This document shows, in pieces, positions 1 to 64,000 of a stretch of 64,000 bases of DNA. Position 1 is the stretch's first letter, and every line of letters starts with the position of its first letter. The position numbers and the translations under genes were made by a program. Source of the DNA: Pseudomonas avellanae BPIC 631 (GTDB taxonomy: Bacteria; Pseudomonadota; Gammaproteobacteria; Pseudomonadales; Pseudomonadaceae); assembly GCF_000444135.1 (NCBI RefSeq), contig NZ_ATDK01000046.1, positions 1-64,000 of the forward strand, given 5' to 3'. Below the pieces are notes generated by a model. That model had not been told where the DNA came from. It ran no database searches and was given only the letters and a program-made list of their open reading frames with translations.

Positions 1-2
1 TG

Positions 3-50
3 GCCAAACTGGATCGTGATGCGTTCTTCAATGCTGAGTTCATGATATGA
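3..50 (+). CDS. 3' end of an upstream gene, partial
   Basis: The frame starting at base 3 is open from the window edge to a TGA at 48-50 and would encode a 15-residue tail with a plausible composition (KLDRDAFFNAEF). It lies just upstream of the membrane-protein gene on the same strand, so it may be the end of the preceding gene of the same set. Only the tail is visible, so no family can be named. Confidence 0.35.
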   Translation, partial: AKLDRDAFFNAEFMI

Positions 51-78
51 CATAGGTTCACCGTACCGGATTGGTCAG

Positions 79-774
79 GTGTTGCGCTCAGTTTTTGCCG
101 CCGCCATCTCACACATCGCTGTTGTCCACGCTTCCGATGACTCGTGGCAACAGGTCACTGTCGAGCTGCTAATAGGCCTCTATCCATTTTTGCTAGGCAT
201 TCCGTTGCTCTGCTGGCTCATCGGCCATATCGTAATCAATCTCTTTCCCCGCATCTGGTTCCGCCCCCCGAAAGGTCCACTCTGGGAGCTTAACCGCAGA
301 ACCGGCCTGGTCACAATCTTCGGCTACAAACGCCATCGAAAAGAAGGAGTGATCGACGAGTTCGTCGCGCCGTTCTACGAGTTCGATGCTTACATGATCA
401 CCACACATGATCGCCATGGCTGCTATCACGGCTTACTATTACAGCATCGCTACGAGGAGCAGCGCATCAACTTCCACGCGCTGCTCGGCCCCGACGACTT
501 CCAGCAACGCCCCTGCGCACTCTGGGACTTCCTGCAAAACTACATGGACACCAGCGGCCCGATTCCGGACATTCCGTTGTTCGAACCGTATCGGCATTTA
601 GACCCGGTTACCGCCCGCTACGATCAGCAAAATCACCGCAACCCTCGCTACTGGATCGACATGGATGACGCCACGTTCAAGGCCGAGGTTGATGCCATGT
701 GGCAGCGGGTTTATACGATTAACACGTTTAGTCGCCCGAACCTTATGGCGCGGTATGTGGATTACGGATCATGA
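79..774 (+). CDS. uncharacterised membrane protein, 231 aa
   Basis: This is an open frame from a GTG start at 79, with no in-frame ATG upstream after the stop at 43-45. Residues about 25-58 form a long hydrophobic stretch that could be one or two membrane segments. They are followed by a soluble C-terminal part rich in aromatic and charged residues (WELNRRTGLVTIFGYKR, then FYEFDAYMITTHDRHG). I do not recognise an enzyme motif. The protein resembles, from memory, conserved Pseudomonas proteins of unknown function found near type VI secretion or polymorphic toxin loci, but nothing visible here proves that link. Its stop codon overlaps the start of the next small frame (ATGA at 771-774). Confidence 0.7.
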   Translation: MLRSVFAAAISHIAVVHASDDSWQQVTVELLIGLYPFLLGIPLLCWLIGHIVINLFPRIWFRPPKGPLWELNRRTGLVTIFGYKRHRKEGVIDEFVAPFYEFDAYMITTHDRHGCYHGLLLQHRYEEQRINFHALLGPDDFQQRPCALWDFLQNYMDTSGPIPDIPLFEPYRHLDPVTARYDQQNHRNPRYWIDMDDATFKAEVDAMWQRVYTINTFSRPNLMARYVDYGS

Positions 775-944
775 ACTTTAGTGTGCGTTCTGTGGCGGCA
801 GTAATGGACAGACAGGTAACAGCCTCTCGATATTGCCGCTTGACCCACAGCATTTGGCCTCTGATTGCATCTGTTCCCCTGGACTATGTCTCGGTAGCCA
901 GACAGCAATTGCCGCTCAAGTTGACTGGAAATATCCGTGGATAA
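771..944 (+). CDS. small overlapping ORF, 57 aa, possibly a truncated gene
   Basis: An ATG at 771 overlaps the stop of the preceding gene as ATGA, the usual arrangement for translational coupling. The frame runs 57 codons to a TAA at 942-944 (MNFSVRSVAAVMDRQV at the start). The composition looks protein-like rather than random, and the frame ends in a region that holds other gene debris. It may therefore be the 5' remnant of a longer gene. No family recognised. Confidence 0.3.
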   Translation: MNFSVRSVAAVMDRQVTASRYCRLTHSIWPLIASVPLDYVSVARQQLPLKLTGNIRG

Positions 945-1144
945 CCTTCAGGTTCATCTCCATCAAGACGCATCCAGTTTGGGTCTGTTGAGGTCGCTGA
1001 TCCATAAGGCATACAGGCTGCCCGTATGACCAGAGAAAGTGTCAAAACCACCTTTTCATAGAGTCCTCGGGGCCTTGCAGGTAGAGATTTTCAGGGTGGC
1101 AAAGCGTTTCGATCAGCACATCGAGGGACGCTCCTGACTACCGG

Positions 1145-1410
1145 GTTAGTGCGACGACTCTGCTGTCCGAAGTGGCCTTGAAACCCAACGGCATAGATCA
1201 TGTGCACGCAGCCGGAGTACCCGCGTAGCTGCTCACGGCCTGGCAGTTTTTGATTAACCCTGGCCATGATGTTCTAAATCCGTCCCAGACATTTCGACGT
1301 GCCCCCCTCCTTCTGAAGGGCGAAACGGTGTTGATCAATGGCGCTGGAGGTGGCGCTGGGCACTTGGCATTACACATTGCCAAACAGGGTAAGATCGCGC
1401 TTATCGTCTG
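1145..1410 (+). pseudogene. remnant of a zinc-type quinone oxidoreductase/alcohol dehydrogenase
   Basis: One plus-strand frame reads ALKPNGIDHVHAAGVPA, then a TAG stop at 1226-1228, then LLTAWQF, and later LLLKGETVLINGAGGGAG and HLALHIAKQGKIALIV. This is the middle of a medium-chain dehydrogenase/quinone oxidoreductase: the linker before the cofactor domain, then the glycine-rich nucleotide-binding loop (NGAGGGAGHLA). Start, N-terminal domain and C-terminal half are absent, and the frame ends inside the neighbouring LysR gene. It is a decayed fragment with one internal nonsense codon. A LysR gene beside such a dehydrogenase is a common pairing, so the regulator may have lost its target. Confidence 0.7.
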
Positions 1411-2393
1411 AGTGTTCGATCCCCCGACATAACGGCCGATGTCGCGTCGGGGCTGACCAGGCCTCTGGAAAAATTCTCCACGGCGAAGTCGACAAACGCA
1501 CGTACCTTGGGCGCCATTTGCCTACTGCTGGGCCAAACGACATGAAAAGTACTACTGCCCATAAGACAGTTGCTGAGAACCTTTTCCAATCGACCGTCCG
1601 CCACATGCTCTTCAACAGCGAAATCTGGAACACAAGTGATTCCTCTGCCCGCCTGCGCAAGGTAAATCAACGCTTCCACATTGCTACAGACCATCGTCAC
1701 AGGGAGAGAGGTGCCGGGCTGGAGCAACATTGATTTCTTGAAAGGCCACTGATACAGCTTGCCAGAGTTCTGCCACCGGTAATGGAGGCAGGAATGGTTC
1801 AGTAGATCGGCTGGCTTGACGGGTGTACCGCGCTTTTCCAGATAGGCGGGCGAAGCGACCAGGCATGATCGGTAAGGCCCAAGCGGTCGGGACATGAGAC
1901 GTGAGTCCTGGAGGTCACTGCCTCGAATAACCACATCGAACCCTTCGTCTATCACGTCCACCAATCGATCAGTGAAATCGAGGTCCAGTTCAATGTCGGG
2001 GTAACGTTCCATGAAACCCGAAATGACAGGCAGGGGCAGCCCCGCCGCCAACGCCAGCCCCACCTTCAGTCGTCCTCGAGGCGAGGCGGTCATCGCTGAC
2101 AAATCGTCCTGAGCCGCTTGAATCTCGCTCAGAATTCGCCTGCATCTTTCCAGAAATACCTCGCCCTCGGACGTTAGCCTGACCGTGCGCGTACTTCGCT
2201 GGAATAGCCGGACGCCAACCCGCACTTCAAGCCTGGAAATACTCTTGCTGACAGCAGACGCCGATATCCCCATCTTCCGGCCTGTGGCAACGAAACTCTG
2301 GCTTTGCGCCGTTTCGACGAATATTTCCAGACCACTCAACGTCTCCACAACCACTCCCGTATTAATGACCGATCTGTCATTAGTGTTGTGCAC
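1401..2393 (-). CDS. LysR-family transcriptional regulator
   Basis: The 330-residue protein has an N-terminal winged helix-turn-helix (about residues 20-80; FVATGRKMGISASAVSKSIS, then LEVRVGVRLFQRSTRTVRLT). A LysR substrate-binding domain follows (RGRLKVGLALAAGLPLPVI and onward). Length is normal for the CrgA/AaeR-like branch. The first ATG is used, but a start a few codons later (before ETLSGLEIF) is possible. The gene is divergent from the enoyl-CoA hydratase-like gene, with about 100 bp between them, so it could control that gene. Its 3' end overlaps the remnant of a quinone oxidoreductase, suggesting a rearranged neighbourhood. Ligand unknown. Confidence 0.9.
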   Translation of the reverse strand: MHNTNDRSVINTGVVVETLSGLEIFVETAQSQSFVATGRKMGISASAVSKSISRLEVRVGVRLFQRSTRTVRLTSEGEVFLERCRRILSEIQAAQDDLSAMTASPRGRLKVGLALAAGLPLPVISGFMERYPDIELDLDFTDRLVDVIDEGFDVVIRGSDLQDSRLMSRPLGPYRSCLVASPAYLEKRGTPVKPADLLNHSCLHYRWQNSGKLYQWPFKKSMLLQPGTSLPVTMVCSNVEALIYLAQAGRGITCVPDFAVEEHVADGRLEKVLSNCLMGSSTFHVVWPSSRQMAPKVRAFVDFAVENFSRGLVSPDATSAVMSGDRTLRR

Positions 2394-2496
2394 GTTACCT
2401 GGCTTAATTCAGGCAGGTCAACGGATTACCATGATCAGCACAACGACACTTGAAGACCGGCGATCCTGCACAAGGTCGCGAACACCGAGAACTGAG

Positions 2497-3330
2497 ATGA
2501 ACACTTCTAACCGCTTGACCATTGTTGCTCAATCCCAAGCCTACTGGCGCGTCATCATCAACAACCCGCCGCTTAACCTGTTTGACCCAACGATGTTCGC
2601 TGAACTGAACGTTCTCATGGACACCATCGAGAACGATGAGCATCTCAAAGTCATCGTGTTCGAGAGCGGCGATGCGGATTTTTTCATGAATCACCACGAT
2701 GTCGAGAACCGTCTTGACGTTCCTGATCAACCAGGTGCGATGCCCTTCTTTGGTAACTGGCCGACATGGGTCACACGCCTTGCGCAGTCTTCCGTCATCA
2801 GCATTGCAAAGGTCCGTGGCCGAGCGCGCGCGCAAGGCTTTGAGTTTGCCTTGGCGTGCGATATGCGCTTCGCATCCAGAGAGCACGCCAGGTTCGCACT
2901 GATTGAAGTTGGCGGCTCGTCGATCCCTGGCGGCGGCGGTGTCGAATGGCTCTGCGCTCTGGTCGGACGCTCACGGGCATTGGAGATCGTTTGCAGTGCT
3001 GACGATTTCGACGCCGACATTGGCGAGCGATATGGCTTCGTGAACCGCGCGCTTCCAGATGCAGAGCTTGATGCTTTCGTCGATTCGCTGGCACACCGTA
3101 TAGGGCGTTTTGAAAAGCGTGCCTTGAAGACCGGCAAGAAAATGGTAAACGCTCGCGCAGGGCTGCCCACCGAAGCTGACCTGTGGATGTCGAACCACAT
3201 TCTCCAGGGTGTAGACCTATGGCCTGAAGCCCAGAATGCCTTCACAAAAATGCTCGACGCCGGGCTGGGAAAGGTGGGTGAGTTTGAGCTGAATTTTGCT
3301 CAACGGCTTGGCGATTTGCCTGCTGCCTGA
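2497..3330 (+). CDS. enoyl-CoA hydratase/isomerase-family protein
   Basis: From the ATG at 2497 this gives 277 residues with a crotonase fold: IINNPPLNLFDPTMFAEL near the N terminus, then SVISIAKVRGRARAQGFEFA, where family members have the oxyanion-hole segment, and ALACDMRFAS after it. The usual catalytic glutamates of hydratases are not obvious. SSIPGGGGVEWL matches the family's P-x-GG region. The reading frame is open far upstream and overlaps the LysR gene, but 2497 (MNTSNRLTIV) fits the family N terminus; an ATG at 2431 is the alternative. The C-terminal part is longer than in minimal crotonases. Substrate unknown. It is divergent from the LysR gene, its likely regulator. Confidence 0.8.
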   Translation: MNTSNRLTIVAQSQAYWRVIINNPPLNLFDPTMFAELNVLMDTIENDEHLKVIVFESGDADFFMNHHDVENRLDVPDQPGAMPFFGNWPTWVTRLAQSSVISIAKVRGRARAQGFEFALACDMRFASREHARFALIEVGGSSIPGGGGVEWLCALVGRSRALEIVCSADDFDADIGERYGFVNRALPDAELDAFVDSLAHRIGRFEKRALKTGKKMVNARAGLPTEADLWMSNHILQGVDLWPEAQNAFTKMLDAGLGKVGEFELNFAQRLGDLPAA

Positions 3331-3441
3331 TTGCGCGGTTGGCCGCCATCAACGTGCATCACCGGCGTGCACACCGCCATTGCCAGCCCTGCAGCGAATG
3401 GCTAACCTCCCCCTCATCGAAAATCGCAGGACGCGACATGT

Positions 3442-3807
3442 ATGAATATGCCCACATCACCCATCACTGAGCGTTTGAACAACCGCCGATTCACGGTAGC
3501 GGGTAACGCCCACGGGCTATCCGGAGCAGGAACGGTCTTTCACTACGTTGTCGAAGAGGACGCCATTTCGGGTACTTATCAAGGTGGCCGGATTCGCATG
3601 GGTCATCAAATCGGACGTGTGACAGGTCCCGATACCCTTGAGCTTCTTTATCACTGCCTGACTACCGACGGCGAGATTCTCGCCGGGTGGTCTAGGGGCA
3701 CCGTAGGCGTTAATCAGGCAGGACGTACCACCTTGAACTTCGTATGGGGTTGGTTATCGGGTGCGGATGGCGGTGGGGAGTCGAGTTACGTCGAACTCGC
3801 CGGGTAG
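3442..3807 (+). CDS. small conserved protein of unknown function, 121 aa
   Basis: This intact frame starts with ATG at 3442 and is rich in glycine, threonine and beta-type sequence (RFTVAGNAHGLSGAGTVFHY, GTYQGGRIRMGHQIGRV). The alternating pattern suggests a small beta-barrel. From memory, similar proteins carry misleading names such as N-acetylglutamate synthase; I see no acetyltransferase motif and do not assign that. It follows the enoyl-CoA hydratase gene by about 110 bp and converges on the serine hydrolase gene. Confidence 0.65.
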   Translation: MNMPTSPITERLNNRRFTVAGNAHGLSGAGTVFHYVVEEDAISGTYQGGRIRMGHQIGRVTGPDTLELLYHCLTTDGEILAGWSRGTVGVNQAGRTTLNFVWGWLSGADGGGESSYVELAG

Positions 3808-3817
3808 CCCTGCGACC

Positions 3818-4792
3818 TTATCGAGCGTCGCCAATCTGCCGCTGCGCACCGACAGCGATCAAAAGCTGCTCCAGAACCTTCGCCTCGACCTGCCCCTCAT
3901 CACCGTGTTCATCGAACACCGAACAGGTCGCCACGTTGTGGCCACTTGAGCAATGGAACACCGCGATTACGCCACCCGGCCCTGTGCCTGTATGCCCAGT
4001 AAGTGAAAGCCCGCCGTTTGTGCCACCGATCATCAGGCCAAGTCCATAGCCCGGAGTGGCCCACGGCCTTCCCGGTATTGGGCCGCCGAGCACTATTGCA
4101 TCCTGCATTTCTTGCAGCAAAGAGGAAGGGAGAAGCTGGCCGGCCAACAAGCGATCCAGCAACATGCTCGACTCTGAAAGTGGGCCGACCAGCAAGCCAT
4201 GGTAGACCCAGCCAGGGTGGTACGAAGAGAGATTTGCCGGATACACCTCAGCAAGGTCTTCCCGTGTCTTGGCGAATCGGACCTGTGTGACACCGACGGG
4301 CAAAAGTACGCGGCGGGCCACGGCGTCCTCCAGGCTCAAACCGGTAACCCGTTCAATCAGCCTGGCGACCAGCAAGTAGCCCACATTCGAGTATCGCCAG
4401 GCAGTTCCTGGCGCGTAGCGCAATCGCGTGGCGTCAAGACGCTGCATCATTTCGGCTGCTGGCCACGGAATGTGGCCTTCAGCAACGGCCGCGTGATATT
4501 CCGGCAGCTCTGAGTAGTCCGCCAGTCCCGCCTGGTGTTTGAGCAGTTGGCGAAGGGTAAACGGGCCTTCCTTTACAGGGTCGTCCAGCTGTATCAAACC
4601 ATCACGAACAAGGGACAGTGCCGCAGTAGCAAGCACCGATTTGGTAAAACTCCACCAAGGTACAACCACGTCTGACTGTTCTGTCGGCAAATGCTGACCG
4701 TTCAGAATGGTGGAACAAAGCATGTGCGGACATCCTGTAGGGAAAAGAACATTGGCGTGCGTGTGGCCATGTCCTGCGATGCAGGGCATCAC
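3818..4792 (-). CDS. beta-lactamase-fold serine hydrolase
   Basis: The protein has the three class C/penicillin-binding protein motifs: SxxK in WWSFTKSVLA (nucleophile serine, about residue 48), YxN in AWRYSNVGYLL, and HTG in SLTGHTGTGPGG, which replaces the KTG triad as in esterase-type relatives. There is no clear signal peptide, so it is probably cytoplasmic. The family covers esterases, D-aminopeptidases and amide hydrolases, and the substrate cannot be told from sequence. The ATG at 4792 gives 324 aa. A start at 4723 (MLCSTILNG) would give 301 aa and is equally possible. Confidence 0.8.
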   Translation of the reverse strand: MMPCIAGHGHTHANVLFPTGCPHMLCSTILNGQHLPTEQSDVVVPWWSFTKSVLATAALSLVRDGLIQLDDPVKEGPFTLRQLLKHQAGLADYSELPEYHAAVAEGHIPWPAAEMMQRLDATRLRYAPGTAWRYSNVGYLLVARLIERVTGLSLEDAVARRVLLPVGVTQVRFAKTREDLAEVYPANLSSYHPGWVYHGLLVGPLSESSMLLDRLLAGQLLPSSLLQEMQDAIVLGGPIPGRPWATPGYGLGLMIGGTNGGLSLTGHTGTGPGGVIAVFHCSSGHNVATCSVFDEHGDEGQVEAKVLEQLLIAVGAQRQIGDAR

Positions 4793-5098
4793 GCGCCTGC
4801 CGAGTATGCCCTACCGGCCGGCCACAAAAAACGCATGCACTTGCGCCGCCGATTCAAGCCCACCGCGCCCGCCCTCCCCGATCAACAACAATCACCCCTT
4901 GTGATGATGAAGTATTTAGGTAACATCAGGCCTGTACCCTTTGCTGTAATTGAAACTAGTCGCGCTCTAAGAGATCATCTAGATGGCATCTAACGCCACG
5001 TCCGATCTGCGAAAGCCCGCTTGAAAAAGTTCATGTGACTACTCCGCCATTTCGGCGTCCAAACTCTTGTCAGCAGTTCTGAAATCACGGATGCCTTT
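4793..5098. other. intergenic region between serine hydrolase and luxR remnant
   Basis: About 300 bp between divergently oriented genes. It holds the presumed promoters of both. I see no long repeat, RNA gene or convincing coding frame; short frames here look random. Confidence 0.5.
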
Positions 5099-5766
5099 AT
5101 GCCCAATTCACTACTCCCGCAGATTGGCAGGGCCATCGCCAGCATTGGCAGCGGCCATTTTTCCAGCATGTTCCACAAGTTGATCTTGAGTCAGCTTGCC
5201 GTGGATGCCACGCACCTGTCCTCGCTGCCGCAGGCCTGGCAGACCCCGCCCGCCTCGGCGCCGACGGTGTTCAACGAGACGGTGACGTCCGCACGCGGCA
5301 CGTTGCTGCTCAATGATTCAATTCATCTTTACCCTGCGCAGGCTTCTGAAAACTTTAGTTGCAAAATATCGGTCTTCCGGGCGCTTCCTGCCCATGAGTT
5401 TTCTGAAGAAGAGCGCCGCCAGCTGAATGATCTTTCTCCGCTCTGTTCTCGATACTCGAAAAACACGTGAATGCTTTGCAACTTGCGATGCCCGGTACCG
5501 AGTCCGCCAGGACGGAGAGTTTCGAAGAGCGTTTCCATGAGCGTCTGCGTGAGACCGGGCTGACCCTTTCCGAACGCGAGACGCAGGTTTGCCTCGGCCT
5601 GCTCGCAGGCCACACCGCTATCGAACAGGCCGAGCGTCTGGCGCTGAAGGTCAATACCGTCGGCAGTTACCAACGCCGTGCCGCGATCAAACTGGGCATC
5701 AGCGGTCGGCACTCGCTGATGCGCTGGATGTATGCGTCGTCCGAGCGCAATTATTCGCCTTGCTGA
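5099..5766 (+). pseudogene. second LuxR-type regulator of the lipopeptide locus, frameshifted
   Basis: Two adjoining frames belong to one gene. The first (5099-5470) gives an N-terminal ligand-binding-like part (IGRAIASIGSGHFSSMFHKL). The second (readable from about 5431, stop at 5764-5766) gives a complete C-terminal helix-turn-helix (LTLSERETQVCLGLLAG, then VGSYQRRAAIKLGISGRHS). The change from one frame to the other lies near 5441-5447, where one missing base would join LNDLSPL to FSILEKHV. The middle of the N-terminal domain also looks shorter than in the paralogue upstream of syfA. Syringafactin-like clusters usually have one LuxR gene on each side, so this is the downstream member. As written it cannot produce a full-length regulator. 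Confidence 0.75.
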
Positions 5767-5771
5767 CGGCA

Positions 5772-7778
5772 TCAGTCCCGCGCCAGCGCTTCGATAGGGT
5801 CCAGACGGGCGGCATTGCGCGCAGGCACAAAGCCGAACAGCACGCCGATCAGGGTCGAACAGGCGAATGCGGTCACCACCGAGGCCAGTGAAAAGACCAT
5901 CTCCCACTGCTGAACGAACAGGGTAAACAGGTAGCCGATGGCGTAGGACAGGCCGATACCGATCACCCCGCCCATCAGGCAGACTATGACCGCCTCGACC
6001 AGAAACTGCTGGCGAATGTCCGACTGCCGCGCGCCGACGGCCATGCGGATGCCGATTTCGCGAGTGCGCTCGGTCACCGACACCAGCATGATGTTCATCA
6101 CGCCGATCCCGCCCACCACCAGGGAAATCACCGCAATCAGCGACAACAACAGGGTCAGCGAGCGGCTGGTTTTCTGCACGGTCTGCATGACGCTGTCGAG
6201 GTTGTTGGTGAAGAAGTCCTTGGTGCCGTGACGTTGCAGCATCAGTGCCTTGATCTGCTCTTCCACCGCTTTGCTCGGCATGCCGTCCTTGACCCGTACG
6301 CTGATACTGTCCAGATGCCGCTGCCCCAACACCCGCCCCGCCGCCGTTTCATAAGGCATCCACAGGTTGAGCGTGTTGCCCGCGATGAACAGGTTTTTGT
6401 GGTCGCTGGTGACGCCGATCACCGTGCACGGCAGTTTACCGACCAGAATCACTTGCCCCAGCGGGTTGACGCCCGGCCCGAACAGGCGTTGAGCGGTGTT
6501 GTGGTCGAGCACCACCACCTGAGCCTGGCGCCGGGCATCCTGATCACTGAACGTGATGCCGGCTGCCAGCTGGATGTTGCGCACCTGAAAATAGCGACTG
6601 CTGACGCCATTGAGCTGTGCATCCACATCGACGTTGCGATAGCGCACCAGCATGCTGCGACCGACCACGGGCGTGGCGCTGTCGATGTAATACAGCTGAT
6701 TGAGCGCGGCAACGTCTGTGGGGAGTAGCGTTTCGATGGATTTGGCCCGGCTGTCACCAAAGTTGGCACCGGCATAGATGTCGATAGTGTTGCTGCCAAT
6801 CGACTGGATGTCCTTGAGCACGTAGCGCTTGGCGCCTTCGCCGATGGCTGAAATCGAGACCACCGAGGTGATACCGATGATGATGCCGAGCATGGTCAGC
6901 AAGGTGCGCATGCGGTGCGAAATCAGCGCGATCCAGGCCATGTTGAAGGCTTCACGGAACAGCCCCAGGCTGGCTATCAGACGCCGGGGCGCCAAGCCTG
7001 GCTGCTTGGCTGTCTGCGCTTCAGGCACGGGCTGCGTTGCCTGCGTCGTGCGTCGGTCACTGATGATTTCGCCGTCGCTGACTTCGATAATCCGCTCGGC
7101 GTTGGCAGCCACCTTGGGGTCATGCGTCACCAGAATCACGGTGTGGCCTGCGGCATGCAGCTCCAGCAGCGTGCGCATGACTTCCTTGCCGCTGGCGGTG
7201 TCCAGCGCGCCGGTTGGCTCGTCGGCCAGTATCACCTGACCGCCATTCATCAACGCCCTGGCGATACTCACGCGTTGCTGCTGACCGCCGGACATCTGGC
7301 TGGGCCGATGCTGCAAATGTCCGCCCAGCCCCAGGCGCGTGAGCAATGCCTGCGCACGCTCATGGCGTTGGACCTGCGCAGTGCCGGCGTAAATGGCCGG
7401 AATTTCCACATTGCGGACCGCATCCAGGTGCGGCAGCAAATGGTAGCGCTGGAAAATGAAGCCAAAGTGATCGCGGCGCAGCGCTGCCAACGCATCGTCA
7501 TCCAGCTCGCGGGTTTCCTGCCCGTTGACCTGATAGCTGCCGGCACTGGCATGGTCCAGGCAATCGAGAATGTTCATCAGGGTTGATTTGCCCGAGCCGG
7601 AGGCACCGATGATCGCCACCAGTTCGCCGGTGTGAATGGCCAGGTCGATGTCTTTGAGGACCTGAAATTCGCGGTCGCCTGCCATGAAGCTGCGGCTGAC
7701 CTGTTGCAGGTGCAGCAGCGGTTGGTCGCCGTTGATCGACGTTTCGTGGAGCGCTTCGATGTCTACTTTCTGGTTCAT
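5772..7778 (-). CDS. macB: MacB-type ABC exporter of the lipopeptide operon
   Basis: The 668-residue inner-membrane ABC protein has an N-terminal ATPase (Walker A GASGSGKST near residue 55, signature MSGGQQQRVSIARAL, Walker B VILADEPTGALD). A first membrane helix (about 280-305), a large periplasmic core and a FtsX-like block of three C-terminal helices (about 535-655, ending FVPARNAARLDPIEALARD) follow. This is the full MacB arrangement. It lies 2 bp after macA at the end of the syf operon, so its likely job is export of the lipopeptide through MacA and an outer-membrane channel encoded elsewhere. In the syringafactin literature the two transporter genes are called syfC/syfD. The frame is intact. 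Confidence 0.93.
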   Translation of the reverse strand: MNQKVDIEALHETSINGDQPLLHLQQVSRSFMAGDREFQVLKDIDLAIHTGELVAIIGASGSGKSTLMNILDCLDHASAGSYQVNGQETRELDDDALAALRRDHFGFIFQRYHLLPHLDAVRNVEIPAIYAGTAQVQRHERAQALLTRLGLGGHLQHRPSQMSGGQQQRVSIARALMNGGQVILADEPTGALDTASGKEVMRTLLELHAAGHTVILVTHDPKVAANAERIIEVSDGEIISDRRTTQATQPVPEAQTAKQPGLAPRRLIASLGLFREAFNMAWIALISHRMRTLLTMLGIIIGITSVVSISAIGEGAKRYVLKDIQSIGSNTIDIYAGANFGDSRAKSIETLLPTDVAALNQLYYIDSATPVVGRSMLVRYRNVDVDAQLNGVSSRYFQVRNIQLAAGITFSDQDARRQAQVVVLDHNTAQRLFGPGVNPLGQVILVGKLPCTVIGVTSDHKNLFIAGNTLNLWMPYETAAGRVLGQRHLDSISVRVKDGMPSKAVEEQIKALMLQRHGTKDFFTNNLDSVMQTVQKTSRSLTLLLSLIAVISLVVGGIGVMNIMLVSVTERTREIGIRMAVGARQSDIRQQFLVEAVIVCLMGGVIGIGLSYAIGYLFTLFVQQWEMVFSLASVVTAFACSTLIGVLFGFVPARNAARLDPIEALARD

Positions 7779-7780
7779 GC

Positions 7781-8932
7781 TCAGGCCCCCGCCGCAACCG
7801 ACGCCGGATCACCGATCACCACTCTCTCGCCCTCGGCAAGCCCGCCCGTTATTTCGACCTGAACGTTGTTGTTGATGCCGGTCTGCACGTTTCGTTGCTC
7901 GGCGAAACCCTTGTTATCCAGTACCCGTACGGCGTAAGAACCGTCGGTATTACGCGGCCCGAGTGCGGCCACCGGCACACTCAAGGCACCTTTGGCGGTG
8001 CCCAGCACGATGCGCACCTGGGCCGTCATGGCAATGCGCAGGCGATGATCAAGGTTGGGCACTTCAAACAGCGCGTTGTAGAACACCGCCGAGTTCTGCC
8101 GGGAAGAACCCCCGCTGCTCTCGGTTTCCAGATAATCCTGCGGCGCGGGCTCGGTGCCGCGCAGTTTGGCGTAATAGCGCTTTTCTTCGCCGAGAATCGT
8201 GAAATAGACCTCCTGGCCAGCGCCGATGTGAATGACGTCGGCTTCCGATACCTGAGCCTTGATGGTCATGGTGTCCAGATCAGCCAGTTTCAGCAGGATC
8301 GGCGCCAGTTGCTGGGCGATAACGGTCTGGCCTTCCTGAGTCACGACACCGACCACATCGCCGTCGATTGGCGCGATGATTCGCGTGTAGCCCAGGTTGA
8401 CCTTCGCCGTGTCGATCTGCACTTGTGCGCTCTTTATCTGGGCGTCCAGTGCGCGCACGTTGGCCTGCTGCATCTCGTAGTCGGATTCGGCATTTTCAAA
8501 GTCCTGCCGGGATACCGACTGATCGGTCTGTAAATCCTTGTAGCGTTTATAGAGCCGCTCGGCCTGTTTCATCTGAGCTTTTGCCGAATGCCGGTCGGCC
8601 TGCAGCTTTTCCTCGTCCACCTCGGCCTGGCGCAGGGTGTTGCGCAGCACCAGCGGGTCGATCTCGGCCAGCCACTGGCCCTTGGTGACCTTGTCGCCCA
8701 GCTTGACCTTGAGCGACTTCAACTGCCCCGACACCTGAGCGCCGACGTCCACCTGTTTGATGCCCTCCAGCACCCCGGTGGCCAGCACGGCATTTTCGAT
8801 GTCGCTTCGTTCCACCTGAGCGGTGATGTAGACCGGTGCTCTGGCCGGCGCTTCGACGGCGTAAAACACCGCGCAGGCCACCGCCACCAGCGCGCCACCC
8901 CAACCTGCCTTGCGCAATCCGGGCCGTTTCAT
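7781..8932 (-). CDS. macA: MacA-type periplasmic adaptor
   Basis: The 383-residue membrane fusion protein has an N-terminal anchor helix (about residues 8-27), a lipoyl/barrel-sandwich half motif (GVLEGIKQVDVGAQVSGQL), a long alpha-helical hairpin (about 95-165), the second lipoyl half (YTRIIAPIDGDVVGV) and a C-terminal beta-barrel/membrane-proximal domain. The ATG at 8932 is chosen because it overlaps the syfB stop as ATGA (8929-8932), giving translational coupling to the synthetase. Longer starts would run into syfB. It pairs with MacB to form the periplasmic part of the exporter. Intact. Confidence 0.93.
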   Translation of the reverse strand: MKRPGLRKAGWGGALVAVACAVFYAVEAPARAPVYITAQVERSDIENAVLATGVLEGIKQVDVGAQVSGQLKSLKVKLGDKVTKGQWLAEIDPLVLRNTLRQAEVDEEKLQADRHSAKAQMKQAERLYKRYKDLQTDQSVSRQDFENAESDYEMQQANVRALDAQIKSAQVQIDTAKVNLGYTRIIAPIDGDVVGVVTQEGQTVIAQQLAPILLKLADLDTMTIKAQVSEADVIHIGAGQEVYFTILGEEKRYYAKLRGTEPAPQDYLETESSGGSSRQNSAVFYNALFEVPNLDHRLRIAMTAQVRIVLGTAKGALSVPVAALGPRNTDGSYAVRVLDNKGFAEQRNVQTGINNNVQVEITGGLAEGERVVIGDPASVAAGA

Positions 8933-11900
8933 TGGGTTTCCTCCACACCGATCGTCAGCCCGTCGTACCACCATGCCGCCAGGCTGTAGACGTCCGGAGC
9001 CTTGAGCACGCTGAAGTGATTACCTGGCCCCTGCCACAGCGCAAGCTGCGGCAACAACTGCTGCCAACCTGCCGCAGACGAAGCCTGTTCAAGCTGGTTG
9101 TCCAGTGCATCCAGCTGCGGATCATCCACCAGCACCAGACTCGCCCTGCCGTTGTAGCTTCCCGGATCTGGCCGATAGACAGTGCGCACTGCACTGGCAA
9201 ACGTGCGAACGATGCCTTGCAGCGCCTGCGGTGCAAGGCGTTGCGGCAACAGACCGACGCGCACCATGGCGCTCTGGAGCAGATGCAGTTGGGTGTTGCC
9301 ATCGCAATCGGCAAACGCCAGCGGGTCGAGTTCCAGGCTTTTGCCACTGGACAGCTGCAACGCCTCGATCAGCCGCTCCAGCGCTGCCGTTGCGGTGTAA
9401 GGCTTGCTGCTCAAGCCATCACCGCCGGGCGCTTCGCTGTCAATCAGGGTCAGTGACGCGACGTCGCGGCCACGTGCCTGAAGCTTGACCGCCATGGCGT
9501 GTGCCGCCCAGCCGCCAAAGGAGTGCCCGACCAGATGCAATGGCCCTTGCGGGTACATCGCCTCAATCGCCAGCACATGGCTCTGCGCTGCGGCTTCCAC
9601 CCGGCTGTGCGGCACGCTGCGGCCGTCCAGCCCGCGTGGTTGCAGGCCATAGATCGGCCAGTCCGGCCCCAGCGCCTCGGCCAGGCCGATGAAACTGGTG
9701 ACACTGTCACCAGCACCCGGTACGCAGAACAACGGCGCATGCCCATCGCGCCCGCTCTGGATGGCCAGCAGCGACTGATAAGCCGGTGCCGAATGCGCCG
9801 TGGCAGGCGCGTCTTGCAACGCCTGACCAATGCGCTGGCCGAGGGTGTTTATGTGGGGAGCCTGCATCATGCTCATGTGATCGCCCGGCACGCTGACGCA
9901 CTGCAGCGCGCCTTTGGGCAATATCTCTGCCCAACCCAGCGTCGGGCTGGTGCCCGGCGGTGCCGTTGGCCGTTGATCGGCGCAGAACAGGTGAATAGGC
10001 AGGCTGAGCGGCTCCACCTGGTAATGGGCCAATGCATGACCGTGCGCCACTTCGCGCTCCAGATAGTGGCGCAATTGCCGGTCGTCCGCCTGAGCCAGTT
10101 CCTCATACAACAGCTGCTCGTCGCGACACAGTTGCAGCAAGGTGTCGAAGTCTGGCAACGCCGCCTGCTCGCCCAGTGAGTTCAAACGCGCCAGCGCGGT
10201 CGAGCCCGTTTCGTCCTGTGCCTGCCAATGCGCGATGCAGTGCGACAGCAATTGCCGCTCCAGCAGGTCCGGCCCCTGCCAGCGCGCCTTGCCCTGATCG
10301 GTGAGGCGCGGCACATAGCTGTCGATCAGGCCGAGGAACGTAACGGCCTCGTCCATACCGAGCAATTGCGTGGCCACTTCATAAGCCAGCACCCCGCCGA
10401 ATGACCAACCCGCCAGCCGGTAATGGCCGCGTGGCTGGACCTGCCGAATGCGCTCGACCAGCCGCGCTGCCAGGCACTCAAGGGTCCGCAACTGCTGCTG
10501 GCCCAGCCCGATGCCCGGCAGGCCGTAGATCGGAAAATCGCCATTCAGATGCTGCCCGAGCACCGGGAAATACGCATCCAGCCCGGTGAAGTCGTGAATC
10601 AGGAACAACGGTGGCTCGCTGCCGCCCGCCCGCACGGTGATCACTTCCTGGGCGTCGGTGGTGGGCAGCGGACGCTGGTCGAGCAACCCGGCCAGCGCAG
10701 TAATGCTCGGGTGCTGGAACAATTCAGCCAGGGTCAGCGGCAACCCGGCCTTCTGCAGCAGGCTGACCAGACGGATCGCCGACAGCGAATGCCCGCCCAG
10801 CTCAAAGAAGCTGTCGTGTCGGCCGATTCGCCCGACTTCCAGAACCTCGGTCCACAGCTGCGCCAGGCGCTCTTCCAGCACGCTGGACGGCGCTTGATAG
10901 ATGGCCGTCGCCAGCGCGTCCATGTCCGGTGCCGGCAAGGCCTTGCGGTCGACCTTGCCGTTCTGGGTCAACGGCAATGCATCCAGGCCGACATAGGTCG
11001 CAGGCACCATGTATTCCGGCAATCGCCCCAGCAACTGCGCGCGCAATGTGGCGCTGTCTAGAGACGCATCGCGTCGGGTGAAATACGCCACCAGCCGCAA
11101 GGTGCCGTCTTCCAGACGCTGAGTGGTGACGACGGCTTCGGCAACGCCCGGGCATTGGGCAAGCTGCTGCTCAATTTCACCCAGTTCGACGCGCACGCCA
11201 CGGATTTTCACCTGATCATCGTTACGCCCCAGGTACTCAAGCGTGCCGTCAGCCAGCCAGCGCACCAGGTCGCCGGTGCGGTACATCCTGGCGGCCGCCA
11301 CGTTGCTGAACGGATCATCGAGGAAGCGCTCGGCGGTCAGGTCCGGGCGGTTCAGGTAGCCGCGTGCCACGCCGGTGCCGCCGATGTACAACTCGCCCGG
11401 CACGCCAAGCGGCACCGGCTGACTATGCGCGTCCAGCACGTAAAGCCGCGCATGGGCAACCGGTTTGCCGATATGCAGCACCCCTTGCGGCAGCATGAGG
11501 CCGGAACTGGCCACTACCGTGGTTTCCGTCGGTCCGTAATTGTTGACCACCGCAAAGCCCGGATCCTGGTTGAAATGACGCAGGCGGTCGCCGCCGATCA
11601 GCAGGGTGTGCAGGGTCGGGTGGCGCAGCTCGCGGCTGAACGCGTATTCAGCCACCGGCGTGGGCAAAAAAGCTACGTGCAGCGGTTGCGCCAGCCACCA
11701 GTCGAGCAGCAGGTCGAGCTGTTCGTTGCCGATATCGGCAGGCGGCAGGTGCAGCACGGCCCCGGCACACAGTGCAGGCCAGACCTCCCAGGCCATCGCA
11801 TCAAAGCCGAAGCCGGCCACACTGGCTGTGTGGCTGCCAGCGCGCAGATCGAAGGCCTGACAGTGCCAGTCCACCAGATTGTTGAGCGTGCGGTGCTCGA

Positions 11901-14900
11901 CCATCACGCCCTTCGGCTGCCCGGTAGAACCTGAGGTGTAGATCACGTAGGCCAGATTTTCAGCGGTCAGCCCCGGCACATGCGGCGTTTCATCACGTTG
12001 CAGCCAGTCCGGGCGATCAAGCGCAACCAGCGGCACATGCAGATCAGGCACCCGCGCCAAAAGGTCGAATTGGGCCAGCACCACCACCGGCGCGCTGTCT
12101 TCCAGCAGGTAGCCTATACGCTCGTCCGGGTGCGCCGGATCGACCGGCACGTAGCTGGCTCCGGCTTTCAATACCGCGAGCATTGCGCACAGTGTTTCCA
12201 GCCCGCGCCGCGCCAGCACCGCCACCCGGTCGTCCGGGCGCACACCAAGCCCGATCAGGTGATGGGCCAGCGCATTGGCGCGATGGTTCAGCTCGTCGTA
12301 AGTCAGGCGCTGATCGCCCACCTGTGCAGCCACGGCATTAGGCTGATGCTGCTCGATGCGCTGATGGATGGTCAGCGCGCTTTCAGGCGTGGTCGGCTCG
12401 GCATTGAAGCCTTGCAGCAGCTCGCTGCGCTCGGTGACCGGCAGCGTGCTCAGGGTCTGAAGCGGCGTCAGTGGCGCGTGCTCCAGCGCAACCAGCAGGC
12501 TTTCCACAGCGCAGGCCAGATAGGCGCAGACCCGCCGCGCATCGATGCCCGCCGAGGTCAGCGCGGTCAGGTCGAACACCTCGCCCAGATCATCGACGCT
12601 GAGCGTCAACGGATAGCTGCTGCGTTCGGCCGTCTGCAACAGTTCGATGCCCTGCCAGGCCGTGCTCGCGGCCTCGTCATGACTGCCGGGCGCTGCACTG
12701 TGGCGATAATTCAACAGCGCACTGAACAACGGCGCGCCCGCAGGCAGCGCGCTGCAACGCTGGGCAAGGGCCAGCGAAGCGTGTTCGTGAGCGAGCAAGC
12801 CGGTCAGACGCCGATGGGTCTGTAGCACGGCGTCGCGGGCGGTCTGCTCGGCAAGGTCGATACGCAGCGGCAAGGTGTTGATGAACACCCCCAGCGTGCG
12901 CTCTGCACCTTCAGCACCACCCAGCCGACCGATCAGCACGGTGCCGAACACCACTGTGTCGCGACCGGACAAGCGGCCCAGCACCTGAGCCCAGGCCAGG
13001 TGCATCAGGCTCGCCGCGCTGACGCCCAGTTGCCGCACCTGATCGCGGATACGCTGGCTCAGCGCTGCATCCAGACGCAACCGGGCTTCGCCAGGCACCT
13101 CAGGCCCTGGCAAGGTGGCCTGAGCATAAGGCAGGGTTGGCTCGTCAAGGTCGCCCAGTTGCTCGCGGAAGAACGTTTCATGAGCGTCGTGACCCGGCCC
13201 CAGCAAGGTATGTGCGATGTAATTGCGGTACGGCACCGGCGCCGGCAGTTGCGCCTGCTGATCGAGCAGCACGGCCTGCAACTCATGGCTCAACAGGTCG
13301 AGCGCGACGTGGTCCATGATCAGGTGATGGAACAGAAGCACGGCGACAATGCGCTGGTTGTCCGGGTCCTCGGCATGCACCAGACGCAGCAACGGCGCGC
13401 CTAGCAGGTTCAGCGGTTCCGGGGCGTGCAGCGCGGGCAGCGGCAACTCGATGACCGGCAACAGGGCATGGCGCCACACCACTTGCACGGGCGTTTCGAG
13501 CCCTTCCCAATACAGCGAAGTACGCAGCACATCGTTACGGGCGATGACCTGTTGCAGCGCCTGGCAGAAGGCGTCCAGCCGCGAACGGTCAGCAAATGCA
13601 AAGCGCGCTTGCAGGCGATAGGGGTCATCGTCGCCGGCCGACAGGTAATGATAGAAAATACCGGCCTGCAACGGCCCCAGCGGGTAGATGTCCTGAATAT
13701 TGGCTGCGCCGCCTGTCACGCTGGCAACCACGCGATCAATGCCCGCCTGATCCAGCTTGACCAGCGGCAACAGGTCCGGCGTGATCGAGGTGCAATCCGC
13801 GCCAATCAGGTTGGCCGGAATCTTCACCTGGCTGCCGCTGCCAACCGCGCTGGCCAGGGCGGCGAGCGTCGGCTGAGCGAACAGCACGCGCACATCGGCG
13901 TCCATGCCCCGGCGACGCATGCGCGCAATCAGGGTGACGGCCAGCAGCGAATGCCCGCCCAGTTCAAAGAAGTGGTCGTGCCGTCCCACCTGTTCGACCT
14001 GCAGCAGGTCGCTCCAGATCTCGGCCAGCGCGGTTTCCAGTTCGCCTTGCGGCGGTTCATAGTTGCGTCCCGGCAAGGCCTCGCGATCCGGCACCGGCAA
14101 GGCGCGGCGGTCCACTTTGCCATTGGCGGTCAATGGCCAGGCATCCAGGCGCACAAAGGCGTTGGGCACCATGTACCCCGGCAGACGGGCGAGCATGTCG
14201 CTGCGCAGTTGCGCCGCTGCCATCGTGGCGCTATCGGCACGTTCGATGAAGTACGCCACCAGACGCGACTGGCCCGGTTCGTCTTCGCGGGCCATGACCA
14301 GCGCTTCTTCAATGCCCGGCAATTGCGTCAGTTGCGCCTCGATTTCGCCCAGTTCGATGCGCACACCGCGAATCTTCACCTGATCGTCGTTACGACCCAG
14401 ATAATCCAGCGTGCCATCGGCGTTCCAGCGCGCCAGATCGCCAGTACGGTACATGCGCGCATGCGGTTGCCCGGCAAAAGGATCGAGCAGGAAGCGCTCG
14501 GCAGTCAATTGCGGCTGGTTCAGGTAACCGCGTGCCACGCCTTCGCCACCGATGTACAACTCACCGGCGACGCCCAGCGGCACCAGTTGCTGCTGATCGT
14601 CCAGCAAATACACACGGGTATTGGCGATCGGCTTGCCGATGTCGAGGCTGCCATCGGGCAGCAAGCGTCCCGAGGTGGCGACCACCGTGGCCTCGGTCGG
14701 GCCATAGTTATTGATCACGGCAAAGCCCGGCTCGCGATGAAACTGCCGCAGCCGGTCGCCGCCGATCAGCAGCGTGCGCAGGGTCGGATGACGCAACTCG
14801 CGGCTGAACGCATATTCGGCGACCGGGGTCGGCAGGAATGCGACCTGCAGCGGTTGCGCCAGCCACCAGTCGAGCAGCGCGTCGAGTTGTTCGTTGCCAA

Positions 14901-16716
14901 TCTCTGCCGGTGGCACGTGCAGCGTCGCCCCGGCGCACAGCGCCGGCCAGACCTCCCAGGCCATCGCGTCAAACCCAAAGCCGGCAACGCTGGCGGTGTG
15001 GCTGCCTGCCTGCAGGTCGAATGCCTGGCAATGCCAATGCACCAGGTTTTCCAGGGTGCGATGTTCGACCATCACGCCTTTCGGTTGCCCGGTGGAACCC
15101 GAGGTGTAGATCACATAGGCCAGATCCGTGGCGGTCAGCCCTGCCACGACAGGGTTGTGCGGCTGCTCGGGCCACTGCGGCCGATCCAGCGCGATCACCG
15201 GCACGCCCAGCGCGGGCAGGCGCTCGATGAAGGTGTGTTGCGCCAGCACCGCAACCGGCGCGCTGTCGCTCAGCAGGTAGGCAATACGTTCACCCGGATG
15301 CGCCGGATCCACCGGCACATAGCAGGCCCCGGCCTTGAGCACGGCCAGCAAGCCCACCAGTGTGTCCAGCCCGCGACGCGCCACCACGGCAACACGCTCA
15401 TCCGGGCGTACGCCCAGGCTGATCAGATAATGAGCAAGGCTGTTGGCCTGGCGGTTCAGCTCGGCATAACTCAGCGATTGCTCGCCGACCTGCGCCGCAA
15501 TGGCCGCAGGCAAACGGGCTGCCTGAGCCTCTATCAAGCCATGCACGGTCTGGTTTTGCGCAAAGCCAAGGCCGGTGGGGTTAAGCGTCTCAAGCAGGTA
15601 CTGGCGCTCCTGCCTGCCCACCAGCGGAACCTGTGCGAGCGCCGTCTGCTGATCATTCACCAGTGCCTGCAGCAATTGCTCGAAATAACCGCAGTAGCGC
15701 TGCACGGTGGTGTCATCGAACAATGCTGTTGCGTAATCCAGCGTGCCGACCAGCGCATCGCCGTGCTCGCCCAGGTTCAGCGACAGGTCGAATCTGGCGG
15801 TCTGAGCGCTCTGCTCGACCAAGGCCAGCGACAGCCCATCCATCTGCGGCAGTGAACTGTCCCCGGCCAGCCAATTGAGCGTGGTCTGGAACAGCGGCGC
15901 GTGCGCCAGGCTGCGTGCCGGGCGAACGATTTCCACCACCTGCTCGAACGGCAGGTCCTGGTGATCCTGAGCTTCCAGCACCCGGGTTCTGACCTGGGCC
16001 AGCAAGGCTTCACCGGTCGCGGCCGACGAAGTGTTGATGCGCACCGCCAGGGTATTGACGAAAAGCCCGATCAGCCCTTCCAGTTCAGCACGACCACGCC
16101 CTGCAATCGGGCTGCCGATAACCACCTCGGCCTGACCGGAAAGACGCGCCAGCAGCGCTCCCCAGGCAGTCATCAAGGTCATGTACAGCGTCACGCCCTG
16201 GCGCTGCGCCAGGGCACGCAAACCTGCGGTCAGTTGGCCATCAAGTCGGACCGCCAGGCTGGCACCGGCAAAGTCCTGCTGCGCCGGGCGTGGCCGGTCG
16301 GTTGGCAGGGTTAGCAGCGTTGGCGCGCCGTCCAGCGTCTGGCGCCAGTAGGCGGCCTGGTGTTGCAGGCGCTCGCCGCTCATCCAGCTTTGCTGCCAGA
16401 CCGCATAGTCTGCGTACTGAATGGCCAGCGCGGGCAACGGATCGGACTTGCCGTGACGCAAGGCCGGGTACAGCGCCAGCAGTTCGCGGGTCAGCACGCC
16501 CATCGACCAGCCGTCGGCGACGATGTGGTGCACAGTCAGCAGCAACACGTGACGTTCGTCCTCCAGCTGTAACAGGCTGCCACGTATCAGCGGTCCGCGC
16601 GTCAGGTCAAACGGTGCTGCGGCCTCGCTCACTACGCGTTCGGCCAGCGTTTCCGGGCACAGGCGCAGGTCTTCGACGTGCAGCAGCGAGCTGCCAGGCA
16701 ACTCGGCAAAAACCAC
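8929..16716 (-). CDS. SyfB fragment 5: C7-A7-T7, C8-A8-T8, TE-TE
   Basis: This 2,595-residue frame contains the rest of C7 (HHIVADGWS), A7 (leucine code, YGPTEATVVATSG), T7, C8 (HHLIMDH, with a diverged dual-type start HYLSAGDDD), A8 (leucine code) and T8 (FFELGGHSLSA). Two thioesterases follow: TE1 with LAGWSFGGVLAYE near 10,410 and TE2 with LVGHSFGGWAAH near 9,525. Tandem type I thioesterases are typical of Pseudomonas lipopeptide synthetases and would release the chain, in syringafactins as a linear acid. The stop overlaps the macA start (ATGA). It lacks a native start in this sequence. Confidence 0.85.
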   Translation of the reverse strand: MVFAELPGSSLLHVEDLRLCPETLAERVVSEAAAPFDLTRGPLIRGSLLQLEDERHVLLLTVHHIVADGWSMGVLTRELLALYPALRHGKSDPLPALAIQYADYAVWQQSWMSGERLQHQAAYWRQTLDGAPTLLTLPTDRPRPAQQDFAGASLAVRLDGQLTAGLRALAQRQGVTLYMTLMTAWGALLARLSGQAEVVIGSPIAGRGRAELEGLIGLFVNTLAVRINTSSAATGEALLAQVRTRVLEAQDHQDLPFEQVVEIVRPARSLAHAPLFQTTLNWLAGDSSLPQMDGLSLALVEQSAQTARFDLSLNLGEHGDALVGTLDYATALFDDTTVQRYCGYFEQLLQALVNDQQTALAQVPLVGRQERQYLLETLNPTGLGFAQNQTVHGLIEAQAARLPAAIAAQVGEQSLSYAELNRQANSLAHYLISLGVRPDERVAVVARRGLDTLVGLLAVLKAGACYVPVDPAHPGERIAYLLSDSAPVAVLAQHTFIERLPALGVPVIALDRPQWPEQPHNPVVAGLTATDLAYVIYTSGSTGQPKGVMVEHRTLENLVHWHCQAFDLQAGSHTASVAGFGFDAMAWEVWPALCAGATLHVPPAEIGNEQLDALLDWWLAQPLQVAFLPTPVAEYAFSRELRHPTLRTLLIGGDRLRQFHREPGFAVINNYGPTEATVVATSGRLLPDGSLDIGKPIANTRVYLLDDQQQLVPLGVAGELYIGGEGVARGYLNQPQLTAERFLLDPFAGQPHARMYRTGDLARWNADGTLDYLGRNDDQVKIRGVRIELGEIEAQLTQLPGIEEALVMAREDEPGQSRLVAYFIERADSATMAAAQLRSDMLARLPGYMVPNAFVRLDAWPLTANGKVDRRALPVPDREALPGRNYEPPQGELETALAEIWSDLLQVEQVGRHDHFFELGGHSLLAVTLIARMRRRGMDADVRVLFAQPTLAALASAVGSGSQVKIPANLIGADCTSITPDLLPLVKLDQAGIDRVVASVTGGAANIQDIYPLGPLQAGIFYHYLSAGDDDPYRLQARFAFADRSRLDAFCQALQQVIARNDVLRTSLYWEGLETPVQVVWRHALLPVIELPLPALHAPEPLNLLGAPLLRLVHAEDPDNQRIVAVLLFHHLIMDHVALDLLSHELQAVLLDQQAQLPAPVPYRNYIAHTLLGPGHDAHETFFREQLGDLDEPTLPYAQATLPGPEVPGEARLRLDAALSQRIRDQVRQLGVSAASLMHLAWAQVLGRLSGRDTVVFGTVLIGRLGGAEGAERTLGVFINTLPLRIDLAEQTARDAVLQTHRRLTGLLAHEHASLALAQRCSALPAGAPLFSALLNYRHSAAPGSHDEAASTAWQGIELLQTAERSSYPLTLSVDDLGEVFDLTALTSAGIDARRVCAYLACAVESLLVALEHAPLTPLQTLSTLPVTERSELLQGFNAEPTTPESALTIHQRIEQHQPNAVAAQVGDQRLTYDELNHRANALAHHLIGLGVRPDDRVAVLARRGLETLCAMLAVLKAGASYVPVDPAHPDERIGYLLEDSAPVVVLAQFDLLARVPDLHVPLVALDRPDWLQRDETPHVPGLTAENLAYVIYTSGSTGQPKGVMVEHRTLNNLVDWHCQAFDLRAGSHTASVAGFGFDAMAWEVWPALCAGAVLHLPPADIGNEQLDLLLDWWLAQPLHVAFLPTPVAEYAFSRELRHPTLHTLLIGGDRLRHFNQDPGFAVVNNYGPTETTVVASSGLMLPQGVLHIGKPVAHARLYVLDAHSQPVPLGVPGELYIGGTGVARGYLNRPDLTAERFLDDPFSNVAAARMYRTGDLVRWLADGTLEYLGRNDDQVKIRGVRVELGEIEQQLAQCPGVAEAVVTTQRLEDGTLRLVAYFTRRDASLDSATLRAQLLGRLPEYMVPATYVGLDALPLTQNGKVDRKALPAPDMDALATAIYQAPSSVLEERLAQLWTEVLEVGRIGRHDSFFELGGHSLSAIRLVSLLQKAGLPLTLAELFQHPSITALAGLLDQRPLPTTDAQEVITVRAGGSEPPLFLIHDFTGLDAYFPVLGQHLNGDFPIYGLPGIGLGQQQLRTLECLAARLVERIRQVQPRGHYRLAGWSFGGVLAYEVATQLLGMDEAVTFLGLIDSYVPRLTDQGKARWQGPDLLERQLLSHCIAHWQAQDETGSTALARLNSLGEQAALPDFDTLLQLCRDEQLLYEELAQADDRQLRHYLEREVAHGHALAHYQVEPLSLPIHLFCADQRPTAPPGTSPTLGWAEILPKGALQCVSVPGDHMSMMQAPHINTLGQRIGQALQDAPATAHSAPAYQSLLAIQSGRDGHAPLFCVPGAGDSVTSFIGLAEALGPDWPIYGLQPRGLDGRSVPHSRVEAAAQSHVLAIEAMYPQGPLHLVGHSFGGWAAHAMAVKLQARGRDVASLTLIDSEAPGGDGLSSKPYTATAALERLIEALQLSSGKSLELDPLAFADCDGNTQLHLLQSAMVRVGLLPQRLAPQALQGIVRTFASAVRTVYRPDPGSYNGRASLVLVDDPQLDALDNQLEQASSAAGWQQLLPQLALWQGPGNHFSVLKAPDVYSLAAWWYDGLTIGVEETQ

Positions 16717-19700
16717 CTCAGCGCCCTCTTCACAGGCAATAAAGCGGCGCGCAGGGTTTCGTGGCGCTCGACGATCCGCGCCAGCGCGGCGGTCAGCGCG
16801 TTCACATCCAGATCGCCGCGCAGGCTCAGGGCCAGCGAGATGTTGTACGCCTCGCTGCCGCCTTCAAGCTGGGCCAGGAACCACAGGCGTTGTTGGGCAA
16901 ACGACAGCGGCAACGACTGGTCACGCGGCGCTGGCAGGATCAGCGACAGCTCGCTGCGTCCGGCACCGGCCAGCGCGGCAGCAACGGCTGCCAGTTCACC
17001 CAGCGCAAAGAGTTCGCCCAGTGGCAATTCCATGCCCAGTTGCTGGCGAACCTGAGAAACCATGCGCATGGCCAGCAGGGAATGCCCGCCCATGTCGAAA
17101 AAGTGATCGTGGCGGCCGACCCGCTCTACCTGCAACACTTCGGCCCAGATTTGCGCCAGGGCGATTTCAATGTCACCCTGCGGTGGTTCGTAGGCAAGCC
17201 CCAGCAGCGAGGAGTGATCCGGTTCAGGCAATGCACGGCGGTCCAGCTTGCCATTGGCGGTCAACGGCAGCGCGGTCAGCTCGATGAAGGCCACCGGGAC
17301 CATATAATCCGGCAGGTTGGCCTGCATGTGCGCACGCATCTGTTCCGGCGCGGGCGCTTCGACGTCCTGTTGGCTGGTGAAATAGGCGACCAGGCGCACA
17401 TTGCCCGGCTCGTCTTCGCGGGCCAGCACCACCGCTTCCCTGATCCCCGGCAATTGGTGCAGGCAATTGACGATCTCGCCCAGTTCGATACGGAAACCAC
17501 GGATCTTGACCTGGTCATCGTTGCGCCCCAGGCATTCCAGTTGCCCGTCGTCCAGCCAGCGGCCCAGATCGCCCGTGCGGTACATCATGGCACCGGGCTG
17601 ATCGCTGAGCGGGTCGGCAATAAATTTCTCGGCGGTCAGCTCCGGGCGGTTCAGATACCCCAAGGCAACGCCGTCGCCACCGATGTACAGCTCGCCGATC
17701 ACACCCAGCGGCGCCAGGCGTTGCTGAGCGTTCAGCACGTAAACCCGAGTGTTGCCGATGGGGCGGCCGATAGGCACTGATTCGGCGCTGCTTGCCAGCG
17801 ACCGAGCATCGTAAGCAGTCGCGAAGGTGGTGGTCTCGGTCGGGCCGTAACCGTTCAACAAATGCAGGCCCGGCGCCTGGGCCAGCAGTGCCCGAAAGCT
17901 TGCCGGGTCGGCGCGTTCGCCACCTGAAATCAGCACTCGCAAGCCGCAGAGCGCCTCAGGAATCATTTGCACGTACTGGTTGAACAGCGCCGTGGTGAGA
18001 AACAGCACGCTGACGTTGCCGTGACGCAAGGCTGCGCTGAAGCGCGCCGGGTCGATCAGCGTGGTGTGTTCGATCACAAACAGCTGCCCGCCGTTGAGCA
18101 AGGCACCCCAGACTTCCATGGTGCTGGCATCGAACGCCGGGTTGGACGCAAACGCGATGCTGTCCTGTTCGTTGAACTCGGCATAGCCGTTGTTCAACAC
18201 CAGCCGGACGATGCCGCGATGGCCGACGCGCACACCTTTTGGTGCCCCGGTGGAGCCCGAGGTGTACATGACGTAAGCCGCTGTGTCCGCGCCTTGCGGC
18301 AAGCCCGGATCATGCGCGGGCTGATCGTCCAGGTGCAGTTGGTCCAGATCGATGCGCTGCACCGACGTGGCAATAGACATGGCGCTCTGCGTCAACACGC
18401 ATTTCGCCTGGCAGTCGTCGAGCATGTAGTGCTGCCGCTCGGCAGGCGCATTGACATCCAGCGGTACATAGGTTGCCGCGCACTTGCCGATGGCCAACTG
18501 GCTGATCAGCAGTTCCAGCGAGCGTGGCAGCAGAATCGCCACATGCTCATCAGGCCGTACGCCCTGCCCCAGCAGGTAATGCGCAAGGTGGTTGGCGCGT
18601 TCGTTCAACTCGCCGTACGTCAGCGAACGACGACCATGCACGGCCGCAATGGCCTGCGGATGAAGTGCTGCGCGACGCTCGAACAGGCGGTGCACGGGCT
18701 GCTCGCGGGGGTATTCACGGTGGGTATCGTTGAACGTGGTCAGCAGTTGCTCGTGCTCAGCCTCCGGCAGCACCGACGATTCGATCAGCGTGGTTTTCGG
18801 TGGTTGTTGCAGTGCCTGCACCAGATGCACAAGGGCCTGTTGCAGATAAGCGCAGATCCGTTGCGGATCAATACCCGGTGCCGCCTGGACCGTCAGGCCG
18901 AAATCATCGCCGAAGTCATCGATACACACGGTCAGCGGGTAGTTGCTGCGCTCTTCTGCGTGGATGACCTCAATGCCTTGCCATGCGGCGCTGCTCGCCG
19001 GGTCATCGACCTGCGACGCCGCGCTGTGACGGTAATTGAGCAGCGTATTGAACAACGGCGCGCCAGCCGGCAAGGCGCTGCAGCGCTGAACCAGTGCCAG
19101 CTGAGCATGCTCGTGGGCGAGCATGCCGACCAGACGCCCGTGCAGGTCGAGCACCGCACTGCGCGCGCTGTGCCCGGCCAGGTCCATGCGCAGCGGCAAG
19201 GTATTGATAAACACACCCAGAGCGCGCTCACCGCCTTCACCCCCGCGCAAACGCCCAAGCAGCACGGTGCCGAACACCACGCTGTCGCGCCCGGACAACT
19301 GCCCCAGCACCTGGGCCCAGGCCAGGTGCATCAAGGTGGCGGCGCTGACACTCAACTGCCTGGCCTGATCGCGCACCTGGCTGCACAGGGCGCTGTCCAG
19401 TGTGAGCCGGGCCTCGCCAGGAATCTGCTCGGCGGAGGTCATTGCCAGACCGTAAGGCAAGGTCGGCTCATCGACATCGCCCAGTTGCGCGCGGAAGAAC
19501 GCTTCATGGGCGTCATCGCCAGGCCCTTGCAGGACGTGGGCGATGTAGTTGCGGTACGGCACGGGGGCGGCGAGTCCGGCTTCGTTGCCCAGCAGTATGG
19601 CCTGTAACTCGTGGCTCAATACGTCAAGGGCGATGTGGTCCATGATCACATGGTGGTAGCGCAGCACCGCAGTGATCCTCTGGTTGTCCGGGTCATGGGC

Positions 19701-21104
19701 ATACACCAGATGCAGCAGCGGCGCTTGAGTCAGTTCCATGCGCGGCGCATTGAAAAGCTCTGGCAAGGCCGTCTCTTGAAGGCGCAGCGGGGCCTGCCGC
19801 CAGATCACCTGAACCGGCGCTTGCAGACCTTCCCAGCACAACGCAGTGCGCAGAACGTCGTTGCGCTCGATCACCCGCTGCAAGGCCTGGCAAAAAGCGT
19901 CCAGACGCGACGCGTCGGCGAACGCGAACTGCGGTTGCAACAGATAGGGATCGCGGTCCCCGGCTGTCAGGTGGTGATAAAGAATGCCGGTCTGCAAGGG
20001 GCCCAGCGGATAGATATCCTGCACATTGGCGGCCCCGCCCGGCACCTGCGCAACGATACGGTCGATGGCGGCCTGATCCAGCGCTACCAAAGGCAGCAGT
20101 TCGGGGGTGATGTGCTGGCAATGCGCGTCGATCAGGTTGGCCGGCACCTGGATTTCGCTGTCGCGACCCACCGCCTCAGCTAGCGCGGCCAGCGTTGGCT
20201 GAACGAAAAGAACGCGAATGTCCGCTCTCATGTCCAGACGGCGCATGCGCGCAATCAGGGTCACGGCGAGCAGCGAATGACCGCCCAGTTCAAAGAAATT
20301 ATCCTGCCGACCGACCTGCTCCACGTGCAGCAGCTCCGCCCAGAGGCTGGCCAGAGCGATTTCGACCGCGCCGTGCGGCGCTTCATAGGCCCGGCTGGCG
20401 AGGCTGTCGCGATCCGGTGCTGGCAGGCTTTTGCGGTCCAGTTTGCCATTCGCCGTCATCGGTAGGCCGGCAAGCCGTACAAAGGCCGCAGGCACCATGT
20501 AATCAGGCAGCAACCCCGACAGCCAGGTGCGTAACTGCTCGATATCCAGTCCGGTCTGGCCTTCAGCACAGGTGTAGTAGCCCACCAGTCGCTTGTCTCC
20601 GGGCACATCCTCGCGCGCCACGACCACAGCGTCGAGAACCTGCGGATGATCATTCAAGCGAGACGCGATCTCACCCAGCTCGATACGAAAGCCGCGAATC
20701 TTGACTTGCTCGTCGTTGCGGCCCAGGTATTCCAGGCTACCGTCGGCCATCCAGCGCGCCAGGTCACCGGTCCGGTAAATGCGCGCATCTGCGGCGTGGC
20801 TGAACGGGTTGTCGAGGAAACGTTCGGCCGTCAGTGCGTCACGGTTCAGGTAGCCGCGTGCCACGCCGGCGCCGCCGACATACAGCTCACCGACCACACC
20901 GAGCGGCACCGGCTCGCCGCAGGTATCGAGAACATACAGCTGCAAATCGGCAATGCGCTTGCCGATCGGGCTGGCGCCGACACGCTGGGCGTCTTCGGGC
21001 TGCACCGGGTAATAGGTCACGTGCACGGTGGTTTCGGTGATGCCGTACATGTTCACCAGTTGGGTACCGGCGTTCACGTTGCGGGCGTACCACGGCTTGA
21101 GCAT
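16632..21104 (-). CDS. SyfB fragment 4: rest of A5, T5, C6-A6-T6, start of C7
   Basis: The open part begins just after the A6 homopolymer. It holds the end of A5 (NMYGITETTVHVTY), T5 (FFELGGHSLLAV), and C6 with dual-type start HHLTAGDRD and active site HHVIMDH. A6 has PAFDASTMEVW, LFLTTALF, LISGGE and NGYGPTETTTF, code near DAMFIGGTF, a branched-chain code like those for Val/Ile; position 6 of syringafactins varies between Val, Ile and Leu. T6 and the start of an LCL-type C7 (LPLSFAQQRLWFLAQLEG) follow. It ends in a wrong frame after LRAAL because one base is missing at 16741-16743. Confidence 0.8.
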   Translation of the reverse strand: MLKPWYARNVNAGTQLVNMYGITETTVHVTYYPVQPEDAQRVGASPIGKRIADLQLYVLDTCGEPVPLGVVGELYVGGAGVARGYLNRDALTAERFLDNPFSHAADARIYRTGDLARWMADGSLEYLGRNDEQVKIRGFRIELGEIASRLNDHPQVLDAVVVAREDVPGDKRLVGYYTCAEGQTGLDIEQLRTWLSGLLPDYMVPAAFVRLAGLPMTANGKLDRKSLPAPDRDSLASRAYEAPHGAVEIALASLWAELLHVEQVGRQDNFFELGGHSLLAVTLIARMRRLDMRADIRVLFVQPTLAALAEAVGRDSEIQVPANLIDAHCQHITPELLPLVALDQAAIDRIVAQVPGGAANVQDIYPLGPLQTGILYHHLTAGDRDPYLLQPQFAFADASRLDAFCQALQRVIERNDVLRTALCWEGLQAPVQVIWRQAPLRLQETALPELFNAPRMELTQAPLLHLVYAHDPDNQRITAVLRYHHVIMDHIALDVLSHELQAILLGNEAGLAAPVPYRNYIAHVLQGPGDDAHEAFFRAQLGDVDEPTLPYGLAMTSAEQIPGEARLTLDSALCSQVRDQARQLSVSAATLMHLAWAQVLGQLSGRDSVVFGTVLLGRLRGGEGGERALGVFINTLPLRMDLAGHSARSAVLDLHGRLVGMLAHEHAQLALVQRCSALPAGAPLFNTLLNYRHSAASQVDDPASSAAWQGIEVIHAEERSNYPLTVCIDDFGDDFGLTVQAAPGIDPQRICAYLQQALVHLVQALQQPPKTTLIESSVLPEAEHEQLLTTFNDTHREYPREQPVHRLFERRAALHPQAIAAVHGRRSLTYGELNERANHLAHYLLGQGVRPDEHVAILLPRSLELLISQLAIGKCAATYVPLDVNAPAERQHYMLDDCQAKCVLTQSAMSIATSVQRIDLDQLHLDDQPAHDPGLPQGADTAAYVMYTSGSTGAPKGVRVGHRGIVRLVLNNGYAEFNEQDSIAFASNPAFDASTMEVWGALLNGGQLFVIEHTTLIDPARFSAALRHGNVSVLFLTTALFNQYVQMIPEALCGLRVLISGGERADPASFRALLAQAPGLHLLNGYGPTETTTFATAYDARSLASSAESVPIGRPIGNTRVYVLNAQQRLAPLGVIGELYIGGDGVALGYLNRPELTAEKFIADPLSDQPGAMMYRTGDLGRWLDDGQLECLGRNDDQVKIRGFRIELGEIVNCLHQLPGIREAVVLAREDEPGNVRLVAYFTSQQDVEAPAPEQMRAHMQANLPDYMVPVAFIELTALPLTANGKLDRRALPEPDHSSLLGLAYEPPQGDIEIALAQIWAEVLQVERVGRHDHFFDMGGHSLLAMRMVSQVRQQLGMELPLGELFALGELAAVAAALAGAGRSELSLILPAPRDQSLPLSFAQQRLWFLAQLEGGSEAYNISLALSLRGDLDVNALTAALARIVERHETLRAALLPVKRALRWFLPSCLAARCCTSKTCACARKRWPNA

Positions 21105-21120
21105 CGCGGTTTCCAGCGCT

Positions 21121-21516
21121 TCACCGCCAAAAAATCACCTGGCGCAGCGAATGCGCCTGCGGGTTTTCGCCTTGGGCCGCAATCAGTTGGCGGAACGCAC
21201 TCGGCGTCTGGTTGAGCACCGTCACCCCGGCGCTGCACAGCAGCGCGTAGAAGTCTTCAGGCGAGCGGCTGACCAGTTGCGGCACGATCAACAGACGTCC
21301 GCCGTGCAGCAACGCGCCCCAGATTTCCCAGACCGAGAAGTCGAAGGCGAACGAGTGGAACAGCGACCAGACGTCCTGTTCGTTGAAACCGAACCAGTTT
21401 TCGGTGGCCGAGAACAGACGCGCAACGTTGCGGTGTTCGATCAGCACCCCCTTGGGCTTACCGGTGGAGCCGGAGGTGTAGATCACATACGCCAGGCTCG
21501 TGGGCTTGACCGGCAC
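21121..21516 (-). CDS. SyfB fragment 3: core of A5 (Thr)
   Basis: This piece has YTSGSTGKPKGV, FAFDFSVWEIW and VLNQTPSAF, supplying D235, F236, W239 and N278 of the specificity code. It breaks at LRQVIF, where an extra T in the coding strand (six A on the plus strand at 21129-21134) changes GGEAL to WR-stop. Combined with the next fragment (NMYGITETTVH) the code is DFWNIGMVH, threonine. Confidence 0.75.
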   Translation of the reverse strand: MPVKPTSLAYVIYTSGSTGKPKGVLIEHRNVARLFSATENWFGFNEQDVWSLFHSFAFDFSVWEIWGALLHGGRLLIVPQLVSRSPEDFYALLCSAGVTVLNQTPSAFRQLIAAQGENPQAHSLRQVIFWR

Positions 21517-22566
21517 CTACGGATTACGCTCGGATTCGTCCTGCAAACCGGCATCGTCGAGGCTGATCACCGGCACTTGCGACGCCGGCAAGGCGGCCTG
21601 CACCGAACGCTGGCTCAGTAGCGCCACCGGCGCGCTGTCACCGAGGGTGTAGGCAATGCGCTCCAGCGGGTAAGCCGGGTCCAGGGGCACGTAGGCGGCA
21701 CCGGCCTTGAGAATCCCCAGCAGCCCCGCGATCATTTCCAGGCCGCGATGCGTGCAGATGGCGACACGGTCGTCCTCACCGATGCCCAGGCCGATCAGGC
21801 GATGCGCGATTTTGTTGGCCTGGGCGTTGAGCGTCGCATAGCTCCACGATTGTTCTGCAAAACTCACGGCAATCGCATCCGGCGTGCGCTGCACTTGCGC
21901 TTCAAACTGGCTGTGCAGGGTCTGCCCTTGCGGGTAAACCACGTCGGGTGCATTGAAAACGTCAGTCAACTGCCGACGCTCGGCCTCCGACAACAGCGGA
22001 ATGTGGTTCACCACCGTCTGGCCGTCAGCGACCATGCCACGCAGTATCGCTTGCAGATAACCCAGATAGCGTTCGACGGTGCCGCGGTCAAACAACGCGG
22101 TGGCGTATTCCACGATGCAGCGGAAATGTTCGGCGCTGTCGCCGACGCTCAGCGCCAGGTCGAATTTTGCGAAAGCGGCCTGATCTTCCAGCGGTTGCAG
22201 TTGCAGATCGCCCAGTTGCAGGTCCAGCCCCTGACTGCCGTCCCAGGTCAGTGATGCCTGGAATAACGGGCTGTGCGCCAGGCTGCGCGGCGGCCGCAGG
22301 CGCTCCACCACTTGCTCGAAAGGCAGGTCCTGATGGTCTTGCGCCGCCACCACGCGGGCCTTGATGCGCGCGAGTAGGGTCACGGCATCCGGCTCGTCGG
22401 AGGTGTCGACACGCACGGCCAGGGTATTGACGAACAGGCCGATCAAGCCTTCGATTTCGGCACGACGGCGGTTGGCCACCGGCATGCCGACAACGACCTC
22501 TTCCTGGCCGGATAACCGCGCCAGCAATACCGCCCAGGCGCCCATGAACAGCATGAACGGTGTCAC
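21517..22566 (-). CDS. SyfB fragment 2: end of C5 and first half of A5
   Basis: The frame restored after the GGTC tract carries the end of a condensation domain (LLARLSGQEEVVVGMPVANR, GLFVNTLAVRVDTS, HQDLPFEQVVERL). It continues with the beginning of adenylation domain 5 (FEAQVQRTPDAIAVSF, AGAAYVPLDPAYPLERIAY). It ends at DESERNP followed by TAG. The next codons continue the same frame directly into the core A3 motif, so the stop is a nonsense change; sister domains have NPQV here, which points to CAG to TAG. It lacks a native start and is probably not translated on its own. Confidence 0.75.
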   Translation of the reverse strand: MTPFMLFMGAWAVLLARLSGQEEVVVGMPVANRRRAEIEGLIGLFVNTLAVRVDTSDEPDAVTLLARIKARVVAAQDHQDLPFEQVVERLRPPRSLAHSPLFQASLTWDGSQGLDLQLGDLQLQPLEDQAAFAKFDLALSVGDSAEHFRCIVEYATALFDRGTVERYLGYLQAILRGMVADGQTVVNHIPLLSEAERRQLTDVFNAPDVVYPQGQTLHSQFEAQVQRTPDAIAVSFAEQSWSYATLNAQANKIAHRLIGLGIGEDDRVAICTHRGLEMIAGLLGILKAGAAYVPLDPAYPLERIAYTLGDSAPVALLSQRSVQAALPASQVPVISLDDAGLQDESERNP

Positions 22567-22594
22567 CGACTGGGCTTGGCAGAACGTTCTGATG

Positions 22595-25500
22595 TCAGTG
22601 CTCAGGCGCGCATCCAGAGTCAGCGCGACGCTGGCCCCGGAGTAGTCCTGATGCGCAGGACGTGGTCGGTCGGTCGGTCGGTAATGTCAGCAACACCGGC
22701 GCACCCGTCAGCGCCTGCTGCCAGTAATCGGCCTTATGGCTCAGGCGTTCGGCGTCCAGCCAGGTGCGTTGCCACACGGCGTAATCGCCATATTGCAGTG
22801 CCAGCGGGGGCAGCGGATCAGCCAGCCCTTGGCTGAACGCCTGATACAGCGCGGTCAGTTCACGGGTCAGTACACCCAGCGACCAGCCGTCGGCAACGAT
22901 ATGGTGCACGGTCAGCAGCAGTACGTGACGTTCTTCGGCCAGGCATAGCAAACGACCGCGAACAGGCAGGTCGTGGCGCAGATCGAAGGGCTGCGCGGCT
23001 TCTTCCTGGGCTACTGCGCGCAAGGCATCGGCGCCGTGACCGCGCAAATCCTGCCAGCAGATGTCCGGCACTGAAGTGACGGGCGCCGCCTGCACCCAGG
23101 CGATATCGTCTTCCTGGCTGAAGCGGCTGCGCAGGCTGTCGTGACGGGCCACGATGCGCTCCAGTGCACGCTTCAGGGCTCGGCTGTCCAGTGGGCCGGT
23201 CAGTTTAAGGCCCAACGAAATGTTGTAGGCGCTGTTGGCGTCTTCCATCTGCGCCATGAACCAGATGCGCTGTTGCGCAGAAGACAACGGCACCGGGCCA
23301 TTGCGCGGCTGCACGTCGATGGCCGGCAACTGGCTGCGCGCAGCGGCGGCCAGGCACTGGGCCACGGCGCTCAACGCGCTGTCGGCGAACAGGTCGCCCA
23401 GTGTCAGTTCCAGCGAGAGACGCTGGCGCACCTGAGACACCATGCGCATGGCCAGCAGCGAATGGCCGCCCAGTTCAAAAAAGCGGTCCTGACGCCCTAC
23501 CCGCTCGACCTGCAGCAATTCGCTCCAGATGGCGGCCAATGCGTTTTCCAGATCACCTTGCGGTGCCTGGTATTCCCCGCTGGACAGCGCGCTGCGGTCA
23601 GGCACCGGCAAGGCCCGGCGATCGACCTTGCCGTTGGCCGTCAACGGCCAGCTGTCTAGCCGCACCAGTGCGCTGGGCACCATGTAGGCGGGCAATCGGG
23701 CGGCCAGCGCCGTGCGCAGGTCATCCAGACCGGTGGGCGTTGCATCTGCCCGCTCGGTGAAGTAACCCACCAGACGCGGCTGGCCTGGCTCATCTTCGCG
23801 CGCCAGCACCAATGCTTCTTCAATGCCCGGAAGCTGGCTGAACTGGCTTTCGATTTCGCCCAGTTCGATGCGTACGCCACGAATCTTCACCTGATCGTCG
23901 TTACGACCCAGGTACTCAAGCGTGCCATCGGCGTTCCAGCGCGCCAGATCGCCCGTACGGTACATGCGCGCTTGCGGCTGCTCGGCGAACGGATCGCGCA
24001 GAAAGCGCTCAGCGGTCAGTTGCGGCTGGTTCAGGTAGCCACGCGCAACACTCTCGCCGCCGATGTACAGCTCGCCGGCCACCCCGAACGGGACCAGCTT
24101 GTGCTGGCTGTCCAGCAGGTACACCGAGGTGTTGGCGATCGGTTTGCCGATGTCCAGGCTACCGTCAGGCAACAAACGGCCTGAGGTGGCGACCACGGTG
24201 GTTTCGGTCGGGCCATAGTTGTTGATCACGGCAAAGCCCGGATCGCGATGAAACTGACGCAAACGGTCGCCGCCAATCAGCAGCGTGCGCAGCGTCGGGT
24301 GACGCAGGTCACGGCTGAATGCGTATTCCGCGACCGGGGTCGGCAGGAACGCGACCTGCAGCGGCTGAGCCAGCCACCAGTCGAGCAGCGCATCAAGCTG
24401 TTCGTTGCCGATGTCAGCTGGCGGCAGGTGCAGCGTGGCCCCGGCACACAAGGCTGGCCAGACTTCCCAGGCCATCGCGTCGAAGCCAAACCCCGCCACG
24501 CTGGCGGTATGGCTGCCGGCACGCAAGTCAAACGCCTCGCAGTGCCAGTCGATCAGGTTGTTCAGCGTGCGGTGTTCGACCATCACGCCTTTGGGCTGCC
24601 CGGTCGAGCCGGAGGTGTAGATCACGTAGGCCAGATGGCTTGACGTCAACTCGGCGAGCTGTGGGTTGCTGGTGTGTGCTGGCCAGTCCGAACGCTCAAG
24701 GTCGATCAGCGTTGCTTTCGGCCCCGGCAGGCTCAGCCCTTCAAGGCGGGGCAGCAACGAAGGTTGCGTCAGCACCGCCACCGGCGCGCTGTCGGTCAGC
24801 AGGTAGGCCACGCGCTCGTCCGGGTGGGTCGGGTCGATGGGCACGTAGCCAGCACCGGATTTGAGCACCGCCAGCAGGCTGACCAGTGTCTCCAAACCCC
24901 GCCTGGCGACCACCGCAACGCGGTCGTCCGGGCGTACGCCGAGGCTGATCAGGTGATGCGCAAGGGCGTTGGCGCGCTGGTTCAGTTCTTCATAGCTCAG
25001 GCAGTGCTCGCCCACTTGCGCGGCGATGGCGTCCGGGCGCGCCTGGGCCTGTTGTTCGATGCGCTGGTGCAAGGTCAGTGCGCATTGGTACTCGGCATAG
25101 TGGTCGTTGAAGCCTTGCAGCAACTGCGCACGCTCACTGGCGGGCACGATATCAAGCTGCGCGACCGGCATCTGCGGCGTCTGCTCAAGCGCATCGATCA
25201 CGCTTTCCATGGCCCGTTGCAGGTAGGCGCAGAGGCGTTGCGGCTCGATGCCCGAGGACGTTTGCGCAGTGAAGCCGAACGCCTCGCCCAGGTCATCGAC
25301 GCTCAGCACCAGCGGGTAGTTGCTGCGCTCCTGCGCCTGCAGCACTTCAATGCCCTGCCAGGTTTCGCCGGACGCCTGCGCCGGTGCGCTGTGGCGATAA
25401 TTGAGCAAGGCGTTGAACAGCGGCGTCGGCGCTTGTACACCGCTGCACCGCTGAGCCAGCGCCAGCGGTGCATGTTCGTGGCGCATCAGGGCGGTCAGGC

Positions 25501-26713
25501 GCTGGTGGGTGGCGCGCACGGCGGCAGGCACGTCTTGATCGCCAAGATCAAGACGCAGCGGCAACGTATTGATGAAAATGCCCAGCGCCCGCTCCGTGGC
25601 CTCGGCGCCCAGCAGGCGGCCCATCAGCACGGTGCCGAACACCACGCGCGGCTGCCCCGTCAGGCCTGCCAGCACCTGTGCCCAGCCCAGATGGAACAGA
25701 CTGGCGACGCTGACCCCGAGGGTTCGCGCTTGCGTGCGCAAGCGCTGGCACAGCAGCAGGTCAAACGTAATGCTGTGCTCTTCAAGGTCATCGCCGTCGC
25801 CGCTCAGGTCTTGCAGGCCATAAGCCAGCGTCGGCTCGTCGAGGTCGGCGAGCATCTCGCGGAAAAACGTTTCGTGTTCTTCTTCGCTGACACCCAGCAG
25901 CGCCTGCCCCACGTAGTTGCGAAACGGCACCGGCACACCCAGCGCGTCGGCCTGGCCGAGCAGGCAGGCCTGTATTTCATGGCGCACCACTTCAAGGGCG
26001 CTGTGGTCCATCGCGATGTGGTGGAACAGCAGCGTGGCCTTCACCCCGTGGCCGTCCGCAGGCGCGGATTCATGACAGACCAGACGCATCAGCGGTGCCT
26101 GGCCCAGGTCCATCGTGCTGCCTTCGCCCGTCGATACCTTGTCGACCTTCAGTTCAGCGTGACGCCAGACCACCTGCACCGGGGTTTCCAGCCCGGCCCA
26201 ATGCACGGAGGTGCGCAGGATGTCGTGGCGATCGATGACCGTTTGCAGCGCCTGGGCGAACGCCTCCAGACGTGGCTGATCGGAAAAAGCGAACTGCACC
26301 TGCATGACATACGGATCGCCCTGAGTGGCGGTCACGTGGTGATACAAAATGCCCTGCTGCAAGGGCGCCAGCGGATAAAGGTCCTGCACATTGGCAGCCC
26401 CTCCCGGTATCAGATCGAGCAAACGATCAATCGCGCCTTGGTCAAGCTCGACCAGCGTCAGCATCTCGGGCGTGATCCGCTCGCAGCCCGGCACGATGCC
26501 ATTGGCCGGTAACACCAGCGCCCCGCGTTTGCCACTGCGGTAATCGCCCTGTTCGATGAGTTCGATCAGCGCCGGCTTGTGGGCGCGCAAATGGTCCAGC
26601 AAGCCGTTGTCGCTCAAGGCACGGCGATTGCCCTGCACCACCAGTTGTCCATCCTTGACCGTCAATTGGATATCGTGAGCTTTGAGTGTTGCCAGGAGTT
26701 CGTTGATGCTCAC
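22595..26713 (-). CDS. SyfB fragment 1: docking domain, module 4 (Leu), start of C5
   Basis: The first 55 residues match a TubC-type N-terminal docking domain (LLATLKAHDIQLTVKDGQL), which would receive the chain from SyfA. C4 has the dual epimerisation/condensation hallmark HHVTATQGD and active site HHIAMDH (about residue 230). A4 carries FDAMAWEVW, AFLPTP, LLIGGD and INNYGPTETTVV, code DAWFLGNVV plus the A10 lysine: leucine. T4 has FFELGGHSLLAM. C5 is an LCL type (active site HHIVADGWS) and is cut off at LLTLPTDRP by the extra GGTC unit, after which the frame runs into unrelated residues and stops. Of the five pieces this is the only one with the native start, so it is the only one likely to be translated. 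Confidence 0.85.
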   Translation of the reverse strand: MSINELLATLKAHDIQLTVKDGQLVVQGNRRALSDNGLLDHLRAHKPALIELIEQGDYRSGKRGALVLPANGIVPGCERITPEMLTLVELDQGAIDRLLDLIPGGAANVQDLYPLAPLQQGILYHHVTATQGDPYVMQVQFAFSDQPRLEAFAQALQTVIDRHDILRTSVHWAGLETPVQVVWRHAELKVDKVSTGEGSTMDLGQAPLMRLVCHESAPADGHGVKATLLFHHIAMDHSALEVVRHEIQACLLGQADALGVPVPFRNYVGQALLGVSEEEHETFFREMLADLDEPTLAYGLQDLSGDGDDLEEHSITFDLLLCQRLRTQARTLGVSVASLFHLGWAQVLAGLTGQPRVVFGTVLMGRLLGAEATERALGIFINTLPLRLDLGDQDVPAAVRATHQRLTALMRHEHAPLALAQRCSGVQAPTPLFNALLNYRHSAPAQASGETWQGIEVLQAQERSNYPLVLSVDDLGEAFGFTAQTSSGIEPQRLCAYLQRAMESVIDALEQTPQMPVAQLDIVPASERAQLLQGFNDHYAEYQCALTLHQRIEQQAQARPDAIAAQVGEHCLSYEELNQRANALAHHLISLGVRPDDRVAVVARRGLETLVSLLAVLKSGAGYVPIDPTHPDERVAYLLTDSAPVAVLTQPSLLPRLEGLSLPGPKATLIDLERSDWPAHTSNPQLAELTSSHLAYVIYTSGSTGQPKGVMVEHRTLNNLIDWHCEAFDLRAGSHTASVAGFGFDAMAWEVWPALCAGATLHLPPADIGNEQLDALLDWWLAQPLQVAFLPTPVAEYAFSRDLRHPTLRTLLIGGDRLRQFHRDPGFAVINNYGPTETTVVATSGRLLPDGSLDIGKPIANTSVYLLDSQHKLVPFGVAGELYIGGESVARGYLNQPQLTAERFLRDPFAEQPQARMYRTGDLARWNADGTLEYLGRNDDQVKIRGVRIELGEIESQFSQLPGIEEALVLAREDEPGQPRLVGYFTERADATPTGLDDLRTALAARLPAYMVPSALVRLDSWPLTANGKVDRRALPVPDRSALSSGEYQAPQGDLENALAAIWSELLQVERVGRQDRFFELGGHSLLAMRMVSQVRQRLSLELTLGDLFADSALSAVAQCLAAAARSQLPAIDVQPRNGPVPLSSAQQRIWFMAQMEDANSAYNISLGLKLTGPLDSRALKRALERIVARHDSLRSRFSQEDDIAWVQAAPVTSVPDICWQDLRGHGADALRAVAQEEAAQPFDLRHDLPVRGRLLCLAEERHVLLLTVHHIVADGWSLGVLTRELTALYQAFSQGLADPLPPLALQYGDYAVWQRTWLDAERLSHKADYWQQALTGAPVLLTLPTDRPTTSCASGLLRGQRRADSGCAPEH

Positions 26714-29700
26714 AGGATAATCTCCATGTTTTCTGTGATGGCTGCGTAGCCGGCCAGCGTAGGTTGTTCGAAGAGTGCCCGGACATCGGCCTCGATGCCT
26801 TCCTGGCGCAAGCGCGCCGTCAGGCTTACCGCCAGCAGCGAGTGGCCGCCCAGTTCGAAAAAGTTGTCGTGCCGCCCGACCTGCTCGACACCGAGCAGTT
26901 CGGCCCAGAGGCTGGCCAAGAGGGTTTCGGTCTCGCCTTGCGGTGCCTCGTAAGGCCGGGTCAGCAGTGCGTCGACGCCCGGTGCAGGCAGAGCCTTGCG
27001 ATCCAGCTTGCCGTTGGGGGCCAGCGGCATCTCGTGCAGGTGCACATAGAGGGCCGGCACCATGTAATCGGGCAGTTGCGCGCGCAACAGCTCGCGCAAG
27101 GTCTCGATGGGCAGCAGCGTGCTGGTGTAATAGGCCACCAGTCGCTGGCCGCCCGGTGGCTCGTCACGCACCAGCACCACCGCTTGTTGAATGTCTGGGT
27201 GGGCGGTCAGGCAGGCCTGAATATCACCCGGCTCGATACGCAGGCCGTGGATTTTCACCTGATCGTCGTTGCGCCCCAGAAACTCCAGTAGGCCGTCCGC
27301 CCGCTGACGCACCAGATCGCCACTGCGGTACAAGCGGTCGCCACGGACAAACGGGCTGTCGATGAAACGCTCGGCATCCGCTTGCGGCAGGTTCAGGTAA
27401 CCGCGTGTCACACCGGCCCCGCCAATGTGCAACTGGCCGCTCACCCCTTGCGGCACGGGATGGTCTTGCGCATCGAGCACATACAGGCGGGTGTTGCTGA
27501 TCGGCCGACCGATGGGCAATACGCTGCCTGGCACGGGCTGATGAGGCTCCAGGGTCCAGACGCTGCAATCCACCGTGGTTTCGGTCGGGCCATAAACGTT
27601 GTGCAGGCGCACCTGCGGCAGCCGCTGGCGTAACTGTTCGGCCAGCGCGACGGTCAATTCGCCACCGCCGCAAACAATGTCGGTCAGGCTGTGGCACTCG
27701 CGGCTTTGCGGCAGGTCGAGAAACTGCTGCAACAGCACGGGCACGAACTGCACCACGCTGATCTTGCGTTCCTGAATCACCTGGGCCACATAAGCCGGAT
27801 CGCGTTGGCCATCAGGGCGCGCCAGGACCAGCGGAATGCCGCTGCTCAACGGCCAGAAAATCTCCCAGACCGACGCGTCGAAACTGATGGGGGTTTTGTG
27901 CAGCAGCGCCGAACCCGAGCTCGGCGGGCACAGCTGTGAGCTCCACTGCACCAGGTTGCTGACGTTGCGATGCTCGACCATCACCCCTTTTGGCGTACCG
28001 GTGGAGCCGGAGGTGTAGATGACATACGCCAGGTGGTTCGGCGTCAGGTCGGCGACGCGAGGATTGGCAAAGCGCTGCATGTCCCAGTTGGCGCTGTCCA
28101 GATCGACACGCGGTGTACCTTCATCGTCGAGCAGTGCGCGGGTGCTCGCCTGTGTCAGGAGCACGACGGGCGCGCTGTCCTTGAACATGTAGTGCAGGCG
28201 TTCGCGCGGATAACTCGGGTCCAGCGGCACATAAGCACCACCGGCCTTGAGGATCGCCAGCAGGCCGACCACCATACCAACGCCGCGCTCGACACAAATC
28301 GCTACGCGGTCGTCAGGACGTACACCCAGCTTGATCAGGTGATGAGCCAGGCAGTTGGCCTGTTCGTTGAGCTGCCGATAGGTCAATTGCGAACGTCCGG
28401 CGCGCACTGCGACCGCCTGCGGGGTGCGCGCAACCTGGGCTTCAAACAGGCCCTGCAGGGTTTGCTGCAAGTCGTGATGCACGTCAGTGGCGTTGAAATC
28501 GACCAGCAAGCGCTGGCGCTCGTCGGCAGGCAGCACCGGCAGGCGCTGGAGTGGCAGATCCGGCTGATTCTCCAGCGCGTCGCGCATGCCGGCCAGCACC
28601 TGTTGCACATAGCCGCAGATACGCCGGGCGCCGATTTCGGCTGGCACCGTGACGCTCAGGCGCAGGCTTTCGCCCAGATCATCGACGTTGAGGCTTAGTG
28701 GATAGTTGGTGTGTTTTTCGCTGGCGAGAATGTTCAGGCCCTGCCAGGCATCGTGCTGTGCATCCTGGCGCGCCTGGCCTGCGGCATGGCGATAGTTGAG
28801 GATTGCGCTGAACAACGGCAGCGGCGCGGCCACCCCACTCCAGCGCTGCGCCTGGGCCAGCGAAGCGTGCTCGTGGCCGAGCAATTGGGCCAGACGGGCA
28901 TGTGTGGCGCGGGCGCCGTCGCGCACGCCGACGTTGTCCAGATCGATACGCAGCGGCAGGGTATTGATGAAAATGCCCATGCCTCGGTCGGCACCCGCCC
29001 CGCCTTGCAAGCGACCCAGCAGCACCGTGCCGAAAACCACGCGCGGGTTACCGGTGGCAGCGGCCAGTACGCGACCCCATGCCAGATGAAGCAGGCTGGC
29101 AACGCTGCCCCCCAATTGCCGCGCCTGACTGCGCAGCCCGCGTAACAGTGCGTCGGGCACTACCTGCTGCGCTTCCTCGATGGAACGGCTGTCACCCTGC
29201 ACATCGCGCAGGTCGAACGGCAGGGTTGGCTCGTCGATGTCGCCCAGTTGCTCGCGGAAATACGTTTCGTGCTCGGCTTCGCTGACGCCCATTCGTGCCT
29301 GCGCCACATAGTTGCGATACGGCACGGCGGGCAGCGTAGGGCCGGGCTCGCCGCGCAGGTGAGCGAGCATTTCCTCGCGCATGACTTCAAGGGCCGTGGC
29401 ATCCACCACGATGTGATGGAACTGTAATGTTGCCGACAGGCTAGGGCCGGTTACGTCCGGGCTGTAGAGCAGGCGAATCAGCGGCGCACCCGCAAGGTCC
29501 ATGCGTGCCGTGCCTGCTTCGGCGTCAACCTGCGTCGGCGCAACGCGCTCGACAGTCAGATCGGCGTGCCGCCAGACCACCTGTTGCGGCACCTCCAGCC
29601 CTTGCCAGACAATTGCGGTACGCAGACTGTCGTGGCGCGCGATGACCGTGCGCAAGGCAGCGGCGACAGCGTTCAGCCGCTCCAGGCTGTCAACATTGAT

Positions 29701-32700
29701 GCGCAATTGCAGCAGGTACGGGTCGCCCTGTTCGGCCGTCAGGTGGTGATAAAGAATGCCTTCCTGCAGCGGCGCCAACGGGTAGATTTCCTGCACATTG
29801 GCCGCCCCGCCTGGCACCGTGGCGACAATGCGGTCGATGGTCGGCTGGTCGAGCCGGGTCAGGCTCAACAGCTCAGGGGTGATGTGCGTGCAGCCCGTCG
29901 GCACGCGGTTGACCGGTGCGCTGATCTCGCGGCCCTTGCCCACGGAGGCAGCCAGCGCAGCCACGGTGGGCTGGCCCAGCAACACCCGTACATCGACGCT
30001 CAGGCCGATGGTGCGCAGGCGCTCGACCAGGCTGACCGCCAAGAGCGAATGGCCACCCAGTTCAAAGAAGTTGTCGTGACGGCCGACGTGCGCAAGGCCG
30101 AGCACCTGCGCCCAGAGCTGCGCCATGACGGTTTCTGTTTCGCCCTGCGGTGCCTCGTAGGCCTGCCCAGTCAGCGCTTGCAGATCCGCGTCTGGCAGTG
30201 CATTGCGATCCAGCTTGCCGTGGCTGGTCAGCGGCAACGATTGCAGGCGCATAAAGGCCAGCGGCACCATGTGCGACGGCAAACAAGCCTGTAGCGCCTC
30301 GCGCAGGGTTTCGGGTTCCACAGCGAACACTTCGGTGAACCAGGCCAGCAAGCGTTCGCCGCGCACCAGCACCACGGCGTCTTTGACGCCTGCCTGGCGG
30401 GCAAGCGCTGCCTCGATCTCACCCAGCTCGATGCGCATGCCGCGGATCTTCACTTGATCGTCGTTACGGCCCAGGTAATCCAGGCTGCCATCGACATTCC
30501 AGCGCACCAGATCGCCGCTGCGATACATGCGCGCCTGCACCTTGTCGCTGAACGGGTCGGCGACAAAGCGCTCTTCGGTCATTTGCGGCTTGTTCAAATA
30601 GCCACGGGCAACGCCTGCGCCGCCAATGTACAGCTCGCCGATAACCCCGACCGGAACGGGTTGCAGTTGCTCATCCAGCACGTAAACGCGGGTGTTGGCG
30701 ATCGGACCGCCAATGTGCAGCGGGCCGCCCGGGGTTACCGGCCCGGAGGTCGCTACTACTGTGGTTTCAGTCGGGCCGTAGTTATTGATCACCGCAAAGC
30801 CGGGGTCGCTGTCGAACTGGCGCAAGCGGTCGCCGCCGATCAGCAGCGTGCGCAGCGTCGGGTGCTGCCGAGGGCGTCTGAACGCCTGTTCAGCCACCGG
30901 CGTCGGCAGGAAACTGACCTGCAGCGGTTGCTCCAGCCACCAGTCGAGCAGTTCATCGACGTGTTCGTTGCCCACCTGCGCGGGCGGCAGGTGCAGCACG
31001 GCACCGGCACACAACGCTGGCCAGACTTCCCAGGCCATTGCATCAAAACCGAAACCGGCCACGCTCGCCGTATGACTGCCTGCATGCAGCGCAAACGCCT
31101 GGCAGTGCCAATGCACCAGATTGGCCAGCGTGCAGTGCTCGACCATCACGCCCTTGGGTTGGCCGGTGGAGCCGGAGGTGTAAATCACGTACGCCAGGTT
31201 TTGCGCATCAAGGCCCTGCACCTGGGGATTGCTGTCGGGGTGCGAATGCACGTCGGCCTGCTCGATGTTCAGCTGAGCGGTCTCACCCACCAGAGCAAGC
31301 GTCGCGTGCTCGGTCAGCACCAGACGCGGCGTGCTGTCTTGCAGCAGGTAAGCAATGCGCTCGGCCGGATAAACCGGGTCTACCGGCACATAGGCGGCAC
31401 CCGCCTTGAGTACGGCGAGCATGGCGATCAGACGTTGCGGCCCACGGTGCAGGCACAGCGCGACCCGCTCGTCCGGCATAACGCCCAGGCTGATCAGATG
31501 ATGCGCGAGGCGATTTGCCTGCTGGTTGAGCTGGGCATACGTCAGGGTGTTGCCATCCTGAATCAGCGCAGGGCTTTGTGGCGTTCTGGCAACCTGCGCT
31601 TCAATCAGCGCGTGCACGGTGAGACGCTCCGGGAACGCCAGCCCGGCAGGATTGAAATCTTCCAGCAAGTGCCGGCGCTCATCGGCGTCGAGGATCGAAA
31701 CGTTGTCCAGCGCCAACGGCCAGGCCCGTTCCAGCGCCTGAACCAGTTGCTCCAGGGTATTTTGCATCCAGCCCGCAACACGCTTGGCGCCCATGCCCTG
31801 CATGGCCAGCACGTGCAGGTCGAAGTTCTCGCCCAGGTCATCGACGCTGAGGGTCAGCGGGTAGTTGCTGCGTACATCACCGCCGAGCACCCGCACGCCT
31901 TGCCAGAGCCCTTCGCCGTCGTGCGGCTTGACCTCGGCGCTGTGGCGGTAGTTGAGCAAGGCGCTGAACAGCGGCGTACCCGAGGCCACGCCGCTGCAAC
32001 CCTGAGCGAGTACCAAGGATGCCTGTTCATGGGCGATCAGCGCAGCAAGCCTTGAATGCACAGCCTTCACCGCTGCACGGGTGGCAAGCGCGGTGTCGAC
32101 CCGCAACGGCAGGGTATTGATGAAAACCCCTAGCGCCCGCTCGGCACCCTCGCCGCCCATGCGCCCGAGCAAAACGGTACCGAACACCACGTCGCGGCGG
32201 TTGGCGAGCACGCCAAGTACCCGCGCCCAGGCGACGTGCATCAAACTGGCGGCGCTCACGCCGAGTTGGCGGGCTTGCTCACGCAGCCGCAGCGCCAGAT
32301 TGCTGTCGAGTGTGCGTCGATCCTCTTCGATACCGCTGCCATCGGCGGGCACATCATGTATGCCGAAAGGCAGGGTCGGTTCTTCGACATCACTGAGCAT
32401 TTCACTGAAAAACGCCTTGTGGCGCGCGTCGTCGTTGCGCAGGTTCACCTGTGCCACGTAGTTGCGGTACGGCACTGGCGTTTTCAGCGCCGAATGCTGC
32501 CCAGACAACAGTGCCTGCATTTCGCGGCTGACCACTTCCATCGCGGTGTTATCGAGCACCAGGTGATGGAACAGCAGAATTGCGACTGTTTCGCCGCTCG
32601 ACGAATCGTGGGCATGCACCAGACGCATCAAGGGTGCCTGGGCCAGATCCAGCCGGTGGCTGCGGGCGTCATACCGCCGTTGCAGGCGATCAACGACTGA

Positions 32701-35700
32701 AATCTGTGAGTCTTCGGCGTCGAAATCGACTGCCTGCAACGTCAGTTCGGCACGGCGCCAGACCACTTGCTGCGGGCTTTCCAGCCCTTCCCAGACCACC
32801 GAGGTGCGCAGAATGTCGTGGCGGTCGATGACCTGTTGCAAGGCAGCGGCCCAGGTGTGAAGACGTTCAAGGCTGTCGAACGCCAGACGCCATTGCAGCA
32901 GGTACGGATCGCCCTGCTCAGCGGTCAGGTGATGATAGAGAATGCCTTCCTGCAAGGGGGCCAGCGGGTAGATTTCCTGCACGTTGGCGGCACCGCCTGG
33001 CACGCTGGCGACAATTCGGTCGATGGCGACTTGTTCAAGCGTCACCAGGCTCAACATGTCCGCAGTGATTCGCGTACAGCCTGGCGGAACGCGGTTTTCG
33101 GGTACCTGAAACGCTTGGGCGTTAGTCGCGGCAGTGTTGCAAGCGGCCAGCGCAGCCAGGGTCGGCTGGCTGAGCAGCACATGCACATCGGCCTGCAAAC
33201 CTGCCTTGCGCAACTGTTCGACCAGTTTGACCGCCAGTAACGAATGGCCGCCCAGCTCGAAGAAGTTATCGTGCCGCCCTACCCGTTCCACGCCGAGCAC
33301 CTGCGCCCAGACGGGCGCCATTGCGATTTCCACCTCGCCCAGTGGCGCCTCGTAAACGTGACCGAGCAAGTACGCAGGGTCCGGGTCGGGCAGCGCACGG
33401 CGGTCAAGTTTGCCGTTGGCGGTCAATGGCAGCGAAGCCATGCGCGTGAAGGCTCGCGGCACCATGTAACCGGGCAAAAGTGCTCTTAGTGCATGATTCA
33501 GTGCATCGGTATCGACCGCAGACGTTTCAGTGAACCAGGCCAGCAGATGGAAATCGCGGACCAGCACCACGGCGTCTTTGACGCCTTCCTGGCGGGTCAG
33601 CACCGCCTCGATTTCACCCGGCTCGATGCGCATGCCGCGAATCTTCACCTGGTCGTCGTTACGGCCCAGGTAATCCAGTGTGCCGTCAGCGTTCCAGGCC
33701 ACCAGGTCGCCGCTGCGGTACATCCGCGCGCTTGCGACGTCACTGAACGGGTCGTGAATAAAGCGCTCTTCGGTCATTTGCGGCTGGTTCAGGTAGCCAC
33801 GCGCCACGCCTGCACCGCCGATGTAAAGCTCACCGGGGACGCCCGGCGGCAGGGGCTGCAAGTGCTCATCAAGCACATAAACCCGAGTATTGGCGATAGG
33901 GCCGCCGATGTGCAGCGAACCGTTGGCAAACACCTGGCCGGAGGTGGCGACCACCGTGGTTTCGGTCGGGCCGTAGTTGTTGACCACGGCGTAACGGCGG
34001 TTGTGGGCAAACTGACGAAGGCGGTCGCCGCCGATCAACAGGGTGTGCAGGGTCGGGTGTTCTTCGTCCTGGCTGAACGCATATTCAGCCACCGGGGTGG
34101 GCAGAAAACTGACATCCAGCGGCTGGGCGCGCCACCAGTTGAGCATGGCTTCGATGTCTTCGCCGCTTTCCTGGATCGGGGCCAGATGCAGGGTGGCGCC
34201 TGCGCACAGGGTCGGCCAGACCTCCCAGGCCATCGCGTCAAAGCCGAAACCTGCGAGGCAGGAGGTGTGGCTGCCCGCCTTCACGTCAAACGCCGCGCAA
34301 TGCCAGTCCACCAGACTGGCCAGCGTGTTGTGCTCGACCATCACGCCCTTTGGCTGGCCGGTGGAGCCCGAGGTGTAGATCACGTAGACCAGATTGTCAC
34401 GGCTCAGGCCCGACACCTGCGGATTGCTGTCATCGCCCTGGCTGTGCGCGCAGTGATCCAGTTCGATCAGCGGCACCGCCAGCGGCGGTAAGCGATCCAC
34501 CAGCGTCGATAGTGTCAACACGGCCACCGGCGCGCTGTCGCTCAGCAGGTAATTCAGACGTTCGCGGGGGTGCGACGGGTCGATGGGCACATAGGCTGCG
34601 CCCGCTTTGAGAATCGCCAGCAAACCGATCAAGGTTTCCAGGCTGCGGCGCGAAACGACGGCAACACGATCATCCGGGCGCACTCCGTGGTTGATCAAGC
34701 GCCGGGCCAGTGCGTTGGCGTGCCGATTGAGTTGCGCGTAGGTCAGGTGTTGCCCCTGAAACGCCGCCGCCACGGCATCTGGAAACGCCCGCGCCTGTTG
34801 CTCGATGCGCCGATGAATCAACGGCTCATCGCCGAGTTCTGTTTGTGTCTGGTTCCAGTGCTGCAGGTGCAGCTGCTCGGCAGGTGTCAGCAGCTGGAAA
34901 TCCCCGATTTGCAGCGCCGGGCTTTCAACGCCCTGCTCCAGAATATGCAGCAGGCGCCCGGCGATAGCTTGTGCCTCGGCATCGTCGACCCAGGCCCGAT
35001 GGTGGACAATGTGCAGCGAGGCGTCGTCGTTGAGGCTGTTGCTGCGCAAATGAATGGCCAGAGGCGTCGCTTCAAAGCCATTGGAGACTTTTACCGTTTT
35101 TGCCTGGGCCTCGCCGTAGCGGTAGGCATGGTCTTCCAGCTCGTAGGAGACCGAGACTTCAAACAGCTGGGCGCGCTCTTCACGGGATAATTCCAGGCTG
35201 CGATTCAGCTCGCTGACTGGAAAGCGTTGATGACGGAAATCGCGTTTCAGCGCATCACGCACCTCGGCCACCAGCGCGCCGAAGTCCAGCCCTTCGGCGA
35301 AGGCCATACGCACGGCGCTGACCTGGGCAAAGTGGCCCAATGTGGCCTTGAAGTGCGCGCCGGTGCGGTTGAGCAGCGGCAGCCCGACCACCCACTCCTT
35401 GCGTTGCGTCGTGCGTGTGAAGTACACATGCAAGGCCGCCAGCAACACATGAAACGCCGAAGCATTGTGGCGTTCGGCGAACTGTTTTATGCGCGCATGC
35501 AGCGCTGCGGGCAGCGCCTGCACCCAGGCATGCGACGGTGCCGGATCGGTTAACCGGCGGTTGTGATAGCGGGACATCAGCAAGGGTTCTGGCAGACTGC
35601 GGTATTTGTCCAGCCAGTAGGCCTTGTCCTTGGCGAAGCGTGGTGATGCATGATAACGGGCGTCGTCGATGATGAAATCGCTGTAGCGCGGCGCGTCGAG

Positions 35701-36216
35701 TTCAAGGCTGTGGCCCTCTATCTGCGCGGTGTACAGCTCGCCCAGTGACTTCATCATCTGCCCGTAACCCCACCCGTCAAGAATCAGGTGGTGGGCCTGG
35801 GTGGCCAGCCAGTAACCATCCGTGCCCAGACGAATCAGGCAAAATTCAACCAAGGGACGGCCATCGAAAACACAAGGACGCTGCATCTGCTCGCTGACCA
35901 GCGCCAAGGCTGAGCTGGCAGGATCGAGGTGATCGCTGAAGTCGTGCACTGCCAGCGGCATGGGTATGGACGCCGCGTACGTCTGAAGTGGCAAACCATC
36001 CGCGCCGGCGCCTGGCATCAGCACGGTGCGCAAGCCTTCGTGGGCTGCAACCAGTTGCGCCAGCGCACGTTGCAGCGCCTGGGCATCCATCGGCCCGGTC
36101 ATCTGCATGTAGCCGCCGATGTTGTAGAGCGGAGAATCGCCACGGCTGATCTGGTCAAGCCAGATGTCACGCTGGGCAGCGGTCAGGGGGAATGTTGGGG
36201 CGACAGAGGCACGCAT
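26710..36216 (-). CDS. syfA: syfA, syringafactin synthetase subunit 1 (modules 1-3)
   Basis: An intact 3,168-residue NRPS. Order: lipo-initiation C1 (active site HHLILDGWG, about residue 143), A1 (YTSGSTG about 615), T1 (about 990); C2 (HHLVLDN, about 1218), A2 (about 1677), T2 (about 2055); C3 (HHIVVDA, about 2268), A3 (about 2733), T3 (about 3123). A1 and A2 both give DAWFLGNVV, leucine. A3 (SFDASVWEIF, VVQFVPV, IVCGGGE, NVYGPTETTVD) gives DAWQVGVVD, closest to known Gln codes. C2 and C3 begin with HHLTAEQGD, the dual epimerisation/condensation mark, so residues 1 and 2 should be D. A Shine-Dalgarno (AAGGA) sits about 9 bp before the ATG. It starts the syfA-syfB-macA-macB operon; C1 would attach a 3-hydroxy fatty acid. 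Confidence 0.95.
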   Translation of the reverse strand: MRASVAPTFPLTAAQRDIWLDQISRGDSPLYNIGGYMQMTGPMDAQALQRALAQLVAAHEGLRTVLMPGAGADGLPLQTYAASIPMPLAVHDFSDHLDPASSALALVSEQMQRPCVFDGRPLVEFCLIRLGTDGYWLATQAHHLILDGWGYGQMMKSLGELYTAQIEGHSLELDAPRYSDFIIDDARYHASPRFAKDKAYWLDKYRSLPEPLLMSRYHNRRLTDPAPSHAWVQALPAALHARIKQFAERHNASAFHVLLAALHVYFTRTTQRKEWVVGLPLLNRTGAHFKATLGHFAQVSAVRMAFAEGLDFGALVAEVRDALKRDFRHQRFPVSELNRSLELSREERAQLFEVSVSYELEDHAYRYGEAQAKTVKVSNGFEATPLAIHLRSNSLNDDASLHIVHHRAWVDDAEAQAIAGRLLHILEQGVESPALQIGDFQLLTPAEQLHLQHWNQTQTELGDEPLIHRRIEQQARAFPDAVAAAFQGQHLTYAQLNRHANALARRLINHGVRPDDRVAVVSRRSLETLIGLLAILKAGAAYVPIDPSHPRERLNYLLSDSAPVAVLTLSTLVDRLPPLAVPLIELDHCAHSQGDDSNPQVSGLSRDNLVYVIYTSGSTGQPKGVMVEHNTLASLVDWHCAAFDVKAGSHTSCLAGFGFDAMAWEVWPTLCAGATLHLAPIQESGEDIEAMLNWWRAQPLDVSFLPTPVAEYAFSQDEEHPTLHTLLIGGDRLRQFAHNRRYAVVNNYGPTETTVVATSGQVFANGSLHIGGPIANTRVYVLDEHLQPLPPGVPGELYIGGAGVARGYLNQPQMTEERFIHDPFSDVASARMYRSGDLVAWNADGTLDYLGRNDDQVKIRGMRIEPGEIEAVLTRQEGVKDAVVLVRDFHLLAWFTETSAVDTDALNHALRALLPGYMVPRAFTRMASLPLTANGKLDRRALPDPDPAYLLGHVYEAPLGEVEIAMAPVWAQVLGVERVGRHDNFFELGGHSLLAVKLVEQLRKAGLQADVHVLLSQPTLAALAACNTAATNAQAFQVPENRVPPGCTRITADMLSLVTLEQVAIDRIVASVPGGAANVQEIYPLAPLQEGILYHHLTAEQGDPYLLQWRLAFDSLERLHTWAAALQQVIDRHDILRTSVVWEGLESPQQVVWRRAELTLQAVDFDAEDSQISVVDRLQRRYDARSHRLDLAQAPLMRLVHAHDSSSGETVAILLFHHLVLDNTAMEVVSREMQALLSGQHSALKTPVPYRNYVAQVNLRNDDARHKAFFSEMLSDVEEPTLPFGIHDVPADGSGIEEDRRTLDSNLALRLREQARQLGVSAASLMHVAWARVLGVLANRRDVVFGTVLLGRMGGEGAERALGVFINTLPLRVDTALATRAAVKAVHSRLAALIAHEQASLVLAQGCSGVASGTPLFSALLNYRHSAEVKPHDGEGLWQGVRVLGGDVRSNYPLTLSVDDLGENFDLHVLAMQGMGAKRVAGWMQNTLEQLVQALERAWPLALDNVSILDADERRHLLEDFNPAGLAFPERLTVHALIEAQVARTPQSPALIQDGNTLTYAQLNQQANRLAHHLISLGVMPDERVALCLHRGPQRLIAMLAVLKAGAAYVPVDPVYPAERIAYLLQDSTPRLVLTEHATLALVGETAQLNIEQADVHSHPDSNPQVQGLDAQNLAYVIYTSGSTGQPKGVMVEHCTLANLVHWHCQAFALHAGSHTASVAGFGFDAMAWEVWPALCAGAVLHLPPAQVGNEHVDELLDWWLEQPLQVSFLPTPVAEQAFRRPRQHPTLRTLLIGGDRLRQFDSDPGFAVINNYGPTETTVVATSGPVTPGGPLHIGGPIANTRVYVLDEQLQPVPVGVIGELYIGGAGVARGYLNKPQMTEERFVADPFSDKVQARMYRSGDLVRWNVDGSLDYLGRNDDQVKIRGMRIELGEIEAALARQAGVKDAVVLVRGERLLAWFTEVFAVEPETLREALQACLPSHMVPLAFMRLQSLPLTSHGKLDRNALPDADLQALTGQAYEAPQGETETVMAQLWAQVLGLAHVGRHDNFFELGGHSLLAVSLVERLRTIGLSVDVRVLLGQPTVAALAASVGKGREISAPVNRVPTGCTHITPELLSLTRLDQPTIDRIVATVPGGAANVQEIYPLAPLQEGILYHHLTAEQGDPYLLQLRINVDSLERLNAVAAALRTVIARHDSLRTAIVWQGLEVPQQVVWRHADLTVERVAPTQVDAEAGTARMDLAGAPLIRLLYSPDVTGPSLSATLQFHHIVVDATALEVMREEMLAHLRGEPGPTLPAVPYRNYVAQARMGVSEAEHETYFREQLGDIDEPTLPFDLRDVQGDSRSIEEAQQVVPDALLRGLRSQARQLGGSVASLLHLAWGRVLAAATGNPRVVFGTVLLGRLQGGAGADRGMGIFINTLPLRIDLDNVGVRDGARATHARLAQLLGHEHASLAQAQRWSGVAAPLPLFSAILNYRHAAGQARQDAQHDAWQGLNILASEKHTNYPLSLNVDDLGESLRLSVTVPAEIGARRICGYVQQVLAGMRDALENQPDLPLQRLPVLPADERQRLLVDFNATDVHHDLQQTLQGLFEAQVARTPQAVAVRAGRSQLTYRQLNEQANCLAHHLIKLGVRPDDRVAICVERGVGMVVGLLAILKAGGAYVPLDPSYPRERLHYMFKDSAPVVLLTQASTRALLDDEGTPRVDLDSANWDMQRFANPRVADLTPNHLAYVIYTSGSTGTPKGVMVEHRNVSNLVQWSSQLCPPSSGSALLHKTPISFDASVWEIFWPLSSGIPLVLARPDGQRDPAYVAQVIQERKISVVQFVPVLLQQFLDLPQSRECHSLTDIVCGGGELTVALAEQLRQRLPQVRLHNVYGPTETTVDCSVWTLEPHQPVPGSVLPIGRPISNTRLYVLDAQDHPVPQGVSGQLHIGGAGVTRGYLNLPQADAERFIDSPFVRGDRLYRSGDLVRQRADGLLEFLGRNDDQVKIHGLRIEPGDIQACLTAHPDIQQAVVLVRDEPPGGQRLVAYYTSTLLPIETLRELLRAQLPDYMVPALYVHLHEMPLAPNGKLDRKALPAPGVDALLTRPYEAPQGETETLLASLWAELLGVEQVGRHDNFFELGGHSLLAVSLTARLRQEGIEADVRALFEQPTLAGYAAITENMEIIL

Positions 36217-36506
36217 GGCTCAAGGTCCTTCTTGGCGGATAAGCCGCGGATTAGGCACTGCCAACTGGCCGATGTATGGCCCCTGAAACCCGGACACTGG
36301 CGTATAGCCACCAAGCGTGGCAACGGCATGTGTATCCGCTTGCTACTCTGTCCCTGTTTTCCGCTACAGACGCAGGATAAAAGCTTAGGCTGAATACCCA
36401 AAGACCCAGTGTCACAATCAGACTTATCAGTCATTGCAAACAGCAGTTGCCGCGCACGAGCCCACCACGGTCCCTTTTTGCGCGGTCGGAATCAGGAAAG
36501 CTCAGG
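36217..36506. promoter_or_regulatory. divergent syfA/syfR promoter region
   Basis: The 290 bp between the syfA start (minus) and the syfR start (plus) must hold the promoters of both. It is more AT-rich around 36350-36450. I looked for a lux-box-like or syr-box-like palindrome and found none I would defend. The SyfR binding site probably lies here by position only. Confidence 0.5.
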
Positions 36507-37280
36507 ATGAACACGGCGCAACACCCCGAATACAGCAGCGATCCGCGCTTTTATCAGCAGTTGGCTCAACTGGTCTCCAGCACCGGCTGCGCTACATTTG
36601 CCGGGCACATGCTGCAACTGGTGGATGCACTGGTGCCCATTCACGGGCTCGGCCTCAGTGAGTGGACGCTGGACCTGCGCCAGAGCAGCATCAGCCGTAT
36701 CAACCTGCTCGGCGGCGCCGGCCTGCAATACGACCCGCCCACCACCGAAGCGCCGCACCATCCGCTGCTACCGAGCATCCTGCACATGCAGGACCCCTTG
36801 CTGGTGCAGCTCAAGACCCCGCTGAGCAAACAACACCCGCAGCGCAACACCCACCAGTGCAATCTGGTTTCAAGCCAGGGCGACCGTCGGCGGATCATCT
36901 GCTTCTACCGGCTGACGGCCCTGCGTGCGTTTTCCCTGAGCGAACTGTCGTTGCTCAAAAGCCTGTCTGACACTTTGTTGCCACTGGTCGAGCATCACGC
37001 ATAAAGCCTCGTCCAGGCCGGCAACCGTGGCGCAGGCCAGGAACCGGAACCCGGCTCTCTGGACCAGGCGTTCAGCGGCCGGCTGGCGCAGGATTCGATC
37101 ACGTTGTCCGCACGCGAGCAGGAGGTTTGCCTGGGCCTGCTGACAGGCGGAACCGTGGCCGAAATGGCTGCGCGGCTGAAGGTCAAGAATAGCTCGGTGG
37201 AAACCTACCTCAAGCGCGCCACCGCCAAACTGGGGGTCAGTGGGCGACATGGTCTGGCACGCTGGATGGCGGGCGGCTGA
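36507..37280 (+). pseudogene. syfR: syfR, LuxR-type activator, interrupted by a TAA codon
   Basis: From the ATG at 36507 (GAAAG and AGG just upstream) the frame encodes an N-terminal sensory-type domain (MNTAQHPEYSSDPRFYQQL) up to EHHA, then TAA at 37002-37004. The same frame continues without another stop to a TGA at 37278-37280 and encodes a full LuxR helix-turn-helix (ITLSAREQEVCLGLLTGG, VKNSSVETYLKRATAKLGVS, GRHGLARWM). One base change, for example CAA to TAA, would explain the break. Known syfR genes activate syfA/syfB. Here the product would be a 165-residue protein lacking DNA-binding helices, so expression of the operon is expected to be poor. Confidence 0.85.
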
Positions 37281-37363
37281 GGGTTTCGAGTTGCGACGTT
37301 TGACCTGTGCAGGCGTACGTTCTGGCTTTGAAATAACGTGAAACAAAACAGCCGAATAACAGA

Positions 37364-37382
37364 AAGGGCCGCCCCGGCCCTT
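37364..37382. terminator. hairpin between the convergent ends of syfR and the SorC-type gene
   Basis: A perfect 7-bp stem (AAGGGCC/GGCCCTT) with a 5-base loop lies 70-90 bp beyond both stop codons. On the minus strand it is followed by TCTGTTATT, on the plus strand by a less T-rich stretch. It is a plausible bidirectional terminator, best for the regulator transcript. Confidence 0.55.
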
Positions 37383-37452
37383 GTGGCTCAACCCTTTTGC
37401 ATTCATCAATCAAGCCGTAACGACCTTCTAACTGCAATGCTGCGCTGACTCA

Positions 37453-38433
37453 TCACCCTTTGCGCGTTGCGTCATCCAGAGCAAGAATGGTGTGGGCATT
37501 GGTGACCGTCGTCGCCAGTGTGTTGATCACGCCCGAGCGCAAAGCCCCTAATGTCGCCGCCGCCTTGGTGTTTTCGCTGGCGATGGCCACCACGTCCGGG
37601 ATGCGGAATAGCTCCTGCACGGTCAGGCCGATCACCCTGCCCTGAATGGCGTTGACCGCTGGCTGGCCATGAATGTCGATGAAATCGTAGCCCATCATGT
37701 CGCCGACGGTGCCGGACAGCCGCGCCTGAGCGATTTCCTGCGGCGAGAACCAGCCCATGCGCACCATGTTGCTGTTTTCGCTCATGTCACCGATGCCGAT
37801 CAGCGCCATGTCGGCACGGCGCGCGCGATCCAGCGTTGAGCGCACCGTGTCGTTGCTGATCAGAATGCTGCGCAGTTCGGGGTTGGCGACCAGTGCCGGG
37901 GCGTACAGGCTCTCGCTTTCACCGCCAAAGCGCAGCGCCAGTCGCCGGCAGATGTGGTCGGGGTTCATGTATTCGCCGGCCTTGAGCGAACCGCCGATGG
38001 CGCAGACAAATGTGCAGTTGCGCGTCACCGGCAAAAACACGTTGTCGGCCACTGCACCAACGTTACGGCCCATGCCGACAGCGACGATCATGCCGTCGCC
38101 CAGGGTTTTGTTCAGGTAATTGGCGACCAGGCTGGCAACCGCCGAGCGCTGGGTATCGGGATCACTGTGATCAACCGCAATCAACGCCCGGTCCAGCTGG
38201 AATCGCTCCACCAGTGCCAGTTCCAGCTCGTTGTTCATGGCCGGGTGTTGCAGCACGCGCACTTCGACAATGCCCTCATCGCGTGCGCGCTTGAGGAGCC
38301 GGCTTACCTTGGCCCGGGAAAGGTCGAAGCGTTTGGCGATAGCTTCCTGAGTGACGTTCTCAAGGTAATAGAGCATCGCGACTTCAGTCATCAGATCGAT
38401 GTCGCTGGCCATGCGCTGGGTACTGTCACTCAT
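37453..38433 (-). CDS. SorC/DeoR-type sugar-responsive regulator
   Basis: The 326-residue protein has an N-terminal helix-turn-helix (LMTEVAMLYYLENVTQEAIA, KRFDLSRAKVSRLLKRARDE) and a SorC-type sugar-binding domain (GDGMIVAVGMGRNVGAVADN, CAIGGSLKAGEY). The domain is related to phosphosugar isomerases and normally binds a phosphorylated sugar. The ATG at 38433 is used; 38460 is an alternative. It lies after the RpiB-like gene on the same strand and is divergent from the ABC importer operon, so it should control this catabolic region, probably through the inverted repeat in the divergent promoter. Confidence 0.9.
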   Translation of the reverse strand: MSDSTQRMASDIDLMTEVAMLYYLENVTQEAIAKRFDLSRAKVSRLLKRARDEGIVEVRVLQHPAMNNELELALVERFQLDRALIAVDHSDPDTQRSAVASLVANYLNKTLGDGMIVAVGMGRNVGAVADNVFLPVTRNCTFVCAIGGSLKAGEYMNPDHICRRLALRFGGESESLYAPALVANPELRSILISNDTVRSTLDRARRADMALIGIGDMSENSNMVRMGWFSPQEIAQARLSGTVGDMMGYDFIDIHGQPAVNAIQGRVIGLTVQELFRIPDVVAIASENTKAAATLGALRSGVINTLATTVTNAHTILALDDATRKG

Positions 38434-38496
38434 GTGGACGGGCTTCCGTTTCGGCGTCAAAGGCGCATTCTCCCTACTCCCGCCCTGTTCCGTCCA

Positions 38497-38958
38497 CTAT
38501 TGATGCCCGTCACGCTCGATCGCGCTGATGCGATCGACCTTGGCACCGGAGCGCGCAGCCTCGAACTCCGATTCCAGGAACGATTTGACGATGCTTTTCG
38601 CCAACTCCGCGCCGATCACCCGTGCACCGATGGAGAGGATTTGCGCATCGTTGCTCTTGCGTGCCCGTTCCGCCGAGTAGGTGTCGTGGGCCTGGGCAGC
38701 GCGAATCCCGAGCACCTTGTTGGCCGAGATGGCCATACCGATCCCGGTGCCGCAGACCAGCACCCCGAGGCGCTGCTGCCCGGCGTTGATGGCGGTCGCG
38801 ACGGCCAGGGCAATGTCCGGGTAAAGCACCGGCGCGGTGGAATGGGTGCCGAAATCAGTCACCGGGTAACCCAGTGACTCGATATGGCGCTTCAACAATT
38901 CCTTGAGTTCATAACCCGCTTCATCACATCCGATAGCCACCGGGAAAGGTGTGTTCAT
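38497..38958 (-). CDS. RpiB/LacAB-family sugar-phosphate isomerase
   Basis: The 153-residue protein shows the RpiB pattern: IGCDEAGYELKELL at the N terminus, the catalytic cysteine loop VLVCGTGIGMAISANK, then AAQAHDTYSAERARKSNDAQ and LSIGARVIG. The ATG at 38958 fits the family start; upstream codons look non-coding. RpiB proteins interconvert aldose and ketose phosphates. Beside polyol dehydrogenases and a dihydroxyacetone-type kinase, a role in turning erythrulose 4-phosphate into erythrose 4-phosphate (as DerI does in Mycobacterium smegmatis) is more likely than housekeeping ribose-5-phosphate isomerisation. That is an inference. Confidence 0.85.
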   Translation of the reverse strand: MNTPFPVAIGCDEAGYELKELLKRHIESLGYPVTDFGTHSTAPVLYPDIALAVATAINAGQQRLGVLVCGTGIGMAISANKVLGIRAAQAHDTYSAERARKSNDAQILSIGARVIGAELAKSIVKSFLESEFEAARSGAKVDRISAIERDGHQ

Positions 38959-38995
38959 GGCATCAGGCTCCACTGCCGAGGTCTTTTTATCTGAC

Positions 38996-39179
38996 CATAT
39001 GTTCAATCGGTGAAATTCCGATCAGTCACTTCTCTGATATCCACGCCATCCTGTCAAGCCTGATTTGCGAATACATTGAGTAAAAGCGCTCTTTAATAAG
39101 CGAGCCGAGCCAAACTGGCGTTCAAAAACTTTTCAGCGAAAGAGATTGACTGATCAGAATTTCATTTGATACACATATG
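38996..39179. promoter_or_regulatory. paired inverted 33-bp sites in the divergent rpiB / ABC promoter
   Basis: A 33-bp arm at 38996-39028 recurs in inverted orientation at 39147-39179 with 25 of 33 matches. Both contain CATATGT and GAAATTC followed by GATCAGTCA. One arm ends 38 bp before the rpiB-like start; the other ends 58 bp before the ABC ATPase start. Arm centres are 151 bp apart. One arm also overlaps TGACCATATGTTCA, nearly a perfect palindrome. This symmetric layout suggests two operators for the neighbouring SorC-type regulator, one at each divergent promoter. Confidence 0.6.
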
Positions 39180-39236
39180 CTCACTGAGCAACGCATCAGT
39201 GCACCTAATAAGAATTCACAGCACGAGGACACGCCA

Positions 39237-40724
39237 ATGGCCACGCCATTACTGCTCCAGGCTGAACACGTCGCCAAGGCTTACGCTGGCATCCCGGCCT
39301 TGCGTGACGGCCGCCTTTCACTGCGGGCCGGCAGCGTGCATGCCCTGTGCGGTGGCAATGGCGCGGGCAAGTCCACTTTTCTCAGTATTCTGATGGGCAT
39401 CACCCAACGCGATGCCGGGACCATTTTGCTCAACGGCGAGCCCGTGCAGTTCAGTCGTCCGGGCGAGGCATTGGCGGCGGGGATCGCGATGATCACCCAG
39501 GAACTGGAACCCATTCCCTTCATGACCGTCGCCGAGAACATCTGGCTGGGCCGCGAACCGCGCCGGGCCGGCTGTATTGTCGACAGCAAGACGCTGAACC
39601 GGCGCACCCGCGAGCTGTTGGAGAATCTGGAGTTCGATGTCGACGCCACCAGCCCCATGCACCGGCTGAGCGTGGCGCAGATACAGCTGGTGGAAATTGC
39701 CAAGGCGTTCAGCCATGACTGTCAGGTCATGATCATGGACGAACCCACTTCGGCGATCGGCGAGCGCGAGGCACAAACCCTGTTCAAGGCTATCCGCCGC
39801 CTGGCCGCCCGTGGCGCAGGCATCGTTTATGTGTCCCACCGTCTCAGTGAACTGGCGCAGATCGCCGACGACTACAGCATCTTTCGTGACGGCGCGTTTG
39901 TCGAAACCGGGCGCATGGCCGATATCGACCGGGCGCACCTGGTGCGTGGCATTGTCGGCCAGGAATTGCAGCGCATCGACCACAAGGTCGGTCGTCAATG
40001 CGCCGCCGAATGCTGCCTTGAGGTCGACAGCCTGAGCCGTAACGGCGAGTTCGAGGACATCAGCCTGCAACTGCGCCACGGCGAAATTCTCGGTATCTAT
40101 GGCTTGATGGGCTCTGGCCGAAGCGAGTTTCTCAACTGTATCTACGGCCTGACCACGCCCGACGCCGGCAGCGTCACCCTGCAAGGCAAACCCATGCCGG
40201 TCGGTCTGCCCAAGGCAACCATCCGCGCGGGCATGTCGTTGGTGACCGAAGACCGCAAGGACAGTGGCCTGGTGCTCAGCAGCAGCATTCTCAGCAACAT
40301 TGCGCTGTCTGCGTACAAGCAACTGTCGAGCTGGTCGCTGATCAATGCGCGCAAGGAACAGCAACTGGCCGAAGACATGGTCAAGCGTCTGCAAATCAAG
40401 ACCACTTCACTGGATTTGCCCGTCGCGTCAATGAGCGGCGGCAACCAACAGAAAGTGGTGCTCGCCAAATGCCTGTCGACCCAGCCGGTCTGCCTGCTTT
40501 GCGACGAGCCGACTCGCGGCATTGACGAAGGTGCCAAGCAGGAGATCTACCACCTGCTGGATCAGTTCGTGCGCGGCGGCGGTGCTGCCATCGTGGTGTC
40601 ATCGGAAGCCCCCGAGCTGTTGCGGTTGAGCGACCGGATTGCGGTATTCAAGGGTGGCAGGCTGGTGACCATCAGCAGCGATACCGACCTTTCCCAGGAA
40701 GCCCTGTTGAGTCTTGCCTCATGA
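39237..40724 (+). CDS. ribose-type ABC importer, double ATPase subunit
   Basis: A 495-residue RbsA-like protein with two ATPase halves. Half 1 has Walker A GGNGAGKST, a degenerate signature (LSVAQIQLVEIAKAF) and Walker B VMIMDEPTSAI. Half 2 has a degenerate P-loop (GLMGSGRSEF), signature MSGGNQQKVVLAKCL and LLCDEPTRGID. Degenerate elements of this kind are normal in carbohydrate importer ATPases of this class. The ATG at 39237 follows GAGG at good spacing; an ATG at 39177 would run through the operator arm. It energises the permease encoded next, overlapping it by 4 bp. Confidence 0.93.
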   Translation: MATPLLLQAEHVAKAYAGIPALRDGRLSLRAGSVHALCGGNGAGKSTFLSILMGITQRDAGTILLNGEPVQFSRPGEALAAGIAMITQELEPIPFMTVAENIWLGREPRRAGCIVDSKTLNRRTRELLENLEFDVDATSPMHRLSVAQIQLVEIAKAFSHDCQVMIMDEPTSAIGEREAQTLFKAIRRLAARGAGIVYVSHRLSELAQIADDYSIFRDGAFVETGRMADIDRAHLVRGIVGQELQRIDHKVGRQCAAECCLEVDSLSRNGEFEDISLQLRHGEILGIYGLMGSGRSEFLNCIYGLTTPDAGSVTLQGKPMPVGLPKATIRAGMSLVTEDRKDSGLVLSSSILSNIALSAYKQLSSWSLINARKEQQLAEDMVKRLQIKTTSLDLPVASMSGGNQQKVVLAKCLSTQPVCLLCDEPTRGIDEGAKQEIYHLLDQFVRGGGAAIVVSSEAPELLRLSDRIAVFKGGRLVTISSDTDLSQEALLSLAS

Positions 40725-41698
40725 ATGCGAAAACCGTTATCGCCCCTGCCACTGCCGTGCCGCGCAGCCGTTTACGCCTGTCTCTGGACCGTTTCGGCCT
40801 GCCGCTGGTGTTTATTCTGCTGTGTGTGGTCATGGCGTTTGCCAGTGAATATTTCATGACCTGGCGCAACTGGATGGACATTTTGCGCCAGACCTCGATC
40901 AACGGCATTCTGGCCGTCGGCATGACCTACGTGATCCTGACCAAGGGCATCGACCTTTCGGTCGGCTCTATCCTGGCCTTCGCCGGCTTGTGCAGTGCGC
41001 TGGTCGCCACTCAAGGGTATGGCCTGCTGGCGGCGGTCAGCGCCGGCATGTTCGCCGGGGCGATGCTCGGTGTGGTCAACGGTTTCATGGTCGCCAACCT
41101 GTCGATTCCACCGTTCGTGGCCACGCTGGGCATGCTCAGTATCGCGCGCGGCATGACCTTCATTCTCAACGACGGCAGCCCGGTCACCGACCTGCCCGAA
41201 GAGTACCTGGCGCTGGGCGTCGGCAAGGTTGGCCCGATCGGTGTGCCGATCATCATCTTCGCCGTGGTTGCGCTTATTTTCTGGATGGTACTGCGCTACA
41301 CCACCTACGGCCGCTACGTGTATGCCGTCGGCGGTAATGAAAAGAGCGCCCGCACCTCGGGGATCGGCGTGTGCAAGGTGATGTTTTCGGTGTACGTGGT
41401 GTCCGGGCTGCTTGCCGGGCTGGCGGGTGTGGTGCTCTCGGCGAGAACCACGTCTGCCCTGCCCCAGGCCGGGATATCCTATGAACTGGACGCCATCGCA
41501 GCGGTGGTCATCGGCGGCACCAGCCTGTCCGGTGGCACCGGCAGCATCGTCGGCACGCTGTTCGGTGCATTGCTGATCGGCGTCATCAACAACGGCCTCA
41601 ACTTGATGGGTGTTTCTTCCTATTACCAGCAGGTCGCCAAGGGCCTGATCATCGTGTTCGCAGTACTGATCGACGTGTGGCGCAAGAAAAAACACTAG
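40721..41698 (+). CDS. ribose-type ABC importer, permease
   Basis: The 325-residue hydrophobic protein has the RbsC family pattern: NWMDILRQTSINGILAVGMT, then the conserved GIDLSVGSILAFAG and later AAVVIGGTSLSGGTGSI. Roughly eight to ten membrane segments. It starts inside the ATPase stop (ATGA), which couples synthesis of the two. The substrate is probably a small polyol, judging by the enzymes downstream. Confidence 0.93.
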   Translation: MNAKTVIAPATAVPRSRLRLSLDRFGLPLVFILLCVVMAFASEYFMTWRNWMDILRQTSINGILAVGMTYVILTKGIDLSVGSILAFAGLCSALVATQGYGLLAAVSAGMFAGAMLGVVNGFMVANLSIPPFVATLGMLSIARGMTFILNDGSPVTDLPEEYLALGVGKVGPIGVPIIIFAVVALIFWMVLRYTTYGRYVYAVGGNEKSARTSGIGVCKVMFSVYVVSGLLAGLAGVVLSARTTSALPQAGISYELDAIAAVVIGGTSLSGGTGSIVGTLFGALLIGVINNGLNLMGVSSYYQQVAKGLIIVFAVLIDVWRKKKH

Positions 41699-41750
41699 CC
41701 GCTTTTCCTCTGAATGACCGACTGACTACAACAATAACGAGGTGCTCATC

Positions 41751-42761
41751 ATGAAATTCGCTACTTCCCTGGCCGCTGTCGCGGCGCTCTCCCTGCTCGC
41801 CAGCAGTATCGCTCTGGCCGCCGACGGCAAGACCTACAAAATTGGCGCGGCGGTGTATGGCCTCAAGGGCCAGTTCATGCAGAACTGGGTCCGTGAGCTC
41901 AAGCAGCATCCGGCAGTCAAGGATGGCACCGTGCAGATCACCGTGTTCGACGGCAACTACGACGCGCTGACCCAGAACAACCAGATCGAGACGATGATCA
42001 CCCAGCATTACGATGCAATCATCTTCGTGCCCATCGACACCAAAGCAGGGATCGGCACCGTGGCCCGGGCGATGGAGAGCGACATCCCGGTCATCGCGTC
42101 GAATACGCGCGTCGCCAGCGCCAAGGTGCCTTATGTCGGCAACGACGATGTTGAGGGCGGCCGCCTCCAGGCGCAGGCGATGGTCGACAAGCTCAAGGGC
42201 AAAGGCAATGTGGTGATCATTCAGGGGCCGATTGGCCAGTCGGCGCAGATCGACCGTGAAAAAGGTAAAATGGAAGTCCTGAAGAAGCACCCGGACATCA
42301 AGATCATAGAAATGAAAACCGCCAACTGGTCCCGCGCCGAGGCCTTGGCCCTGACCGAAGACTGGCTCAACGCGCACCCCAACGGCGGCATTTCCGGAAT
42401 CATTTCGCAGAACGACGACATGGCACTGGGTGCCTTGCAGGCGGTGAAGTCGCGCAACCTCAAGCCTTCGGATGTACCGATCACCTCAATCGACGGCATG
42501 CCCGATGCCATTCAGGCGGCGAAGAAAAACGAAGTCACCACTTTCCTGCAGGACGCCCAGGCCCAATCCCAGGGCGCCCTCGACGTCGCCCTGCGCGCGC
42601 TGGCCGGCAAGGATTACAAACCAAAATCGGTGATCTGGGAACGCTACGCCAAAGACGTGAAATGGGGTGACGGTACTGACAAGAACTACATCCTGCCGTG
42701 GGTACCGGTGACCGACGCCAATGCGGACGCGCTTTATCAGCAGGTCAGCGGCGGCAAGTAA
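41751..42761 (+). CDS. periplasmic sugar/polyol-binding protein (RbsB-like)
   Basis: The 336-residue protein starts with a clear Sec signal peptide (about residues 1-23, cleavage near ALAADGK). The type 1 periplasmic-binding fold follows (IGAAVYGLKGQFMQNWVREL, DAIIFVPIDTKAGIG, ISGIISQNDDMALGALQAVK). The ATG at 41751 has GAGG about 10 bp upstream and gives a proper signal peptide, unlike the ATG at 41742. It would capture the substrate for the adjoining importer. Within this family the ligand cannot be read from sequence. Confidence 0.92.
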   Translation: MKFATSLAAVAALSLLASSIALAADGKTYKIGAAVYGLKGQFMQNWVRELKQHPAVKDGTVQITVFDGNYDALTQNNQIETMITQHYDAIIFVPIDTKAGIGTVARAMESDIPVIASNTRVASAKVPYVGNDDVEGGRLQAQAMVDKLKGKGNVVIIQGPIGQSAQIDREKGKMEVLKKHPDIKIIEMKTANWSRAEALALTEDWLNAHPNGGISGIISQNDDMALGALQAVKSRNLKPSDVPITSIDGMPDAIQAAKKNEVTTFLQDAQAQSQGALDVALRALAGKDYKPKSVIWERYAKDVKWGDGTDKNYILPWVPVTDANADALYQQVSGGK

Positions 42762-42816
42762 TCGGTCTGAGATTCCCGCTCCCACGGCCTTCGGCCAGAA
42801 TCAAAAACAGAATTGT

Positions 42817-42872
42817 GTACGAGGTAGCGCGCTCCAGCGTGGTAGCGCCGCTCTGGGAGCTCTGCGTGACGA
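42817..42872. repeat. degenerate intergenic repeat, P. syringae type
   Basis: GCGCTCCAGCGTGGTAGCGC and the following CTCTGGGAGCTCTGCGTGACG resemble a worn copy of the GC-rich palindromic intergenic repeat also seen at 61470-61548. It sits in the 140-bp gap between the binding-protein gene and the short-chain dehydrogenase gene, inside the operon, and might affect transcript stability there. Confidence 0.4.
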
Positions 42873-42907
42873 ACCATCAAAAAAACAGCGCTACAGGAGT
42901 GATGTTC

Positions 42908-43663
42908 ATGTCTGAATTCTGGAACAAGGCCTTCGATCTCAACGGGCGTTGCGCGGTCATCACTGGTGGGGCTGCCGGGATCGGGCTGGCCTGCGCGCGC
43001 CTGCTGGTGGAGCGCGGGGCGCGGGTGGCGCTGCTGGACCGTGACCCTGCCGTGGTGGAAGTGGCAGCCAGCCTGGGCAGCGGGCACATTGGCATCGCGG
43101 TCGACCTGCGCAGCATCGACCAGGTCAACAGCACCATCAACAGCGTTTTCGAGCACTTCAAGCGCCTCGACTACCTGGTCAACAGCGCCGGCGTCGCAGT
43201 GCTGGACAAGGCCGTCGATGTGACCGAGGACGCCTGGGACACAACACTGGACATCAACCTCAAGGCCAGCTTCTTCGTCGCCCAGGCCTGCGCCCGGCAC
43301 ATGCTGACCCAAGGCAGCGGACGCATCGTCAACCTGGCGTCACAAGCCGCTGTCATCGGCCTTGATCGACACGTCGCCTACTGCGCGAGCAAGGCTGCCG
43401 TGGTCGGAATGACCAAAGTGCTGGCCATGGAATGGGCGCCGCACATCACCGTCAACGCCATTTCGCCGACCATCGTCGAAACCGCTCTGGGCAAGAAAGC
43501 CTGGGCAGGCGAACTGGGTGAACGGGCCAAGTTACAGATTCCGGCAGGCCGCTTCGCCCAGCCGGAAGAAATAGCCGGGTTGGCGCTGTACCTGCTCAGC
43601 GACGCCGCCAGCATGATCACCGGGGAAAACGTGGTGATCGACGGTGGCTACAGCATCCAGTAA
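42908..43663 (+). CDS. short-chain polyol dehydrogenase (GolD/DthD-like)
   Basis: The 251-residue Rossmann enzyme has the NAD loop TGGAAGIG, the NSAG motif (LVNSAGVAVLD), the serine of the catalytic triad in VNLASQAAVIG, and YxxxK in VAYCASKAAVVG. The start at 42908 has AGGAG 8 bp upstream; the in-frame ATG at 42902 is too close to that site. From memory it resembles the GolD/DthD family (D-threitol or glycerol-type polyol dehydrogenases). With the adjoining kinase and RpiB-like isomerase it would convert D-threitol to D-erythrulose. Exact substrate is inferred. Confidence 0.85.
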   Translation: MSEFWNKAFDLNGRCAVITGGAAGIGLACARLLVERGARVALLDRDPAVVEVAASLGSGHIGIAVDLRSIDQVNSTINSVFEHFKRLDYLVNSAGVAVLDKAVDVTEDAWDTTLDINLKASFFVAQACARHMLTQGSGRIVNLASQAAVIGLDRHVAYCASKAAVVGMTKVLAMEWAPHITVNAISPTIVETALGKKAWAGELGERAKLQIPAGRFAQPEEIAGLALYLLSDAASMITGENVVIDGGYSIQ

Positions 43664-43692
43664 CTCACTTTTCTGTCACGAGGTTTATCGTC

Positions 43693-44807
43693 ATGTCCAC
43701 CGCTACCGAACGCACTGCCGAACAACTTTCCCCCGTCATTCCAGCCACCATGCAGGCGGTAGTGTGCTATGGCCCGGAAGACTACCGGCTGGAAACCGTC
43801 GACGTGCCGACGCCCGGCCCTGACGAAATTCTCACCAAGGTCGAGCTGTGCGGGATCTGCATGGGCGACATCAAGACCTATCGCGGCGCGCCCTCGTTCT
43901 GGGGCGATGCCGAACAGCCGCGCTACGTCAAACCGCCGATGATTCCCGGCCATGAATTCGTCTGCCGGGTGGTTGCGCTTGGTCCGGGCGCGGAAAAGCG
44001 TGGTGTGCAGATTGGCGACCGGGTGATCTCCGAACAGATCGTGCCGTGCTGGGGCTGCCGTTTCTGCAATCACGGCCAGTACTGGATGTGTCAGAAGCAC
44101 GACCTTTACGGCTTCCAGAACAACGTGCAGGGCGCAATGGCCCAGTACATGATCTTCACCAAAGAAGGCATCGTCCACAAAGTACCGGATTCGATTGCCC
44201 CTGACGAAGCGATCCTGATCGAACCGCTGGCCTGCTCGCTGCACGCTGCCGAACGCGCCAACGTCGATTCGATGACATCGTGGTGGTTGCCGGGGCAGGC
44301 ACGCTGGGCCTTGGGATCATCGGTGCTGTGCGGATGCGCAATCCGAAAAAGCTCATCGTGCTCGACATGAAGCCCGAGCGCGCCGCCCTCGCCCTGCGCA
44401 TGGGCGCTGACGAGGTGTGGAACCCCGCCGAGGTCGATGTGCTGGCAAAAATCCGCGAGATCACCGACGGCTACGGCTGCGACATCTATATAGAAGCCAC
44501 CGGGCACCACAAGGCCGTCAATCAGGGCCTGGCGATGCTGCGCAAGCTGGGGCGCTTTGTGGAATTCAGTGTGTTCAACGACGAAGCCACCGTGGACTGG
44601 TCGATTATCGGCGACCGCAAGGAACTGGACGTGCTGGGCTCGCACCTCGGGCCTTACATGTACCCGCGCGCCATCGATTTTATCGGCAACCGCAAGATCG
44701 ACATGCGCGACGTGGTCACCCACACGTTCGCCCTGGCGGATTTCAAGGAAGCCTTCGCCGTCATGGAACGCGGCGACAAATCATTGAAAGTGGTACTGGA
44801 ACCGTAA
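43693..44807 (+). pseudogene. zinc-dependent erythritol/L-threitol dehydrogenase-like gene with a 1-base frameshift
   Basis: Two frames form one medium-chain dehydrogenase of about 371 residues. The first has the catalytic zinc site (VELCGICMGDIKTYRG, IPGHEFVCRV) and structural zinc cysteines (CWGCRFCNHGQYWMC). It is lost at ERANVDS. The second resumes with DDIVVVAGAGTLGLGI and runs to the end, including the cofactor domain. One T missing at 44268-44269 (GATTCGAT where GATTTCGAT keeps the frame) accounts for it. The N-terminal pattern matches, from memory, enzymes named erythritol/L-threitol dehydrogenase. Because the indel is in a short T run, sequencing error is a real alternative. Confidence 0.8.
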
Positions 44808-44847
44808 CCCGTCCGATCCTTATAAAAAGAACACAGGAAACCGCGTT

Positions 44848-45849
44848 ATGAATCGAGTGATAAACGACCCGGACCAAGTGGTCGAGGACATGTTGCGGGG
44901 CATTCTGGTCGCACACCCGGAATTGTCCCAGAGCGACAGTAACCCGCGAGTCATCAGCAAAACCCGGCCTTCCGGTGAGGGGCTTGTGGGCATCGTCACC
45001 GGCGGAGGTTCGGGCCACGAGCCGGCCTTCCTCGGCTATGTAGGCCCCGGCCTGGTGGACGCCGTGGCAGTGGGCGAGATTTTCTCCTCGCCCACCGCGA
45101 AAAGCTTTTTCGACGCCTTTCGCGCTGCCGATCACGGCGCCGGAATTGCCTGCCTGTACGGCAATTACGCAGGCGACAACATGAACGTGAAGCTGGCGAT
45201 GAAGATGGCCGCCAGCAAGGATGTGCAAGTCCGCACCGTAGTCGCCAACGATGACGTGGCCTCGGCCCCCAAGGCCGACATCGCCAAACGGCGTGGGGTG
45301 GCCGGGGAAATTTTCATGTGGAAAGTCGGCGGCGCTGCGGCCGCACAGGGTTACGACTTGAACGGCGTGATCCGCGTCGCGCAGAAAGCCGTGGACCAGT
45401 GCCGTTCCATCGGCATCGGGCTGACGCCCTGCACCATCGCAGCTGTCGGCAAACCCAATTTTCAGATTGCAGACGGCAAGATGGAGCTGGGCATTGGCCA
45501 CCACGGCGAGCCGGGCATTGAAGTCATTGCCATCGAACCTGCGGCGGCCATGGCCGAGCGCATGCTGGCCCCGATCCTCGCCGACCGCGATTTCAGCACG
45601 GACAAGGGTGTGGTGGTGCTGGTCTCCGGCCTGGGCGCAACACCGATCATGGAGCTGTATATCTTTTACGCCGAAGTCGAAAGCCAGCTCAAGGCCAAGG
45701 GTTTACACATCCACCGTTGCTACGTCGGCAACTATTTCACCTCGCTGGAGATGATGGGCGTGACGCTGACCCTGCTGGGCCTGGACGACGAACTGAAAAC
45801 CCTGATCGACCACCCTTGCCGCTCCATCGGCATGACCCAGGCGGAGTGA
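44848..45849 (+). CDS. DhaK-type kinase subunit (erythrulose/dihydroxyacetone kinase)
   Basis: The 333-residue protein has the Dak1 fold: GLVGIVTGGGSGHEPAFLGY, GDNMNVKLAMKMA, and the substrate loop ELGIGHHGEPGIEV, with the histidine that bonds the ketose carbonyl covalently. AGGAAA lies before the ATG. No DhaM-type phosphotransferase protein is nearby, so an ATP-dependent two-subunit kinase with the following DhaL is likely. In this gene setting erythrulose is a more probable substrate than dihydroxyacetone, by analogy with the Dak-type kinases of tetritol pathways. Confidence 0.88.
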   Translation: MNRVINDPDQVVEDMLRGILVAHPELSQSDSNPRVISKTRPSGEGLVGIVTGGGSGHEPAFLGYVGPGLVDAVAVGEIFSSPTAKSFFDAFRAADHGAGIACLYGNYAGDNMNVKLAMKMAASKDVQVRTVVANDDVASAPKADIAKRRGVAGEIFMWKVGGAAAAQGYDLNGVIRVAQKAVDQCRSIGIGLTPCTIAAVGKPNFQIADGKMELGIGHHGEPGIEVIAIEPAAAMAERMLAPILADRDFSTDKGVVVLVSGLGATPIMELYIFYAEVESQLKAKGLHIHRCYVGNYFTSLEMMGVTLTLLGLDDELKTLIDHPCRSIGMTQAE

Positions 45850-45852
45850 GCC

Positions 45853-46503
45853 ATGAGCCAGCATTTTTCCACCCATGACGGCACTGCAATCGTCGCGGAC
45901 CTGGTGAGCGTTATCGTCGCCAACCGCGAATACCTCAGCGAGGTCGACGGTGCCATTGGCGACGGCGACCACGGTATCAACATGGCCAAGGGCTTTGCCC
46001 ATTGCGGTCGCTCCATTGAAGGCCGTCAATTGACCCTGGCCGAAGCACTGGACGAACTGACCCTCAGCCTGATGGAAGGCATCGGCGGCTCGATGGGACC
46101 GCTGTACGGCAGCCTGTTTATCGGCATGGCCGATCAGCTACGCGCCAGCGAGCAGATCGATGCGGCGACTTTCGCCAGGCTGCTGCGCGGCGGGCTCACT
46201 TCATTGCAGGACATTACCGAAGCCGGTGTCGGCGACAAATGCCTGATGGACACATTGATTCCGGCAGTCGAAGCCTTCGAGCAGGCACACGCCAATGGCG
46301 CCTCATTCAATGAAGCCCTTGATGCAATGAAAAGCGCCGCAGCACAGGGGCGCGACTCGACCAAGGACCTGATGGCAAAAATCGGCCGCGCCAGCCGTCT
46401 GGGTGAACGCTCGGTGGGTGTGCTGGATGCTGGGGCGGTGTCGTGCTGCCTGATACTGACGCAACTGGCAGATTCAGTGCAGCCCAGGCTCAAAGCCGGT
46501 TGA
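45853..46503 (+). CDS. DhaL-type kinase subunit
   Basis: The 216-residue all-helical nucleotide-binding partner of DhaK. The Mg-nucleotide loop is clear (DGAIGDGDHGINMAKGF), followed by GGSMGPLYGSLF and the C-terminal GRASRLGERSVGVLDAGA. It starts 3 bp after dhaK and ends the polyol operon, converging on the Rieske gene 12 bp away. It supplies ATP/ADP to the DhaK-type subunit. Confidence 0.9.
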   Translation: MSQHFSTHDGTAIVADLVSVIVANREYLSEVDGAIGDGDHGINMAKGFAHCGRSIEGRQLTLAEALDELTLSLMEGIGGSMGPLYGSLFIGMADQLRASEQIDAATFARLLRGGLTSLQDITEAGVGDKCLMDTLIPAVEAFEQAHANGASFNEALDAMKSAAAQGRDSTKDLMAKIGRASRLGERSVGVLDAGAVSCCLILTQLADSVQPRLKAG

Positions 46504-46515
46504 AATACCCGGCTA

Positions 46516-47592
46516 TCAAAGCTCGAATCGAATCCGCCGTTCGCGACGCTGCGCTTCCGGCAGCGCCTCGCCGCGTCGGACCGCCGCCAGCAACTGCTCG
46601 ACGCCCACATGGATGGCGTCGGCAGGCACGTTGCACGGCTTGAAGTTCGCCACGTTATCAAGACCTTCGCGGTGCGCGCGAATGATCTTGACGTCCTGCT
46701 GAATCACAATATGTGTGTACAGATGAATGAACGGGCGCAGCATTCTCAACACCCAGCGGGGCATCGGAAACCGGTAGGCGATGTAGGTGTAGACGCGTGA
46801 CTGGCGAGCATTGACCGGGGTGATCTGGCTGACGATCAAAAAGCCGGAGCGTGCGCCCCACAGGTAGTCACAAAAGGTCACATTCGGCGCCAGAAAGCGA
46901 TCCGTGTGCACCAGCGGTTCGCCGTCCGGGTTGGTCAGCCATTGCATCAGGCCGATCTCGTCCACTTCATCGTGGTAAACCACCTCGATGCTCTGCGCCT
47001 TGCAGGCCAGCGTCGCCTCCATTGCCCGGCCGCTGCTCGAGCGAAAAATCCCTTCGTGGATGAACACCGTGTGCGGCACATCGAGAAAGTTCTGCACCAG
47101 ACTGCCAACATCGGCATCGAAGGTGTTGATCATGAAATAGGATTGCCATGGGCGCTCGCCATAGGCAGGAAGCCGGAAGATCGGGGTGTCGTGAGCATCG
47201 CCCGTGCCGGTGTACACCCAGACCAGCCCATCTTGCTCGCATACCGCAAAATGACGCTGCCGGTAGCGATAACCGGGCGACTTAGGTTCTCCCTGCTCGG
47301 CATCTACGCTGGGGATATGCACTACGTGCCCGTTCGCGTCGTAGCGCCAGCCGTGATAAGGGCACACCAGGCAGTCATCGGTGATTTTACCGGCCTACAG
47401 CCGAGTGCCACGGTGCACGCACTGGTCGAGCAGCGCCGCCGCTGTGCCGCTGCGCTGGCGAAACAGCACGATGTTCAGGCCAAGAATCGTCGCCCGGTAA
47501 GGTTTGTCTTGGCGCAACTGCTTCTGTGTGCACGCCACATACCATTGCTCACGCGTACCGTCTTCAGGTGTTTCGGTCAGAGGTGCGGGCAT
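46516..47592 (-). pseudogene. Rieske 2Fe-2S oxygenase with an internal TAG
   Basis: One frame of about 358 codons is broken by TAG at 47395-47397. Before it: TREQWYVACTQKQLRQDKPY and the first Rieske cluster pair, CVHRGTRL. After it: AGKITDDCLVCPYHGWRY with the second pair, then the mononuclear iron site DVPHTVFIH (Asp, His, His) and a typical C-terminal domain. The stop falls between the two iron-sulfur ligand pairs, so neither piece could hold the cluster. A single base change (for example TCG or CAG to TAG) explains it. The family is Rieske non-heme iron oxygenases; substrate unknown. The start overlaps the end of the GH3-like fragment. Confidence 0.8.
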
Positions 47593-47905
47593 TCGAATTC
47601 TTCCGTGATTGCAAGGAGCGCATTGGCCGTGTCCAGACGACTGATCAGTGCGCGCGGCTTGACGTCACCCGCACGAATGCCGGTTGCCTCCGCTGCGCGT
47701 TGCAGCAGCGCTGCCAGTGTTTGCGCGCCGCCACTGACAAAGCGCACGCGCACTGGCCCCAACTGGCCCAGTGTGCGTGCATGGGCATAGTGAAAGGAGC
47801 CTTGCAGCGCTGTTTCGATGTCGTTTGCCAACACCTGGCAGGGTGTAACCGCTGATGTCGACACAAGGGCCACATACTGCGGCAGTGTGTTTCTGGAGTC
47901 AGGAA
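47577..47905 (-). pseudogene. 3' remnant of a GH3 (acyl-adenylate) family gene
   Basis: An open frame running from the tssC break reads NTLPQYVALVSTSAVTP, then LANDIETALQGSFHYAHART and LGQLGPVRVRFVSGG to a TGA at 47577. The pattern (xLPxYV, then a helix ending in a Y-x-x-x-R segment and LGxLGPxRV) looks like the C-terminal domain of GH3-type amino-acid conjugating enzymes, from memory of that family. The remaining three quarters of the gene are missing. Its stop overlaps the Rieske start (ATGCCCGCACCTCTGA), so the two once formed an operon. The GH3 assignment is moderate only. Confidence 0.5.
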
Positions 47906-48541
47906 TCAGGCAGGCATATGGGCGGCGGCCGCTACTTTGGAGATGTTGCGTAACAGAGCAATATCCTGCGAGCCACGGTCGAATTCATAATTGGAAATAG
48001 CCGCCGCAATCGGCTCGCCACCGGGGGTGTCGTATTCCTGTGTGTAGGTGTGCAGGTATAAACCGCTCTGGGCGATCTCGGGCGCGTCCTCAAAGTCCTG
48101 GGCCAGGTGATCCTTGCTGATGTCCAGCAATTCGATACGCACGTTCTGGCGAAAATCGGTCTGATCGATCAGCGACTTCACACCTCGCCAGGTTGACTCG
48201 ACACGTTGAAAATCAGGGTGGTGCATGACCGCGTCAAGTTGACGGCTGATCTGTGCATCCAGGGAAGCGATGTGCTCGTCCAGCAAGGTCTTGTCCAGGC
48301 GTTCGACTTTATGCGACGACTGTTTGAGCAGGTTCAGAAAAACACTGACGGCCGCAGTGACCCGCTCATCGGCAGAAGCTTCGGACAAGGCCTCGGAGTT
48401 CTGAAACGCTTCGATGCCATTCAACCGGGCTATCGGGCTGAGATTGATCTTGGCAAACAAGGCGCCATAGATCCCTTGGCCGCCGTCTGCGTCGAGGGTC
48501 TTGGTCAACTGCGAGGCTGGTGAAGATTGTTCTGCGGGCAT
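47906..48541 (-). pseudogene. tssC: tssC (type VI sheath large subunit), truncated after the N-terminal half
   Basis: The product starts at 48541 (MPAEQSSPASQ) and has the TssC/VipB N-terminal half: DAQISRQLDAVMHHPDFQRV, ESTWRGVKSLIDQTDF, ISNYEFDRGSQDIALLR, ending NISKVAAAAHMPA-stop after 211 residues. TssC is normally near 490 residues; the sequence breaks right where SKVAAAAHMPF would continue. What follows is the tail of an unrelated gene, so the end is a deletion junction near 47905-47917. Without the C-terminal domain a sheath cannot form. Confidence 0.88.
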
Positions 48542-48575
48542 GATGAAAATTTCCTTATTAACGAACCAAGGGCAA

Positions 48576-49079
48576 TCAACGATCTTCTTGTGGCGCCAGC
48601 GCAGCCAGTTCGGCTCGCAATTCGTCACTCAGCGCGTCGTCCTTGAGGATGCGTTCCAGCTCATGGCGAAAAGTAGCGTTATCCAACAGGTTGGATTTAA
48701 GGTCGCGCAGCAGGTTGCGCATCGCCAGCAGGGCTCGCAATTGCGGAATTTGCCGCGCCACCTGTTCAGGCTCAAAGTCTTTCATGCCCTGAAAACTCAA
48801 CGCGACAGCCGTGTCGGCGTTGCCGTCGATCAAGGTATTTTCTATTGCCAGTTTCAGGCTCGGCGAGAACTCGGCCAGCACACTGTCGAAGTTGTTCTTG
48901 TTAATGTCGACCTTGCTTCTTTCAGATAACGGGCGCTGTTCCTTGCCGTTGCTGTAATCCCCCATCAGCATTAATTTGAGTGGGAGTTCGACCTTCTTTT
49001 GAGCGCCGCCCGTGTGCAAGTCAAGCTTGATGTTGACCCGAGCTTTGGGCACTTCGTTTTGAAAACTGTTCGATGCCAT
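48576..49079 (-). CDS. tssB: TssB, type VI secretion sheath small subunit
   Basis: The 167-residue protein shows the TssB/VipA pattern: NEVPKARVNIKLDLHTGG, KVELPLKLMLMGDYSNG, LSERSKVDINKNNFDSVLAE, MKDFEPEQVARQIPQL. The ATG at 49079 (MASNSFQN) fits the family start better than 49094. It leads the broken tssC by 34 bp. TssB and TssC form the contractile sheath, but no other type VI gene is present in the window and tssC is cut. The gene is an intact orphan, probably non-functional here. Confidence 0.9.
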   Translation of the reverse strand: MASNSFQNEVPKARVNIKLDLHTGGAQKKVELPLKLMLMGDYSNGKEQRPLSERSKVDINKNNFDSVLAEFSPSLKLAIENTLIDGNADTAVALSFQGMKDFEPEQVARQIPQLRALLAMRNLLRDLKSNLLDNATFRHELERILKDDALSDELRAELAALAPQEDR

Positions 49080-49693
49080 ACATCCTCCAGACACAACTCT
49101 GCGAGACAGAAAAATCCGCCAGCCAACCCGATAAGCAATTCAAGAGACGCCTTGCGCAACAGGCTTCAGGCGACCCGCAGACCCAGGCGCATACAAGCGA
49201 CAGAAATCCACGCAATATTTTTTATTCGTTGCCGGCACATTTAAACAGCCAGCTATAAACAATGCGTTGAAACAATTAGCCGCAAAAATGAGGTGACACA
49301 TATTTATCACGAATTATTTCAAAAGCAAGCATTGCCATGACGAAATCTTTAATTTTTTGAACTGGGTCTACGACAACTCAGAAGTCGACTTTTATTAAAG
49401 AAAAGTCCTACGCGCTTTCGGAAAAGGCCTACATATAAGCCCAACTTATTCTGTTACGAGTCGATAAACACGGCCATCATGTTTGGGGGAGTTTTAAAGA
49501 AGACTTTCAAACTTGGCAGACTATCTGATCTGAACCGGGGAGACGCCTGATGAAGCGGATGACCATTCGCCAAATGGCTATGGGAGGGGGTCATTCAAAG
49601 AATGAATCGATGAGTTAACGGTGAGAGAAGTCTGATTACCTGACCGGGAACAGCGGAATGTACCGTGCCACATTCCACCGTTCAGCAACGGGC
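49080..49693. other. AT-rich intergenic region upstream of tssB
   Basis: About 610 bp without a credible gene, AT-rich between 49200 and 49500. It presumably held the promoter of the former type VI operon (minus strand) and the 3' region of the monooxygenase operon. A short near-palindrome (GGAATGT/ACATTCC at 49656-49677) is present but has no T tract. I see no tRNA or long repeat. Confidence 0.4.
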
Positions 49694-50284
49694 CTATTCA
49701 GCCTCGGGAAACACCGGCTCGCCAAGATTGAGCATCAGCCGGTTGGCCCAGGCGAAGATCGCGATGGCGTGAATCAAATCCAGCACCTGCGCATCATCCA
49801 GGCCCTGCTCACGCAACGCTGTGATGTGCGTGGCGTTGAGCGAAGCAGGCTCAAGGGTCAGGTCGATGGCGAACTGCACAACGGCTTTTTCGCGTGCCGT
49901 GGTGCCTGCCGTTGCAGGGTCGGCGAAGACTTGGGCAATCACGTCATTGCGCTTGGCCAGTTGCTCGAAACGCTGTGCATGCACCGACGCGCAATACACG
50001 CAGCGGTTGATGCGCGAGACCACGGTGCTGGCCAGCTCTCGCTCGGCACGGGACAGGCCGCTCGGCGCGTACATGATGGCGTTGAAGGCCTGGGAGCGTT
50101 GCCGAAGGATGTCCGGGTGGTGCGCCAGGGTCAGGTAGTAATCCGAGGTCCTGGCCTGCGGATGGCTCTCTTCGAGCACGCCGATCTGCTCGGCAGTGGC
50201 GTTGTTCAGGTCCACGGTCGGTAACCAGGCTTTCCAGCCCAGCAGCTGATTGGTGAAACCTTCGATTTCAATAAGCTCGCTCAT
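49694..50284 (-). CDS. AhpD-like alkylhydroperoxidase-domain protein (Avi_7169-type)
   Basis: The 196-residue protein has the carboxymuconolactone decarboxylase/AhpD fold with the redox pair and histidine in RINRCVYCASVHAQRF (CxxC-x-x-H). The C-terminal half is a second helical repeat. Together with the next protein and the ABC transporter it matches, from memory, the TIGRFAM pair called alkylhydroperoxidase domain protein Avi_7169 family and CMD domain protein Avi_7170 family. It might reduce a peroxide or thiol-linked product of the monooxygenase in the same operon. Its start overlaps the stop of the preceding gene by one base. Last gene of the operon. Confidence 0.85.
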   Translation of the reverse strand: MSELIEIEGFTNQLLGWKAWLPTVDLNNATAEQIGVLEESHPQARTSDYYLTLAHHPDILRQRSQAFNAIMYAPSGLSRAERELASTVVSRINRCVYCASVHAQRFEQLAKRNDVIAQVFADPATAGTTAREKAVVQFAIDLTLEPASLNATHITALREQGLDDAQVLDLIHAIAIFAWANRLMLNLGEPVFPEAE

Positions 50285-50805
50285 CAGGCCGCTCCGGCAG
50301 ATTGAATGGCGGTCAGCCCTGCGGCCAGACGCACCTGGTAGGACAGGAACGCAATCAGCTGCGCCAGTACCACGATTTCAGCGGTGCTCAAGCCCTGAAG
50401 TTGCAGCGCCTGCAAGGCACTTTGATCGCCGTGTACCGGAGACTCGATCAAGGTGCGGGTAAAACACAGGATCGCCGCCAAACGCGGGTCTTCAAGCAGG
50501 TCGATCCGGTTGGCGTCCACGTCCGCCAGCACGCTGGCCGCTACGCCCACTTCGCGCAATTGCTGCAGGTAATACGCGGTCAGGGTTGGCTGCGCGCTCA
50601 GCTGGGTCGCGTAATAGGCAACCCACAGACGCTCGCTCAGCGGCAGGTTATCTGCCAATGCCGGGTCGAAGAAAAGCGCCTGGCTGCCCTGGGTTGCCGT
50701 GGCAACCTTGTCACGGGCATGGCGCACGATGTGCAAAGGGCTGCCAGGGTCGATGCCCAGCAGGTTATCCAGCAAGTCCGGTGTGTTTGAATGCTCGGTC
50801 GTCAT
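50284..50805 (-). CDS. CMD-domain protein without the CxxC pair (Avi_7170-type)
   Basis: The 173-residue protein has the same helical fold as its neighbour (LPLSERLWVAYYATQL, then LSTAEIVVLAQLIAFLSYQVRL) but lacks the CxxC motif. It is therefore probably not a peroxidase and may be a structural partner. From memory it fits the CMD domain protein Avi_7170 family. It overlaps the AhpD-like gene by one base, which suggests a heteromeric complex of the two. Function unknown. Confidence 0.82.
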   Translation of the reverse strand: MTTEHSNTPDLLDNLLGIDPGSPLHIVRHARDKVATATQGSQALFFDPALADNLPLSERLWVAYYATQLSAQPTLTAYYLQQLREVGVAASVLADVDANRIDLLEDPRLAAILCFTRTLIESPVHGDQSALQALQLQGLSTAEIVVLAQLIAFLSYQVRLAAGLTAIQSAGAA

Positions 50806-50876
50806 GAAATGTCCTGCAAGGCTGTCGTGCCACTCGCGCAGCAGCTTTTAAAAGCCGCGACGCGAATAAGGGAAGA

Positions 50877-52442
50877 TCACGGCTGTTCGGTGACCATGGT
50901 CGCCGCAGTGCGGTCGCTGACCAGCGGCTCGACTTTCAGGCCTTTGCGCGCCGCCCAGATGTTCTGGTAATGGAACAGCGGGATAATGCCAACGTCGTCG
51001 CTGACCACCTGGACCGAGTCCTGAAGGATCTTGCGGCGTTTGGCCTCGTCGAATTCAGCCGTGGAATCGGCCAGCGCCTTGTCCACCAACGGGTTGCTGT
51101 AGTGCCCCCAGTTGGACGCGCCCTGCCCTTTGCTGCTGTCCACTGTGGTCAGAATATTGGTCAGTGCATAAGCCGCTTCACCGGTGCCGTTGCCCCAGGC
51201 AATCACGCTGACTGCCAGCTCATTCTTGTTGGCCTTGCCTGCGTAGACCGCCCACGGCAGCACTTCCAGCTGCACCTTGACGCCGATTCGTGTCCAGAAC
51301 TGCGCCACGGCCTGCATCACTTCCGGCGCTTGCGGGTAACGGTCACCCGGTACGTGCACGGTCAACTGAAAGCCTTCGGGAAAGCCTGCCTGTGCCAGCA
51401 GGTCCTTGGCCTGTTTGACGTCATACGGGATGTTCTTGATGCCGGGGTTGTAACCGAAAGTATTGGCCGGCATCCACTGATTGGCCTCGGTCACGGTGCC
51501 CTGCATGATGCGCTCGTCGATGGCCGGGCGATTGATCGCCAGGGACAATGCCTTGCGCACCCGCACGTCCAGCAACGGGTTCTCAGCCAGCGGTTTACCG
51601 GCGTTGTCACGAATGAATTCGTTGGAACCTGCACGGAAGCTTGGCTGAATGATCAGCGCACGCAAGCCCTGATAGGCGAAGACATTGACGCTCGGGGTTT
51701 TGCGCAGACGCTCGACGTCAGTTGGCGACACCTTGTCGATCACGTCCACATCGCCCGCCAGCAACGCCGCAGTGCGGTTGGCGGCGTTGGCGATGAAACG
51801 GAAATCGACCTTGTCCCAGGTCGGTTTCGCTCCCCAGTAGCTGTCGTTGCGGGCAAAGATCGTGCGATCACCCGGTACAAACGAGACAAAACGATAAGGC
51901 CCGGTGCCGATCAGGGCTTTGCCCGAGTTGTAATCGGCGCTGCTGGCGGCGGCGCCTGCATGGCGGCTGACGATGTAGATGGAATCGACGTCCGGTAGCA
52001 GGTTGGCGTTGGGCAGGCGGGTCTTGATGATCAGGGTGTGATCGTCTTTGGCCTTGACCGATTCGACGGTGCGCATGGCACCGGCGTAAGACGCAACACT
52101 ACCGGGCACGCTGCGCGCGCGCTCGAACGAGAACACCAGGTCGTCGGCGGTCAGCGGTGTGCCGTCCTGCCACTTCACGTCATCGCGCAGGGCAAACTCC
52201 CAAGTGGTGTCGTCAATGACTTTCCAGCTTTTCGCGAGGCCCGGCAGGGTCTTGTCGTCACGGCGGCTGACCAGCGATTCAAAGGCGTGCAGCGCCACCG
52301 AGCGGTCGCCGGCATAGTTGTTCAGTTGCGGGTCGAGCGACGAGACCGGGTCGGCGTAACCGATGCGCAGGTCTTGCGCCGAAACACTGCCGGCGGCCAG
52401 CACGAGCGCCGAGGCCAATAAAGAACGAACGAGTGGTTTCAT
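50877..52442 (-). CDS. periplasmic binding protein of a peptide-type ABC importer (KPN_01854-like)
   Basis: The 521-residue family 5 solute-binding protein has a Sec signal peptide (cleavage near VSAQDL, residue 22), then the family pattern (DPVSSLDPQLNNYAGDRSVA, NPLLDVRVRKALSLAINRPA). Such proteins bind peptides, opines, nickel or glycosides. With two permeases, two ATPases, a flavin monooxygenase and two CMD proteins it fits, from memory, the KPN_01854-type binding protein family. It is the capture component for the unknown substrate of this operon. Confidence 0.9.
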   Translation of the reverse strand: MKPLVRSLLASALVLAAGSVSAQDLRIGYADPVSSLDPQLNNYAGDRSVALHAFESLVSRRDDKTLPGLAKSWKVIDDTTWEFALRDDVKWQDGTPLTADDLVFSFERARSVPGSVASYAGAMRTVESVKAKDDHTLIIKTRLPNANLLPDVDSIYIVSRHAGAAASSADYNSGKALIGTGPYRFVSFVPGDRTIFARNDSYWGAKPTWDKVDFRFIANAANRTAALLAGDVDVIDKVSPTDVERLRKTPSVNVFAYQGLRALIIQPSFRAGSNEFIRDNAGKPLAENPLLDVRVRKALSLAINRPAIDERIMQGTVTEANQWMPANTFGYNPGIKNIPYDVKQAKDLLAQAGFPEGFQLTVHVPGDRYPQAPEVMQAVAQFWTRIGVKVQLEVLPWAVYAGKANKNELAVSVIAWGNGTGEAAYALTNILTTVDSSKGQGASNWGHYSNPLVDKALADSTAEFDEAKRRKILQDSVQVVSDDVGIIPLFHYQNIWAARKGLKVEPLVSDRTAATMVTEQP

Positions 52443-52493
52443 GGGTGATTCCTTGTACGCAATAGCGAAAATTGACGAGCTTGAGGTGCTCGT

Positions 52494-53507
52494 TCAGCTC
52501 TGATCATTCAGGTGACACGCGCTCTGGTGGTTCGGCGAAACCTCCCTCAGCGCTGGAGCTTCCTCACGGCAGCGCGCCAAGGCGCGCGGGCAGCGAGGGT
52601 GGAAATGACACCCGGCGGGCGGGTTCAGCGGGCTGGGGATTTCCCCTTTGATCGCGTCATAACGGGTGCTGCGAATATCGAAGCGCGGGATCTGCGCCAG
52701 CAGCGCCTGGGTGTACGGGTGATTGGCCCGCGCAAACAGGTCATCGACCGATGCGGTCTCGACCACCCGGCCCAGGTACATCACCACCACGCGGTCACAC
52801 AGATGTTCCACCACACCCAGGTCGTGGCTGATGAACAGATAGGTCAGGCCCAGCTCATCGCGAAGGTCCATGAACAGGTTGAGAATCTGCGCCTGAATCG
52901 ACACGTCTAGCGCGGCCACCGACTCGTCACAGACCAGCAGTTCCGGCTGCACCGCCAGCGCACGGGCGATGCCAATACGCTGGCGCTGACCACCGCTGAA
53001 CTGATGCGGGTAGCGCTGGCGCAATTGCGGGCTGAGCCCGGCGCGTTGCAATTGAGCGCTGACATACTCATCGGCGTCTTTGCGGTCGGTCAGGCCATGC
53101 AGCAGCGCGCCCTCGCCGACAATCCGGTCAACCCGCAGGCGCGGATTGAGGCTCGACGAGGGGTCCTGAAAAATCATCTGCACCTTGAGACGCAACGCCC
53201 GGCGTTCCTGTGGGGTCAGGCTGTCGAGCGGCTTGCCGTCCACCGAGGTGCTGCCGGAGGACACCGGCAGCAGCCCGGCCACCATGCGCCCCAGGGTCGA
53301 TTTGCCGCAGCCCGATTCGCCCACCAGCCCGACCACTTCGCCACGAAGAATGCGCAGATCGACGCGATCCACCGCGTGGGTCACCGGTTTGGGGCGGGTC
53401 AGGTGCAGGCGCTGCAACAGACCTTGAAAAGAACGCTCGTCCACCGGCTTGCCGAAGGTCTTGCTGACCTGGTGCAGCTCGATGAGGGGAATCTGATTAC
53501 TGGACAT
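52494..53507 (-). CDS. ABC importer ATPase 2 (DppF/OppF-like)
   Basis: 337 residues from the ATG at 53507 ([19 protein letters not shown]), which overlaps the previous gene by 11 bp. Walker A GESGCGKST, signature FSGGQRQRIGIARAL, Walker B LLVCDESVAALD, then the peptide-transporter C-terminal cysteine region (CHFHPRCPRALARC). It pairs with the other ATPase to drive the transporter. Codons upstream of 53507 in this frame lie inside the neighbouring gene and are not coding here. Confidence 0.92.
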   Translation of the reverse strand: MSSNQIPLIELHQVSKTFGKPVDERSFQGLLQRLHLTRPKPVTHAVDRVDLRILRGEVVGLVGESGCGKSTLGRMVAGLLPVSSGSTSVDGKPLDSLTPQERRALRLKVQMIFQDPSSSLNPRLRVDRIVGEGALLHGLTDRKDADEYVSAQLQRAGLSPQLRQRYPHQFSGGQRQRIGIARALAVQPELLVCDESVAALDVSIQAQILNLFMDLRDELGLTYLFISHDLGVVEHLCDRVVVMYLGRVVETASVDDLFARANHPYTQALLAQIPRFDIRSTRYDAIKGEIPSPLNPPAGCHFHPRCPRALARCREEAPALREVSPNHQSACHLNDQS

Positions 53508-54510
53508 CGGCGCCAGCTCCTGGATAAAAGCAGCGAACCGTATGGCCCGGCAGAATCTCGCGTGGTTCGGGGTCTTGCGCGCACGCCTGTGCGGCTCTGG
53601 CGCAGCGTGCAGCAAACGCACAGCCCACCGGCATCGACAGCAGGTCCGGCGCCATGCCGGGAATCTGCCGCAGGCGCTGACCGCGTTTGTTGCGGCTCGG
53701 CAGGCTGTCGATCAGGCCTTGTGTATAGGGATGTTGCGGGCGATCCAGCACGTCAGCGACCGAGCCTTGCTCGACAATGCGCCCGGCGTACATCACCACC
53801 ACGTCGTCGGCAAGCCCCGCCACCACCGACAGGTCATGGGTGATCCAGATCAGCGAGGTGCCCTGTTCGCGCACCAGTTTCTGCACTTCGCTGAGAATCT
53901 GCGCCTGAATGGTCACGTCCAGCGCGGTGGTCGGCTCGTCGGCGATAATCAGGTCCGGGGCGTGCAACAGCGCAATGGCAATCGCCACCCGCTGGCGCAT
54001 GCCGCCGGACAGTTGATGCGGGTAGGCGCGCAGACGCTCTTCAGGGCTGGCAATGCCCATCAATGCCAGGGTGCGGCTGGCATGCTCACGGGCCTCGCGT
54101 TTGCCGAGCGTACTGTGCGCGCGCACCGCTTCGATCATTTGCGTGTCGACCCGCAACACTGGATTGAGGGTCATCATCGGGTCCTGAAAAATCATCGCGA
54201 CCCGGTTGCCCTGGATTTCACGCAGTTGACCGGCCGAGAGCTTTGTCAGGTCACGGCCTTTGAACAGCACCTGGCCGCCACTGATGCGCCCCGGTTCGTC
54301 CACCAGACCGAGAATCGAAAACCCGGTGACCGACTTGCCTGACCCCGACTCGCCCACCAGCCCCAGAATGCGCCCTGGCTGAACGCGCAGCGAGACATTA
54401 CGCACCGCAGGCAACACACCGGCGCGGGTGTGAAACGAGGTGCACAGGTCTCGCACGTCCAGGGTCGGTTCGACCGAGGATGCCACGCGCGATGCTTCAG
54501 GCAGGCTCAT
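53497..54510 (-). CDS. ABC importer ATPase 1 (DppD/OppD-like)
   Basis: The 337-residue ATPase has Walker [11 protein letters not shown], signature [15 protein letters not shown], Walker [13 protein letters not shown] and a C-terminal peptide-transporter extension with paired cysteines ([14 protein letters not shown]). It starts within the stop of the permease gene upstream (ATGA), as do most genes in this operon. It hydrolyses ATP for substrate import with its partner ATPase. Confidence 0.92.
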
Positions 54511-55427
54511 CGCTGCAACCTCGGGTTCAGGACATCGCGCAGACGGTCACCGACCAGATTGATCGCGACGATGGTGATCAGCAGAGCCAGCCCCGGAAAC
54601 AGGCTGATCCAGTATTCATTGCTGAGCATGTACTGAAAGCCGTTGGCGATCAGCAGCCCCAGCGAGGGCTCGGTGACCGGCACGCCCAGGCCTAGAAACG
54701 ACAGGGTCGCTTCCAGCGTGATGGCACGGGCGATCTGCAACGCGCCAATCACGATCAGCGGCGGCAGGCAGTTGGGCAGGATGTGTCCGATCACGATGCG
54801 CAGCGGACCAACGCCCTGCCCGCGCGCCGCATCGACGTATTCGCGGCGGCTTTCAGTCAGCGCCTGGCCCCGCGCAGTACGCGCGTAATAGGCCCATTCG
54901 AGCAGGATCAGGGTGAGCATCACGTTACAGACACCCTTGCCCAGCCAGGCGAGAATCATCAGCGCCATCAGAATCACCGGGAACGACAGCAGCAGATCGA
55001 CCAGGCGCATCAACAAGGCATCGACCCAGCCACCGGCGTACGCCGACATCAGCCCTAGCAACGTGCCAATGACCGCGGCGATCAAGGCCGAACCGATGCC
55101 GACCCACAGGCTGATGCGCAGACCGTAGATAATCGCCGAGACCAGATCGCGGCCCTGGCCATCGGTGCCCAGCCAATAGGAGTAGCCGCTGTCCATGTTC
55201 AGGCTGCCGGGCGGCATGCGCGCATCCATCACGTTGAGCTGCATCAGGTCGTAAGGGTTCTGCACCACGATCCACGGTGCGAACGCGGCCACCAGCACGA
55301 TGACCAGCAACAGCAGCAAACCGACCACTGCCGTGGTGGAACTCATGAATTCGACAATCACCCGACGCCAGGGCGACTGGGCCTGCAACAGCGTGTTGGC
55401 AGGCGCGACCTTTGCGATGACGTTCAT
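54507..55427 (-). CDS. ABC importer permease 2 (DppC-like)
   Basis: The 306-residue inner-membrane protein has about six helices, an N-terminal cytoplasmic stretch, the periplasmic segment YWLGTDGQGRDLVSAIIYGL and the EAA-type ATPase contact loop (ARGQGVGPLRIVIGHILPN). This is the pattern of the second permease of dipeptide/nickel transporters. It overlaps the first permease by 4 bp (ATGA). Confidence 0.92.
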   Translation of the reverse strand: MNVIAKVAPANTLLQAQSPWRRVIVEFMSSTTAVVGLLLLLVIVLVAAFAPWIVVQNPYDLMQLNVMDARMPPGSLNMDSGYSYWLGTDGQGRDLVSAIIYGLRISLWVGIGSALIAAVIGTLLGLMSAYAGGWVDALLMRLVDLLLSFPVILMALMILAWLGKGVCNVMLTLILLEWAYYARTARGQALTESRREYVDAARGQGVGPLRIVIGHILPNCLPPLIVIGALQIARAITLEATLSFLGLGVPVTEPSLGLLIANGFQYMLSNEYWISLFPGLALLITIVAINLVGDRLRDVLNPRLQR

Positions 55428-56398
55428 CGTGATGCCTCGATACGGACACGTGGGTCCAGCAGGTAATACAGGCCGTCAACGATCAGGTTGAGCACCACAA
55501 AAATCACCACGACCACCATCAGGTAAGCGACCACCACCGGGCGGTCGAGCATGTTGATGCTGTCGAGGATCAGCTTGCCGGCACCCGGCCAGGCAAAAAT
55601 GCTTTCGGTGACCACGGCGTAGGCAATGGTCGAACCCAGCTCCATGGCCAGCACCGTCACCACCGGGATCATGGTGTTGCGCATGACGTGCATGCACATC
55701 ACGCGCATCGGCGACAGGCCTTTGGCGCGGGCGAACTTGACGAACTCCTGCGGCAATACTTCGCGCACGCCTGCACGGGTCAGGCGCAGCACCAGCGAAA
55801 TCTTGAACAGCGCCAGGTTCAGCGCAGGCAACAGCAGGTGTTGCAAGCCGTCGAGGGTTAGCCAGGACCATTGCACGCCGAGCCATTCTCGGGTTTCGCC
55901 GCGACCGCTGGCTGGCAGCCAGCCCAGCGTGATCGAGAACAGCATGATCATCATCAACGCTACCCAGAACGCCGGCAGCGAAAAGGCGACGATGCTCGCC
56001 GCCATCATCAGTCGGGACAGCGGATGATCGGGGTACATGCCGGCAAACATCCCCAGCGGTACGCCGATGACCACGGCCAGAAACAGCGCGCTGAACGCCA
56101 GCTCGAAGGTGGCGGGCAGGCGTTGCAGGATCAGGCGCATGGCGTCTTCGTGATAGACGAAACTCTGGCCCAGATTGCCGTGCACGGCGCCTTTGAGGAA
56201 GATCAGGTATTGCTGCCACAGCGGCTGGTCCAGCCCCAGGTGCGCGATGGCTTGCAGGCGTTCGGCCTGATTGAGGTCTTCACCGACCAGAATGTCCATC
56301 GGGTTGCCGATGGCATTCAGGCCGACGAACACCACCACTGTCATCAGCAAAATGACCAGCAACGACTGGGTCAAGCGGCGCAGCGCCCAGCCGGTCAT
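55424..56398 (-). CDS. ABC importer permease 1 (DppB-like)
   Basis: 324 residues from the ATG at 56398 (MTGWALRRLTQSLLVILLMT). That ATG overlaps the stop of the monooxygenase gene as ATGA; the longer frame upstream is antisense-like shadow coding and is rejected. It has the DppB arrangement of about six helices, DQPLWQQYLIFLKGAVHGNLGQ after helix 1 and the EAA-like loop (FARAKGLSPMRVMCMHVMRN). It forms the membrane channel with permease 2. Confidence 0.92.
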   Translation of the reverse strand: MTGWALRRLTQSLLVILLMTVVVFVGLNAIGNPMDILVGEDLNQAERLQAIAHLGLDQPLWQQYLIFLKGAVHGNLGQSFVYHEDAMRLILQRLPATFELAFSALFLAVVIGVPLGMFAGMYPDHPLSRLMMAASIVAFSLPAFWVALMMIMLFSITLGWLPASGRGETREWLGVQWSWLTLDGLQHLLLPALNLALFKISLVLRLTRAGVREVLPQEFVKFARAKGLSPMRVMCMHVMRNTMIPVVTVLAMELGSTIAYAVVTESIFAWPGAGKLILDSINMLDRPVVVAYLMVVVVIFVVLNLIVDGLYYLLDPRVRIEASR

Positions 56399-57855
56399 GG
56401 GCGCAACTCTTCGGCGGTCGGCTCGCTGGCAACCCACTCGTCGCCCAGCAGCTCTGGCTCGGCATAGGTGCGCATCGATTCGAAATGCAGCGCGATGTCC
56501 TCGTTGAACAGCAGCCCGACCAGCGCGTGGGCCAGGCGTTTGGAGCCTTCGCTGATGGCGGGAATATCCCCCGACACCGCACCATAGCTCAGCGCCGCCG
56601 GGTAGCTGAAACAGTGGATGTGGTTCAGCCCCGGACAGGCACCGGGGGTCTTTTCCTGAAACTCGAAACAATTGCCCAGGTCTGGCAATACGGCCAGTTC
56701 GCTATCGTCTTCGCCTTCCGGCGCTTCAAAGCGGTCTTGCCAGACACGAATGTGCGACGAGAAGAGCGCAAACTCGGGGCGCTGCTCGAAGTCGGTCCGA
56801 AAACCGGTGGCGAACACTACAAAATCCGCCTCGACGCGCGCCTTTGATGTTTGCAGCCAGACCCCGCCCGCCGGGTTTGCTTCGACCGCGAGTACTGGGT
56901 TGTCGAGCAGAAAGCGCGCCCTGCCCGAGTTGGACACCCTGAGCGTACTGCCGCGTGGGGGTGGCACTTGCTGCTTATTCAGGTAGTGGCGGATGCGCCA
57001 TTTCCAGATATCCGGCAGGCGCCAATAACCGTGGACCATGCCCGGATTGCCGACGCCCTTGCCTTTGTTGACCCGTGGCAGCTCGGCACGGCGGATCAGC
57101 AGATCGACCCGCTGTGCACCTGCTTCCAGCGCGGTGGCAGCGCTGTCCATCGCCGATGCACCGCCGCCTATCACCGCGACGCGCTTGCCTTCGAACCAGT
57201 CATCCTGCAAACCGGCGGCCGAGTGTGCCCACAGATGATCCGGCAATTGCCGGGCGAAATCCGGCACCCAGGGGCCGCCCAGACCGTCACGACCGGTCGC
57301 CAGCACCACATGGCGCGCCAGCATGAAGCGGGTTTGCCCAGGCGTCATGACGTCCAGTTCGACCAGGCCGTCCGTTCGCGGCGCGACGCGGCTTACCCGG
57401 TGTTCGTTGCGCACATCCAGCGCCAGCACCTTGCGATACCAGCGCAGGTACTCGGCCCATTGCAGGCGCGGGATTTTATCCAGTGCTGCCCAGCTGTCGA
57501 CACCGAATTGCGCTTCGTACCAGGCGCGAAACGTCAGGGCCGGCAAACCGAGCGCCGGGCCGGTCAACTGTTTCGGCGAGCGCAGTGTTTCCATCCGCGC
57601 TGTGGTCGCCCACGGGCCTTCGAAACCGGCTGGCGACTGATCGAAAATCACCGCCGCCACGCCCAGATGCCGCAGCTCGGCCGCCAGGGCAAGCCCCGCC
57701 ATGCCGCCGCCAATGATCGCTACATCGAGCACAGCCTGCCCGGCGTTCGTCCTCGGCTTGACCCAAGGCTTGGCGGGCAGATCCAGCCACGCCAGATCCT
57801 GCTGCAGGCGAGCTTCGAGCGCCGCGAGACCGGCAGGTGCGTTTACATCGAACAT
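56395..57855 (-). CDS. flavin-containing monooxygenase-like FAD/NADPH enzyme
   Basis: The 486-residue protein has two dinucleotide-binding folds: GGGMAGLALAAELR near residue 48 (FAD) and VAVIGGGASAMDSAATALE near 227 (NADPH), plus FVVFATGFRTD in the C-terminal third, a hallmark of FMO and Baeyer-Villiger type enzymes. It is the first gene of an eight-gene operon with peptide-type transporter and CMD proteins. It probably oxygenates the imported compound at N, S or a carbonyl carbon. Related operons, as I remember them, carry a luciferase-like monooxygenase in this position. The substrate is unknown. Confidence 0.88.
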   Translation of the reverse strand: MFDVNAPAGLAALEARLQQDLAWLDLPAKPWVKPRTNAGQAVLDVAIIGGGMAGLALAAELRHLGVAAVIFDQSPAGFEGPWATTARMETLRSPKQLTGPALGLPALTFRAWYEAQFGVDSWAALDKIPRLQWAEYLRWYRKVLALDVRNEHRVSRVAPRTDGLVELDVMTPGQTRFMLARHVVLATGRDGLGGPWVPDFARQLPDHLWAHSAAGLQDDWFEGKRVAVIGGGASAMDSAATALEAGAQRVDLLIRRAELPRVNKGKGVGNPGMVHGYWRLPDIWKWRIRHYLNKQQVPPPRGSTLRVSNSGRARFLLDNPVLAVEANPAGGVWLQTSKARVEADFVVFATGFRTDFEQRPEFALFSSHIRVWQDRFEAPEGEDDSELAVLPDLGNCFEFQEKTPGACPGLNHIHCFSYPAALSYGAVSGDIPAISEGSKRLAHALVGLLFNEDIALHFESMRTYAEPELLGDEWVASEPTAEELRP

Positions 57856-58235
57856 TGATCGTTACCCGGAAAGATGATCAGGCGCAAAGCCCGAGCCTGA
57901 TTCAAATCACTTCAAAAATCATTCCAATGTCGCAATAAATGAATTCTGAAAGCCCTTGAATGCTTAATCCGAATAATAAAAGCCGTTCTTTATTCTCGCA
58001 ATGCGCAAAAAAGCATATTGATATTCCTTAATGGAATTTGCAGAGATGTTTAGAACGTAGGCGGCGCAGCGGCCCTGAAATTGGCTGCCTCGGCCGCACC
58101 TGATGTACCGTATGTATAGATTTTGCTTCCGGTTACCGGCAGTTCGCGGACAAGTCCGCTCCTACAAAACCGAGATATAGCGAACGAGCAAAGTGTCGCC
58201 CGGTCCGCTCCTACATAGTCTGAACTTACCTGCGC
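57856..58235. other. intergenic region with the monooxygenase-operon promoter
   Basis: About 380 bp between two minus-strand genes. 57890-58060 is clearly AT-rich compared with its surroundings and is the likely promoter area of the eight-gene operon. 58140-58216 carries REP sequence. No coding frame is supported. Confidence 0.5.
58142..58215. repeat. REP element and a partial second copy
   Basis: GTTCGCGGACAAGTCCGCTC with CTACA after it (58142-58166) is the typical Pseudomonas REP palindrome (stem GCGGAC/GTCCGC, loop AA). A second, incomplete copy (GGTCCGCTCCTACA, to 58215) follows in the same orientation about 35 bp later. It sits between the LysR gene and the monooxygenase operon, as REPs commonly do. 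Confidence 0.85.
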
Positions 58236-59186
58236 TCATTCGGCATAAATGCTCTGCAACAGCGCATCGTGAGCACTGGCTTCGTGCATGATCATCTCCG
58301 GCAGGAGGATTTTCGCGCAGACGGCAATTTCATCCACCAGCGCGCTCGCGACATCTGACAGCGGGCTGGCGAAAGCTGAAATAAGGCCGAAGAAAAACGG
58401 AATGGAACAGGCAATCGGCCTGACCACCACGCCTTGCAGCGGCACGCCCATGGCGGTGAACGGGTCAACCAGCGCAATGCCCAACCCGACCCTGGCCATT
58501 TGCATGGCAATCAGCGAAGTGTTGGTGTCGAGCATACGCGGGGGTTCGCCCCCGGCATCGTGAAACGCCTTGTCGATGCGCCGACGAAAACGATAAGGAT
58601 TGGCCATGGTGATCAACGTTTGCTGGCGCAGCAGCTCCATGGAAAGCACCTCATGCGCAGCCAACGGCGAATCAGCTGGCAACACCGCCACGCAGGACGC
58701 TTCGCCGATCCAGTGAATCTCAAGGCCGCGATGTTCCAGCGGCAGGCTTACAGCCCCCAGATCCATGGTTTTCGACAGAACCGCCTGAACCACATTCTCC
58801 GGAGACATACTCTGCAACTGGATCTGCTGCGGGCGCAGAGGCTCGGGTAGCCGGGACAGCGCGGTGGGCAACAGCCCGGCAGCCAGGGCCGAGATCGCCA
58901 CCAGCTTGATCTGATGGTTTTCTTCCTGCGCAATGTGTTGCGCACGCTGGCGGATATTACGCACGCCCAGCAGCGCGCTTTCCACCTCGCCGTACATCAT
59001 GAACGCCTTGTGGGTAGGCGTGACCTTCGGCCCGCTGCGCTCGAACAGCGCAAAGCCCAGTTCCTGCTCAAGCTCCTGAATGGCTCGAGTGACCGATGGC
59101 TGAGAGCGGCCGAGCATTTTCCCGGCGGCGGTGACACTGCCCGCCGACATGACCGCCGCGAAGGCTTCGAGCTGACGCAAATCCAT
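58236..59186 (-). CDS. LysR-family transcriptional regulator
   Basis: 316 residues from the ATG at 59186 (MDLRQLEAFAAVMSAGSVTA). The helix-turn-helix is AAGKMLGRSQPSVTRAIQEL, then LGFALFERSGPKVTPT, followed by the effector-binding domain (KLVAISALAAGLLPTALSRL). It lies directly upstream of the monooxygenase/ABC operon in the same orientation and may control it, although LysR genes more often act on divergent genes. Effector unknown. Longer starts at 59210 or 59192 are possible. Confidence 0.9.
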   Translation of the reverse strand: MDLRQLEAFAAVMSAGSVTAAGKMLGRSQPSVTRAIQELEQELGFALFERSGPKVTPTHKAFMMYGEVESALLGVRNIRQRAQHIAQEENHQIKLVAISALAAGLLPTALSRLPEPLRPQQIQLQSMSPENVVQAVLSKTMDLGAVSLPLEHRGLEIHWIGEASCVAVLPADSPLAAHEVLSMELLRQQTLITMANPYRFRRRIDKAFHDAGGEPPRMLDTNTSLIAMQMARVGLGIALVDPFTAMGVPLQGVVVRPIACSIPFFFGLISAFASPLSDVASALVDEIAVCAKILLPEMIMHEASAHDALLQSIYAE

Positions 59187-59305
59187 AAGCATGCCTTGAT
59201 CAATACACAATCGATAAGGATGCGACGCACAGACCAGATTGTCTAAGTCCGCCGCTCAAAGCGCGAAAGTCTACACGCTGGCGAGGAATGCTGTGAACGG
59301 CCGGC

Positions 59306-60361
59306 TCACCCGGCGACCATGACCCGGTTTCGGCCCAGCTGCTTGCCCAGGTAAAGCGAGGTGTCGGCACGGTTGAGGGCGATCTGAAACGCCTCGCCCT
59401 CGCCGACGGTGGCCACTGCCAGGGTTGCGGTTACAGCGATGTCGAGTGTGTCGATCAGACCGGCTTTTTCCCGGATGGACAGCCACATGCGATCAGCCAC
59501 CTGCAACCCATCGCTCAGCGCGGTATCGGGCATGAGGATCAAAAACTCCTCGCCGCCCCAGCGTGCAGCCATGTCACTGCTGCGCACGCTTGAACTGATG
59601 ACCTCAGCCACTCGTTGTAGAACCACATCGCCTGTTTCATGACCGTGCAGGTCATTGATCTGTTTGAAATGATCAATGTCGAGCAGGATCATCGAGGCCG
59701 ACAGCCCCTGGCGGCGCGACTCCAGTTGACGCACGCGGTGCAGCACCCGCCTGCGCGTAAAAAGGTTGGTCAGGCTGTCACGATTGGCAATGTGATACAG
59801 GCTCAGTTGCATGGAAGACGTAAAACGCACTGACAGAGCCGTGGCGTAGATCGCCAGAACGGTTGCGGCAAGAATGTTGACGACGCCAAATACCTCCAGC
59901 GTTTCGCTGCTCAAGCTGGACCCTTGGCCCATGTGCCGACGAAACGTAAAGCAACCTGCTGCCGCCAAAAGTACCGCGGCACTGAACACCACACGCTTGA
60001 CGGTAACCAGTTGGAACGTGAACGCGATAATCGGGATCACGCAGAACAGGTAGAAGCTGAAGTTGCTTTCCCAACCCAGTACCCAGGTTGCCAGTACCGC
60101 GTGGGCGATGATCTCGAAACTCATCAACTGGCCAGTCTGCCGGTAGCGGCGTCTGCGAATCAGGTAAAGACAATTGCAATAGCCAAGTATGCTGAAGATG
60201 TTCGCGGCCCAGAGGATCGTTATGTCCAGCGTGATGAACACCGCCAGCAGCACGCAGTGGATCCCGAGAGCGAGATAGACCATCGGTGTGATGTGTGTCC
60301 AGAACTGGGCAGCCGTGTCCTTGAACAACTGGGAGCGGTCTTCTGCCTGGAGGGTCATCAT
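59306..60361 (-). CDS. membrane-anchored diguanylate cyclase (GGDEF)
   Basis: From the ATG at 60361 the protein has about 351 residues. The N-terminal part contains about five to six hydrophobic segments (residues 30-185), and the C-terminal part is a GGDEF domain: NRDSLTNLFTRRRVLHRV, LDIDHFKQINDLHGHETGD, and the active-site loop ARWGGEEFLIL (GGEEF, catalytically competent). No RxxD inhibitory site is obvious before it. It should make cyclic di-GMP in response to a membrane or envelope signal. A start at 60463 is possible but has no better ribosome site. Confidence 0.9.
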   Translation of the reverse strand: MMTLQAEDRSQLFKDTAAQFWTHITPMVYLALGIHCVLLAVFITLDITILWAANIFSILGYCNCLYLIRRRRYRQTGQLMSFEIIAHAVLATWVLGWESNFSFYLFCVIPIIAFTFQLVTVKRVVFSAAVLLAAAGCFTFRRHMGQGSSLSSETLEVFGVVNILAATVLAIYATALSVRFTSSMQLSLYHIANRDSLTNLFTRRRVLHRVRQLESRRQGLSASMILLDIDHFKQINDLHGHETGDVVLQRVAEVISSSVRSSDMAARWGGEEFLILMPDTALSDGLQVADRMWLSIREKAGLIDTLDIAVTATLAVATVGEGEAFQIALNRADTSLYLGKQLGRNRVMVAG

Positions 60362-60578
60362 CACGTTTTCTCGAAGGTGCGGGTTGGGTATGACCATGAG
60401 TATCGAAACGAATTCATGAACAGTTGTCGGCAATAGTCTGCAACGCTTGATACATCGACTCACAATTTAATCAACGAGCCAACGAGTTCAGAGCAGATGT
60501 CAAGGCTGCCCGCGGCTGCTTTAATACGGACTGTCGATCACCCTGCCAGGCCCTACCAACCCCTGAGGAAGCACGCCG

Positions 60579-61466
60579 ATGGAACGTCTCACCGCGAAAG
60601 ACTTTGCGCCTGAACTGCTTGAGCTTTACGACTACTACGCACACGGCAAGATCAACCGGCGCGAGTTTCTCGACCGGGCAGCGCTGTTCTCGCTGGGGGG
60701 CCTGACCGCAGGCGCGCTGCTTGCCTCGTTGAGCCCCGATTATGCGCTGGCCACACAGATCGAGTTTACCGACCCGGACATCATTGCCGAGTATGTGTCC
60801 TATCCGTCGCCCAAGGGGCATGGTCAGGTGCGCGGCTACCTGGTGCGCCCGGCCAAGGCCACCGGCAAGGTGCCAGCGATTGTAGTTGCGCACGAAAACC
60901 GTGGTTTAAACCCCTATATCGAAGATGTGGCCCGCCGCGTCGCCAAGGCCGGGTTCATCGCACTGGCACCGGACGGGCTTTCATCGGTGGGCGGCTATCC
61001 GGGCAACGACGACAAGGGCCGTGAGCTGCAGCAAAAGGTCGACCCGGAAAAGCTCATGAATGATTTTTTTGCCGCCATCGAGTGGCTGATGAAGCATGAC
61101 GCAACCACCGGCAAGGTCGGCATAACCGGCTTCTGCTATGGCGGAGGCGTGACCAACGCAGCGGCAGTCGCCTACCCGGAGCTGGGCGCGGCGGTGTCGT
61201 TCTACGGACGCCAGCCCAATGCTGAGGACGTGGTGAAGATCAAGGCGCCGGTGATGATCCACTACGGCGAACTGGACACGCGCATCAACGAAGGTTGGCC
61301 AGCGTACGAGAAGGCATTGAAAGCGGCAGGCACGACCTACGAAACCTATATCTACCCAGGTGCCAACCACGGCTTCCACAACGACTCGACGCCGCGCTAT
61401 GACGAAGCGGCCGCCAAACTGGCCTGGGAGCGGACGCTGGGGTGGTTCAACAAGTACCTGGTGTGA
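60579..61466 (+). CDS. dienelactone hydrolase-family protein (YghX-like)
   Basis: The 295-residue alpha/beta hydrolase has cysteine nucleophile motif GITGFCYGGGVTN, aspartate in MIHYGELDTRIN and histidine in YPGANHGFHNDSTPRY. An N-terminal segment with NRREFLDRAALFSLGGLTAG resembles a Tat-type signal region, but the twin arginine is preceded by some 28 residues, so export is uncertain. GAGGAAG lies about 8 bp before the ATG. Substrate unknown. It converges on the ydiJ-like gene across a repeat element. Confidence 0.88.
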   Translation: MERLTAKDFAPELLELYDYYAHGKINRREFLDRAALFSLGGLTAGALLASLSPDYALATQIEFTDPDIIAEYVSYPSPKGHGQVRGYLVRPAKATGKVPAIVVAHENRGLNPYIEDVARRVAKAGFIALAPDGLSSVGGYPGNDDKGRELQQKVDPEKLMNDFFAAIEWLMKHDATTGKVGITGFCYGGGVTNAAAVAYPELGAAVSFYGRQPNAEDVVKIKAPVMIHYGELDTRINEGWPAYEKALKAAGTTYETYIYPGANHGFHNDSTPRYDEAAAKLAWERTLGWFNKYLV

Positions 61467-61469
61467 GGG

Positions 61470-61548
61470 CTGGAGCGTGCGAAACGATAATTTAGACTAT
61501 CGTGCGACGCTCCGCGTCGCATGCCGTTCTGGACGCTGTGCGTCCTGG
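61470..61548. repeat. multi-hairpin intergenic repeat between convergent genes
   Basis: The 80-bp gap holds at least two perfect hairpins: TGCGACG/CGTCGCA (61503-61521) and GGACGC/GCGTCC (61531-61545). GGAGCGTGCGAAACGATAA precedes them, a pattern I recognise from repeated intergenic elements in P. syringae genomes. By position it may also serve as a bidirectional terminator for the dienelactone hydrolase and ydiJ-like genes. Confidence 0.6.
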
Positions 61549-64000
61549 TTACCGCGCCCGCACCCGTTCCAGCAGCACTTGCAACGGATGCTGCACAACC
61601 TTGCCATCCTGGCGTTTGACCTGACTGCGGCATGAGTAGCCGTCGGCAAGCAGTCGGCCTTCGCCGCCGTGACGCACCACCAGCGGTTGCCAGGACTGGC
61701 TGTAAATAGTGTCGCTGGTTTTCGCGTTTCGGGTCTCGTGCCCATAGGTGCCGGACATGCCACAGCAGCCGCTGGCCAGCACTTCCAGCTTGAGGCCTGC
61801 GCGAGCGAAGGCTTTCTGCCAGAGGCCGACGCTGCCCGGTTCGTTGGTCTTTTCGGTGCAGTGCGGCAGGAAGTAATAGGTTTCATCCGACTGAACGTCG
61901 CCCTGCGCCTCAAGCTCGGTCGCCAGCCACTCCTGCGGAAGCAGGACGGTCGGCACGTTCTCCTCGCCCAGCGTCTTGCTGTACTCCTGGCGATAAACCA
62001 GGGTCATGGCCGGATCCAGACCAATCAGCGGGATGCCGTACCCGGCCAGCTTGCCCAGCGACTGGCTGTTGAAGCTGGCGGCTTTTTCAAACGCGGCTAG
62101 AAAGCCCTGCACCTGCAACGGCTTGCCGTTGGGCGCAAACGGCGCGAGATAGACCCGATAACCCAGGCGCGAGATCAGCTCCAGCCAGTCTGCGGCCAGT
62201 GGTGTTTCGAAATAACGGGTAAACGCGTCCTGCACCAGCACCACCGTGCGCTTGCGCTCCTGATCAGTCAGCGCGGCCAGCCGCTGCGGTGTGGCGATGC
62301 CGACATTCCAGCGTGCGCAGGCGGCACGAAAGTCCATCAGGCTCAGCAACGGGCTGTCGACCATCCCGGCCACGTGTTCAAGCAGGTAACGCACCGGTTT
62401 TGCGCCCATGACCGCGTTATACAACTTTGGAAAGCGCGCCAGGTGCGGAATGCTGAATTCCAGCGAGCCGATCAGGTAGTCCTTGATCGGACGCAGGTAG
62501 CGGCTGTGGTACAGCTCCAGAAAACGCGAACGAAACTCGGGCACGTTGACCTTGACCGGGCATTGCCCTGCGCAGGACTTACAGGCCAGGCAACCGGCCA
62601 TGGCGTCGTAGACTTCATGAGAAAAATCCTTCTGCCCCGCCACTCTGGCCACGCTGTTTACAGTGCGCTCGGCCAGGCTTTTCAGCACGTTGGCAGTGCG
62701 AGCTCTGGCGGCGGCCGTCAATACGTTCACGTCCTGCTCGCCTTGCAGGCGCAGCCACTCTCGCACCAGCGAGGCGCGGCCCTTGGGGGAGTGAATGCGG
62801 TCGCGGGTGGCTTTCCACGACGGGCACATGGCGTCGTCGGTGTCGTAGTTGTAACAGGCCCCATTGCCGTTGCAATGCAGCGCGCTGTCGTAGCTCTGCC
62901 ACACACGCTCGTCGATCGTGCGGTCCAGATCGCCACGCAGCGTCACTTCATCCACCTGCGTCAGACGCGCATCGGGCACCGTCGCAGGCGTGGCGATCTT
63001 GCCGGGGTTGAGCTGGTTGAACGGGTCACAGGCTGCTTTCAGCGCCTGCAACGCCGGGTACAGTTCGCCGAAATACTCGGGCACGTATTGCGAACGCAGG
63101 CCTTTACCGTGCTCGCCCCACAGCAAGCCGCCGTAACGCTTGGTGAGCGCAGCAACGGCGTCGGAGATCGGGCGAATCATTGCCGCCTGCGCCGGGTCTT
63201 TCATGTCCAGAATCGGCCGCACGTGCAGCACGCCCGCATCCACATGGCCGAACATCCCGTATTGCAGGCCGTAGCTGTCCAGCAACGCGCGAAATTCCTG
63301 AATGTAGTCAGCCAGATTTTCCGGCGGCACGGCGGTGTCTTCCACAAACGGCTGCGGCCGCGCTTCGCCCTTGACGTTGCCGAGCAAGCCCACCGAGCGT
63401 TTGCGCATGGTGTAGACGCGGCTCACGGCAGCGCTGCCGGTCGCTAGCGTGTGGCCAAGGCGCACCACCGAAGTGTCTGTTTGCAGGTGCGCGACGAATG
63501 CATGAACGCGCTGCTCCACCTCCTCCAGTTCATCGCCGCTGAACTCGATCAGGTTGATGCCCAGCGTCGGCGTGGCGGTGTCCTGTGGGAAATATTCAGC
63601 CACGCCGTGCCAGACGATGTCCTGCATCGCCAGCATCAGCACCTTGGAGTCGACGGTTTCGATGGACAGCGGCTTGTGCGCCATCAATGCCTTGGCGTCG
63701 CGCAGAGCGTCCATAAAGCCTGCGTAACGCACGTTGACCAGAATCGAATGCCTGGGAATCGGCAGCACGTTGAGCCGGGCTTCGACGATAAACCCCAGCG
63801 ACCCTTCGGAACCGCACAGCACACTGTTGAGGTTGAAACGCCCGTCTTCCTCACGCAGGTGCGCCAGGTCGTAACCGGTCAGGCAACGATTGAGCGGCGG
63901 GAAGATATCCTTGATCAGTTGCGCCTGAGTATCGGCAATCTGCTGCGCGCAGCGGTACACATCACCGGCCCGGTCAACCCCTGCCTGCTCGCGGGTCAAC
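61549..64000 (-). CDS. ydiJ: YdiJ-type FAD-linked oxidase/Fe-S dehydrogenase, 5' end outside the window
   Basis: At least 816 residues are visible and the frame runs off the edge. Present are the rest of an FAD-linked oxidase domain (SVLCGSEGSLGFIVEARLNV, FGHVDAGVLHVRPILD, WGEHGKGLRSQYVPEYFG), a ferredoxin-type cluster region (CNGNGACYNYDTDDAMCPSW, then CLACKSCAGQCPVKVNVPEF) and a C-terminal CCG-type cysteine-rich domain (VLASGCCGMSGTYGHE). This is the YdiJ arrangement, about 1,000 residues in Pseudomonas, linked in Enterobacteria to D-2-hydroxyglutarate oxidation. The visible part is intact. Confidence 0.93.
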   Translation of the reverse strand, partial: LTREQAGVDRAGDVYRCAQQIADTQAQLIKDIFPPLNRCLTGYDLAHLREEDGRFNLNSVLCGSEGSLGFIVEARLNVLPIPRHSILVNVRYAGFMDALRDAKALMAHKPLSIETVDSKVLMLAMQDIVWHGVAEYFPQDTATPTLGINLIEFSGDELEEVEQRVHAFVAHLQTDTSVVRLGHTLATGSAAVSRVYTMRKRSVGLLGNVKGEARPQPFVEDTAVPPENLADYIQEFRALLDSYGLQYGMFGHVDAGVLHVRPILDMKDPAQAAMIRPISDAVAALTKRYGGLLWGEHGKGLRSQYVPEYFGELYPALQALKAACDPFNQLNPGKIATPATVPDARLTQVDEVTLRGDLDRTIDERVWQSYDSALHCNGNGACYNYDTDDAMCPSWKATRDRIHSPKGRASLVREWLRLQGEQDVNVLTAAARARTANVLKSLAERTVNSVARVAGQKDFSHEVYDAMAGCLACKSCAGQCPVKVNVPEFRSRFLELYHSRYLRPIKDYLIGSLEFSIPHLARFPKLYNAVMGAKPVRYLLEHVAGMVDSPLLSLMDFRAACARWNVGIATPQRLAALTDQERKRTVVLVQDAFTRYFETPLAADWLELISRLGYRVYLAPFAPNGKPLQVQGFLAAFEKAASFNSQSLGKLAGYGIPLIGLDPAMTLVYRQEYSKTLGEENVPTVLLPQEWLATELEAQGDVQSDETYYFLPHCTEKTNEPGSVGLWQKAFARAGLKLEVLASGCCGMSGTYGHETRNAKTSDTIYSQSWQPLVVRHGGEGRLLADGYSCRSQVKRQDGKVVQHPLQVLLERVRAR

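What the first reader, a model, noticed from the sequence alone, without database searches (positions are those of the whole stretch)
47900..47920. Deletion junction joining half of tssC to the tail of a GH3-like gene
tssC ends exactly where the conserved SKVAAAAHMP segment should continue, and within a few bases an unrelated frame (NTLPQYVALV) begins. A type VI secretion cluster and most of a possible hormone-conjugating gene were lost in one event, leaving tssB as an orphan.
Basis: partly seen in the sequence, partly recalled or inferred. Interest (0 to 1): 0.6.

Follow-up and report, generated by a model that had tools for sequence, protein, structure and literature searches.

The report
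Scar of a lost secretion cluster
In a draft Pseudomonas genome, the front end of a type VI secretion (bacterial weapon) gene cluster is joined base-to-base to the back end of an unrelated enzyme gene; it looks like a real and recent, but ordinary, scar of gene loss.

Summary
Confirmed: at window 47913-47915 (minus strand) tssC, after codon 210 of about 512, is joined to the last 112 codons of a GH3-family gene. The halves overlap by 3 nt (GCC), with no filler. The tssC edge is the same, to one base, against 32 of 32 genomes lined up; the GH3 edge is 47915-47916 against the four closest GH3 relatives. DNA probes of relatives find neither missing half elsewhere in the assembly, and TssK and TssM are absent, so a misjoin is unlikely and the secretion machine is gone. 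GH3, Rieske and DhaL keep their ancestral order: P. viridiflava, P. congelans and P. graminis have the GH3 cluster between the same two flank genes. The T6SS piece is the newcomer. A gutted IS remnant lies between its leader and the CMD flank, none at the join. All pieces keep low dN/dS, so the event is recent. Not shown: that a complete T6SS cluster stood here and left in one deletion. No relative with T6SS beside this GH3 cluster was found (0 of 20 genomes examined), and two other genomes carry short tssB/tssC remnants. 'Hormone-conjugating' is unsupported; the neighbours suggest an acyl-amide or lipid pathway. Ordinary gene-loss scar; low interest.

The parts
48576..49079 (-). tssB (T6SS sheath small subunit), 167 aa, intact, orphan
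   Evidence: Pfam T6SS_VipA E 1.2e-53; NCBIfam TIGR03358 over cut-off
47906..48541 (-). tssC' : first 210 codons of tssC, one foreign codon, then TGA at 47906-47908
   Evidence: Pfam VipB E 3e-49, profile 1-123 of 301; TIGR03355 profile 9-173 of 473, below its cut-off
47913..47915 (-). junction: GCC shared by tssC and GH3, no filler
   Evidence: tssC side ends at 47913 or 47912 in 32 of 32 genomes lined up; GH3 side starts at 47915 or 47916 in the 4 closest relatives
47577..47915 (-). 3' tail of a GH3-family gene (112 codons plus stop; the P. folii frame has 535 codons)
   Evidence: Pfam GH3_C E 6.7e-6; 56-60% protein identity to 8 GH3 proteins; 90% to P. folii
46516..47592 (-). Rieske / VanA-type oxygenase gene broken by an in-frame TAG at 47395-47397
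   Evidence: ORFs; Pfam Rieske on both parts, VanA_C on one; one open frame in P. folii, ICMP 561, congelans and viridiflava
49118..49479 (-). region upstream of tssB, taken to be the T6SS leader / promoter; 49239-49473 is 77% identical to the end of contig C51 of the same genome
   Evidence: the function is inferred
49480..49571 (.). 5' end of an insertion-sequence remnant (IS5 family by recall)
   Evidence: 79% over 92 nt to a fuller copy at G066:C34; also matches upstream of a transposase-like frame in G056 C310
49604..49646 (.). internal 3' part of the same remnant; about 1 kb of core and about 65 nt of the 3' end are missing
   Evidence: 84% over 43 nt to the 3' part of the same copy at G066:C34
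49694..50284 (-). flank gene, carboxymuconolactone decarboxylase family (CMD)
   Evidence: Pfam CMD E 3e-16; present beside or 26-32 kb from the GH3 cluster in P. viridiflava, congelans, graminis
45853..46503 (+). other flank gene, DhaL-like (Dak2 domain)
   Evidence: Pfam Dak2 E 2.6e-51; next to Rieske-GH3 in P. viridiflava, graminis, congelans

Best explanation
A recent illegitimate-recombination deletion. A T6SS operon (promoter, tssB, tssC, rest of cluster) stood next to the CMD gene, upstream of and on the same strand as the resident GH3-Rieske cluster. A break inside tssC and a break inside GH3 were joined with only 3 nt in common, removing the rest of the T6SS operon (about 20 kb or more, by comparison with the cluster in G086), about the first 420 codons of GH3 and everything between. 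What remains is leader-tssB-tssC'::GH3'-Rieske, leftovers without a machine. Shown: the junction, the absence of both missing halves, no TssK or TssM, the native position of GH3-Rieske-DhaL, an IS remnant at the T6SS/CMD edge, low dN/dS. Inferred: that the lost T6SS was complete and in place, that one deletion did it, and that the IS had a part in bringing the T6SS next to CMD.
For: Sharp edges on both sides with a 3-nt overlap. Same strand and order as a deletion needs. No other T6SS DNA than the fragment, weak ClpV-part hits aside; no GH3-cluster DNA other than 46511-47915; no TssK, TssM or second TssC. P. viridiflava keeps CMD - GH3 cluster - Rieske - DhaL; P. congelans and P. graminis keep both flanks on one contig, CMD 26 and 32 kb from GH3, with no T6SS in the interval, all of which was fetched. 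dN/dS of tssB and tssC' against G038 and G086 is 0.034-0.054, and of Rieske against five relatives 0.025-0.078, about as low as between other genomes' copies: too recent for marked decay. A broken tssB copy in G086 gives 0.709 in the same test, so decay is detectable.
Against: No genome was found with T6SS beside this GH3 cluster (29 stretches, 20 genomes) or beside CMD, so the pre-deletion state is not seen; one search scored only one or two candidates per genome and is known to have missed a true match (the CMD side of G295), so it is no full survey. A 3-nt overlap has about a 5% chance at a random join, so it says little about mechanism. Short T6SS 5' remnants exist elsewhere (G038 C49, G086 C30), so the piece here may have been short before the join. 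For tssC' dN from the window to G038 or G086 is 0.030, against 0.013 between those two, which may hint at slight relaxation or just a deeper split.
Confidence: 0.65

Rival explanations
1. Two-step history: the T6SS was already reduced to a short leader-tssB-tssC' remnant, possibly moved next to CMD with the IS element, and a later, smaller deletion joined its ragged end to GH3.
For: Comparable 5' remnants exist in other genomes: G038 C49 has tssB plus 86 codons of tssC, then an unrelated frame; G086 C30 has leader plus a broken tssB followed by a vgrG start, 95.7% and 97.0% identical to its own main cluster. An IS remnant borders the piece. No complete T6SS was seen at this site in any relative.
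Against: Needs more steps; tssC' shows little or no decay up to its last codon.
Confidence: 0.22
2. Breakpoint of a larger rearrangement (inversion or translocation) that brought tssC next to GH3, followed by loss of the other products.
For: In G100 and G182 the T6SS lies about 50 and 160 kb from CMD, on the other side of it from where the window has it.
Against: The flanks CMD and DhaL keep their relative order and strands as in P. viridiflava, and neither partner product is found in the genome.
Confidence: 0.1
3. Assembly misjoin in a 610-contig draft.
For: Fragmented draft.
Against: A 3-nt overlap is too short for an assembler, and the missing halves of both genes were not found on other contigs, whereas a misjoin would leave them there.
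Confidence: 0.03

Closest known systems
Loss of T6SS core clusters in plant-associated bacteria, e.g. Ralstonia T6SS-null lineages (PMC11481896, passages read)
   Same: Core cluster gone, two of its genes left in one lineage, decayed auxiliary clusters in another
   Different: Here the base-level join into a neighbouring biosynthetic gene is visible and the leftovers are nearly undecayed
T6SS sheath genes tssB and tssC of Pseudomonas (HSI clusters of P. syringae; PMC7283901 seen in the search listing only)
   Same: tssB and tssC' match the general family models TIGR03358 and TIGR03355
   Different: tssC truncated, no other cluster genes; which HSI type it was is not tested
OlsH, GH3-like lyso-ornithine lipid synthetase (PMC12493201, passages read)
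   Same: Bacterial GH3-family enzyme; the P. folii GH3 protein matches its NCBIfam model over residues 24-124 (E 3.7e-12)
   Different: 45.5 bits against a cut-off of 620: not shown to be OlsH; neighbours include desaturases and a Rieske oxygenase

Membership tests
T6SS sheath genes tssB/tssC | TssB and TssC family profiles | tested here: met
   TIGR03358 172.3 bits over cut-off 97.25; TIGR03355 198.6 bits, below its cut-off of 271.5, with profile 9-173 of 473 present
Functional T6SS | TssK, TssM and full-length TssC in the genome | tested here: not met
   No PF05936, no PF06744, only a partial TssC
Deletion scar | Two sharp homology edges meeting with no or minimal filler, same strand | tested here: met
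Deletion scar | Missing halves absent from the genome | tested here: met
   DNA probes from relatives, (draft assembly)
Deletion scar | A relative with the undeleted arrangement (T6SS next to GH3 cluster) | tested here: not met
   0 of 29 GH3-cluster or flank stretches (20 genomes, 14 of them Pseudomonas) hold any of eight T6SS proteins; 3 of 3 control loci do. Sample limited, so the ancestor may exist unsampled
IS-mediated deletion | An IS end exactly at the join | tested here: not met
   The IS remnant lies at 49480-49646, about 1.6 kb away
GH3 hormone-conjugating enzyme | Full GH3 enzyme with hormone substrate | not testable with these tools
   Only the C-terminal tail is present; relatives' cluster content points to lipids or acyl amides

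The most novel reading that the evidence does not exclude
The front of the T6SS operon (leader plus tssB, with a tssC stub) is repeatedly kept when the rest of the cluster is lost, because the leader or TssB itself has a T6SS-independent use, for instance as a promoter now driving the genes behind it (in G086 a vgrG, here GH3' and Rieske). Against it: the G086 tssB copy is broken and decaying.
Probability: 0.05. Interest if true: 0.5.

Novelty: new member of a known kind. Interest (0 to 1): 0.2.

Why it matters
It documents, to the base, a recent loss of a secretion machine together with most of a neighbouring biosynthesis cluster in a Pseudomonas related to plant-associated species, with the leftovers nearly undecayed, so it could help to date the loss. 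As a biological kind (deletion scar, orphan tssB) it is ordinary.

Tried and rejected
Hormone-conjugating reading of GH3: not supported by cluster content. IS at the junction: none found; the IS remnant lies at the other edge. Plasmid-borne T6SS piece: 76 plasmid records match, none over 80% of the query, and the ten listed all start at query base 314 (window 47913, the junction), so none of those ten shows the join (66 further records not seen). PADLOC on TssB: nothing. Idea that the frame after the tssC' break in G038 C49 is the tail of a VgrG: no good match by tblastn among the VgrGs at hand. Leader copy on contig C51: ends at the contig edge, so what it leads to could not be seen. Short repeats around the join do not sit at both break points. 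TssB (PF05591) was not searched across the own genome as a family, only as part of the DNA probe. A T6SS review (PMC5813230, passages) gave nothing used here.

Full report
What is there. On the minus strand the order is CMD gene, IS remnant, T6SS leader, tssB (167 aa), tssC' (210 codons), join, GH3 tail (112 codons), Rieske gene with an in-frame TAG, and then, on the plus strand, the DhaL-like gene. The join is at 47913-47915. Against 32 of 32 genomes whose tssC was lined up, homology stops at base 629 (28 genomes) or 630 (4 genomes) of the window's tssC', that is at 47913 or 47912; the relatives' frame stays open for at least 133 more codons in 31 of them, while G020 has a stop after 49. Rows L051, L053 and L061 repeat genomes already counted, and L050, itself a truncated copy ending at base 259, was left out of the 32. 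The 32 are those with a fetched locus; one search lists further matches, several of which are weaker or start further inside (for example G264 at query base 770). Against the four closest GH3 relatives (P. folii, P. sp. ICMP 561, P. congelans, P. graminis) homology stops at 47915 or 47916; against seven more distant ones the DNA match ends earlier, at 47797-47819, but the protein alignment reaches the join: its first three residues, ACL, are invariant in 9 of 9 rows, the window's included. The overlap is GCC; there is no filler. A random join has an overlap of 3 nt or more in about 5% of cases, so the overlap fits microhomology but does not prove it.

Is the join real? The genome is a 610-contig draft. 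A misjoin would leave the other halves on other contigs. An 11.6 kb probe of the T6SS cluster from G086 hits 47913-49117 and otherwise gives only five weak matches (67-78%) on three other contigs within the ClpV part of the probe, which I take to be other Clp-type ATPase genes. A 9 kb probe of the P. folii GH3 cluster hits only 46511-47915. VipB, TssK and TssM family searches give one partial hit, none and none; in each of them E. coli was the one of 14 control genomes that rang. So the loss is real as far as the assembly is complete (listed as 100%). Hcp and VgrG-type matches remain elsewhere in the genome: three Hcp (one uninterrupted, beside phage-like genes; one with a stop inside; one of 37 positions with a stop inside, near a contig end) and four VgrG-type, one of them in the same phage-like set.

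Where things stood before. In P. viridiflava the GH3 cluster lies between CMD and DhaL, in two records: ICMP 19473 (L101, the same contig as G295 / L070) and ICMP 2848 (L099). In P. congelans and P. graminis both flanks are on one contig, CMD about 26 and 32 kb from GH3; the whole interval was fetched and holds other genes and no T6SS. In G094 and G192 the flanks are 1.3 kb apart with no match to GH3 or T6SS between. G056 has its own cut at this place: its Rieske gene stops matching at 47042, followed by about 0.4 kb that I read by eye as a fragment of the phosphoesterase gene seen beside CMD in other species, then window 59273 onward. P. folii and ICMP 561 have the cluster too, but not beside DhaL. 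So the GH3, Rieske and DhaL part is most simply in its native place and the T6SS piece is the newcomer; the site is variable between species.

The T6SS side. The closest tssBC relatives (G038, G086) are 86% identical over 1.2 kb. Among the matches listed for the 298 sampled genomes none joins T6SS to GH3 or to the CMD or DhaL flanks. These searches score only one or two candidates per genome and are not a full survey; one search missed the CMD flank of G295 that one search found. In G100 and G182, which hold both, T6SS and CMD are about 50 and 160 kb apart; in G050 and P. folii (G319) they are on different contigs. Eight T6SS proteins (labels of TssF and TssM by eye) searched against 29 GH3-cluster or flank stretches gave no hit; the same search found T6SS proteins in 3 of 3 control loci. 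The 29 stretches come from 20 genomes, since several repeat one contig or its neighbour; six of the 20 are not Pseudomonas. The undeleted ancestor is therefore not observed.

IS. Between leader and CMD, 49480-49571 and 49604-49646 match the two end regions of one element at G066:C34 that has a transposase-like frame between them. The first part also matches upstream of a transposase-like frame in G056 C310 and at G056 C245, where I saw no such frame; the second matches just beside a transposase-like frame in the own genome (C260). About 1 kb of core and about 65 nt of one end are missing here. The name IS5 family is recalled, not a database result. The IS may have helped to place the T6SS beside CMD; it is not at the tssC::GH3 join.

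Age. Pairwise dN/dS (Nei-Gojobori): window tssB against G038 and G086 0.054 and 0.050 (0.059 between those two); tssC' 0.040 and 0.034 (0.021 between those two, and dN 0.030 against 0.013, a possible slight excess on the window side); GH3 tail 0.146-0.206, as among the five relatives (0.116-0.238); Rieske 0.025-0.078 despite its stop. The broken tssB copy in G086 gives 0.709 against its main-cluster copy, so the test can see decay. The leftovers are recent.

What the GH3 gene was. The P. folii cluster holds two FA_desaturase proteins, a Metal_hydrol protein, GH3 (N-terminal, central and C-terminal domains) and a Rieske/VanA_C oxygenase; three further proteins match no Pfam family; I read two of these as GNAT-like and one as a hydrolase by eye. 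The GH3 protein matches only OlsH in NCBIfam, far below its cut-off. PMC12493201 (passages read) shows a bacterial GH3-like enzyme that makes lyso-ornithine lipid and suggests other N-acyl amino acids for homologues. A lipid or acyl-amide product is more likely than hormone conjugation; the product is unknown.

Precedent. Loss of T6SS core clusters with leftovers is known (PMC11481896, passages read). I made three paper searches and saw no description of this junction in the listings; that is not proof of absence in print.

Verdict. Observation confirmed; interpretation right about the join and the orphan tssB, unproven about a single event, unsupported about a hormone. Ordinary gene-loss scar.

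Noticed in passing
window 47395-47397: In-frame TAG breaks the Rieske oxygenase gene that relatives keep open; the rest shows no clear decay.
   Followed up: partly
G000:C51:20-254 (L049): A second, 77% identical copy of the tssB leader at a contig end next to what look like cyanate-lyase and LysR genes (by eye); what it leads to is off the contig.
   Followed up: partly
window 43693-44807: The alcohol dehydrogenase that is one 371-aa frame in relatives is split into two overlapping frames (225 and 175 aa): frameshift or sequencing error.
   Followed up: no
G038:C49 (L050) 6242-9660; G086:C30 (L052) 1-1811: Other T6SS 5' remnants: tssB plus 86 codons of tssC before an unrelated frame and an 806-aa frame without NCBIfam match; leader plus broken tssB before a vgrG start.
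   Followed up: partly
G056:C383 (L072, L140): Separate cut at the same locus: Rieske homology ends at window 47042 and the sequence resumes at window 59273 after about 0.4 kb.
   Followed up: partly
window 8929-36216: Large minus-strand non-ribosomal peptide synthetase genes; three of the four long frames were scanned, one carries Thioesterase-domain matches.
   Followed up: no
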